NCBI RefSeq assembly: GCF_964340395.1
Contig: NC_135555.1
Location: 18,804,115-18,868,114 of the forward strand
Direction of reading: 5' to 3'
DNA from: Glandiceps talaboti
Lineage: Eukaryota; Hemichordata; Enteropneusta; Spengelidae
DNA: 64,000 nt
A program made the position numbers and the translations under genes. Below the pieces are notes generated by a model that was given only the letters and a program-made list of their open reading frames with translations, did not search any database and was not told the DNA's origin. Below, piece by piece: positions 1 through 64,000 of the stretch. The number at the start of each line of letters is the position of its first letter. Position 1 is the stretch's first letter.

Positions 1-9
1 TTAGAGTTG

Positions 10-11
<2 letters not shown>

Positions 12-85
<74 letters not shown>
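12..85. repeat. (TC)n microsatellite
   Basis: An essentially pure CT dinucleotide run of about 74 bases at the left edge of the window. No gene is attached to it. Confidence 0.95.
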
Positions 86-88
<3 letters not shown>

Positions 89-2176
89 TCAGTCTTTTCA
101 ATATATTGCTTATAACCGATTGTCTACTCAAAACTATTTAAATGGTGAAAACATTTCTCAATTTTAATGAAATTTTACTGTGCATAAAGGAATGTATTAC
201 AATAGGTGTCAAAATGCAAGTGAAAGTCAGCTTTGTTACAGTTTAGCACAGATGGTCTTTGCGAAGTCTTCCAAAACCCAAAGGCATCCTACAACAAAGA
301 ATGGTGGAAAGGTGTAAATAGTACCACATCATCACAATTTTAAACAAAAAAGGGAAAAAAGTATTTATCAGCTGATTTATCAGCAACGCATCGATCCTCT
401 AGGGAATCCATTTTCGCTATCTAGGCGAAGTAATGATTCATAGCCTAGGTTTACAAAACATACTCGCCCTTGTGGTACAGTAGTGGTGATTATGTTTCAG
501 CGAGTGAAGTCAAAACCCACGATTTGGAAGTTATCTTTTCGTGAACCACATGCATAGCTATTTTGTAATAAAAAAATCAACTCACCACTCGTATCTCTCC
601 CGTTATCTAGTAATCTATCTGTTAGACCTCGGATGTTCTTCCGTTACAATTACGACACACGACCTAACATCGCTATCAAGGATGTTCGGGCAAGCCCTCA
701 CTGCAAACTTCGTTCGCTTATATGTTATAGTAACTTATACGAAAGAAAGCCCGAACGTCTAGCAGCAAGACTAGTTATCTAGTACAGGTCAACAGATCGT
801 TTCCATGTAAACATATACCGTTCCGTGTTGTTCATCGACACTACTTCACTTAGGTGACACTAAATAAAATGTCACAGAAACGAACAACGTGGTACATTAT
901 CATTCCCAGTTATTGAATTTTTGGGTACATGTCCTAAAAAATCTACGATATTCAATGTACAGATTTTCCATCGGTATACGCGGTACGTCAGTATCGAACG
1001 CTAAGTCCGCCCCCCCCCTTCCCTTCGTAGCACGTAGTACGTGTCATCACGCTACAGTCTTCGACCTTCCAAATGCGAAGTCGTCGTATACGCGTAGTAG
1101 AGCGAAGCTGTCGGATAACTATCCCTCTTGAAAACTATGTACTCGCTTATTTCATTTTCTTTTGATTGAGTTCATTACCAACCACAAATTGACACGAGGT
1201 GGTTTCGTCTTCTTTCTAAACACGGCCCGTGCTCACTGAAGCCCTCGCGTGGTGCCGTGTCATCTCCGACTATTTTTGCTTTTGTAAAAAAAAATTAACA
1301 TGCCGAAGAGCTAGAGACATGAGAGAGCTATATTGCTAGACATGTCTAACAGTTTTCGTTTTGCATTGACGTTGAAGCGATGTGTTGAATCATAGACCCT
1401 CCACCCATGGTTGAATGTACTGTGTATGCTGTATCCAGATGAACCGGCGCTGGTAGACACAACAAATTCAACAATGGCAACATATCAAATTACAACAATA
1501 GTGGTGCGTCTTTTGACGTTGATTTCGACACAGATACATGTTATGTATCAAAATAAAAACAATCGACTCTGAGTAAGATGCTTCAAAGCAAAACATAGTA
1601 CATCTACAATCGCGACCGGACTATACATTGTTACTCCAAGAAAATACCATCATACTAAAGATGTTTTATGAAGCTAACTAGATTCTTTATTAGTTAAAAC
1701 ACCACTTTCAAAGCATTTGGTATATTTTCCGTCGTTTCATGTTGAACGGGAACCCAGGGAACATTTACTCTCTCACCGGAAACCACTACGTTTATTTTAC
1801 ATAAAACCTGAGACCGCTAAAAGTTAAACGTAGCTTGACACTCTGCTTTCCATAAAAGGAAGTAGGCTCCGCCCTCAATTTGTTCGCAAACATATGCAAA
1901 TGAGGAAGTTAATTTTTAACCCGAATAGCCAAAATCGCATGTCGAATAGTGGGCGTTGGCTACCTTTGAACTGACAGATTTCATATTTTTTGGCCAATAG
2001 AATGGTCATAACATGGAAAAAAACAAATTTTCGAAGGTGATAAAGGATGTGACACTTACAACTTTTCTGTAAGGAATGTGTTAAACGTTTTTTGTTTGTT
2101 TCAACTCAAACACATGTTTTTGTCATTTTCTCAAGTTTACATTTTGTAAAGAATTGCGTTACTTTGTGGAAATTAG
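86..2176. other. Intergenic, no gene recognised
   Basis: This stretch holds only short open frames without family resemblance, codon continuity or paired splice sites. It is AT-rich with a few CG-containing patches around 640-1120. An octamer-like ATGCAAAT lies at about 1894, but nothing downstream looks like a gene start. I see no RNA gene or mobile element here. Confidence 0.5.
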
Positions 2177-2480
2177 CAACCTCAAAGAGTACCCGACAAT
2201 AACAAACACAGTAGGATCTTATTCACCACGTCAGTGGCTCCAAAACCGTGTCTCAGATTTTTGATTGCGTCTTTTGTTCGAAAGTAAGACGGATTTAGAT
2301 GAGACATACATGGTTTATTTGGACACTATTTATTATTATTTATATATCTTCGTTACAAAAACAGATAGGAAAAATCTGAGACACGGTTTTGTAGCCACTG
2401 ATGTGGTGATAAACACTGTGCGTCGTTTTCTATTGTTGGTCGAAATTTGAAGGAGCTAATTTTTGTTGAACCAAACATGC
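2177..2480. mobile_element. Palindromic MITE-like element, copy 1
   Basis: Two inner arms, 2224-2262 and 2370-2408, are inverted repeats identical at 37 of 39 positions, separated by about 107 bp. An outer pair is more diverged: 2409-2475 reversed resembles 2177-2223, with shared blocks such as AAATTAGC and CGAC..AACAAT. The whole is a non-coding foldback of about 300 bp. The interior and one outer arm recur at 21655-21870, so this is a dispersed family rather than a chance palindrome. Such structures are typical of MITEs moved by a DNA transposase; no superfamily can be assigned and I could not settle a target duplication. Confidence 0.7.
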
Positions 2481-3130
2481 AAATTATCACGTATGTAGAG
2501 GTCACGTGATCTGAAGTACATAAAACCAAATTTTACTAATTTCATTGTAAAGAGTGGATCAAGAGCTTTCAGAAAATGTATAGTTATGGATGTGTATAAT
2601 CATTACTTTCTTAACTGCAAACCAATATCAGCAAGGGACATTGAACGTGGTCTATAACCTTAATAAACTATCAAAGGTGAAAAAGAAAATCCGTCGACAG
2701 GAGGAGAACCAACTCTGTAGAGAAAGTTTAAGTTTAATGTCTAGAATCGTGAAATTGTTTTTCTCTATATCTTTAGCCGTTCGCACTTTCAAAATTTCTC
2801 ATCAACAAATGCTTGCCTGTTGTTCGGAGAAGGAGTGTGTTACCATGTCGATTTTAAACTTTTCATTAAGAAAGCGAAACGAACCCCTCTCCAACAAAGT
2901 TTAATTTTTATAAAACCGACGGTACGTTTTCAGTTACTTGCGCCACAACTTGAGTATTCAGTCGTCGTCATCATCATAATCACCATCATGCGGTATGAGT
3001 TGTGACAGACAAACTCGATATACACAGTCCTACGTTCATATATGTACAGTGGATTGCCATCGATGAAGGCTGCATGCGCGTCATCGACTGTCTTATTTCA
3101 CGACACCGCACCGTCTGTTTCGCCAGGAGC
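2481..3130. other. Intergenic, no gene recognised
   Basis: AT-rich sequence between two palindromic elements. The open frames at 2590-3005 have no recognisable motif, and I see nothing else in it. Confidence 0.45.
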
Positions 3131-3306
3131 TGCTGCAATAATTGTAGCGTTTTGCTACGATTTTGAGGGTTTTTTCGTCTGTTTTGGCGACCTTTTAAGT
3201 GTTGGTGTTTAACCCGCACCTAACGGTTAAACACCAAAAGTTGAAAAGTCCCCAAAAAAGACGACAAAACCCTCAAAATCGCAGCAAAACGCTACAATTA
3301 TTGCAG
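3131..3306. repeat. Near-perfect long hairpin (foldback element)
   Basis: The arms 3131-3213 and 3224-3306 are inverted copies around a loop of about 10 bp. Blocks such as TGCAATAATTGTAGCG and GATTTTGAGGGTTTT in the left arm reappear reversed in the right arm, and the centre is GGTGTTTAACC / GGTTAAACACC. An 83-bp stem with few mismatches implies a foldback transposon relic or an inverted duplication. It codes for nothing; the short minus-strand frames across it are by-products. Confidence 0.75.
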
Positions 3307-4343
3307 CCAGGCCTAGGCTAAACAGTGCCCTAGTGCAGTGTAAGCGATAATTAAGAATGAAAAAGTCTACTTGGCAGGAAGAAGAAAAATGGGGTGGAGT
3401 GGGCTTGGTTGCGGGACTTAAAAATTTTGAGTCACGGTATGCGAACGAGTAGGCTACAGGAGTGAACATACTAATTACTATTACAGTAAAAGCTAGCAAT
3501 GGACGGTAAAAAGCTCTGGTAAAAAGCATATTAAAATGAAACTAGTTTTCCTCCCTCAAGTTTCAAAATTTCCCGGAGTTAGGGGGTCCAAATTGGTATG
3601 CGATGTGAAAAGTTCAGAAATGTCGCTGTGAGATCTGAGAGCGAGCTACACATTCGGTGTAACTGTAAGTACCTGCCCGATTATTTATCTTATTTTAAGG
3701 TTTCGGATAGATTACTCACGCGCACTGAGTTAACAAACCTACTGTCGTCCTCCCTGGTGTAGTCTTTGAGTCGTAAAATGGAAATCGTGATGGCGGGAAG
3801 CTTGAATTACATGTATATACAGTATAAACAGTATATCCCGATCCCGGCGATATGACTCGAGTACGAGTGCATAACGTGTGTTTTGATTGTACGGTGAAAA
3901 CATAGCAAAAGACGCGCGATGGCGGTTGTTCGGTATGTTTTCGTGTTGCCGGTGTTTGTTGTTACCTATTACTGTACATACATTACATGTAAACCGGCTT
4001 CGTTGAAACCGGTTCCGGATGAGATTTTGCACACACACATGTGAATCTGCAGCCGGTTCCACTAAATATTCATGACGTCATGTATGATCTGTGTGCTCAT
4101 TGGTTATTCTTTTCTATTTCTATGTGCGGTTTACGATGAGAAGATGGAGAGCGTATGCCAAATTGTGACCAGCCAGATCCAGTTTTCACCAGCAACTCCT
4201 AGATATCAGCAATATTCAAATATATGTTTTGTACCGGGTATAAAGCCGGTGAACTCTCAAAAAACGGAAATAGTTCAGTACCGTTGTGAACAGAGTGAGA
4301 CTGCATTCAGAGCTCAAGATATTGTGTGCATCACTTTTGCAAA
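3307..4343. other. Upstream flank and probable 5' region of AGXT2
   Basis: This kilobase precedes the AGXT2 start codon. It contains an 8-bp palindrome TGACGTCA at 4073-4080, a CRE-type core about 270 bp upstream of the ATG, and several CpG-containing stretches at 3840-4060. No TATA box is obvious, so the transcription start cannot be placed. The untranslated part of exon 1 probably lies within the last few hundred bases. Confidence 0.35.
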
Positions 4344-7300
4344 ATGTTGAGTCGACTTGTCCCCAAAGTTGTGAAGTCTGCAGCAAAGAGCCAGAGTGGT
4401 AAGTGTTGCATTCAAAATTGTTATATATTTTTTGATAAATGCAAATTGGTTGTGATTATTTTATACATATCAAATTTAGCAGGTAAATTGAAAGAAAATT
4501 TTAACAGATGCAAAAATATCTAAACATATTAACGTAAAATTTGTGTGGTGCAAAGGCATGGGTAACATTTTCTAGAAATTGCTTTATTTGTTGCTTGCAT
4601 TGTGTCGGCTACATACTTTTCCCGCTATAACTGAAAACAAACCAGAGTTGTAAATATTGGTAGGTGTGGCTATAAAGTTCACAGGCAGCTGTCAATCAAA
4701 AACATGCCACACCATGTCACATGATATGTAGTTGTTTTTCAACAAATTTTTCCCAAATTATTTGAGAAAGAAGAATATTTTGTGTCATACGATTTGTGGA
4801 ATATTTCTTAGTCACCAGTGCTTGGTGTATTTCAGATTTTTTTTGGAAGGTGATAATTTGTGGATTTGTTTTTGAAAAATGTTAGGGCAAGTCAGGTGTA
4901 CACCTAAATATTTGAATAAAAATTCTTGTCACTTTTTATACTGAAGAATAACGAACAGTGTTTCAAATGACAACATTTTGAGTGGCCTATTACATTGTAA
5001 AGATATTTCAGTTCAAGATTTTTCAAAAATATTATTTGCATAATTTATGCAAATAAAGAACTGGCTTTATTCCAGCATGATGATATATACACTTCTGACT
5101 TCAAAGGTGAATGAGCAGTAAATAGTATTAGCATATCATTATGCAAATTAAGATCCAGAATTTTCCAGTTGGGAGTGAATTTTATTAGAATAGAATGAAC
5201 TAAAAAAAAATGTTTTTGTTTGCACAGTGTGTTAGTTCTTACATATTTACATGGGTTAAAATTAGTCCTTTCTTTCTGACCGTTTCATATTTTTACAGCC
5301 TATTAGTATTAGCTCAAAATAAGAGTAATATCTCTCTGGTAAAATGAAAATGAAAATCTGTGTATCACCGTCACTTTGAAGGCAGATTTATATCACATTC
5401 CAACATGTATAATGGTATATAGAATTACCATCAATGTTACATTTATTGAACGTTACCTCACTTCATGTAAGAGAGCTTCAACTTCAGCAAGGGATGTGTT
5501 GATGTTTATCAACAAAGTTGTACTGATGACCTTGGCCAATGTGAGCATAACATGACTGTCACATGACTGTCACCTGACTTACAAATAGAAGTTGTTTCCT
5601 GTTTAACTGGTTGAGGGCGCACTACTCAGTTCTCAGTATTGGGTGTGTTGGTGTTTATCAACAAAGTTGTCCAAACTTGGCAATGTGACAATAACAAGAC
5701 TTGACCATAGTGGGAAATTATTTCATGTTTGACTGGTTGATGGTGCATTTCCTACAGTTGTAATAATGTATAGTGGCAACATCATAGGGGTGTTTAGGTG
5801 TTTTGTCAGCAAAAAAATTTGTTGTACTAGAATAACACTACTAACTGTCATTGTGACATAACTTAAAACTGGATTTTTTTTCTTGTTTGGTTGATAACAT
5901 GGTTGAGGGGCAGTAATCATATGGTAAGATAGTCTGTATTATAGGGGTGTTTTGGTATTTATCAACAAAATCGTCACTGTAACATGACTGTCACCTGACT
6001 GACAAATGGAATTTATTTTCTGTTTGACTTGGTGAAGGGTGCAGTTATATTCACAGTTTTCTGTAAAGTGTTGACATCAAGGGATGATGTTTATCAACAA
6101 AGTTGTTCTGAACTTGGCAATGTGACAATAACATGACTGACAAAGGGAAATCATTTCATGTTTGACTGGTTGAGGGCGCACTACTTAGTCCCTGTGATGT
6201 GTCAACATCATGATCATGTGATGTTTATCAACAAAGTTCTACTGACCTTGGCAATGTCACAATAACATGACTCACACAGAAGGAAATTGTTTCATGTTTG
6301 ATTGGTTGAGGGCGCACTATTCATTTCTTTGGAAAGTGTCAACATCAATGATCTAGGGATGTTGTGATGTTTATCAACAGATTTGTACTGACCTTGGCAT
6401 GTCACAGTAATTGAATAACATGATGTCACATGACTGCTAAAGGGCATTTTTTTCACATTGGCCTAGTTGAAGGTACAATACCTGCCATTCTTACAACAGT
6501 AACAGATACAGGTGCAGAACTTCATAGAAAAGTGGACAATGTTTAAAACTACCTGCATACTAAAACAACAAACATTCAATTTTCTCTACTGTTACACCAA
6601 ACAGTTTTATTTTGGAGAGAAAAGAAGAACTTTTGTATTCTATGTTCATTAATAGACACCCTCTTTTTTTTCTTTTTTTTCAAGACTGATGATGTTCATT
6701 ATTTCTCAATGGCATTTTTTTTATGATTGAGTTTTTATAAAAGAGTTTCTTTCTTTACATGTTTGCTTTATCTGTACAAATTTCATCTTTCTTGAAAGTA
6801 CCTTCTTTACTTTTAATCTACTTTCCTGAATCAACTTTTTTGAAAATGGTAGTTCAGCAGTAAGCACAAACAAGTATCAGTGTTTTGCTAAGGCAAGGTT
6901 TGAGAGCCATGGTAACAGAGAGGGAAAATATGGTATGACTCCTATGGTTTGTCAAACTCAATAACTTAAGTTTTGTTGGCAACCTTGTAAAAAAATGAAA
7001 CAGTACTTTAACACTAGAAGAGATTTCACATACTGCCAATAGCAAAGAATACTGCATTGTTTTATTTCTGAACATTATTTTCAACCAATTTCTCACAACT
7101 GCATATACAAAAGCATTTATGAAACCTGACTAAAACCTCAAGCCTTGTTCACTTGCTGCCACTAGAGGGCGTAGTAGCAGATTGGGACTAATGTGTAGGC
7201 TGCAACAGATCATCATATCTTTATGCCTAGTTATCACAACAATTTTTATCTGATTATATCTGACAGTTCTGGCAGCTGTTAGTCCTAAAATAGAAGAATT

Positions 7301-10300
7301 CGCAGATGAACCCGTAATGCCGCCATGTAACTTCCAACCTCAAGAATACAAGGTATTTTAACTTTTACTTGTTTTATTTAACTTCTGTTGTAGTTTCTAA
7401 TATTCTCAAAAAATATCTGCAAATAGGTCACATTGTAATAGTATACAGCTTGATTCAAACCTCATTAGTATTCATTTATGCTAATTATATGAATAAGTGC
7501 ACTTGTATGCTAATTAGATGAATTGTATTCAAATTTTATGATAATGAGTTGTAATAATGTTATTGGTTTAGATATGATAGCCAATCACCACCACTGGTCT
7601 TTTTGTTTGTTATGTGATTGTTAGTCACTTTTGATTGTTTTTCGATTTTAGGTCATATGATAGCCAATCACCACTGTAGGTCATTTGATGGTCAATCATG
7701 GAAAAGATCTTTTTATGGGTGGCCATGTGATGACAAATCACAATAGATGGTCTTTTTATAAGGTCAAGTGATAGCCAATCATCTTAGAGTATGTATAGAT
7801 GTTAGGTCACATGATAGGAATACTCTGTCTTGTGGTGGCCAATTGCTGTAGAGTAGAGGGTAATATAATAAGTCATGTGATCATTTTACAGGGTTTGTCC
7901 TATGAAGAGACAATGAAAGTACGCAGTGAGAGACTGACACCATCTCTGCTAACATACTATCAAAATAAACTAATGATTGTGGAGGGTCAAATGCAGTGGT
8001 TGTTTGATGAGAAGGGCAAAAGATATTTAGATCTGTTTGCTGGAATCAACACAGTCAGCGTAGGACACTGTCATCCGTAAGTATATAGATATCAAATCAT
8101 ATAGCCACATAGTTTTCACTCTTTTTGTATGGTTTATAGCTACCAGTCTGAATGGACCCCTTCAAAACCAATATCAATAATGTATACATGATTTGACAAC
8201 CATTCTTAGTATCATCAAAATGAGCTAAAAGTTTATCAAGTTATAAGACAATTATTATGGAGATCTAGAAAGTGAAATACAGTCTGTTGATAAATTTTCA
8301 AATATTGGTGTTGAAGGTTTAACTGTTTCAAACTGGTAGTTATCAATCACCAAAGTTGCTATATTGGGGTGAAAGGTCAAAGGTTAGCTACATGTATGTG
8401 CCATTCAAGTTCCTTATTTCTAATAGTATGAATAGTAATAGCTAGTAGTATGAATATTTAGCTGAATTGAGTTTCTAACTAATCAAACAGATAAAAGATA
8501 AACTTGTAGGCAGTGTAAGACAAATAAGTTTAAATTTTAGGTGCATATAACTTGATTTAGCTAACTTAAGCAGCAAGTTGTATTGAAAATATGAAAGAAA
8601 TAACATGCAATATGTGTAGGACTTAAGGAGAGGCATTTAGTGAACATCTGCAGGTAGAGTTTAAAAACTCCCAATGGTAAAGTTAGTAGACTTTTGTAAA
8701 TATGAGGACGTCCTGAATCTATCATGACTTAAAGTGGCCATATGGATGAGGATTAGGTATTTATTTTGGATTTTTAATTTATGAAACAATTTTATCATGG
8801 CTTCCTACAATGTGGAACAACATTGACAAAGTCTGTGTTTGTAACTCAATACATTGCAAAAAGCTAAAGAATGTAATATAAAGGTTTGTTATTGTACAAT
8901 ATAGTACATAAGAACAAACATTTTACACATTTATTAATCTTTTGCAATTTATTGAGTTACAAACAAGGGCTTGACATATGTTGTTCCTCATTGATTTTTC
9001 AAGTATGAAGCCATGATAAGATTGTTTTATAAACTAAAAAATCCTAAAATAAATATCGAATTCTCATCCATATGGCCACTTTAAGAAACATAGTGGAAGG
9101 ATGCATCCTGGTGATAACTTGAGATAATACACCCTAGATTAAAACCCTTCATTTTAGCGGCACCATTTTCAAGCCAGGAGCAGAGATAAGCATATTTTTT
9201 CAAATACACATTCTAGGCATCGACCGTCTAGAGGTCAGTGTACATGAATACCTGATATGCTACCATAAATAGAATCAATGGATGTGACATCATTCTTTCC
9301 TCAAAATGCTGAGAGCAGCCAAATTCATACATGTAGTCAATTTGAATTTAAATATGATTCTTAAAAAGCATGATTTAATTGCAGTAGGTTGTAAATATAA
9401 TTAAAATGATAATTGATAATGAATGACAAGAATAGGACTTGGATGGCACAAACATGTATGTCCACTATTTCCCAAGGGTTGGTCTCTTGTTTACTCCTAA
9501 AGGTTAGACCTATTACAGGTTAATAATATATTAAGTTATGTCCTCAGAAGGTTTTGATTGAAAACATATAATTTTATTTTAGATAATCTATAATGAATAT
9601 AAAGAAATAAAAAAGTGGTCGTAATAAAGACAGTCAACATAACAATGACTGCAGATTTTCATTAAAAATTTTATATAAATTTTTTTATTCATTGAGCTTT
9701 TGGCATCAGTAAGGCAGTCCACACAGGTGACAAACACCTATAAACATGGACCCAAAACAAATATACAACAGAAATAAAAGACATGGAAAACAACAGTTAT
9801 ACAAATTCACAGAAAAAAACCTGTGAAAGATGCCAATATTCCCATTAAACGACACTTAGCACAATGACAGATTAAGACTCGGAACAAGTATTTCAAAATC
9901 AAACTTATGCACAAGTTGTTAGTAATGGTGCACAATCTTAGTATTAAAATTTTGCTTTTATGATCAGCTAAAATTTTAAATGGCAATTTGTTTAGTCTGT
10001 AAGATGAAGACATTGTTTGCAATTAGAAGTTGGCTTATTTTTTTTAACATTTTTCATTTTGAATTTAAAAAGCTAGGGAGTTTTTATTTAAAGACAGTTA
10101 ATCCTGTGAACTGAAGTCTTAAAGATTTAATTTTATTTGGAATATTTTAATAAATCAATCATTTCGAAGATGACATGTGAAAGTTGAGATTTTCATTTCA
10201 TTTTACTCTAGTAAGTCACTATATATTCAGTGAAATTCTTAGAACAACTATTTTCTATGTTTGGCAAATAATAACACAAAATATGAAATAAGTTCATGAT

Positions 10301-13300
10301 AAAAGTACTTAATTAAAAAAATATTAAAATGTAACATGTGCTTATACTGATAATGAAACAATAATTCTCGTTACCTGGGATAGAATTTTACCATCTAGGT
10401 GCATCATAAATATAACAATTTATTGGTCGACCCATTGACTTCCGCTCCACACGCTACACATGCTTTGCTATAGATGCGCATGAGAATAAGTCGACCGTCT
10501 TTCTATTTTGACTAAAGCATTGAGTAAAATACTATTACAGGTACTGAGAATTAAAGTTAGAACCCAATGGGATGGTAGATAGTTATAGTGGACACTTAAG
10601 TTTTGTGTTTTTGTCATTGAAAAATGAATACCAAGAATTAACTAATGTGTTATATGCGATAAACAACCCCCCTCCCCCTAAAAAAGGAGGGGATGGGGGT
10701 GGATGGGAGAGATATAGATGTATATGATTGGAAATGGAAAGTCTTGTCAAAAGTTAATGACAAGCTAGTAAACTGTTCACAAGTATCCTGTAATCTTAGT
10801 CGTAGAGATTTGTTTGGGTAAGGTGTGCATAATCAGATACCACCGTTGGTTGTGCTGTTGACACAATTGCTGTGTGTTGGATTCATTCATTCGTGTAATC
10901 TAGTATTCCATTGTTAGTTTCATATATACTATGGTAATGTCTTGGTATTCTTTTCTAAATGGCATTTTTTTGTCTGTCATGTTATATACAGAGTTGGTTC
11001 ACCTTTTGAATTATAATGTTCTAAAGATGGCAACCTTCTGGAAAAATTGATAAGTTGCCAATATCCTAAAATGTCAATGTTTTGGTAAGGTGTGGTAGCC
11101 CTGGTAACAAAGAGGAAGATCGAAAACGGTTGTGTTTTTGGTAAAGTTTGGGAACCACATTATACAGGATGAGGGAATCTTGTAAAAACTGCAGAGATTT
11201 TCAAACTTTGTTACTTCTTTACCGTTGGGAAAACTAGTAAATTATCAGGGAAAGTCGGGTAGATTTTTACCTATGTACCACCCTTAACAAAAACACTTAA
11301 TAGTAATTAAGTTTTGTTTTTTATCTTTGTGAAATAAACAAAAACAAATATTGTATTTGACTTCATAAATGTATTTGTACTTGACATTTTGTAAACTACA
11401 AAACTAAAACTAACTCTGGTCAAAAGAAAAAAGGGTGATAGGACTAAGTTGGATATTGAGAATTGAGTACTGATGATTTGACAAAATGAGAGAGTAATTT
11501 TGTGTCAAATATTACGGTATTTGATGAAAACTCATCAAGATTATTGTATTTACTTTTTAAAGAACTATCAAAAGTTGACAAATTCTTTATATATCAGTGT
11601 CAGACATAAACCTTATATCATGTAGTGTATATATGCTTTCCCGATGTTGCTGGTTTGTACATTGTTGTGTGTGTGTGTTTGTGTGTGTGTGTTTGTTTGT
11701 TGGTTAGTGTGACAGATGTTGTTAGTGTGGTTGTAGTGCATGAGTATGAGAGAAACCACTAACTGTGTTTTCGTCGATATCGATATTCTATCCCCCTGAC
11801 AGGAGAGTGGTAGCAGCTTTAGAAAGTCAAATGAAGACACTGTGGCATACTAGCAATGTCTATGTACACCCAAAGATCCACGAATATGTCACCAAATTAA
11901 CTGATAAGCTACCAGGCGATTTGAAGGTAGTGGACAGTACTGGAGCATTGTCTCTTCCAATGCTGTTCGCTCCATTTCTATATGTTTAACTGTTATTGTC
12001 AAAATTCATAGTGCTTCTGTCAAGTTTCAAAGTCTGTGACCACCTTTTTTTCCTTGTTTGATTTGGAAGCTTTGAGACAAGGATAAAGTTTTGATAATGT
12101 TTCATGTAGTCAGGCAAAAGCAGTGATTCTTTTGAGTTGGTCAATTTGTTTTTTATTTGAGAATTGCACTCTTCATAAAGGTCAAAGTTTGACAAAGAGT
12201 TGCACTTCATGGGATTGGAAGAAAAAATTCATAAATTCTTTTTCATGTTGAAAATTTATCACAATCTAAAACTCAATGGAAGCCTATGAATTTTTCCCCT
12301 TTTTCAATCGTATTTGTTGAATATTGGACAGTTGCATCGTGACAAATAGCAGTAGAATCTGGTTGGCTGTGTAGTAAACTGGTTTAGACTGGTTGTGACT
12401 GGAATTTTCCTGTTCCCGGTGCAGTACAGCAGCAACCGTTATTATTTTTCTCACTCACAGCTATAGGGCAGTGGGTGCAGATTGCAGAGAATGTCCGAAA
12501 TCTTTAATATTCACAGGTTTTTGTAGCAGTCCTGTTATAGTTAGTTACAACCACGTCTCACCAAGTCAATATTCTTTGACTCTACCTGACGTCTAATCAT
12601 GAATTTCATTAAAATGTGGAAAAAAATTATCATTATTTTTTTAGAAAATTAAATTTTCATTCATAACAGATATGGATATCAGAGACGCACTGCCAAAATG
12701 AAAACAACTCATAGCTGCATTATGCATTTTGTGATGAACACCTGCAATATTTTGTATCTCTGCTAAGTTTGCATGTTTCTTGAGTTTATCATATACTGTT
12801 GATATTTGTGAAATTCTTTAATCCAGTAAAATTTCATTACCAAAATTATTTGCGTCAAGTGAGAAGTGAGACTTGGTTGTAACAGATGATGTACATAGAA
12901 ACACCAGATATTTTGTGATTTCCTGTCAGATTGGCCACTCTTCCACCATCAGTTGCCTCTTCTTATCCCATCAAAATACAGTATATTCCAAAGCAAGTCT
13001 GTATTTTCAATGTAATTGTTTGGTTTAGTTATTTTTAAAACATTCCTGCAATCAAACATAGATTGGAGTATTTTATATATAGTTACAAAAAGCAAGGCAA
13101 TATTTTCAATGAACCTTGATATCAGAATGACAAATGTTAAATCAAAGTTTTATCTCCACAACAATAACAAATTGTACTGAAAGTTGCACTATTTCATCTA
13201 GAACATGTAATTCTGATTGAATCTTGGCAAGGTCAGGCCACATGACAGACTAAAAATCACAAATGATCTGTTGTATCAGCTAGGTACTTTTCTAGATATC

Positions 13301-16300
13301 CAGACTGTATCACTATGGCAACCAGTAGCACATCGATTGTTTTCTCTGTGTTGGAAACCTGAAGAAGTACAATTTGCAGCAGTTTGTGAAGTTCATTTTA
13401 TTTTCAGAAAGCAGTTTGGAGCTGTAGTGGTGACCCTTCCATTCTGTCTGTAAAAAAAACCAAAACGATGGAATCCATTTACAGGATTTGTGTGGATTGC
13501 TTTTCTATCTGGACGTCGCACAGATAGGGATGAAAGGGTTCCATGTTTTCATGTTATAGTGTATATATATAACATCAAACCCGTCCAAAGAACGTGAAGA
13601 GTCTGACATTTCTCTGTAAAACTTACAGGTAGCATACCTCGTCAACAGTGGATCAGAAGCCAATGATTTAGCCATGATGATGGCAAGACTTTACACTGGA
13701 CACTTTGACATCATTTCACTGAGGTACGTGACTTACTCAATTTGTCTGCCACTGATAATATTACTGTAATTGACCAATTCATTATGTTGAAATGCAATGT
13801 TGTGAATGAAGAATTTCTGATGGAATAGTTTGTTTACTTGCCTCCAAACATGGCAGTCAGTGTTTCAACCAGTCTGTAGTAAAGGGGGTATCAGGTACCT
13901 TGATCCTCAGCTGAAGTTTTCACCTGCAGGAAATATGTAATGCTTTGACTGTCAAGTAACGTAAGTTATTTTCTCTCCTGCACTTGTAACACAACAATTT
14001 GACCCTGTCGAATGTTGCAAGTCCTTTCAGTAAGAGGGGTATCAGGTGCAACACAGCAGTTTGACCATCATGCAGTGCAAGTATGCATACACACCGATAA
14101 CATTGCTTGTCGATGTTTTGATCTTAGGAATGCCTATCATGGAGGCAGTCCATACCAACAAGGCCTGACTGCAATGGATTCATGGGCTTATACATTTGCC
14201 AGAGGATTTGGAATTCATAACAGTATGAATGCTGACGTGTACCGTGGACCATTTGGTGGGTCGAACTGTCGAGACTCCTCAGTTCAGGTAAACTATCACA
14301 AAGAACATTAATTAATTGAGGTATTCAGATACATTTTAGACAGAGTTGTGCACCTTAGCTCAAAATATCTATTTCTAAAGACTTTTGTGGACAAAATATT
14401 ATTCTGACCGTTAGGGGCGCTATACTGGTTATTACCCAGGAACACAACAAACATCTACCTTATTCATTGTTACTACGGTACTTGACTGTACTCAAGAATT
14501 TGAAAAAATTCTGAAGCATGAAGTCATTGTCATTAGATTCAGAAGGTATTCCACCTGTTCGTTTTTTATATTTTAAAATTTTTAACGAACCATTATTGCC
14601 CATAAAAAGAGAGATCATGCTTTGGAGCAATCAGAGTGGTATTTGATAAAGAACCCCCCTAAGTATATTGTTTGATGTTAGATATTTTCTTAATTTAACA
14701 GACTAGTCGACAGTGTGACTGTACAGGAGGTCAGTGCCAAGCACGTAAGCTGTATGCAGACCAAGTGGATGATGTACTTAAACATTCATGTGCTAAGAAA
14801 ATTGCTGGTGTATTCATTGAACCTATCCAGGTATGTATAGTTGTTATGCCAATATCTTACTAATTTGGTATAGTGTAGTGTATACATAGGAGATTCCAAA
14901 ATATAACAAATAATGTTGAGTGTTGCATACTTACCTTGAGTCCGTGTTCACTATTAAAAGAAAGTCTTGGGGCAGGATAGTATGGAACAATTACGCTTTA
15001 TTACAATGTTGTCTCTCAGATACAAATTGTATTATTTTGTGATCCTTGCTATGTTGGTTGTCCACATATATAGCCCATCGGCTATAAACAAGAAAAAAAT
15101 GACCACCTTATCTAAATTGCAATTTATATGATACTCTCAAACCTTGGCAATCTGACTCCAATGAAAATCCTAATTACAGAAAAAAACATATATTTTCCAC
15201 CCTATTAACGTCCACTGGGATTGTGATGAAAATATTACAGCACCTTAATTTTTAATAAGTATTTGTGTAATCACAAAGAGTTCAACCTTTTCAATGTTGG
15301 GCATCTGATCCTCATATGCAAATATCCATAATAGGCAGTAGCATATAACATTAGGAATATTGCCATTGAAGCCATTTAGTCATATTTCTTGCTTCTGTGG
15401 TTTTGGCTCAAAATCAGAATCACTTTTTTTCATTCCATGAATATCTCTCGCAGATAAAACCATAAAGTCAAATTATTTTCCGTAGCCTCACAAAAGTTAA
15501 ATGAATTCTTGTTCACAGGGTGCTGGTGGTGTAGTCCAGTTCCCTAAAGGCTTTGTCAAAGATGCCTATGACGCTGCAAGATCAAAAGGTGGTGTGTGTA
15601 TAACTGATGAAGTCCAGACTGGCTTTGGTAGACTGGGAAGTCATTACTGGGGATTTGAAACACACGGTGTTATGCCAGATATTGGTAAATACATATTTTA
15701 CTGTGTACTATATCCGTAAAGGTTGAAATAGGTAACATTGCATGGTGTACAGATAATTGGGGGGAGAGGGCTTGGTAACAATACTGTATGTTACTAATGA
15801 GATAGCAGATGATACACTCATACATAAAAGGCCTTAAGCAAAAAACTCAATGGTAGCGGCTTAGTGAAGGATAGTGGAATGGCGATATGTTCCATAACAC
15901 AGTGCCAACAAATAAATTGTCAGGCTAACTTAGGTAATCTTTGAGCATGAAAACTGCAGTTATCAGAATCTCATCTATCAGCTGTGAACTAAGATTTAAT
16001 AAGGTTGTTTCTGAGTTGTTGTTTTTTGGACCATAGCAAAAATCTGCATAATGTTAACTGAAAAGTTATTTTATTTTAATTCATCTAGTAACAATGGCAA
16101 AGGGTATTGGTAATGGATTCCCAATGGCTGCCGTGGTTACAACACCAGGTGAGGAAATCACATGATTCACTTAGCCTCGAAGCAAATTTACCAAATTGAA
16201 ATTAATCCAAGAAACTACCTAACATCGACAATCAACTGATCATACCGCCATCTAGTGGTCAGCTGTAACTATGGGATTTATCATTCTGATGAGGATCATT

Positions 16301-18950
16301 AACCAAGATCAAAACCTCAATGCTAAAAACCTTTGAACTGCTTGTGTGTTATAATCTTTGCAAATCATTTGATCTACCAAGCTGATGAAAATATTTGGGC
16401 AAAAGGAATCCAACTTTATATATTTGTAATGATCTGAAAATACAAATAATAGCGCATATGATATTCTACATTCATACATTAAATAGGCAGTTGCAAAGAG
16501 GGGATGTTAAGTACTCTCAATACTGATCCAAATTTTGCAGCCATATTAGTATATCACTTGTTATTTTCTCCTTCATGCCATATATCTATTTTATGCTCAG
16601 ACATACTTTTAACAGTGGTTTTGTGTTTGTATTTACAGAGATCGCTAAATGTCTGACTGAAGCCATGCATGTCAACACCTTTGGTGGCAATGCCTTAGCC
16701 TGCACCGTAGGATCAGCTGTCATTGATGTATGTAATATGATGTTATCTATTGTATTCATCAGGTTAACAAATGATATTCGAGGAGTAATTTTAAATGTTC
16801 TCATTCATTTTCACCCCCCCCCCCCCAATGAAATGAACAAATTCCACTATTTTAAAGTGTAAAAATAGACCATACATGTATAGACCCTATTCCTTTCTTA
16901 CTTGGTAAATCTACCAAACAACTGAAACAGACTCATCATTATTCTTACGAATTCAACATTATTTAAGTGTAACTTGTTTACACCCTGTTGGCACACAGCC
17001 ACCACCATGTCAATGTAAGAAATGTTCAACTTGACAAGTTTGACTGTGATACACCCACACCAGGTGTCAACCAACATGCTGAATTTGGCAGATTTGCATG
17101 AACTTAAACTTCACTTAAGCAAACCCTTTGTCTTCAGCATGATGATGTTCAGCAGATAATTACCAAGTGAACACTAAACCTCATGAACATCTACGAAATT
17201 CAGTGTGCCAGTCAGAGCCTGGAATATATGTATTAATAATACGTTTCCAATCACCAGGTGATCGACGATGAAAAATTACAAGAAAATGCTGCTACTGTGG
17301 GTACATACTTCCTTGATGAATTGAGAAAAGTTAGAGATGAGTTTGAGATTGTTGGCGATGTCAGAGGAAAAGGTTTAATGCTGGGTATTGAACTTGTTAC
17401 TAATAAGGTGAGGTCACAATTACAATATCATTATCTCTACCCCATCAATAACCTATTTTGGATGTCCAAGTCTCTGGAGATTGGAAGTACAATTTAATTT
17501 TCATGAAAAGATGCCATGGAACTCTTTAACATCAACAAGCTCATGATTACTCAGCCATTTTGTAGTTTGCTGAAAGAAACATTGATTCTGAAATGGATTG
17601 TCAACCTAATTAGGTGAAAGGTCATGATATTTTTCAGAGCTGATCTTGTGGACTCATGATGGCTGTATGGCTAGGGTGGTCAGCTTGCAAATTTGAGCTT
17701 CCCCACTGCTGTTTGTTTCTGAATGGCTAAAGTCCTTGAGTAAGATTCGAACCACGATTATACCCCCATCAATTCAGCTGTATAATTGGGGACCTGGTAG
17801 GATAGAGGTTGCAATATGAATGCTTTAATCATATGTGCTTATAGAGGCTGCAATGGATTGTATGCTCCCCAGGGAATAGAAGAAGTATGAAGGTCCTGTT
17901 AGGCTGTTATAGGTCCATGCCAGGGGTAATAATTGTAAAGTGCCTTGAGCATAGTGTGGGAAAACATTATATAAAAACTAACATTACAATTTATTATTAT
18001 CTTCTATTCTATACAATGGTATAGCTCATAGTTTTCTAAGTTACCAAATAGATATAATTTTTGTCAAACATGTTGCAGTGTTCATGTATTCACATAATTT
18101 TGATTTCCATGGCCTCTTCATTCACATGATGTTTTGTATAAATGTACAATATCCATATTTTCAGGAATGCCGCACTCCCTTACCAGCTGCCGATGTGGCT
18201 GATATTTTTGAGGATACCAAAGATATGGGAATTCTAATTGGTAAAGCTGGAATTCATGGAAATGTAAGGATGACAAATTTATGAAATAAGAAGGAACAAG
18301 TAAAATTTAGAGTTCTTGAAATTAATATATATATATATATATATATTGGAGGGGAGGGGGGGGGGAGAGATATACTCGAAGGATCGAAGGATTATATATA
18401 TGAAAGATTGTTACTAGAGATAGCATTTACTTGCATAACTTGTTAGAGAAACCTCATAGCTATGAGCTTGTTGTTAAACGGATTCAACCAAAGTCAAGGT
18501 GAACGCAGTCTAATCTCGTATGGTAGACAGGCAGATACTTATTATATGTACTTTTTGAAATATTTGCTGATACTACCGGTAGCAAATAAGTCTTAATGAA
18601 GACCAACAAACTATACTGATATGTGAGTGTGATACATTCTTTCAAGCCAGACTACATAATTCTGCTGATGCAACAAAATCATGCAGATATTTTTTTTGAA
18701 AGTGGTGGTAAAGATCGGCCTGTGGTTTACAGTGATGGAGTGATATGGATCTCTACATTGCTTGTCTGTGTGATAATACTAACAATATTCTCATTTTATA
18801 CAGGTCCTTCGAATCAAACCACCTATGTGTATCACCGAAGCTGATGCTGAATTTGGTGTTGCAATACTAAGAAATGCATTGACCAATCACACAAGAAGGA
18901 AAGCAAAACGACGCATTGTCACCAAACAGAATATCGATATGTATGAGTGA
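4344..18950 (+). CDS. AGXT2: Alanine-glyoxylate aminotransferase 2, mitochondrial (13 exons, complete)
   Basis: A PLP enzyme of the class III aminotransferase family. The known mitochondrial role is transamination of glyoxylate with alanine, and of beta-aminoisobutyrate and dimethylarginines. Exons: 4344-4398, 7267-7352, 7892-8076, 11803-11926, 13629-13723, 14128-14287, 14702-14830, 15519-15684, 16089-16148, 16639-16727, 17258-17407, 18165-18263, 18804-18950. All introns are GT-AG and the phases agree, giving 514 codons plus TGA, close to the vertebrate length as I remember it. The N-terminus ([16 protein letters not shown]) is basic and acid-free, as in a matrix-targeting peptide. Visible motifs are NSGSEAN near residue 156 (cofactor phosphate region), DEVQTGFGR with Asp308 (pyridine nitrogen) and MAKG with the Schiff-base Lys338. 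FNTFGGN-type and GDVRGKGLM-type blocks follow. The related AGXT1 belongs to another fold class and does not fit. Exon 1 is short, so its start is the least certain part. Confidence 0.96.
5490..6480. repeat. Degenerate minisatellite in AGXT2 intron 1 (unit about 130-150 bp)
   Basis: About seven diverged copies share the blocks GTTTATCAACAAAGTTGT, CTTGGCAATGTGACAATAACATG and TTGACTGGTTGAGGGCGCA. Copies begin near 5500, 5655, 5790, 5945, 6085, 6220 and 6370. The array is intronic and non-coding. Confidence 0.8.
7565..7885. repeat. Degenerate short tandem repeat in AGXT2 intron 2
   Basis: A motif like GGTCATATGATAGCCAATCA recurs five to six times at uneven spacing (near 7570, 7650, 7680, 7720, 7765, 7800). 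It ends just before the exon 3 acceptor at 7891. Confidence 0.6.
8732..9081. mobile_element. Palindromic MITE in AGXT2 intron 3, TA-flanked
   Basis: The left arm starts AAGTGGCCATATGGATGAG and the right end is its reverse complement with one mismatch. The arms stay similar for about 150 bp inward, for example TTATCATGGCTTC and TTTGTAACTCAATA against their complements near 8945-9020. Both ends abut TA (8730-8731 and 9082-9083), which fits a mariner-type TA duplication; TTAA is equally possible because the ends are palindromic. It is about 350 bp long and has no coding capacity. Confidence 0.75.
9090..11800. other. Remainder of AGXT2 intron 3
   Basis: AT-rich intronic sequence. It includes a GT-rich microsatellite at 11660-11700 and a short copy near 11085-11115 of a dispersed motif (GGTAAGG...CCCTGGTAACAAAGAGG) also seen near 6885 and 56845. 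No exon is missing here, because exons 3 and 4 join in frame. Confidence 0.5.
17635..17999 (+). mobile_element. Old tRNA-derived SINE in AGXT2 intron 11
   Basis: It aligns along its length with the SINEs at 22875 and 26903. Shared blocks are TGGCTAAAGTCCTTGAG, CAGCTGTATAA.TGGGGACC and CCAGGGGTAATAATTGTAAAG. The tail (ATTATATAAAAACTAACATTA) is decayed, so this is the oldest of the three plus-strand copies. Confidence 0.8.
18323..18370. repeat. (TA)n and G-rich tract in AGXT2 intron 12
   Basis: A short TA run is followed directly by a purine-rich GGAGGGGAGGGGGGGGG tract. Both are simple sequence. Confidence 0.8.
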
Positions 18951-19639
18951 AAACAACGTTGTTATGACAACTATAAAGACAATCCTGTGTTCTGAAAGTT
19001 CTCCTGGTTTAATTCATCTTAAAGATGTTGACAACATATTTAGCACTGCTCAGTAGAGGATACTCAAGAATTTGCTGGTTCTTACGGAAAAGATTTAACA
19101 CCAACACCTTTGAAAATCATGATATTTGGTTTTTAGGTTGCTGTACAGACTTGTGCAGTAAATTGAAATTTTGCCATCTTCATTCAAAATGGATGCCAAA
19201 TGCTGTGTAGATACTTTAAAAAAAAAGAAAAAAAGGAAATGTTTACTATATTTCCTTCTCTGACTGGTCAACACCCTGAGCACATTTATTCCTTGTTATA
19301 CAGAAAGCTTGCTTTGAACATTATTTTGCTAAAGTTTTACACAATATTTTGCAAAATGATTAAAATTTCAAGTTATCAGATGTTTTTGATGAAGTAGTTA
19401 CATTTCCTAGAAAGCTTTAGTAAAAGTATGATCAGGCCAAAATGAAAAAAAATTGTGTGTTTCCAATAACCCAACCGACCGTTGTTTAATTAAGCCATCA
19501 ACCCTAAACTCTTTTTAAACATTTAAAACAAAATGATAAGAAATTCTCTTCTTGACCTTCATGTACAGCTGTTTTCTTTCCCTAGTGTAGTCTAACAGAC
19601 GTTTCGTTTTGTTTTGGATCAAAGCAATATTTTTTCGAA

Positions 19640-19673
19640 AATAAAAACACTTAAAAAGATAAAGTAAAATAAA
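19640..19673 (+). promoter_or_regulatory. Candidate polyadenylation signals for AGXT2
   Basis: AATAAA hexamers occur at 19640-19645 and 19668-19673, about 700 bp after the AGXT2 stop. They are the first canonical hexamers I found downstream. In AT-rich DNA such hexamers are common, so the assignment is tentative. Confidence 0.3.
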
Positions 19674-20189
19674 ATCGTAACCTACTTAGCCTACTTTCCG
19701 AGGCCATGTTACATGCCAAGATTCCCCAGCACAAACGCTGTAGGTTGGAAATAATTTCCATGTGAAAAGATACCTTACTTGAGGTGTGAACTGAGTGTCA
19801 ATCGGTTATTGCCATGAAAATATCACTGTTTGCTCTTGAGTTAAAACCCCAAGGTTTTAATCCCATAAACATTGTGATCTTTTGTTCCACTTGATTGGTA
19901 GTTTATTTACTCTCTGGGTAGTCATAAAGCCATTAATTCGGTAACGCAGAATTTTTTCCACGTTTAGGGGATTAGCTTAGATACATGGTTTGTGTTGGCC
20001 AATCCCCACATGATTGGAAACACACAATATTTTTCTTAGCCTTACTGATGTACATTGTAATTTTTATACAAGTATATTTGTCTGTTTTTATTTACGGGCT
20101 TAGCTCTTTGTATCTGCAGCTGATGCTTTTAGGACATTTCCTATAAAGAATAATTTTTGAACAATTGTAAAATATTGTTGCAGACAGTG

Positions 20190-20860
20190 CAGTGAACAAA
20201 AACTTCAGAATTAGTATTTTAGAGTTTTCAAAGAGTGGACAAAAACTTATGAATTTCAGAATTACTGTTTGAGAGTTTTCAGACAAACAAAAGTGGACAA
20301 AAACTTCTGAATTTGAGATTGACAATTTTACAGTTTTCAAAAGTGGACAAAAACTTCAGAATTAGAATTTTAGAGTTTTCAAAAAGTGGACAAACCTTCA
20401 CTATTTAACAGTTTCCAAACTGGACAAAAATGAAAAAATTGACAAAACTCACTATGTCAAGTTACAGTTTTCAAACACTGGACAAAAACTTTAGTTTGAC
20501 AGATTCCAAACTGGACAAAAAGTAACAAATGTTGCAAAACTCAAAATTTCAGAATTACTGTTACAGTTTTTAAATAGTGGACAGAAACTTTGGAATTTCA
20601 GAATTACTATTGTACAGTTTCTAAACAGTGGACTAAAACTTCAATATTTCTGAATTACTATTTGAAATTTATCAACCCGTGGACAAAATCTTCCGAGTGA
20701 CTATTTTAGAGTTTTCAAACAGTGGAAAAAAAACTTAAACATTTTGGAATTACTCTTTTGCAGTTTCCAAACATTGAAGGAAGACTTCAAATTACTATTC
20801 TGGAATTTTTTAACAAAAGGTGGACAAAATCTTCAAAATTCTTACTCTTTTTATGGACTC
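20190..20860. repeat. Degenerate minisatellite (unit about 45-65 bp)
   Basis: About eleven irregular copies of a unit built on AGTGGACAAAAACTTCAGAATT and TTTTAGAGTTTTCAAA. Copy length drifts from about 45 to 65 bp and the last copies fade near 20850. The open frames across it reflect the repeat and not a gene. Confidence 0.85.
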
Positions 20861-21654
20861 AACAAGCTATACAATTCCAGAAAGAGCTCTGGTGCTTGTT
20901 TGGTGGTTTTTTATATTGAACTAGTACACTATACCTGCTCTCAGCCCAGAGTGAAGGTCGAGGTGTCAAAGTTCAAAGGGCAATATTAGCATAATTGAAA
21001 GACATTCACAACGGTAATGGACATTAGTTATACAATTTCCTTACATTGTATGGTGTTTGTGTAACATTTATTTTTAGATATTAATCGAAATAAATAAATT
21101 TTATTATACTATTAATTGACTTCTACTCTTCTTTGAAATTTATGTAATGAGAACCATACAATTTATATTAATTTAGATTGGCCTCAAACCTGTTATCATC
21201 GAGTATTCTTGTTGTCATAGGAACATTGTTAGAGGTGTGGTAATTCATATCATGACGTCATAACCTCAAGTGACAGTGTGATTCACACAAACATGTTTGA
21301 TAGGACTGGATTAGTGTATCCATGGTGTCACGTAGTGGCCATTCGTCATTCAGACTACACTACAGTCTATCTGGTTAATAATACCACATTTATGGTTTGT
21401 TCAACATGCAGACATGTGGCTAACTGATTTGTTTTAATATAGCAGAACTTGGAAACTTCATTTATGGAAAACAATAGTGCCAATGGCATTCAATGACGTC
21501 ATAAGGAGAAATTAGTTAACAAGCTTAAGGTCATAGGTCACCCTCAATGTCCCTTGTTGATATTGGTTTGTAATGATTATACACATCTATAACTATATAC
21601 TTTCTGAAAGCTCTTGATTCACTCTTTTCAATGACATTGGTAACATTTATACGC
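20861..21654. other. Intergenic, no gene recognised
   Basis: AT-rich spacer with AATAAATAAA near 21090. I see no exon, RNA or further repeat in it. Confidence 0.45.
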
Positions 21655-21870
21655 GATAATTTGCATTTTTGGTTCAACAAAAATTAGCTCCTTCAAATGA
21701 CGACCAACAATAGAAAACAATGCACGTCAGTGGCTATAAAACTGTGTTTTAGATTCCCGATTGAGAAAGTAAGACGGATCTAAATGAGACATACCGTACC
21801 CGGTTTATTTGGATAGTGTTTCTTCGTAACATAAACAGATAGGAAAAAATTGAGACACCATAATATTTAC
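21655..21870. mobile_element. Palindromic MITE-like element, copy 2 (one arm lost)
   Basis: 21655-21720 matches the reverse complement of 2409-2480, with the shared block CAACAAAAATTAGCTCC. 21725-21860 matches the interior of copy 1 in direct orientation, with blocks GAAAGTAAGACGGAT and AACAGATAGGAAAAA. The right arm breaks off after GAGACACCATAA near 21870. Outer arm and interior sit in opposite relative order from copy 1, as expected if the parent element was a full palindrome and each copy kept different parts. Confidence 0.7.
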
Positions 21871-22194
21871 TGACCGTAATGTGTCCCTCTTTATGTACAC
21901 TGACTCATTCATACTGACAGACTACTAACTGTTATATTTGTAAAGAAACTTGTTGATACTATATTACTATAAATGAGTCCTTGATAACTCTCCGTGTTAT
22001 CATTAGATTTGTAGTCTCACCGCATGGTGGCGCTAAGCCTGTAGGTGTCAGGACAGCGCGTAATGGTTGACCATCATGTTTGGTGATTGATCGTCTACAG
22101 GTAGTTCCAAATTGAATTTCCGCAGTGCGCTCACAAACACCAAGAATATAATCATTTTGGCTAACTGCTTGCCAAGACATGACCTTGGACCTGG

Positions 22195-22874
<680 letters not shown>

Positions 22875-23240
22875 TGTGGAGTCATGATGGGTAAATGGTT
22901 AGCGTGACCGGCTTGGAATCTACAGGTTGCAGGTTTGAGCCCCGTCGCTGCCTGCTATTTGTTTCTGAGTGGCTAAAGTCCTTGGGCAAGATTTGAACCA
23001 CGATTGTGCCTCAGTCAACCCAGCTGTATAACTGGGGACCTGGTAGAATGTAGGTTGCAATGTGAAGGCTTTAATCCTATGCGCTTAAATGGCTGCAATG
23101 GATTGTATGCATCCAAAGAGTTGAGGAAGACTAAAGGGTCGCTGTGCCGTTCTGATCCGAGCCAGGGGTAATAATTGTAAAGCGCTTTGAGCACGGAGTG
23201 GAAAAGCGCTATATAAGAACCCAACATTATTATTATTATT
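22875..23240 (+). mobile_element. tRNA-derived SINE with L2-like tail, copy A
   Basis: The head contains pol III boxes in tRNA order: an A-box-like TGGTTAGCGTGACCGGC near 22897, then a B-box-like GGTTGCAGGTTTGAGCCCC near 22925. A central body of about 200 bp follows, then a 3' end GTAAAGCGCTTTGAGCACGG...GCGCTATATAAG that resembles L2/CR1-clade LINE tails. It closes with an ATT microsatellite. The copy at 26903 is about equally well kept, so both are fairly young. A partner LINE would be needed for retrotransposition. Confidence 0.88.
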
Positions 23241-23639
23241 AAATCATAAGCACCGTTGAGGGCGCTAATTTTGTGGACGTGGACCCAAAAGTCATTTTTA
23301 TTTGATTAATCGCGTACAAAGCTAAAATATGGTTTACCCGCAAGCGCATGTGATTCTGCAATAATTTTCAGGGGATACGATATTACGATAAAGTTATTGT
23401 ACATAACATTTTCAACAAATATCCATGGGCCGGTTGCAGCGTTTAGTGTGTGAATTGAACGCCGTTCAAAGCTACAGCTAAGGATGAAAGGCTAGGAGAA
23501 GGAACAACAACGAATACACAAAAGAGTTTTTTTCACATGTATTTATTGATTTAGAACTGATTTAGGAAATCGAAATCGAAAGAAAGTTACAATATGCTTC
23601 CCATAACATGTGTTATATTGTGTGATTGAACGTATTACA

Positions 23640-24030
23640 ACGAGTAACACTGAAGTAAAGCTCTTTCTCTACGTACTACACCCATTTATAACATTCATAT
23701 TACAACTGGTAACACTGAAGTAAAGCTCTTTCTCTACGTACTACACCCATTTATAGCATTCATATTACAACTGGTAACACTGAAGTAAAGCACTTTCTCT
23801 ACGTACTACACCCATTTATAACATTCATATTACAACTGGTAACACTGAAGTAAAGCACTTTCTCTACGTACTGCACTCGTTTTATAACATTCATATTACA
23901 ACTGGTAACACTGAAGTAAAACACTTTCTCTATGTACTACACTCATTTATAACATTCATATTACAACTGGTAACACTGAAGTAAAGCACTTTCTCTACGT
24001 ACTACACTCATTTATAACATTCATATCAAA
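23640..24030. repeat. 65-bp tandem repeat, about six copies
   Basis: The unit contains CAACTGGTAACACTGAAG, TAAAGCACTTTCTCTACGTA and CACCCATTTATAACATTC. Successive copies start 65-66 bp apart (23644, 23709, 23774, 23839, 23905, 23970) and differ at few positions, so the array is young. There are no unique spacers. It lies just beyond the 3' end of the minus-strand LDLa gene. Confidence 0.92.
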
Positions 24031-24445
24031 TCAAGTGGAAAAGTATACTTTTTTTCAATTGGTTTATTAAAACGTCCAGCATGTGCTCTTTCTAATATCT
24101 TCAATTAACAAATGAAACAGTATACTTTTACACTTGATATGTGTATGCTATAACGATTGTGGTACATACAGCGCTAGCTCTTTACGTTGGTGTTATGGGT
24201 TGTATAAACTAACATGATGGTGCTGCTTAACGTCCATTTATTATGGTTTTTCTATAATATCGATTTTTAATATTGTTTGGCGTGTATTATCACTGAACAA
24301 GCCGTAAACACTACTCATTAATTATGATACTCTACCAAAGAGAACAATATAACGTTAACAACTATTGGAAGTAATGTAGTCCGTTATAAATTAATATCAT
24401 ACCAACACCATGGCAACAAATAATTGGAGAATAGGGAGTTAATGT

Positions 24446-27400
24446 TTAGCAACTGGTTTCGTCACTTCTATCAAGGCAATCGTCACTTCCGTTGCATTCT
24501 TGATCACTATCTATGCACATTCCGTCTACACACTGAAAGTAAGGAAGACCTTTACCTATGTAATCATTCTGGCAGTTCTCTGTGAAAGAAAAATAAATGG
24601 AATAAGTTTTAAGAATACATAATCAATTTGATCGTTTTATGAAGCTTGTTGTTACCATAACTGTATTATACTGTATATATCATTACCATATACTAGTATT
24701 TGATATATGCATAATCTTGTAGCCTGTTTACTGCGTTGTCGAGATACTAGTATATCATTAGCTGGTCATACCTCCTAACCCTCGGATTCTCCGATTGTGT
24801 TGAAAACAATTTTCAAACGATTCACGTAGCCACACCCCCAAAAAGTCGTTATCATTGCTATCCAGCACCCGTAGGATTAAATGTACATTAAATATGTGTA
24901 AATAATATGTAAATTACCACATCACGTAGGATAACGTATGTGTATTTAAATACTAATTCATTTGAATAATAACAGTCTGATCAGTTGCCATGGTTGGAGG
25001 GACTACACGATGTCATCGACCAGGCTACTCGTTTGGCGAAACTTAAAATTCTTTACTGTCAGTTTTTGACAACGCAATCATTACAAGCGGCATTAAGGGA
25101 CCGGTCAGTTTCTCCAGCCTGGGGGGGGGGGGGGGGGGGTGGGGGGTCGGTGGATTTGTCCATCGAGCCGACAAAAACTCACTGACCCCCTATCTGTAAA
25201 ACCGAAAACAGGCTGACCCCCTATCACTTAATTCTAAAACACGATGACATCCCTTATATATATCATATTCACTTGACAGGCAATGTTTGATCATGACTCA
25301 GTGTGGACTGCTTGCCCATCTTGATAATACATTAGAAGATCCCGGGACAGCACCATCATACAATTATTGACTACACAGGGTAAATGTATTCCAAAAGAGT
25401 TTAATAGCATCTTGACAGTGAAAGGTAGGGGGGAAGAGCTTGAGGCTGAGATATGTCCATCTCTTGTGGAGGGTCCTAGGGGGTCTCCCCCTAGAAGCTC
25501 TGGAGTTTTTTGTATTCTGAAAAGTCAATTTTGAGACTATTCAGACACTTTTAGACTATAATTTCCAAGCTTTACAAGACAGCACCAACATGTAAAAAAC
25601 AACTACATAGGGTTGAAATATTTTTTGAATAAAGTTTTAATAGCATCTTGACAGTAAGAGGTAAGGGGAAGAGCTAGAGACTGGGATATGCCCATCTCTT
25701 GTGAGGGGTCCTAGGGAGTCTCCCCCTTGAAGCTCTGGAGTTTTTTTTTACTCTTAAAGCCAATTTTAGGCTATGCAGATCCTTTCAAGCAATAACCTCC
25801 AAGCTTTACAGGACAAAAACATCAAGAATCAGAAACTATTCTTTATAACTTACATTGGATTGAAATATGTTCTTAAAAAGTTAAATGGCATCATTATAGT
25901 AAAGGTCAGCACATCTAATGGTAGTATCATTGGTAGGGGAGATCTGGAGTTTTAAGGCAATTTTAGACTATCTTGGCAAACATTTCACATCTTTAAAAGA
26001 CACTATCTTTGAAAATTGTGTGGATGGGGGAGGGGTCATTGTGTTTTCGATTATGATGGGAGAAAAAAAATCCTTTTCTACAATGGTATATAACCTTGTC
26101 TGAATTGTGGTCATGGAAATATTTGTTCTTGTTCCTGTTTCTTACATCAATTCTTTAATATTACTTCACGTAAGAGTTCTCAAACATAACTATATATATA
26201 CATATACATGTATTACCTAGCTACCACACTAGTTACAGAGCATGTCATGTAAATGCTTGGCTGTTTCACAATCAACGCTTCACTTATATTGCACTTTGGG
26301 GCAAACGTGAACTTGAAGGTTTCGTAGTGGTAATCTTCATAAATAGTTTATAAATGAAGATGTAAAGTTTCAATAGTTATCAAGTTTATCAAATGTTGAA
26401 ACCTCTGCCAACCAAATATTTGATAAATAACTTTTAAAACGCTCTATAAATAGAATGATATAGAAAGACATTTGTGTCACCAATTTCTTGTGTTTCCCAA
26501 ACATTTTGTAGGCTACAAATGTCTGAGGTCCATGTGTGTCTTGTTCTTACAGCCAACTCCTCTATTTTAAACAATATATAGTAACATGTTTTGGTAATCT
26601 ATAGTTTGGCATGGTGATTAAATTAGTCCAGTACTTAATACAATGGTTTGCTGTTTGTAGATGAAGAGGATATCTACCATATTCGCCAAGAGTGATACAG
26701 TTTGGGGAACTATTTGAGACCCCAAGGAAAAAAACTACATGATAGTGTACTCTTTCTAATAAAATGTAAGATTGGAACCCTCAAATTACGGAGCCGTATG
26801 TCCGAATAGCCATCACCATGGAGTTGTTTCACTTGACCATTTCAACTGATAAAATAAACTCCTTAGATAGTTGTAATAGGATACGACATCTATCTACTTT
26901 TATGTGGAGTCATGAATGGTCTAAATGGTTAGCGTGACCGGCTTGGAATCTACAGGTTGCAGGTTCGAGCCCCGTCGCTGTCTGCTGTTTGTTTCCGAGT
27001 GGCTAAAGTCCTTTGGCAAGATTTGAACCACGATTTTGAACCTCAGTCAACCTAGCTGTATAATTGGGGACCTGGTAGGATGTAGGTTGCAATGTGAATG
27101 ATTTATTCCTATGCGCTTAAATGGATTGTTATGCTCCCAGGTAAAAGACTAAAGGGCCGTTGTGCCGTTCTGATCTGAGCCAGGGGTAATAATTGTAAAG
27201 CGCTTTGAGCACGGCATTGGAAAGCGCTATATAAGAACCCAACATTATCATTATTATATTTCTTTTCCACCTTTATTTTGGGAAATGACACCTCCCTTCC
27301 TACACACTACAACTTTCATCTTACTTAAATTAGCTCACATCTGCCACTTATCACAATAATTACTTAGCCTGTTTAATTACCAATCTCTGTAGACCTACAG

Positions 27401-28510
27401 CCCTATCGATCAGCTAATGGCGTGCAGTTAACAAGTCAATAATCTAACAGACGAGGGTATACCGGTAGTAGTAACTTGCGGGCACACCAATTATTACATG
27501 CCTAGGAGTTTGGAATTTACAAAAATAGACTAAGTCTTCAACATTCTATAGTTGACCACGTCGACGTCGCTGGGTAAAGTAAACTAAGGTTTGAACGGTA
27601 TATTTTATTCCATAAATTTAACAACGCTCACAGTAGCATGAGACACATTCACATACATAGCCAAAAACAATTCGAAAAATTTAAATTTCGAGTATTTTGA
27701 TGGGGAATTAATGGCTGGAATGTGTACGAAGCACTTACCTGCTTGTTGAGAACTACTGCAATGACTTCCATCCTGGTTTTCGTCGTATCCATCAGCACAG
27801 TCAAGAACTCCATCGCAAACATATTTTTGAAGCACACATTTAGGGGAACCGGTTGGACAGTTGAAGATTATACTGCTCGGTAATGTATCACATTGGTCAT
27901 CAGCTGAGGAAATCAGATGTAATGGAACGTTATTTCTGGATAAACGACTGCTATGATGTTTACATAAATATGGTGTAGAAACTTTGATAAAAACAATCCT
28001 CTAAGATGTAAAGTCCCTTAATTAAACGTTATCAAAAGCATCGAAGTTCAACGAGAAGGTTCCTATTTTATGTTTCTCAACTTTAGGGCTGTCGGTTGGT
28101 TGGTCAGGCGGGTGGTTAAAAGCACATGGCACAACAAACATGTTATTGATTGATCGATCGATCGGTTGATTGACTGATTGATTTGATTTGATTGATTGAT
28201 TGATTGATTGATTTGTTGGTTGGTTGGTTGGTTGGTTTTGATTAACGCAAAGAGTAAATCAATCAACCACATGTGTGCTGTCCCCTGTGGTTAAAAAGTA
28301 AGGAAATAATTGTCTTCAGTCACCTACCACTGTCACAACAAATAATGATGTACATGTACAGCTATGTGATCTCTTAGTCTTTGTTAATTATGTAGGCCTA
28401 ATTAATTTGAATTGAATTTGGTACTTAGTAAAAGTCAGGTCATTCAACGACTTACGTATTGCAGACACAGTGATGACAACCAAAACAAGTACAGCGAGTT
28501 GACGAATCAT
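24446..28510 (-). CDS. Small secreted protein with two LDL-receptor class A domains (3 exons)
   Basis: On the minus strand the exons are 28456-28510, 27739-27903 and 24446-24579. Splice sites are GT-AG, the phases agree (1 and 1), and 117 codons plus TAA result. Residues 1-18 (MIRQLAVLVLVVITVSAI) form a clear signal peptide. Exon 2 encodes one LDLa module with six cysteines and the calcium-cage signature VCDGVLDCADGYDE. Exon 3 encodes a second with six cysteines, ECNGSDDCLDRSDETSC, and stops right after it. LDLa modules bind calcium and usually mediate ligand binding. With no transmembrane segment, a soluble secreted protein is expected. Family members of this size are not well known to me, so no name is given. 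Candidate AATAAA signals on the minus strand lie at 24237-24242. Confidence 0.85.
25121..25148. repeat. Poly-G tract in LDLa gene intron
   Basis: A run of about 20 G, one T, then six G, in intron 2 of the minus-strand gene. Its length is likely unstable and may be imprecise in the assembly. Confidence 0.9.
25370..26090. repeat. Tandem repeat of about 240-bp units, three copies
   Basis: TTTAATAGCATCTTGACAGT recurs at about 25402 and 25638, with a diverged third copy near 25885. Each of the first two units also holds GGGTCCTAGGG..GTCTCCCCCT, a short GC-rich self-complementary core inside AT-rich DNA. It lies within the large LDLa intron. Confidence 0.75.
26903..27260 (+). mobile_element. tRNA-derived SINE with L2-like tail, copy B
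   Basis: Nearly the same sequence as the element at 22875, including GTTAGCGTGACCGGCTTGG, GGTTGCAGGTTCGAGCCCC (a better B-box match) and the tail AGCGCTATATAAGAACCCAA with ATT repeats. Small indels separate the two copies. It is intronic and opposite in strand to the LDLa gene. Confidence 0.88.
28140..28240. repeat. (GATT)n / (GGTT)n tetranucleotide repeat
   Basis: GATC/GATT repeats pass into GGTT repeats in the first intron of the LDLa gene. The NQINQS-type peptides read across it are artefacts. Confidence 0.9.
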
Positions 28511-28835
28511 GGTTGTGGACCTAGTAAACAAAATAAATGAAAAAAATGGTATTGATATTTAAAATAATCGCCATATTGAAATGTAAATTAAGACCGTAGG
28601 CTTTCTTCTAAAACCAAATGATCAAGGACGATACATACAATGGGACATATGGAGTTGACATTCAAATCATTGCTACCTTAAGGTTGAGAACGGGTGGTTT
28701 TACTGCGCATGACAACAATATTCCTAATGTTCCTCAAGTAGGCCCCGTTGTAACACCGTTGATGGGGATGAAACTTGGAAAGTTTTGTAAAAAAAGAGAG
28801 TAAACAACAACAACAACGGCAACAACAACAACGGC

Positions 28836-28869
<34 letters not shown>

Positions 28870-31800
28870 TAAACGAGTTCAACGTACAAGTATTTTTTGC
28901 CTGAATAATCTCACTGATATAAGGTGTGATCTTACAGTGTCAACGTCTATTTCTATCTACCATCCAACCCCGATGTGGATGACACCAAGTTCAAAACAAA
29001 ATATCTAAGCTGAGGGCCATCGTAGAACTTAAAGTTCTTACTGAGCAGTTGGAAAAAATGTAGAGATTGTTAGACTCTCACAAACTGTACAATGTATATC
29101 AGACACCAAGTTTAGACTCAGTCCTATAATGGTCTGTGGTTTAGTCTTACACTTTGCATATCAAAAAGACGCGTCGTAACTATATATCTGCTATCTTTTC
29201 ACAATACAATTGAAAAAAAAAATCCTGCGAATTTCTCAAAAGTGCATCTTTTTTAAGTTAGCAGAACATTTTTGCAATTTCTTTTTCAGAACATACATTT
29301 CTCTGTTGTGACGAAAGTGTAGATAAGAAAATGAGGGTAGAATTTATACTATATATCTATCTTAATGTTAGGTCTATCGCATTACATGCAGGACATGGTA
29401 CCTATATTTTCCCCGAGATATAAACATATGGTTGGTTATACTAATTGTTTAGATTGTAAAATACGTCGGTGGTGGCGTTCTTATCACCCCTTCCCAGTTT
29501 GTGGAAAGGGAAGTATAGAGCGCCCACAACGGCTGATCTTTTAGTCTAATTTTGCAATATAAAATGCATTGCGGACACATTTCGACACCCCTCCCTTCCC
29601 CAACCTGCGAAATTGCGTGTGTTATACTACACTCCAGACCCATTCACCCCTTCTCGTCAAAGTAATGACACATCTGTCAACGGGCATGGCTACAGCTGTC
29701 TCATGTGTCAGATGTTAGTGACGTTTAACCCTCCATAACACTATTTTGTTGTTCTTTCTGACAGCTGGGGATTAAGTAAGGGTGTGGTCGCTCAGAATAG
29801 ACAGAATTTAACAAAAATAGTTTGATAATATTTAATACTTTTATTGCAAATAAAAACCCTGGGACAGCTGTGTATATATGATACAGCATTTACGAATATT
29901 CTATGAACAATTTTAGATCGGTTAATGTTGTCACAATAAATGGAACATTGGTATAAATTGAATGAATAATTAAGGGAAAATGATGTGTGGATATTTGTAG
30001 CTAATTGGAATTTCAATTTGATATGTACGTGTACACCTTGTACATGGTTTTATTCCAGATTTCATTTCATTGATTACTTCCCGCCGAAACCAATTTTGAC
30101 GACCGTGAAAGTCATTGAATGTCACGATTTGAATGATGAGTGGACAAGGCATACACATGCTACAAAATGACTATTTATGGTCTAACATTCTAATCTCTTA
30201 GGTGTGGTGGCAAGAATATACGTAAATCATATTCATAATTTCCAAGTTATGAAAAATGAATAACACTTTTTTTTTAATTTAAGTTTGTCGAGACCTCTAA
30301 TGACTACCTCCAGGTCTTAACATGTCGACCTTTGGGCTTTGGACACATTCGGTAGGTCTCTGGTCCTTGAGAGACTGATCAAATCGAACATTTTATGTTC
30401 CACGTTCAAGCCCATGCAGTTCGGTAAACGAAAAACCCGTTCTACCGTCCGTCTGTGGTATGGCATTCAATAACACAATTCAAACTCTATAAATATTGCT
30501 AGCACCGTACTGGAGTATGGGAATAGAACAGCCTGGCTTTCTTTCACATATTTAGCATCTACAACCGTTATTACTGGAGTAATAGGCAGGTATTCAAGTT
30601 TGATTAATTGATTTTATACATACAACTGATCGGTTATACTACATGTACAATAACCTAAAACCAACTTAATTATAAAAAAAACATAATCATAAAAATAAAA
30701 TAAAAAGTATAATGGTTTCATAATCACAGTGAAAATATCAATATTCTGAATCAATTTCATCGACGCATTTCCTCAACAACGAAAAATAAAAAAATAAAAA
30801 TAAAAATAAAATTCTACCCAGTTTCCTGAAGTCATATGCATGTTATCGGAAACAAACAACTTAGATGCTATTACTTCTGAAATCATTGGTTGAAAACAAG
30901 AGTTTTCGTAATACGTCGACACAACGACAAGATACTCCCTGGTCACAATACGTTTGTCATAGTTTGATGACGTGTACAAGACAATTATCTGTGTTAAGTA
31001 AACGAACACAATATGCAGACTATACAGTATAAATTCAATTTGCATTTTTGAAAGACTCCATTCTCTGGAATGGGATTTTAAAAAAATGATCAAAGAAACT
31101 TTGGCAAGATAGTTAACACGGAAATGGAAGCAAATTCCTACCATTTTACCTTTTTGGAAAGTACACAATGATAGGCAGGGTCGACGGTCTAACAATGGTC
31201 TGTCGGGTTTACTGGAAACACACCATTTTTTTTATTTGGCCTAATATGTTTTGCTTTTTGTTTTCTGGATGAGAATAACTTTTCCTGAACATTTGATATA
31301 AAATTTTCTCTCACATGTCAGCATGTGTCGATCGTTGCTAACGAAATGTGACTTAAATGCCTGCATGTACATACATTTTCTTACCTAATGATAATCAAAT
31401 GGTTGCAAGCACATTTGAAAACAAATTAATAGTTAATAATGTTGCCAAACACATAGGTGTAATCACAGACGCGGTTGTCTTGGGTGTAATAAAGTTTGTC
31501 ATTTGTCTCGTACTCAAATAATAAAACATACAGAATATGATAGAAATGAAACGACGATCGAAAGCTATTTTGGCAATTTAAAATAATGTAAGTCGGCTGG
31601 TAATAGAACATGCAAGATTGAATGGGATGGGAATGACAAACAAACAATCTTGAAAATTCGTTTTGAACTGCTACAGTAACTGTGCACATCTAACTTAATA
31701 TCTTATTGCAAATGAATTATAGCATAGTATCACAACTTACCTATATAGTATGTGATATAACGGTGACGATTCTCAGACGGCGATTGTCACTTGCTTCAAT

Positions 31801-32425
31801 ATATGATAGCATCCAGTTCTTTATGCTCTATTTATACATTCTAGGCAATGCAACGAAGGCTGTTCCATTAATTGGTCTGTTACAACGAACCTAAAGAAAC
31901 ACCATCGTCGTTGAATAGAGTTTATTTATAAGTAAAGAATGTACCCGCATTAAAGAACCTTTGTTTTCCATTTTTGCTTCCATACATCGTTTCCACTGTA
32001 AAAGAAATCCTCTTAATGTGGTAAAATAGAACAAAAACAAAGGTAAACACATTTATAATATGTATTGGACGTATTACTATAAGTTCCAAATAGTTTGTTT
32101 CATCAACATACCCCATACAGTATAAGATTACTATCAATTCAATGGATTCACTTCTGTTGGTAAACATTTTGGAACACTGAATACTATTTGTACTGGTGGC
32201 AGGAAAGACTATCATACAATGTTTAATGTATCACATTACTAATGCCAGTAGTAAATATTTATAAAACGTATAGGCCTTTCTGTACCGATATTTTGGTATA
32301 TGTGGGCTAGGTTTGAGGGATGTCATTTGCAAAATGTGTTATTTTTAAGAGATATCAAAAGTAACATCCATGTTGCATCTGTTCAGATACTAATTTTACT
32401 TTCACAAAATGCATGGTGTGCTGTT
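28511..32425. other. Intergenic, simple repeats only
   Basis: This 3.9 kb follows the LDLa gene on its 5' side. It includes a CAA/CGG trinucleotide tract at 28802-28870 and a dispersed repeat at 29160-29385. Nothing else in it has coding character: the frames of 60-140 codons lack motifs and splice context. The LDLa promoter should lie just above 28510, but no TATA box or other element stands out. Confidence 0.45.
29160..29385 (+). repeat. Dispersed repeat, copy 1
   Basis: It aligns with 46190-46430. The shared blocks are CTCAAAAGTGC / TCCAAAAGTGC, TAGATAAGAAAATGAG and TTATACTAT...TTAA. The two copies are strongly diverged. I cannot say what kind of element this was. Confidence 0.5.
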
Positions 32426-32438
32426 AAGGATCGGTCAT

Positions 32439-32476
32439 CTATCATCATCATCATCACCACCACCACCACCACCACC

Positions 32477-32507
<31 letters not shown>

Positions 32508-32548
32508 CCACCACCACCACCACCACCACCACCACCATCATCATCACC
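32439..32548. repeat. (ATC)n / (ACC)n trinucleotide array
   Basis: Alternating blocks of ATC and ACC triplets. The poly-Thr, poly-Pro and poly-Ser frames across it are not credible genes. Confidence 0.95.
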
Positions 32549-33264
32549 TCTTCTACTTCCTAAATCGAACACTATCAAAATCAAGTTAACATCATTAAAT
32601 TAATTATGAAAATAAATTCAATAACTGCATTTTTTGTCCTTTACCATCACTACCTCTATGTTCTACTTGTCATAATGAGGACACAGAGTGACTTTGCCGA
32701 TAACTAATTCTATTTCCGTCAATTATTCTCACAAATTTAAACTGTAGATGTATTATTATCATTATTATTAATGAAAATGGAGGTACTGTACATATATTGC
32801 ATGAGACGTGTCGTAACATACCAGACTCATTATTTTGAATGTACTGCCCGTCATGGTATACAAATGTAGTTTATTTGGGTAGTCATGCATAACGATACGC
32901 GTATATCATATACTGTACAGACAATGCTTGTGTTGTCATCTATACAACAAATACATGTACGTTGTATGCCATGTTGAGGCCAAAACAGGGTGTAGTGCAC
33001 TGTATCCTACATGACGTTATACTTTATATTCGTAACTATGCTCTACACTAGGTTTCAAATACTAAATATAATGTCATCAATGTAGAATACTAGTACAATT
33101 ATTTCAAACAAAGTTTTTTAAAGTCAATTGATAAACAATGATGACTTCTGTGATGGCAAACCACAATGTGTTTGATACTGTGGTCAATATTTTGGGAATC
33201 TGTTTGTACAGACTGATTTATGATAGGGGAGCTGAGGTTATTGTCACAGTCGGATTTATAGCTA

Positions 33265-33545
33265 GACTGAATAAGGGTAGTAGTAGGGATGGTGATAGTG
33301 GTGGTGATGGTAAGGGTAGTAGTAGCGATGGTGATAGTGGTGGTTATGGTAAGGGTATTAGTAGGGATGGTGGTAGTGGTGGTGATGGTAAGGGTATTAG
33401 TAGGGATGGTGGTAGTGGTGGTGATAGTAAGGGTAGTAGTAGGGATGGTGGTAGTGGTGGTGATGGTAAGGGTAGTAGTAGGGGTAGTAGTAGTAGTAGA
33501 GATGGTGATTGTGGTGGCGAGGGTAAGGGTAGTGGCAATTGAATA
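33265..33545. repeat. GGTAGT/GGTGAT minisatellite (unit about 36 bp)
   Basis: The unit is built on GGGATGGTGGTAGTGGTGG and TGATGGTAAGGGTAGTAGTA, with about seven copies. All three forward frames stay open because the repeat is triplet-based. The Ser-Gly-Asp-rich frame from 33138 is therefore probably not a gene, although it cannot be fully excluded. Confidence 0.85.
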
Positions 33546-36500
33546 GTATTAGCGATGGGTTAGGATTTTGGTTTTGATAATGGTCGAGTAGTGATAATGA
33601 CAGAGGTGATGGTGGTGGTATTGATGGTGGTAAGGGTGTTGGTTACCGGAGCAATGTTAGCATTGGTAATATGAATAGTAGTACAAATGTAACTGGTAGG
33701 CCAACATGAATGCTGGTAGGCTGAAATGAAATAAATCAAAAACTTGTTGATAGTTGTTTATAAATTACGAATCTAAACTTTGATCAAATTCATGCCTCTA
33801 CACCTAGTATATGTCATCCAGAGATACCAGGTTGGCTTGAATACCCTTACTTCATTGGTCCAAATAAGTTAAATGTGAAAAGTTAACGTTTCAAAATTAA
33901 CCAAAAGTCGGTGTAGGATGGTTGGTCACTGTACTGAAGAAATACTGCGGTTCTTGAATGTTAGTGCTATTAATAAACAAAAGCAATCATGTCAGTATTT
34001 CAGTATCTGCATTATTAAGCAACCTGTAGACATTATATGAATGAAAACAGTAGAGCACTATATTAGGCTCTTTGTGACCTCTGACCTTAGTGTTTTAGCG
34101 TCAACTTTGCCTACCCTGACATTTTCAAGGTGATGCTATTTTCACAATCGTTCAATATAGACAGCGAGGAAAAACAATGACTAATTTAAATATTATTTGG
34201 CAATAATATGGGACAGTGGACCTACTGTGTAATACAATTTGCATTCAAGCTAGGGTGTTCGGTTAGGATTAGATTTGTACGCCATAGCATATTATGCTTA
34301 ATTGTAACATCTAAACTGGACACTCTCCTACATGTCCTTCATTTTATTTTGAACATAACTTGTTTATGTCTTTATTTCATTTTCATTTTAGCAGATGGCA
34401 AAAGTATCCAAGTAATTATGTAAGAAGATTTAAAACTTAAAGATCCTAAAATACCTGCTGAATGTATTAGACTAGTATTGTCAATAATTGATGACTTAGA
34501 TAGTTTGTTTTCATTAATTTTGATTACTAACTGGATTTGGTCTTAAGTGAAACTATGTACAGGATGTACAAATAGAAAATAGAAGTATTTTCCATTTTAG
34601 TAGCAAAAACTAACATTATTCTTGAAATGTAACGCTTCCTGTCTTTAACAGATATACTAACTGTATCGCCTTCTGTATTTATCAGTTATACTGACTACAA
34701 TACATCCTATATTTAACAGTTATACAGACTATAACACCTCCTGTATTTAACAGTTATACTGACTATAACGAAATATGTCTTGCAAATATATACCGTTATA
34801 TCATTATTTTCACTTGAATAATTGATGTTTTCGTACCAAAAGGATTTGTCATGTGTGGGTGGTACCCTTCATTAATGAACTGTGTTACCAAGCAACATTT
34901 TGACAAGAATGTACATGATCTAAACATGTATCAAACCTTTGACAACAATTACAGAAATATATAACCGTGTATTTCCAAATGTTAACTAACGAATAATTGA
35001 CATGATTTGACACGTTTAATAGAGAGCTACCTTGAAATATACAGGGCAAAGCAACAACTTTTTAGAATAGGTCAGTCATTGGTTAATGCTAATAAAGTCA
35101 TGACTTGTTTTCAGCACCTTTCTGAAATATACGAAATTGATATATGAAACAGGGCAACGCGTTTTATAGCATAGCTTAAAATCTCAAGAACACAATTGTT
35201 GGAGGAAAGTGAAGATCTGAATTACTATTTTTGTATAATTATACGATCGCATTCCTTGTCTGATTGTCAGCGTTCTATCAAGCCTTGATGTTCAACAAAC
35301 AAAGTAATTAGTACAAATAATTCAAAGCAACTCTGGCGTATTTTAATAACCCTACTGACTACAACTGTAGATGTGCAGTACTACACGTGTTTTATTCTAT
35401 GCTGTAATCAATACAATGATATCATAATTATACTCGGAGAACTGAAGTATTTACAGGTGGGGGAGGGCTAGAGGAATAATAGGGTTCAGACTTTACAAAT
35501 CGGTTCTCGGGATAGGCTATGCTTTACAAGAGTACTTTTATAGAGGGTCACATTTTACCTTGACTTACTGTGTTATCCAAGTTTGCTCTATTTTGTGATT
35601 TGCTCATCCCATCACTTCCACCATTGTAAGGTAATCATGGTAATATCAGAAATTATCAGTTTCATCGCTGCTGAATAAATTGTTAGTTGTGTTGTGTTGT
35701 GTTGTGTTGTGTTGTGAGGAGAGTGGAGTGGGTCTCACATGAGGAAAGGGAAAGAGTGTAGTAAGATACAGGGAATAATGCTAGAAAGATGTTGACCTGG
35801 GCCCAGATAATATCGGTGGTATACCAGAGACCTTTTGAGATTCTAGCCTTCAACTCAGTCAATATATTGAATTGAATTGAATTGAATATTGAATATTGAA
35901 TTGAATATTGAATTGAATTGAATTGAATTGAATTGAATTGTTTATTTATATAAACAATAGTCAATATAATTAGATCGAGACAATTTCTGCCGTATACTCA
36001 AATATATTGGTAATATCTGAACGATGGCTATTCATCTCAACACATGTTTTGACGTAATTCATTGAATTTATCTCTGAAATATGATGGTTGTGCATATCCG
36101 AATTTACACACAACATAAAAAAACTATTATGCGAGAGAATGTAGAGGTCACATTGTGTGTATGATGGATTGTGGTAGCATATATATACAAGCTTTTGGCT
36201 ATATATAAGTCAAGTTTTTTTTTCTGAACCCTGTTTTTGTGGATGAAGATATACAAATAGATTCCAGTTAAGATAAATGACAGAATGAGATTGTTTTCTC
36301 TAGTGACTCATACATTCATAGCAGTGCCTGTATCTTTCGATGGCCTAAATGAGTTATAGCGAAATGGCGTGTACATGTAATCGCATGTATTGTTGAAATA
36401 CCAGGACGGTGAGTCACCACATGCTACATATAATTGTTGTAATCATTTCTCTCAACTTTCGTTCGGTGTTGAACAACTTACAACAAGCATTCCATCAATA

Positions 36501-37233
36501 ATCTCTATATTTGGTCACCATGCCCTTTATCAGGATATGCTTAAACTCACACCAGCGTGTGTATCTTTCACTAAAGCTGATTGAAGTATATAATCATAAC
36601 TTAGGGTAATACTAGCATAAAAGGTATAAAGTAGTATGCTCTCGTATATTTTGGTGTAATATTATAATTGTTCAGGTGTCAACAAACCCAAGAAACATAT
36701 ATAAATTTATATAAAAAAGGTTAAACAATAAATAAAAACCTCTATATTACTTGTCATGTGTAAGTCTGCTAAAGGCATAGGCCTGACAAAAACAATTGAA
36801 CAAAATAAACTGGAAATCGAATTCTTTGTATCTTGAATTAAGTTCGGTTATTTATCAGACAAATTTGCAATTATTAGCCGTGAATTATTTTGTGTCATTT
36901 GGTAATGAATTATAGCAGTAAGTAAAACAAATAATTGAATTCCGTTGGAATAATGGAAACAATGTGACCCCATATTTAATGTCGTGTACATTGACAGCAG
37001 TGCCTGTATATTTCTATGGTACAGATATGAATATAGAACACCATTAGACGAAAAGTGTAGACCATTGTCGTATGACAGTGTGTCACTGGTTCTGATCGTG
37101 ATGTGTACGTGCTGTTACCATGTCAATCGTTTCAAAGTTGTAACTTTATATGAGTGACGTACTTCAACACTTTAAGATAAACGTATCTCATCATCACTCA
37201 TTTAAGATGTCAACATATTTTCATCTTGTAGGT
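33546..37233. other. Intergenic, simple repeats only
   Basis: This holds about three copies of a roughly 43-bp repeat at 34645-34770 (AACAGTTATACTGACTATAAC), a GTGTT run at 35688-35715 and a TTGAA pentanucleotide array at 35866-35940. No gene is seen. Confidence 0.5.
35866..35940. repeat. (TTGAA)n pentanucleotide repeat
   Basis: ATTGAATTGAATTGAAT repeated, with interspersed ATTGAATATTGAA units. Confidence 0.92.
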
Positions 37234-37418
37234 GGCTGTGGTAGAGTATGACTATGATATCGATGGCTGTGGTAGAGTATGACTATGATATCGATGGCTG
37301 TGGTAGAGTATGACTGTGATATCGATGGCTGTGGTAGAGAATGACTATGATATCGATGGCTGTGGTAGAGTATGACTATGATATCGATGGCTGTGGTAGA
37401 GTATGACTATGATATCGA
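37234..37418. repeat. 31-bp tandem repeat, six copies
   Basis: The unit starts GGCTGTGGTAGAGTATGAC and ends TATGATATCGAT. The copies are almost identical; one has TGACTGTGAT and another AGAATGACT. The array is recent and lies about 240 bp before the reverse-transcriptase remnant. Confidence 0.95.
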
Positions 37419-37660
37419 ACAAATTTAATAAATATTATTAAAATATTCTCATACTTGACAGTTTCGCTGACAACAAGTTGCAAGTGCTGTTGTATACGTC
37501 GACATGATAAGGGAATGTAAATTTCATGTACTAGTATTCATTTGGTTTAGTCCAATAGTCAACAATGTTATATTGGGTTAGTAGGTGTAATAGTTGACAA
37601 TGATATGTTGAATTACGAGGTACAATATTCAAAGAAACACGTTAGTTTGGATACTAGGCA

Positions 37661-38560
37661 ATGTTAGATTTGGTTAGTATTATACAAAATGTAACAAAAT
37701 TTAGGAAAGCAAGAGCTTGCATTGACCATATTTATGTTATTACATCCATTGTTAGAAACAGGAAAATGCAAGGCCTTTCTACTTTTGCAGCATTTGTTGA
37801 TATGAAAAAAGCGTTTGATTGGGTAAATAGGGACATGCTTTTCTTCAAGTTACTTAAAAATGGTATATCTGGTAGATTTTACAGTGCTGTTAAAAGTTTG
37901 TATTGTCTTGTATAAATATTAATGGAGTTCCCTCCCCTTGGTTCCCAACAAGTTCTGGTGTTCGACAATGAGATGTCCTCTCCGCCACACTCTTTGCTAT
38001 GAATTTAAATGATTTTGCTACAGAGGTTAAGGATTTCCACCTTGGTATTCCAGTAGGTGATCAAGAAGTTGGCATCCTTTTGTACGCAGACGACATTGTT
38101 ATCCCTGCTGAAAATGAGGATAACTTACAAAGTGTTGTCCAGTATTTGGAAATTTGGTGTAAAACTGGCGTATGGTGATTAACAACAATAAAACACAGGC
38201 TGTGCATTTCAGACATCAGAATTTAGAACGATCAAGTTTTCGTTTTAATTATGCTGGGCAAAGAATACAGACAGTGTCATAATACAAATATTTTGGAGTT
38301 GTTTTAGATGAGCTTTTGAATTATGAAGTAACAGCCAACATTTTGTGTAATGCTGCTGGGAGAGCCTTAGGTGGAGTTATTTCTAAAATTGGTAAATATA
38401 AGGATTTTCATTATAATACATTTAATACTTTGTATAATTCCTGTGTGTTGCCGATTGTGGACTATTGTGCAGGAATATGGGATTTGGTCACTTTAAAAAC
38501 TGTGATGATGTACAGTATAGAGCCATTAGATATTTCATGGGAGTACACAGATTTATATGG
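37661..38560 (+). pseudogene. Broken non-LTR retrotransposon reverse transcriptase
   Basis: Fragments of one reverse transcriptase are spread over three frames. Frame 2 (37661-37915) has FVDMKKAFDWVNRDMLFFKL, the palm block around the first catalytic Asp. Frame 1 (37924-38165) has a degenerate GVRQ-stop-DVLSATLF and the catalytic LLYADDIVI (YADD at 38083-38094). Frame 3 (38169-38582) has KTQAVHFR, YFGVVLDELL and an AAGRALGGVISKI block followed by a CAGIWD motif. At least two frameshifts and several in-frame stops make it dead. The thumb block looks Jockey/CR1-like, but clade assignment is uncertain. No endonuclease domain is seen, so it is 5' truncated. Confidence 0.85.
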
Positions 38561-38800
38561 TACATGTATTTGTGTCTTATAAGCCCAGTGGGCTGGATGT
38601 GGCAACTCTTTAATTTATATGGTACATGTATTTGTGTCTTATAAGCCCAGTGGGCTGGATGTGGCAACTCTTTAATTTGTATGGTACATTTATTTGTATT
38701 GAATGAAAAGTTCAATTGGTAAGCCCACATAGGACACGTAAATAAATAAAATAAACAAACAAACAAACAAACAAACAAACAAACAAACAAACTAACAAAT
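38545..38800 (+). repeat. 62-bp duplication and (AAAC)n tail after the LINE remnant
   Basis: TATATGGTACATGTATTTGTGTC and CCCAGTGGGCTGGATGTGG occur in two full copies and a partial third from 38545 to about 38695. An AAATAAAACAAAC region with (AAAC)n follows at 38745-38792. The short simple-repeat tail fits the 3' end of a non-LTR element. Confidence 0.7.
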
Positions 38801-39509
38801 TCACATTCGTACAGCTATTTAAACATGAAGTGACCTTTTTATGACATTTAGTTTGACAAAAAGTGAATATGACCCAGCTACGCCTTTATGATTATTTAAC
38901 GTAATACATGTATTGTACCAAATACGAAAAAAAGACTCGACTAATTAATCAATCCATCATACCAACGCATGACAACGGACAATCTTTGATGAATTCACCG
39001 CATACAACAATACAAGACAATTGGTATTTTTCATCTTTTCATCGAGGTTTTTTTTTGGGCTATGGATGAATTCGTTTAACGCTAAATCATTTTTTGTTCA
39101 TTGAGCATTTAATAATAGTACAGGTAGTAGTTTGTAAGGGTACTACATATCCCGTCTTTTCATCTTTTGTGTCAATCCGCCCATTTGTCCTTGAAAGAAA
39201 ATGTCACTCTGTAATTGATATCTTGATGTTATCTAGCTATACCACTACATTCCTCTTAAATATGAAAATAACAGCATTGTCCATCAAACTGAACTCAGTG
39301 TGCGTGTGAGTGTGTTTTCAAAAATACAATGGTATATCCTGCTGGTCAGTACATTGTGTAAAGTGTGCGGTCGTGTTTTTAAATTGATAACACTAAGTAC
39401 TACTCAATAAACACATTTCAATTCGATGCCTGTAGAGTGAAATTTGTATAACTTTGCAATAGCATTTAATTGAAGACACACGGCAACAGATTCTCTGACT
39501 TCTGCCGGT
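38801..39509. other. Intergenic, no gene recognised
   Basis: AT-rich spacer with short motif-less frames; nothing else noted. Confidence 0.4.
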
Positions 39510-39835
39510 CTGCAATGATAATAATAAATGATTATATAGCGCATTCCCTTTCTGTGCCCAAAGCGCTTTATAATTATTAACCATGGCACGGATCTATAGT
39601 GACACAACAGATATTTATACTTCAAGTCCTGGAGAGCATATAATCCATTGTAGCCGGCTTGATCGAGCGCTAGGATTAATATATTCACACCTCTATCCTA
39701 CCAGGTTCGTGAGTGTTCAGCTGGGTTGTCAGAGGCACGATCATGGTTCAATTCTTTCTCACGGACTTTAGCCAGTTAAAAACAAACGGCAGAGACAGGA
39801 CTTGAAGCATGCTGTCCACTCTAACCATTCGAATA
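39510..39835 (-). mobile_element. SINE of the same group, minus strand, diverged
   Basis: Read on the minus strand it has TGGCTAAAGTCCGTGAGA, TTGAACCATGATCGTGCC, CAACCCAGCTG and ACCTGGTAGGATAGAGG, matching the body of the plus-strand SINEs. The tail CGCTATATAATCATTTATT follows AAAGCGCTTT. The head and the segment between body and tail differ, so this is a related subfamily or an old copy. Confidence 0.75.
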
Positions 39836-40194
39836 TCATGTCAAGTTAACAGTCCGTTCGGTCGTTTGTTTAGCTGTCTAAAAAACAAAAGACACATGAA
39901 TGGAAACGATGGAAATAGAGGTAAATAAAGCATTCAGTCGCTTTCACCACATCGGATTTTAATCAGATTGGTCTTTTATCTACGTCGACAAATAACATGC
40001 TCCAAAGGAGGTCGTCGTAAGTTGGACTGGATACAGAGTTCACTAGATAGGTATTCTACATGGTAACACTACGATATTCGTATTTTGTGATACCAGTAAA
40101 CACACACACATCAGTTTGTTTCAGTTATGTTTGAGATAATTTATATAATATGTTGTCATCCGAACCAATATGGTAAAAGTTAACCAGGCAGACT

Positions 40195-44608
<4,414 letters not shown>

Positions 44609-45828
44609 AATGATATAGTCAAAAACAGTGTCAAAAAGGAAGTATAACTTGAGTCCATATGATTTATCAGTACAGTATTGGAAGCAAGGGACAAGAAAAT
44701 TATGTCAGTATGTCTTTCTTACATTACAATTTGCATAAGGTATGTTCTCAAAGTGTCACATTTCATTAAAAAAAACTACTTTCAATCCAAAGATCACATT
44801 TGATATAATTTGTAGACAGATGGTCCAATGCAAGACATTCACATATATTGTTATATCAGGTCATCATAGTTTAAGGTACATGTGGTTCTCATGTTCGGAA
44901 GTATACTCTGTATTACAATCATAGCATTTATAAACATTCAATATATATTGTCACTTTCAATCCATATAGCCATTTAGTTCATTTATATTACAATATAAGT
45001 GAGGAATGATATTAGTAGGATATCAAATTTTGATGTTCAATATTTATATGAAAGGGTTACTTTTATTGTCATCATTTAACCTTTCGCCCTCCACCTATTC
45101 TCATATGTTGACTGTAATACACAAATATATAGCCATAAGATGAATTTCACATTTCAATTGTAGATTTATTTTGTTTGAGACAGTTTATGAAATTTAAGAT
45201 TCCTTGTACATGTACATATGAATTTTTTTTAAACTTATGATACAATGTACATGTACACCCGAAAGTAATGTTTAGAATGTATTAATAAGGTTTCCTTTAC
45301 ATGTTTGAACTCAGGTGCGGTGTATATGGTTGCCATGGCAACAATTTAATTGCCATGGAGACATATAAGAGTGTTGTGATTTAATGTATTTTTTCAAGTG
45401 TATACATTTTGCAGTTTTCTTTAGTAATTATTCAATAAACTAATTGTTTGGTATTCCTATGTGTGCTAGTGAATCTCCCCCCATAAAATAATGGAATGAT
45501 CCAAAAACAAAAAACAATAATTATCAGCCCACATACTTCTCATTGTAAATAAAATTATCCATAAGAATGATTCCAACTTGTAACATTATCATCAGTTGAC
45601 ACTCCAATACATTCACTATACAGTGCTTACACAAAGCAATGTCCAAAAGCTTTTGTCAAAATACAAAGGTCAGAGGTCACATCTTTGGATGGGCCAAAAT
45701 GGTAGTTTTAGGCCGTTTTCAGCAGAATCCTTTCATACTCTGAAAATTAGCCATATAAACTATCTAAAAATGCAAAAAAGTCAAAATCGAAAATTTTCGA
45801 CATAAGGGCCCTTTCTGCCTGCGACGGC

Positions 45829-45959
<131 letters not shown>

Positions 45960-46189
45960 CAAGACAATGAGGGCAGTTTGTTTTTTTAATTGGAAGCAAA
46001 TAAATTGTTTGCTATGAATTTTGGTGTATATTTTATGAATATGTGATTACATTACCTAGAAATACGTAAATATAGAATTACAATGAGAAAGAAAGACACA
46101 TACAAGCTGCTCAGGGAAAGAAGGTATGATATCGAAATTTCATAAAATGCATGAATAAAACACTTTTTGATATCAAATGAAAAAAAAAT

Positions 46190-46430
46190 AGGTGGTGTAG
46201 GAAAATTAGCTACTGGCTTTGTCTTCTAAACACATTTGAAACAAAAAATCACGTGAATTTTCCAAAAGTGCTTCGACTTTCAGTTATCCCAACATTTCAC
46301 CTAATTTGGGGACCCCAATTTTTATTGCATGTATATCTAGTACATATATTTAGTTTTTTATGATAACAGTATAGATAAGAAAATGAGTGTAGATCTTATA
46401 CTATTTAACTAACTTAAGCATAAGTTTGGA
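46190..46430 (+). repeat. Dispersed repeat, copy 2
   Basis: Partner of 29160-29385, sharing TAGATAAGAAAATGAG and TTATACTAT. It ends about 300 bp before the transposon. Confidence 0.5.
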
Positions 46431-46738
46431 GAACTATTTGATTTTTGGTCGCAGAATTTGATAGTTTCGTTAATACTTCAGCGCAGAAAACTAAAGTAGG
46501 TAAATCATCAGATTCATAAATTATGGGCCAAACGTAAGTATTTCGACATTTGCACATATCGTTTTTATCTTGGCTTATTCATATTGTGACCCTAAAAAGA
46601 TTCGTTAAGAATGCGAGAAAAAAACACCAAGAAAATGTCAAAAAATGGAAGCATTCTACATCCGTTTGTCTGCGTCTTTTAAGTTTTAGCACGGCGTTAG
46701 AATCACGCGCGCGCGTATATCATGTGACCATGCAGCAA

Positions 46739-46778
46739 CGCGAATAGTCGACTTTCCGGTTCTCCCAGCATGCAAAGC
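46739..46778 (+). repeat. Left terminal inverted repeat of the ISL2EU element
   Basis: Starts CGCGAATAGTCGACTTTCCG and continues with GTTCTCCCAGCATGCAAAGC. It is 30/40 identical to the reverse complement of the right end. The base pair AA precedes it. Confidence 0.8.
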
Positions 46779-46893
46779 AGTATTTATAGTCAGAACGAGG
46801 CGGGGGGATACCTCCGCGATAATCGTCTGCCAGGCATAGCATTTGTATGGGAATTAGCAGACGTCGGTAGACTCCAATGTGTATTTTACAGAT

Positions 46894-49800
46894 ATGGGTA
46901 AAAAGGACAACTGTTGTGTTCCCTTTTGTTTTCGACAACGTTGGCGTGATGGGGGGAAATATTACAAGTTTCCAGTAGGGCCAAAATCACGTCGAAATGC
47001 GTGGATTGTAGCTGTACGATCTCATCGTAAAAACCGGCGGTCGTGGCAACCAAGTGTCCATCAAAAAGTATGTGCCGTACATTTCGTGAACAACATGAAG
47101 AGTGATGATCCTAAGTCGTCTTCATACATTCCAACTATTTTTCCTTGGCATAAGAATAAAGGCATCCAGAAAGAAGGGACTGGTCAAGTTGTAAACAAGG
47201 TTAGTTTAACTTTGAGACATTATACTACATTACAGAAGTTATAAGAATATAAGTGTGATCTTGATCAGAACGTCGTTTTATCAGTGGTGTACAAAGAAAA
47301 CTGGCTTTGAAGGTTTCGAAAAAGTCTACTTCTTATCATTATCAAACTAGGTACACACGACTCTCTTATCAGTTTGTTTATGTCTGTGTTAGTCATGTTG
47401 TAACATAAAATTCAAGAGTAAGCTTATTGTCTGGTCCTAAAATAAACTTTCAGGTATAACTTATATGTTCAGTTTTGGGCAAAAAATCGCCAACAAACTT
47501 GACAATACAACGAAAAGAATAAACACGACATTCAAGTTAGCACTGAATAATTACAACATATGTGGTCATGGAGTTTGTATTTTAGCAACTCGTGTTCTTG
47601 TGTGTACGGTGCTGACAAGTTGGGAGAATTTTTCGAAATCTTTGAACGGAAAAACTTCATTGTGGACTCTAAACGACAGAAATTATGAGTATTTCAGGAT
47701 AACCAGGTCAATGTCACATAGAAAGCCATCAATCATCTTTCTACATGGAGTAGCGCTAGTTGCTAGTGCTAGATTGACATCAAATATGATTTTCTAACTG
47801 TTAGTGTTACACTGTAGTGTAGTATACATGTAGTGTAGTGTCGGTCGTGTCGTGTAGAGTAGTGGTGAAGTGTAATGTCTTGTATAGTGTAGTGTAGTGT
47901 AGTGCAGTGTAGTATCGTGTCGTGTCATGCCGTGTCATGTCATGTAGAGTGTTTTTCCATAAAGTACAACTTCTGCATGTACAAGTTTGTTTTCTTGTGT
48001 TGTTTGAAATACACTCATTTTATATGTATAACCAAAACCAGTTATACATGTATTTCTTTGGTTTTCTTTTGTTGATTTCATTCATTCAATATTTGCTTCA
48101 TTTACAATTAATGAAAAAAAATGTTTTTATGTCATTTTTGGATGAATGATCATCGGTGTTCATGTTACTTTGTAATATGTTTTACATTTTATTTTGTCAC
48201 CCTTGAATAAATTAAATAATTATATCATTTGACATTTCAGGAAAACATGAACAAGGAGTTTGATCATAATACAACACAGGACATTAATCATGAGGTGGAA
48301 GATGAATGTACAGTAGATCAGGTAGGGAGCTATTTATTTATTTATTGCATTGTATAGATTTCCACTAATTAGAATTACTACTTTGCCAGATAATGTGCTG
48401 CAAGGAAGTAATGTAACTTAATGTTTACATATTTGTGCTACCACTGTTTTGTTTATATGTGTGTATATATGTGTTGTATTAAGGTTGTCTTTGACGTATT
48501 TTGTGTATAAATGTTGTGATAAACCACAGTGCTACAAAGTGTACATTTAACATCATTTCTAACTTTGACAAAACTTTGTATGTATTTCAGTGTAAGACAT
48601 CTAGTGGTGACATAAACTGTAACTCTTTCACTGGGACAGAGACTAACAGTAAACAGGTAATGATTATTTCCTTATCAGGTTATTCAGTATGGTTGTTCCT
48701 TATCAAATATTAGAGCATTGAACATTAACAGATTATTAATAAACTAAGTTGTATAGTTATTTTATGATATGGATTTCATGGTATTCTTATGTTATTCTAA
48801 TTTTTCAGTCAGGTGTTGATGTAAGTGAAAATGTAAATGTATGTTCTACAAAACTGATTGAGTGTGAGTTAGGTTCCAAAACACAGCCACAACCAGAACC
48901 ACAGTCTAATAGTGCAGAGGTAAGTCATATTGACATTTGGAAATCTAATTGATTATAATTTATCAAAATCATTCTATATGATTGAAAATAATTCATTCAT
49001 GTGAGCAGATACAAAAACAGAAAGTTCAGTTTGAGTTGTAACATTGTTCTTGTCATTGGGTTTTCACCAGATAATGTAAAGCCATAAACAAGTAAGAAAT
49101 CATGTTTGTGTTGTTTGCAGTTACAAAATGGAATCACTATATTGTGAGGTTCACTTTGTTTTTAACTGAAAGTTATAAGTCGATTTCCGTTTCCAAGATG
49201 CATTGTGCGAGAGGACGTCGCTTATACTGTTACATTTAGCCTTGTTTTGTCTTTGTTACATTTGAAATAACGTTTTCATCAGGAAATAATGGAAAGACAT
49301 TTTATCCTCTTTGATTATAAGTTATTTTATAGAACAAAGACTAAACATATCATCAATGCCAGAGAGGTATTTTACGAGTGTACACAGGGTACGGTCAGAT
49401 GACAACCATCCCCGGGCCCCTGCGTAGCGCATGCAAACCCCTCAGCACGTACACAATACATTGTATTGTATGGAGAGATGTGCAGTGCATCTTGGAACTG
49501 GCAACAGGTCTATTGACTCATTTGACTTGCAATGAACTTACACCAAGTTTCTTTCCTTTCCCTTAGCAGTTATCAGTCATTTCTACTGACCATGACTACC
49601 TCAGGACAACTGCTGATGATTTGTCATTCAAATTGGAAGAAAACATCAAAATCCAGGATCCTGAGTACTATGCTTATCTTAAGTTCCTAGAAACTCAAAA
49701 TCATCTCCTAAGGGAGGTTAATGAATTGTACTTTAGTAGACTTTTAACAATTTCTACCATTAAGGATGATAACATACAAATGAAATTTTGGACTGGCTTT

Positions 49801-50682
49801 CCAAATTATGCTATATTTTGTGCTATATTTGAATATCTAGAGTCAAAGGCAGTTAATTTACAGTATTGGCGGGGTGGGAAAGATAAACACACTCATTTCC
49901 ACAAAATCCGTGATTCAAACAAACCTGGTCCAGACAGAAAGATATCTCTGCAAGATGAATTCTTTATTGTGATGGTTAGATTGAGGGTTGGGTTGTTTAC
50001 ACGAGATTTGGCAAAAAGGGTTGGGGTGTCTGAATCAACAATATCACGTATTTTTGTCACATGGGTTAATTTTTTAGCTGTTGAATTATCCACCATATGT
50101 ACCATGCCATCTATTGAAGAAGCTAACCAAGGAAGATGTCATGCATTTGACAAATTTCCAGACACAAGAGTGGTTGTAGACTGCACAGAGTTATTTTCAG
50201 AGACACCATCATCATTAGCAGCAAAGAGGCAAACATGGAGTGAATACAAACATCATGATACATTCAAATTTTTAGTAGGGATTGGGCCAAATGGTGCAGT
50301 GACATATGTTTCTAGAATGTGGGGTGGGCGAGCCTCGGATAAATGCATAGTTGGTAACAGTAACTTTAAAGATTATTTAGATAAAGGTGACGATGTAATG
50401 GCAGACAAGGGTTTCACTGTTTCTGCTGAATTAACTGCCATTGGTGTTTCACTAAATGTTCCAGCATTCAAAGGTAGTGATAGGACTCAGTTATCAGCAA
50501 GGGAAGTTGAACAGTCTCGTAGAATATCAGAAGCTCGCATTCATATAGAGAGGGCTATAGGACGTATAAAAGCATTTCATATATTTGACAGTGACATGAA
50601 GCTTACAATGAATGGTTTAGCAGAGCAAATCTTCACAGTTTGTGCTTTCCTAGTGAATTTTCAATCTCCATTCTTAAAATAG
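46894..50682 (+). CDS. THAP-domain DDE transposase of ISL2EU element (5 exons)
   Basis: Exons 46894-47199, 48241-48321, 48591-48656, 48809-48919 and 49567-50682 are all phase 0 with GT-AG introns, giving 559 codons plus TAG. Residues 1-90 are a THAP zinc finger: CCVPFC at 7-12, FP at 26-27, Trp37, CAVH at 60-63 and a closing YIPTIFP. These bind DNA, presumably the element ends. A short Ser/Gln/Asn-rich linker spans exons 2-4. Residues 325-352 form a helix-turn-helix (LFTRDLAKRVGVSESTISRI). The DDE_Tnp_4 catalytic core follows with candidate residues Asp393 (VVVDCTE), Asp468 (VMADKGF) and Glu516 (IHIERAIGRIK). All are present, so the enzyme may be active. An upstream in-frame ATG at 46879 exists; 46894 is preferred because THAP proteins usually start within a few residues of the first Cys. 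The exon 5 acceptor could be three bases later. Confidence 0.92.
47808..47945. repeat. (GTGTA)n-type pentanucleotide repeat in transposase intron 1
   Basis: Irregular runs of TGTAGTGTAG passing into CGTGTCGTGTC and CATGTCATG variants. It is intronic and low complexity. Confidence 0.85.
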
Positions 50683-50794
50683 CATTGCAGTAGATGTTGA
50701 GAACGTTACCAATGGTAACAAGTCTTCACAAAGAAATGATGTGTAAAGAATGTGATGATCATGGTGTCTTTCTATTGCCATAATACAGGGGATT

Positions 50795-50846
50795 AATTGT
50801 CTGATATGGCATGCTACAATATTGACATATTTGGGTAGTTTTCTGT
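50795..50846 (+). repeat. 52-bp perfect direct repeat, copy 1
   Basis: This sequence, from AATTGTCTGATATGGCATGC to TTGGGTAGTTTTCTGT, is identical to 54120-54171. It lies about 110 bp after the transposase stop, probably in its 3' untranslated region. Confidence 0.95.
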
Positions 50847-52295
50847 CTCACTGAAATTGATACCGTCTGACATCAAAACTGCATGCTTGCAATGAATCCC
50901 CTGTAGTTGGCCAAAGAAAATGTTGTGACAAGTATATTTAGGTGCAGCCAATGGGCAGAGTTGTGGTTTTCATTAACTATGTTGTTTCAGACCAAAAATG
51001 ATGTTTTTAATAGAACTCCCCCCCCCCAAAAAAAAAAAAAAAAAAAAAAAATTGTGGGTGTTTAGCTGTTCTTATGTGCCCTCCCCCTGATGAAAGATAT
51101 ATACCACTACCCAACCAATATTGAGAATGACTTACACACTCCCACCACTGAAATGTTTGTACTCTCCACTATACCAACAATTCATTTTTATGTACACAAT
51201 GTTTTCCCCTCCCACTGTATCAAAATCATGACTTCCCTGCCTTTATTCTTCCTTGTTTGCACCTCTCGAGCTCTCCTGCTACTGATTGAAAAAATTGCCC
51301 ACACACTGAAAAATTACACAAGAACAAATTTGTTGACTGCACCTGTATATTACCATTTGTGACTGCATTCATGGTATCACTCACCAATGTACTTTCTCAC
51401 AGCTCAATCCATGTAAAAATTTCATTTTTAATATTTGATATTTATTATTTTATTTATATTGTATGGATTTGTACATGTAAAAATACTGTGAAGAGAATAA
51501 TATATTGCATACCATAAATTATATTTATTGATATATTACAAATTAATTTTGTGTTCCCACTAAATAAAGTGACAGGAAAATATTTACAAATGTGAAATAA
51601 GACTGTTGTGGAACAGGCTTTATATGAGATTATTATTGCTAAGAATAAGTGTCATTTACTTTGTAATACTGACAGCAATATTTTCATTACCAATAGGTAC
51701 AGGAAGACCAATACATTTTGGTACATGGTAACATTAAAATAAATAAACTGTGTACATGTATACATACTGTGTATTTCTTTTATACTAGCTTAGTTACTCT
51801 ACTTTACATATAGGCCAGAAAAAATAACAAAGCTGTTCAACGAGCAACGTAGCCCATCCCATTGGGTAGGTACCAGGTAGGTCGATTAAAAAAAAAAGAC
51901 AATCTTGGACAAAGAAGTTAAAACAAGCCATACATAATGATGACAAAACATTTCAAGTTGAGTTTGTATAGAACTTATATACAGTTATTTCACTCTTGCA
52001 TGCATCATCAGAGCCAAGTAAACCACTATATAACAAAGATTACACATAATTTGGAATTGACTCAAATGCACATTATTGTCACATGTATCATTCAGAAAAT
52101 ATAAAGAAATCCCCTTAATTTTGAAAAGAAAGTGTGCATTTTACTGACATGCGAAGCCCGTATTATATTGCCCATCACTAATGAAAAAAAAATGAAAAAA
52201 TTGAAATGCCAAAAATATGGGAAGGTTGCGCCTGTTGAACAGCTTTCAAGTTTTTCTGGCCTTAGATCAGTGTAGACACCTTACAATATCCAGGT
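50847..52295. other. Convergent 3' region between the two transposon genes
   Basis: This non-coding stretch separates the transposase stop from the YqaJ stop. It holds a C9-A20 tract at 51017-51050 and plus-strand AATAAA hexamers near 51563 and 51740 that could end the transposase transcript. I see no third gene here. Confidence 0.6.
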
Positions 52296-55200
52296 CTACT
52301 TATATATATACCTAACATCGTGAGGATACAACTTGACATGCCTTTGCACACGTCCAGTGAATAGTTCTGGGACAATACCTTCCAGGAAAAATGTCTCAGA
52401 CTTTTTACATAATGTATCATACAAGCCTTGGTTAAATTCAATTCTCTCCACATATACATAATACCCTTGTTCACCACATTCAGGGTCTAGAATTATAAAT
52501 ACACAGAAGTCACACCACAACCTGTTCATTATTCCCATCTGACCTAACATTTGATAATAATAATGATGCTTTTTGTTAAACTTTGGATTTTCATTTTCAT
52601 CAAGAAAAAGATAAAACTGACTGTTCTTGGTTCTTATGAGTTCCTTTACTGACAATCCATTATTTTCAGGGCATTTGATTTCAACTAAACCTTTAGTGAT
52701 ATCAACACTGGGATCATCTACATCGCCATCAATGCTACAACCTTGATGAGGTCTAACAATGTCAATCACAAACCCTTTTTGACAAACTTTCAACCCAACA
52801 TGGCCATTCCTATTCATGTATTTTACATATGAATCCCTAGCTGTGTCTTCAAGACCTAAACCTCGCCTGCACTGTGCTGGCATTGGTTTCCTATCATATT
52901 GCATTATTTCCCTTACAAGGCAGTCTGGTGGTGTTGAATACTGTCGCTTACATATTTTACCAAAGTGTGATGAAGAAATCCTACCAACCCGATAAGCATA
53001 CCAGTGTTTATTTTGTGACTGTCCCCTTGTATTTTTTTCTACTTTATCAATATCAGCTGCTGTGATTCCCATACTATTTTTAAATGTAACAAATTTATAT
53101 TTCATATCATCACTATGGAGATTACACTCATCACTGATATTTTCATCTCTTTCACATGACAACAATATTGTACTTGGACTTTTATTTTGGCTGGTATTTG
53201 TGAGAGCATGGGTCTGATTTGTTGGTTGATCCATGTCTATAATGTCATTTGTATCTTCAATTGTTATCTCTGCCCCCAAAGTGTCATCAAATGTAAGATC
53301 AACAATGAAATTGTCTTGAGATGTCTGTATCTGATTAACTTGAGACAAAATTGTACACATTTCCTGAGTGACAGATTGTGGCCTATATCTATGTAAAGCA
53401 AGGCTATTGCAGGCTGGCACTTTGACATCATTGTTTAGGAGTCTGTTTCTCAGATGTAATAGTTTATAGTAGTCCACCTTCTGCTGGCATGGAGACCTCC
53501 CATCATGACCACTAGCTTCTCCTCCCCAGTCTCTTTTCTCTTTACCATGCTCTGGTTTATAAATTGGTATCTCTGACATGGGTTTAGGAGTAACTCTGGA
53601 ATCTATCATGTGAAACAAAAAGTTACTGTTAGTGTTAGTGTTAGCAGACTGAATCATAATGGATATCTATAATTGTTATCAGGGTCTCTGCATTATTGGT
53701 TTCTTCTCATCAGATGTACAACCATTACAGATTAGAAGTTATATTTTATCATTTTAAATTGCTGTAAGTTTCTGCATTTACTGTTTCTTGCGAGACTTTA
53801 CAAATTTCGATTTCATTCATTTTGTCTCGAATATGTAAAAAAAAAAATGTTTAGGGTCAGCGTGAAAAACTAGGTGGGGTCAAGTAACTGGAACAAAACA
53901 ATTACTTTTCTTAGGCCTAATAAAATTCACTCAAAATGAAAAATAATATGTTACCCTAAAACAAAAGACTCATTCCCAAGGAATAGAACTGGCGTGGATA
54001 AAAATATCAACACTCATTCCCAAGAAATAAATTGGTATTGATGACAATATCAAACAAACATTAAAAATTTATTGAGTCAGAAAATATGAAATATATTAAT
54101 AAATTGTTATTATTTAAAAAATTGTCTGATATGGCATGCTACAATATTGACATATTTGGGTAGTTTTCTGTTTTAAAACTAACCTCTTTTGGCAATCCAC
54201 TTGCAAAGAACCTCTGTACAAGCAGGTCCCTCTACCAAATTTCGATAACCTTGTGCTACAAAATCTTCAAGGGCAAACAGTACTGCTGCAAAGTGACTGC
54301 AAGCTTCACCTAGACTGCAAAGCCAAAAGAATTTGAAAAAAAAATAAAATCAGTTTTAAACACTTTCATATATAAAAAAATTCACATGTTTGTATATGCC
54401 CATGTAGAGTCTAGCGCCAATGAAATAGTATATTGTTATCATGTATAATAGAAAACTAACATTGATTTACATGCATGTTGCTTGCAAAAAGGTCGAAAAA
54501 ACAAACATTTGCAACATATTAACACTTGTTATTATATAAATATAAATCCTTTAATACAAATTACTGAGTCTTTTCATACTCTGAGAGAAAATCCCCTGAG
54601 AAAATATTCAACACAAATGTAAGGAAAGGACTTCCCCCACTTCCTACAACCGTAACTGTGGGTGATGCATGTACTTCCTAATATGCTACAACATTTTGAC
54701 TTTGAAAATTACTTACCCAGCAACACATTGACATGAACCACCGACAGGTTCCCCTGCTTTGGTTAAAACGACGTACGTTTTGTATGTTACACCACTTCTT
54801 TGCGAGGCATTAACACTTGCTTTGACTATACAGAAAGTTTGACTATATTTGACATTGATTTCAATACTGTGTACGTGACCGGCATCCCACAATTTATACG
54901 CCTTCAATGCCTTGTAAGCACGCATAGCCTCCCTGTCAAATGTTCTGTCATTCGATGAGATTAGATAGAACTTGACGTTCTCCAATGTCATTTCTGGAAT
55001 TCTTCTGATATCAGTCGTCCAACCTGTCCGTATGTGGTCGAACTTTGGAAGACTACGGTATTCTTTGACAACAGCTTCGCTCAGTCTGGCAATCCCATGT
55101 AAACACTCTCTCTTGATGATAGGGTTTTCAAAATCTGTGCCGCTGGTCGAAAATCCGAAAGCAGTACACAGCCTTCCAATTAAATCATATTTCGTCCCCG

Positions 55201-55321
55201 AAAAATCAATTTCTTTCACTTTACATAAATCACGAAGTGCTTTCAACTTCAATACTTTTAAATCTTTGAAGGTGGAAGGAAGTTTCAACTTTGCCGCAGA
55301 CGACATTTCAATGCCCGCCAT
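52296..55321 (-). CDS. SAP-SWIM-YqaJ nuclease, accessory protein of ISL2EU element (3 exons)
   Basis: Minus-strand exons 54717-55321, 54184-54314 and 52296-53602 join in phase (2, then 1) to 680 codons plus TAG. Residues 21-52 match a SAP DNA-binding motif (LKLKALRDLCKVKEIDF, SGTKYDLIGRL). A SWIM zinc finger, CxC at 197-199 and CSH at 207-209, is split by the first intron, and its correct reassembly supports the splice model. An acidic, Asn/Thr-rich linker follows. The C-terminal YqaJ-type nuclease has GRISSSHF (452-459), GLGLE (Glu497), GCSIDGDV (Asp537), EIKCP (Glu553, Lys555) and YYYQMLGQM (Gln596), the expected metal and catalytic residues of the PD-(D/E)xK fold. It probably acts on DNA in the nucleus during or after transposition; its exact task is not known to me. 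The first ATG lies 127 bp inside the right end of the element. Confidence 0.9.
54120..54171 (+). repeat. 52-bp perfect direct repeat, copy 2
   Basis: Identical to 50795-50846 and in the same orientation. It lies in the second intron of the YqaJ gene, ending about 10 bp from the exon 2 splice donor at 54183. Confidence 0.95.
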
Positions 55322-55408
55322 TGTAACAACTTGTATTGTTTACATTCCGTCGCCTATGACGTTCACGATCGATACGGGATCCCCCTGACCTCCGCGCAAC
55401 CCTAGTTC

Positions 55409-55448
55409 GCAATGCATTGTGGGAGAACCGGCATAAGGTCTATTCGCG
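55409..55448 (-). repeat. Right terminal inverted repeat of the ISL2EU element
   Basis: Ends with CTATTCGCG on the plus strand, the mirror of the left tip, and holds TGGGAGAACCGG, the mirror of the inner block. AA follows it. Confidence 0.8.
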
Positions 55449-56530
55449 AAGAGAACGTACGTTTGGTTTATAGATGTGTGCATGGGCATCATGGCACAAT
55501 AAAGCTAAGATTGTGAATATATAAAATAACAAAATGAAAATAGAATTTAAAAACGAAACAAAAAACCCAGTCTTTTCCTATTGTAGAGGTAGATTTCTGA
55601 TGTAATGCATGTGATGTGTGAGTTCGAGAAATATATCGTGTCAAAATGAACGTTGGTGGCTCACTTCTGTAGCGAGTGTCGGATGATACATTGTTGCAAT
55701 TGGTTGCTAAGGGCGAGGACGCGCTCGCTCATGTCACCTTCTCCGCACACTATAACATAGACAGGGTTTTTTGCAATACAAATTTACACATTTCAACGTT
55801 TACACATTCATCGACACTGTCTTACAAGTAAATATTCTACAACCAGAATGTCCATATTTTAACGATAACCCATGAAAATATAAAGGAAAAACTACGCCGA
55901 TTTTCTGGATACGTGCGTTACCGATTACCGTAACATGGTACTCGCAGAGAGCCCGCGTGTTGCTGTTTCGTCGCAAAGCAGGCATTACCGTAATGTGTGT
56001 TTCGATCGATCTCGACTAGATGGTGTACGTCCTTGACCTTGTTGCGATCGGCTTTGTTTATCTTCAAGTTGTGGGTAAGGCCATGGAAGTATAACCCACG
56101 ATAATACATATGTGTTTGTTTTGACATGCCTTCATTGCTTCATCATTGGCAATATATTACAATGGTCACCGACTCACCATGTGTGATTACATATGAGCAG
56201 TTCACTTACAAGGTAATGTTTACAGTGATTTTTTTACCTACTGTATCTTGTTTCCAGAGTTTGATTACGTCTTGCCGACGCCTAACATGCTGTGGTAGTT
56301 GCAGTAAATTAGTTTTGAAAATGTTGCTTTCAGTCTAGTCATTGCTTAGTTATTTTGTAATCCAGCATATTTGTTTATGGTCAAGTTTTCCCGAATAATA
56401 CTTTATAAACAGCTATAGACTAGTTAGTACTGTTTATTTTTATTTTTTATTTTTTTTTATAAAATGCTATTTTCAGTCAATGTTAATTTTACACAAACGT
56501 TTATGACCCCCCCCAAAAAAAAATAAAATA

Positions 56531-56566
<36 letters not shown>

Positions 56567-57431
56567 AAAACAAATCACATTTGGTGTAAAAATATCTAAG
56601 AATAAATCTAGGTTTTCTTGCACCTAGAAAGTCTGAAGTACTAGTGTGAGTGTCAATTAAGCAACATAATCATAATTTAATCATAAATTGACAGTTTGAT
56701 TTGCTGTATTTTATTTCATCGAAATAGATTGCTCCAAAATAACCAACTTCTGAGACAATGTCTTGCTGCATCATCCATTAAATCCCCATTTCAGCATTCT
56801 TGAGGAAACTAAATTTGTCCTGTACTCTTCCTATAATGGAAAGTGTGTTTGCTAAGGGTTTGGAACCCTGGTAACAAGAAGTAGCAAATCTGGTGAAACT
56901 GGCACAGTTTCCCATATACTATTTACAAGGATTTCTGCCTTCAACGCCTGTAAAAATCGTTCAGTTTGACTCTACCGTGCAACGCAGGTTTTCCCGGGGT
57001 ACTCCGCTTTCCTTCTACATAATTAATACTGAACCTATGAGGGATGGCCCTCACAGAACATCTTGGGAGATAAGTGTTTATATACTTAAAGACATATCCA
57101 GTATCAATAAAAAATATTTCTTTTTTATTTATAACGATTGACTGAGGCGATGTATTCGGTATCTATTTCTACATTATCGAATAAACTATGCAATTAAGAT
57201 TTTCTCACCCATTTTACCATCTTGTTTTGGTTTAACGCGATTTTTACCACCATTTCAAGTTCTTCGTCACTAGTATGAAAATTCTTTCCAAGCTAAATAT
57301 ATTTGTCGTAACTGACGCATTCACCATTGTAAGGTTATTGGTTCAATTGCGTCGGAATTCTCGTCACATGCGCACCAACGAAAGTGTTCATCGAAAAAAA
57401 CCCTCCACTATCTTTTATTATTGTTTTTCAG
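55449..57431. other. Spacer between the transposon and the repeat-protein gene
   Basis: AT-rich, with an (ATA)n tract at 56530-56570 and a copy of the dispersed GCTAAGG...CCCTGGTAACAAGAAG motif near 56850. A 5' exon of the following gene should lie somewhere here, because the acceptor at 57430-57431 needs one. I could not identify it. Confidence 0.45.
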
Positions 57432-59163
57432 GAAAACTGTCGTTGAAACAATCAATCTTACACCTCGTCAAGTAAACTGTAGTAATGAAGAATGCAGGAG
57501 TGTTTTTGATGACGGACAGATAGTCATCGAAAGGAAGACTTCTCCTCTCTCTCAGTGTGAATTAACGATGGACATGTCATCCAAGACTGTGCTGCCTAAT
57601 GCAGTGAGTGGAGAAGATTATGAACGTGACGTCACTAATGCAATAACCAGTAACCAAGGTATGACTAGTAATCACGTAATGGACTTGGAGTCCTGCATGT
57701 CAGAATTGTTAAAGAATTTAAAGATACCAGTCGATGGTGATGACAAAGATAGTACTCATCTTAAAGTAACTAATCTGGACCAATCTAAGTCGAAAATTCT
57801 GTTTATGAAGGTTGTGGAGGGTCAAAGGTCTAACGACCTTGTACTTCATGCTGTGATGGATAGCCCTCTAAAGAAAGTTGATAAACCCAGGAATGATCAC
57901 TGTATGCCAGAAAGTCAGAACTCAAAAGTCGATAAATGTATTAATGAAACTGACGGTAAAGATAAAGATAATAATATTATCAGTGATACGGTTAGTGATA
58001 GTAGTAGTTACCATGGTGATAATGTGGATACCATAGCGACTAACAATGATGACAGCATCATTGAAGTTGACCATTTAAAACATGCTGAAGTAAAAAGTTT
58101 CGAAGATACAGATTCTTTTATCACAGTCACAGAATTGTCTACATCTATCCAATCTGTACAAGGCATTCAGGGATGTTGTAAATGTGAATCCATTGACAGT
58201 ATCGTACACTCATCAGTTAGTGTCTCGATTGCCGAAAGCATTCAAGGGAGTCCATGTGAATCAATTGACAGTATCGCAAACTCAGTTAGTGTCTCGACTG
58301 TAGAAGGTATTCGAGGGACTCCATGTGAATCCATTGACAGTACTGTAAACTCAGTTAGTGTCTCGACTGCCGAAGGTATTCAAAGGAGTCCTTGTGGATC
58401 CATTGACAGTATCGGAAACGCAGTTAGTGTCTCGACTACCGAAAGCATTCAAGGGAGTGCACATGCTTGTGGATCCATTGCAGGTATCGGAAACGCAAAG
58501 GAGATTAAAATAGACGTGTATATGGTTGAGATTTCCAGAGACTCAGTGAGTGTGAAGTCTGTAACAGTTCGGAATGACTCCACTACAGTTTTTTCTGAAG
58601 TGAACACCACGGCCAGTCTATGGTCTTCAGAAATTACTGTAAACACTGCCATCGCCAAATCCTTCAGTGAAGCCGACAAGATGGTCCTAAACACACTTAA
58701 ACGAAAGTCTAAAATCCCGGTGTATGCACAGAAATTGCAACTGACCAAACATCATTCCAAGACTATTTGTGAGAAGAAAATCTGCAAGCCTGCTAAGAAG
58801 TTTAAATCTACAATTGTTCCATCTTTATCTAGACCAAACAGTGTGTACTCGAGAAAGGCAAAACACGTCACGGTGGCAACTGAATTATCCAAAGTTCAAA
58901 GTGTACATGGAGACGTAAAGAAGAAAAACGATGTTGAAGTGTCTGTGGGCAGTACACGCCATCATAAAGAGGAGAACGGTAGAAGTGAACACGTAAGAAG
59001 AAGACGTCCCAGCAAAATCCCCGTCAGTCAGAATGATCATATGAAATTGCACGAGACTTTACACGATTTGCAAGAAAAGGTGGATAGGCTAATGAAATCT
59101 GTGAACGTGACAAGGAAGTGGTGGAACCCACTCGTGAAGAAAACTTCACGTGTCTATCCATGA
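57432..59163 (+). CDS. Unrecognised Ser/Thr-rich repeat protein, plus-strand copy (long exon)
   Basis: A long open frame follows a good acceptor (TTGTTTTTCAG) and stays open to TGA at 59161-59163, about 576 codons; I do not recognise the family. From about 58140 to 58490 it holds five in-frame units of 23-25 residues (for example CESIDSIANSVSVSTVEGI), spaced 69-75 bp apart. Then comes a Ser/Val/Thr-rich part, a Lys-rich part, and a basic RRRRPSKIPVSQ stretch before a predicted coiled-coil (LHETLHDLQEKVDRLMKSV). No signal peptide or membrane segment is seen; a nuclear or cytoskeletal protein is conceivable but only a guess. An inverted paralogue lies at 62893-64000, and conservation of frame between the two argues for a real gene. 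The paralogue has AGA (Arg) at the TGA position. Confidence 0.65.
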
Positions 59164-59709
59164 GGAGGAAATTACATTGGAAAAGTGTGTAATAAGACAC
59201 ACCCATCTATCAATCATAAACCCACTGATATCAAGAATCAAAGAGAACATGATGAGACATCCCATAAGATGTTGACCATCAACACCAAACCAAAACAAAA
59301 ACTGGTTAAGTTTAACCTCAATGTATGTATGTATGGCAGGATTAGATGTATCAAGGCAAAGAATTGTCTCTGTCGTCAAAAAAACACTTGTACAGAGAAA
59401 CGCAAGATCAGAAATAGTCCAGTGCAACAATTCCAGGATGACCCTATCATTATAGGAAGAAATGTTACGATGCAAAGATTTCTGAAAGACATCTTTACGT
59501 GTGATTTGCCACCTCCATACGACATAAAGAATATGAATGTACAGGGCACACCCAGTGGTATCCCAGAAATTTACTACGATGATTCGTTGTCGGAAGTTGA
59601 TGAAGAAGACCTTGTAAACCATTCGATATCGAGAGCGCATAAAATGCAAATCAGAAATAGTATTATAGGCTTAACGATTTATGATATGTTAGATGACACG
59701 AGTAAGTAA
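59164..59709 (+). pseudogene. Continuation of the repeat protein beyond the in-frame TGA
   Basis: The same reading frame continues for about 180 codons and matches the minus-strand paralogue closely. It includes a Cys cluster (CMYGRIRCIKAKNCLCRQKN followed by TC), FTCDLPPPYDIKNMNVQGTP and an acidic SLSEVDEEDLVNHS block. The TGA therefore interrupts an ancestral frame of about 760 codons. Near 59702 the sequence A|GTAAGT makes a good splice donor, so the intact gene may have continued to another exon. Either this copy is truncated, or the base is an assembly error or polymorphism. Confidence 0.65.
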
Positions 59710-59849
59710 TATAGTATATGCTGTTTGTCATTTCATCTTGTGGAACTCTAAGTCCATAACGTGCATGTGATGGGATACCAATGGTGGAATTTGTAGTGAG
59801 AAATAATATTATGGTTGGTGTAGTTGCAACTTTCCGAAAAGCAATGTGT

Positions 59850-61900
59850 ACAACCAAGAAGTGGAGAGTTGACAGAGAGAAAGACGTCTTTAACCGTTCA
59901 GAGTACAAATAAGAATGTGAACATGTTAATTGTTGTATGTATTTTGTGATGCAATCTCAATGCTGATGATCGTGGAAAGAGGAGCAAGCTGACAAGATAG
60001 TGAATATGTAACTCAATGAAATTAAGGGTGAACCCCTTTTGTATCGGAATGGTGTGAAGAAATGTCTGAGTTGGTATTTGAAGAGGCGCAATTGAAGGGA
60101 ATATATTACTTACATTTATAATAAAACAGATTATTTTAAAAAAAACCCGGCCATTGACTTAAATTTCTTCTGATCTTTGCCCAAACATTCTCATCCCATC
60201 CATTCCAAAATAACAGTGTCGCTGTGAATGGTATTGGGACGGTTACTCCTCACATACATTCACACTTGATATTTGGTCATACCAAAACGAACTGCAAGTA
60301 CTATTCCACAATGAAGCTGTCTGTTCATAAGGTTAATTTTCTGTTCTGTAAAAAGAATTTTTTTTCACAGAAATTTTAAAGTTTTGGTTTCAAATTAATA
60401 TTTCTATTTTGAAGCAAAACAATGTCTTGTGCTGTGAAAACTTGTAAAAATCAATTACTTATTCCACACATTTATTGTTTCTGTGTCTCCTATTGGCCAC
60501 CGTAGAGTTGACATTAGGGTTAGTTAGTTGCTGAAATCATTTTTCAGACCTTTAGATCTATAGAACTCGTCATACCTGCTCACACTTACCCTTTCTCATA
60601 CCTCTCACATTTCTTGAGAATCTTTCCTAAAGCTGATAGCCTTAAGTCTATAATTTTTATGAGCTAACTCCCGTCCCCATGAATGAATAAATGAATAGTA
60701 AACATAAGACCATGTGTATTTTTTTTAATAATTGTCTAAATATTAGACTATCTAGTCGTCTGTGGTTATTTCTGATTTGCTGATGAGGTGATCATAGGAA
60801 TCATTCCTTTGAGTAGTCCATAATTCAGAATCTAGCCAAGCCTCGTATTAAAAACAAAAGTATCAAAACAAAACCGACATAGAAAAAAGGGTTGTGATAG
60901 GAAGAAAGTTCATAATACAAATCCTACAGAAAACAAAACAAAACAAGCACATTCATAAGTGATATACACGGATGGATAGGGGCATGTAGTATTTCTTAGA
61001 TTGTTATTTTCCTTGCCTACAGTCTCATAATTATAGCATTTTGAGTTCAGCTTATTGAAGCCCTTATTTGGTGGCCTGAGACTTTTTGCCCTACTAATTG
61101 GGGGGGGGGGGGTAGAATCCCACATCCCCAATGGGCTGAGATGGAATATCTCACACACGAGTTGGGGCATTTTTTGTCTCATACGAGCAGCGTGCTTTTC
61201 TCATGTCCCCTTTTTATGGTAGGAAAACAAGTTAAAACCATGTTATTACTGTGGGTATGTTTTGTGTAACTCTGCAAACAACATAGTTCCTTTAACTCAC
61301 CTTCATAACAACTAATTCCAGAGATCAAGCTTCATTGACCTGTACTTGTAGTAAATGTGTAAACTAAATTTGCAAACATTAGTTAATTTGTTGCAATATT
61401 AATACACAGAGTGTGAAGCTCAAGGCACATGACACGATGGCCATTGTTCACTTTCAAACATCATGACCATAGAATATTGTCAATGCATGACTGCTTAGGA
61501 TGTACATGCACATAAAATATGAAGTTCTTATTCCATTTTCGAGGTCATCGGGGTATAAAGCAGCAAAATGGCTCTGACGACTTGTAATCATTGACATTTC
61601 TCCGGTTGCACTACTACGTAGGAGTCACGGGCACCGGTCGCGGTACCCACGACGCGATGGCTCGATCATTACCACATTGAGTCTGTTGTGTGCTGGTTTG
61701 AGCGCGAGTTTTTCACCTGAAGCGTTGTCTCTATGGGTGAACAATCGATTGTTCCGAGGGGTTTAAATTCTCTGATCATAACAAAAATATGAGAATCCTA
61801 CCTAAATGTGTTGCCAATATTTATCATCTTCGGCGCGGCGTAAATTATAAATTTCACTTTGTTATCGTCTGCGGGAATGTATACATAGTTCCGATTCCAC
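59850..61900. other. Spacer between the inverted gene copies
   Basis: Non-coding 2 kb with a G-run at 61101-61113. Homology between the two inverted copies continues to about 59830 on this side, then stops. No gene is recognised. Confidence 0.45.
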
Positions 61901-61920
61901 ATTACACGTTATTCTATTCG

Positions 61921-61985
61921 CCAATCAATACCTACGCCCGCTGACTACGGAAACGTGACAGCCAATCAGTAATAGGTTTATAAAA
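61921..61985 (+). promoter_or_regulatory. Possible pol II promoter: two CCAAT boxes and a TATA box
   Basis: CCAATCA occurs at 61921 and 61962, and TATAAAA at 61979-61985, so spacing and order fit a TATA promoter with a start near 62010. The local sequence is richer in CG than its surroundings. What follows is a SINE-tail fragment and a frame of about 50 codons from 62122 (MAALQLTKYKATTVHRFVG) that runs into an (AT)n tract, so any gene driven from here is unclear. Confidence 0.3.
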
Positions 61986-62065
61986 CAAAATTTAACTCGC
62001 GCATTGATACAGAGTGTGAGATCGATTTGAAAGTATAAGATGTTAACCAGAGACGAGCACAAAAA

Positions 62066-62095
62066 CCGCTATATAAGAACCCAACATTATTATCA
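62066..62095 (+). repeat. SINE tail fragment
   Basis: CGCTATATAAGAACCCAACA followed by TTATTATCA is identical to the end of the SINEs at 22875 and 26903 but stands alone. It is either a severely 5'-truncated insertion or a relic. Confidence 0.65.
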
Positions 62096-62267
62096 TAAAA
62101 GAAGTTACGACAAGCACTGGAATGGCAGCTTTACAACTCACAAAATATAAGGCAACAACTGTACACAGGTTTGTCGGATTGATGGGCGGACGTTTTGAGG
62201 ACGGAGAAGTTGTTGTAAGAATGGGTGAAAGCGACGAGATGTCGAAATCCCGTGACAAATTAAAGCC

Positions 62268-62375
<108 letters not shown>

Positions 62376-62609
62376 AAAATGAAAGAAGACGAGTCTGATA
62401 TTACATAGTGGAATTACACTACGGACCGTTTCACCCGAAGGATCGTCAGGTGTAATAGTGTGGTTTAATAGTATTCGTTAGCTATACATCCTGCATTATG
62501 TACATAACTTGTGTGTGTTCACTGATGGCTGTGTGTACACAAAAAGATTTTTATGTATGATAGCTCTCCAAGGTGATCGAGCACTCTACTTGGCGAAAGA
62601 AGAATGAAA

Positions 62610-62709
<100 letters not shown>

Positions 62710-62892
62710 GTCGTTCTATAATTCCTGTCAAACTGTCCTCATACAAGTTGCATTATGTCTTTCTTCACAAATTGCAATTCCACTGTAGGTATTCCATCAC
62801 ACCCGCACACGTTATGGACTTAGAGTTCTACAAGATGGAATGGCAGACAGCATATATTCTTTTACTCACTCGTACTCATGTCATCTAACATG

Positions 62893-64000
62893 TCATAAAT
62901 GGTTAAGCCTATTATACTGTTTCTGATTCGCCTTTAAATTATGCGCTCTCGATATTGAATGGTTTACCAGGTCTTCTTCGTCAACTTCCGACAACGAATC
63001 ATCATAGTAAATTTCAGGGATACCACTGGGTGTTCCCTGTACATTCATATTTTTGATGTCGTATGGAGGTGGCAAATCACATGTAAAGAGGTCATTCAGA
63101 AATTTTTGGATCAGAACATTTGCCGTTTCTGTAATGATAGGGTCCTTCACTGGACTATTTCTGGTTTTGGGTTTCTCTGTACAGGTGTTTTTTTTACGAC
63201 AGAGACAATTCTTTGCCTTGATACATCTAATTCGGCCATACATACATACATTGGGGTTAAACTTAACCAGTTTTTGTATTGGTTTGTTATTCATAATCAA
63301 CATCTTCCGGGATATCTCATCATCTTCTCTTTGATTCTTTATATCAGTGGGTTTATGATTGACAGATGGGCGTGTCTTATTGAAAACTTTTCCAGTGGAA
63401 TTTCCCCCTCTTGGATGAACACGTGAAGTTTTCTTCACGAGTGGCTTCCACCACTTCTTTGTCACGTTGATAGATGTCATTAGTTTGTCAACCTTTTCTT
63501 GCAAATCGTGTAAAGTATTGTGCAATTCAATATGATCATTCTGACTGATGGGGATTTTGCTGGGACGTCTTCTTCTTACGTGTTCAGTTTTATCGTTCTC
63601 CTCTTTATGATGGTGTGTACTACCAACAGACACTTCAACATCGTTTTTCTTCTTTACGTCTCCATGTATGCTTTGACGTGCACTCCCTTGAATGCTTTCG
63701 GCAGTCGAGACTCTAAGTGAGTATACATTACTTTCAATGGATTCACAAAAGACACAAGGACTCGCTTGAATACCATCTACAGTTGAGACACTGACTGAGT
63801 TTACGAAACTCTCAAGCGATCCACAAGAACTTACTTGAATACCATCTACAGTTGAGACACTGACTGAGTTTACGAAACTCTCAAGCGATCCACAAGGACT
63901 TCCTTGAATACCATCTACAGTTGAGACACTGACTGAGTTTACGAAACTCTCAAGCGATCCACAAGGACTTCCTTGAATACCATCTACAGTTGAGACACTG
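62893..64000 (-). CDS. Unrecognised repeat protein, minus-strand paralogue (partial, runs off the window)
   Basis: One continuous minus-strand frame runs from the window edge at 64000 to TGA at 62893-62895. The upstream part holds 23-residue units (ESFVNSVSVSTVDGIQ.SPCGSL) with a 69-bp period from 63772 to the edge. Then come DVKKKNDVEVSVGST, the basic RRRRPSKIPISQ stretch, a coiled-coil (LHNTLHDLQEKVDKLMTSI), the Cys cluster and the DLPPPYDIKNMNVQ and SEVDEEDLVNHS blocks also found at 57432-59709. Relative to that copy it lacks about 145 residues after ESIQGSA and reads AGA instead of the premature TGA. Its last dozen residues differ because of a small indel near 62940. The start and any 5' exons are outside the window. 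Function unknown. Confidence 0.7.
   Translation of the reverse strand, partial: SVSTVDGIQGSPCGSLESFVNSVSVSTVDGIQGSPCGSLESFVNSVSVSTVDGIQVSSCGSLESFVNSVSVSTVDGIQASPCVFCESIESNVYSLRVSTAESIQGSARQSIHGDVKKKNDVEVSVGSTHHHKEENDKTEHVRRRRPSKIPISQNDHIELHNTLHDLQEKVDKLMTSINVTKKWWKPLVKKTSRVHPRGGNSTGKVFNKTRPSVNHKPTDIKNQREDDEISRKMLIMNNKPIQKLVKFNPNVCMYGRIRCIKAKNCLCRKKNTCTEKPKTRNSPVKDPIITETANVLIQKFLNDLFTCDLPPPYDIKNMNVQGTPSGIPEIYYDDSLSEVDEEDLVNHSISRAHNLKANQKQYNRLNHL
63772..64000 (-). repeat. 69-bp coding tandem repeat (incomplete at window edge)
   Basis: Copies start at 63772, 63841, 63910 and 63979, exactly 69 bp apart, and are almost identical. Sixty-nine is 23 codons, so the frame is kept. The array continues beyond the window. 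Confidence 0.95.

Follow-up and report, generated by a model that had tools for sequence, protein, structure and literature searches.

Results and Discussion

Two Open Genes at the Locus

The window, a 64,000-nucleotide stretch of a Glandiceps talaboti contig, carries two convergent spliced genes between imperfect inverted ends at 46746–55441, with no internal stops. The gene on the + strand has five exons and encodes a predicted transposase of 559 aa, and the gene on the – strand has three exons and encodes a predicted protein of 680 aa with a YqaJ exonuclease domain. All six introns are of the GT-AG type, and the splice sites of both genes were read from the sequence.

46746..55441, candidate ISL2EU element, 8,696 bp (inverted ends and AT in A|AT|T; left border also from genome copies)
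46744..46745, left AT target duplication (sequence reading)
46746..46774, +, left terminal inverted repeat (within the left arm of a 36-nt inverted match)
46894..47199, +, transposase exon 1, THAP (splice reading, Pfam)
48241..48321, +, transposase exon 2 (splice reading)
48591..48656, +, transposase exon 3 (splice reading)
48809..48919, +, transposase exon 4 (splice reading)
49567..50682, +, transposase exon 5, HTH_Tnp_4 and DDE_Tnp_4, ending with the stop codon (splice reading, Pfam)
52296..53602, –, YqaJ gene exon 3, YqaJ nuclease (splice reading, Pfam, phage and PHROG matches)
54184..54314, –, YqaJ gene exon 2, remainder of a SWIM-type pattern (splice reading, pattern)
54717..55321, –, YqaJ gene exon 1, weakly SAP-like, with the start of the SWIM-type pattern (splice reading, pattern, profile)
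55413..55441, –, right terminal inverted repeat (within the right arm of the 36-nt inverted match)
55442..55443, right AT target duplication (sequence reading)

The transposase matched Pfam DDE_Tnp_4 (residues 392–552, E = 5e-42), HTH_Tnp_4 (E = 1e-13) and THAP (E = 4.6e-8), all above the curated cut-offs, and it contains the THAP pattern C-x(2-4)-C-x(35-53)-C-x2-H. The DDE residues D393, D468 and E516 are in place. E516 was picked from five glutamates within the 70 residues after D468, and we take it to be the third catalytic residue by the Harbinger-type motif. An alternative CAG acceptor three bases downstream of the final acceptor also leaves the frame open (558 aa). The NCBIfam IS5 model matched below its cut-off, and a plasmid search with a transposase exon returned six records of distant IS5-type or unnamed proteins at 23–31% identity. 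Close-relative searches of viral_contigs and genome_contigs returned no relatives of the transposase. AlphaFold2 without an alignment gave a mean pLDDT of 34 for the DDE exon and 30 for the YqaJ exon.

The second protein matched Pfam YqaJ (E = 4e-12, 47.1 bits against a cut-off of 22) and Viral_alk_exo (E = 6e-9, above the curated cut-off). D537 and E553-x-K, which we presume to be the YqaJ nuclease residues, are in place. A SAP match on exon 1 alone (0.012) fell below the cut-off. A single SWIM-type CxCx7CxH pattern lies at residues 197–209; it is complete only after exons 1 and 2 are joined within codon 202, which mildly favors the splice model. The Pfam SWIM model itself gave no match in this protein at E 0.1. 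Proteins with SWIM and YqaJ are annotated in animal databases; searches of the open PMC library listed no paper recognizably on the combination in a transposon.

The YqaJ nuclease part matched 34 phage records, with 23–29% identity in the 15 of them listed, and none of the 34 spans 80% of the query. PHROG 149 and 434 matched at 8e-8 and 3e-7, the NCBIfam lambda-exonuclease model matched below its cut-off, and PDB 3syy matched weakly (E = 0.067). A close-relative search of viral_contigs found no relatives of the YqaJ exon. Judged by these matches, the nuclease part resembles phage RecE/lambda-type exonucleases. Its core is like that of the PHROG 149 and 434 enzymes, but here the nuclease is joined to a long N-terminus and lies on a eukaryotic transposon.

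A preliminary description of this DNA had called the element apparently intact, with 559 and 680 codons reading cleanly through the splice junctions, the DDE, THAP and YqaJ residues in place and matching inverted termini just outside the genes. For the coding sequence all of this was borne out, both frames being open, and the termini are present as an inverted match of 36 nt.

Borders and Copies in the Genome

The inverted match (46739–46774 and 55413–55448, 78% complementary) is the longest among 50 inverted pairs in 46000–56200. A 17-nt core common to both ends is absent elsewhere in the window at ≤3 mismatches. This core alone is no proof of the ends, because 36 of 100 shuffles contained at least two matches at the same tolerance; the proof rests instead on the position outside both genes and on the genome copies. 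The junctions read gcgA-AT-AGTCGACTTTCC on the left and AAGGTCT-AT-Tcgcg on the right, so that this one insertion, gcgA-AT-[AGTCGAC ... AGGTCT]-AT-Tcgc, has an AT duplication in an A|AT|T target. The element ends start AGTCGAC (left) and AGACCTT (right, inverted), both with AG. The pre-insertion site would be CGCGAATTCGCG, a palindromic AATT target, and the predicted empty site joins the flanks as ...GCAACGCGAATTCGCGAAGAG.... A palindromic pre-insertion site would also explain why the inverted match seems 7 bases longer than the ends. The outer CGCGAAT/ATTCGCG is better read as target plus flank than as transposon end.

The first 2 kb (46739–48739) were used to search the species' own assembly (590,416,875 bases, 47 contigs), in which 40 of 810 candidates were scored and gave 196 matches; the figures below refer to the matches listed. 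Six nearer copies were found at 87–98% identity over the aligned parts.

C18:8621806, 94% over query 5–2000
C17:5627333, 98% over query 5–676 and 94% over query 1148–2000
C26:6636908, 97% over query 5–676 and 94% over query 1158–2000
C6:23441508, 96% over query 40–676 and 95% over query 1153–2000
C1:26659396, 96% over query 5–892
C10:2453550, 87–89% over query 105–2000

The remaining matches listed, excluding the units of an array on C10, were at 71–92% identity. The genome therefore holds a family of this element, with more diverged relatives besides, and the further copies for which the preliminary description proposed to search do exist. No very recent sister was seen among the 40 of 810 candidates scored.

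These copies also locate the left border. Among the matches listed, 18 start at query base ≤13 (not counting the window itself and two matches starting at bases 22, on C16, and 40, on C6). Sixteen of the 18 start at query bases 5–13, and seven of these at base 5, which is the A of A|AT. This is the pattern that CGCG as flanking DNA would give, and it supports a left border at 46746. The other two start at bases 1–2 and speak against it. The preliminary description had placed the ends at 46739 and 55448. If the inverted repeat began with CGCGAATAG, matches to the other copies would be expected to run from query base 1, and 16 of 18 begin later. Those borders overshoot by 7 bp at either end, and the A|AT|T reading gives 46746–55441; as for ends that coincide with the borders of other copies, 16 of 18 left-end matches agree with the corrected left position and two do not.

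The relative on C10 (G000:C10:2453550-2457711) includes a tandem array with a 41-bp unit derived from its own subterminal DNA (query 105–150, window 46843–46888). The array spans about 4 kb, which would be roughly 98 units if the spacing among the matches listed is constant, and appears to be a satellite that arose from a transposon end.

Comparison with Known Transposon Groups

ISL2EU elements, according to the available text of Han et al. 2015 (PMC4482050), have a transposase with DDE, HTH and THAP domains, a second gene with a YqaJ exonuclease domain, inverted ends and an AT duplication in A|AT|T. The element has all of these, the three transposase domains above their Pfam cut-offs. It differs from that account in ends that start with AG where GG is usual, and in a length of 8.7 kb, nearly double the mean of about 4,840 bp. 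The SWIM-type pattern of the second protein goes without mention in the available text of the ISL2EU papers. By its domains, gene content and target, the element is assigned to the known ISL2EU group as a further member, and the membership claimed earlier is well supported, the inverted ends and genome copies included.

Two related groups were considered. Spy, the sister clade of ISL2EU (PMC11304231, available text), has a DDE transposase related to that of the element, but it has one transposase ORF and an AAATTT target without duplication (available text of PMC4482050 and PMC11304231). The AT duplication and the two genes found here place the element outside Spy. PIF/Harbinger elements share the two-gene organization and a related DDE domain, but have a TWA duplication and a Myb/SANT second gene (PMC4482050, available text). 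With AT in A|AT|T, a YqaJ second gene and no Myb match in Pfam at E 0.1, the element falls outside this group as well. Very probably, the 46746–55441 stretch is an ISL2EU element of the PHIS superfamily, a DNA transposon of the cut-and-paste type with several exons in each gene and putative autonomy.

Nested Repeats and Non-coding History

Three nested inverted-repeat elements lie in the element, all in non-coding parts.

47415..47885, intron-1 stretch of about 471 bp, absent in some copies (genome search)
49177..49511, nested 335-bp inverted-repeat element in intron 4 (inverted-pair scan)
50786..50903, nested 118-bp element with CAGGGGATT ends and TA flanks (inverted-pair scan)
51813..52261, nested 449-bp element with GGCCAGAAAAA ends (inverted-pair scan)
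54120..54171, 52-bp exact duplicate of 50795–50846 within a YqaJ intron (0 mismatches)

The ends of the 335-bp element are like those of its host, and it is probably an ISL2EU-type miniature element. The first copy of the 52-bp repeat, 50795–50846, is part of the nested 118-bp element. The second, at 54120–54171, is in direct orientation relative to the first and is flanked on both sides by TTTAAAA-like sequence; it is possibly templated filler from break repair.

Of the six nearer copies, C17, C26 and C6 all lack the 471-bp stretch at one and the same position, whereas C18 and C10 have it, as does C1 within the extent of its match. Query 662–1014, which crosses the junction of this stretch, recurs at 73–76% identity at 16 other places among the matches listed (one matching as query 612–987 and one as 662–1003). 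Given this recurrence, insertion in some copies and deletion within an older repeat in others are equally likely. All 16 places, again among the matches listed, have a piece of query 524–689 nearby on the opposite strand. The intron-1 segment 47262–47752 reads as part of another repeat family. "Intact" thus describes the coding sequence, and the non-coding parts carry a history of their own. Rfam found nothing in the window at gathering scores and nothing in 46000–56500 at E 0.1.

Age and Activity

No disabling change was found in 3,717 coding bases, across which 4.3% of weighted single substitutions would create a stop. With an assumed indel/substitution ratio of 0.05–0.2 and an assumed 85% of indels disabling, the 95% bound on neutral divergence since insertion is 0.94–0.38%, provided that the assembly is correct and that the copy has evolved neutrally from its insertion onward. 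Over the aligned part of the mostly non-coding first 2 kb, the nearest copies found show 94–98% identity, a distance of 2–6%. The two figures are compatible because the distance between copies includes changes in the mother lineage while it was active. This copy may have inserted recently enough for both genes to have escaped disabling changes, and it may be autonomous. The element may also have moved fairly recently, with its present mobility putative. The recent activity proposed in the preliminary description is therefore upheld to a moderate degree only, given the 94–98% identity of the nearest copies over the aligned parts.

The same distance of 2–6% is also what a dead or silenced ISL2EU copy might present, one whose frames survived by chance and whose ends, splicing or promoter no longer work. 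We regard this as a serious competitor, at somewhat under an even chance. The imperfect ends and the several nested repeats inside agree with it, but if it has been neutral since insertion, at most about 0.4–0.9% of decay could have accumulated, so such a copy would have to be young, and the AT of A|AT|T has remained recognizable at either end. Host selection would likewise keep both frames intact if the genes were a host pair domesticated from an ISL2EU element. This we consider very unlikely, given that the two genes still lie together between inverted ends and a target duplication and that sequences closely related to the left end are present at many genomic sites. Slightly less probable again is that assembly or polishing partly produced the intact frames. 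The analysis is based on one assembly, yet errors should break frames far more often than preserve 1,239 codons in eight exons. An ISL2EU transposon with both genes open remains our preferred reading.

Both ORFs are intact here, which is the sense of "potentially active" in the available text of PMC4482050, where 12 ISL2EU families of this kind were counted by 2015. The authors of PMC9179366 write that they knew of no reported proof that ISL2EU elements are active. A mutation-accumulation study of Daphnia magna recorded PIF-ISL2EU once as a gain and once as a loss (PMC8594854), which suggests present-day mobility of the group.

Proposed Role of the YqaJ Protein

The function of the second ORF in ISL2EU is given as unknown in the available text of PMC4482050. 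In PIF/Harbinger, transposition requires the second protein, and in Harbinger3 it binds the ends, while the transposase depends on it to localize to the nucleus (PMC2836001, available text). In ISL2EU a THAP domain is part of the transposase itself, and the second gene encodes a protein with a nuclease domain. In the mechanism we propose, the THAP domain would recognize the ends or subterminal DNA, and the DDE domain would cut at the ends and join the element to a target. Cutting of A|AT|T with a 2-base stagger would produce the AT duplication. The second protein, probably a lambda-type exonuclease whose SAP-like and SWIM-type N-terminus would bind DNA, would then trim or resect the broken donor ends, and repair of the gap from a homologue would restore a copy of the element. 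As the most probable role of this protein we favor resection of the donor gap, so that homologous repair can follow.

A fuller version of this idea is speculative, and we hold it to be improbable as a whole. It would make the YqaJ protein an element-encoded recombination nuclease that binds ends through its SAP-like and SWIM-type N-terminus, resects the gap left by excision and promotes its repair from a homologue, so that a cut-and-paste ISL2EU element becomes effectively replicative; the 52-bp duplication and the 471-bp difference in intron 1 between copies would then have been left behind by repair that broke off. Because its two genes are open and its ends defined, this copy offers a starting point for asking whether transposition needs the YqaJ protein.

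Neighborhood of the Element

The preliminary description had set the open element against a LINE and a gene nearby, both wrecked by frameshifts. The LINE-like sequence at 37658–38579 consists of three pieces in three different frames, two of which matched RVT_1 below the cut-off, consistent with a broken LINE as described. The gene at 43.3–44.6 kb contains a frame change and an in-frame stop, although the frame change could be an intron. A DUF7869 match at 43721–44203 lies in one piece of this degenerate-looking gene.

About 1.9 kb separates the end of the element from an open frame at 57316. Related open frames in opposite orientation lie at 57316–59709 (+) and 62893–64000 (–), with 69-bp tandem repeats, and Pfam gave no match for 57316–59163 or 62896–63999. 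Elsewhere in the window, an exon-like piece at 7799–8077 (+) matched Aminotran_3 below the cut-off, and another at 27608–28000 (–) matched LDL-receptor class A.
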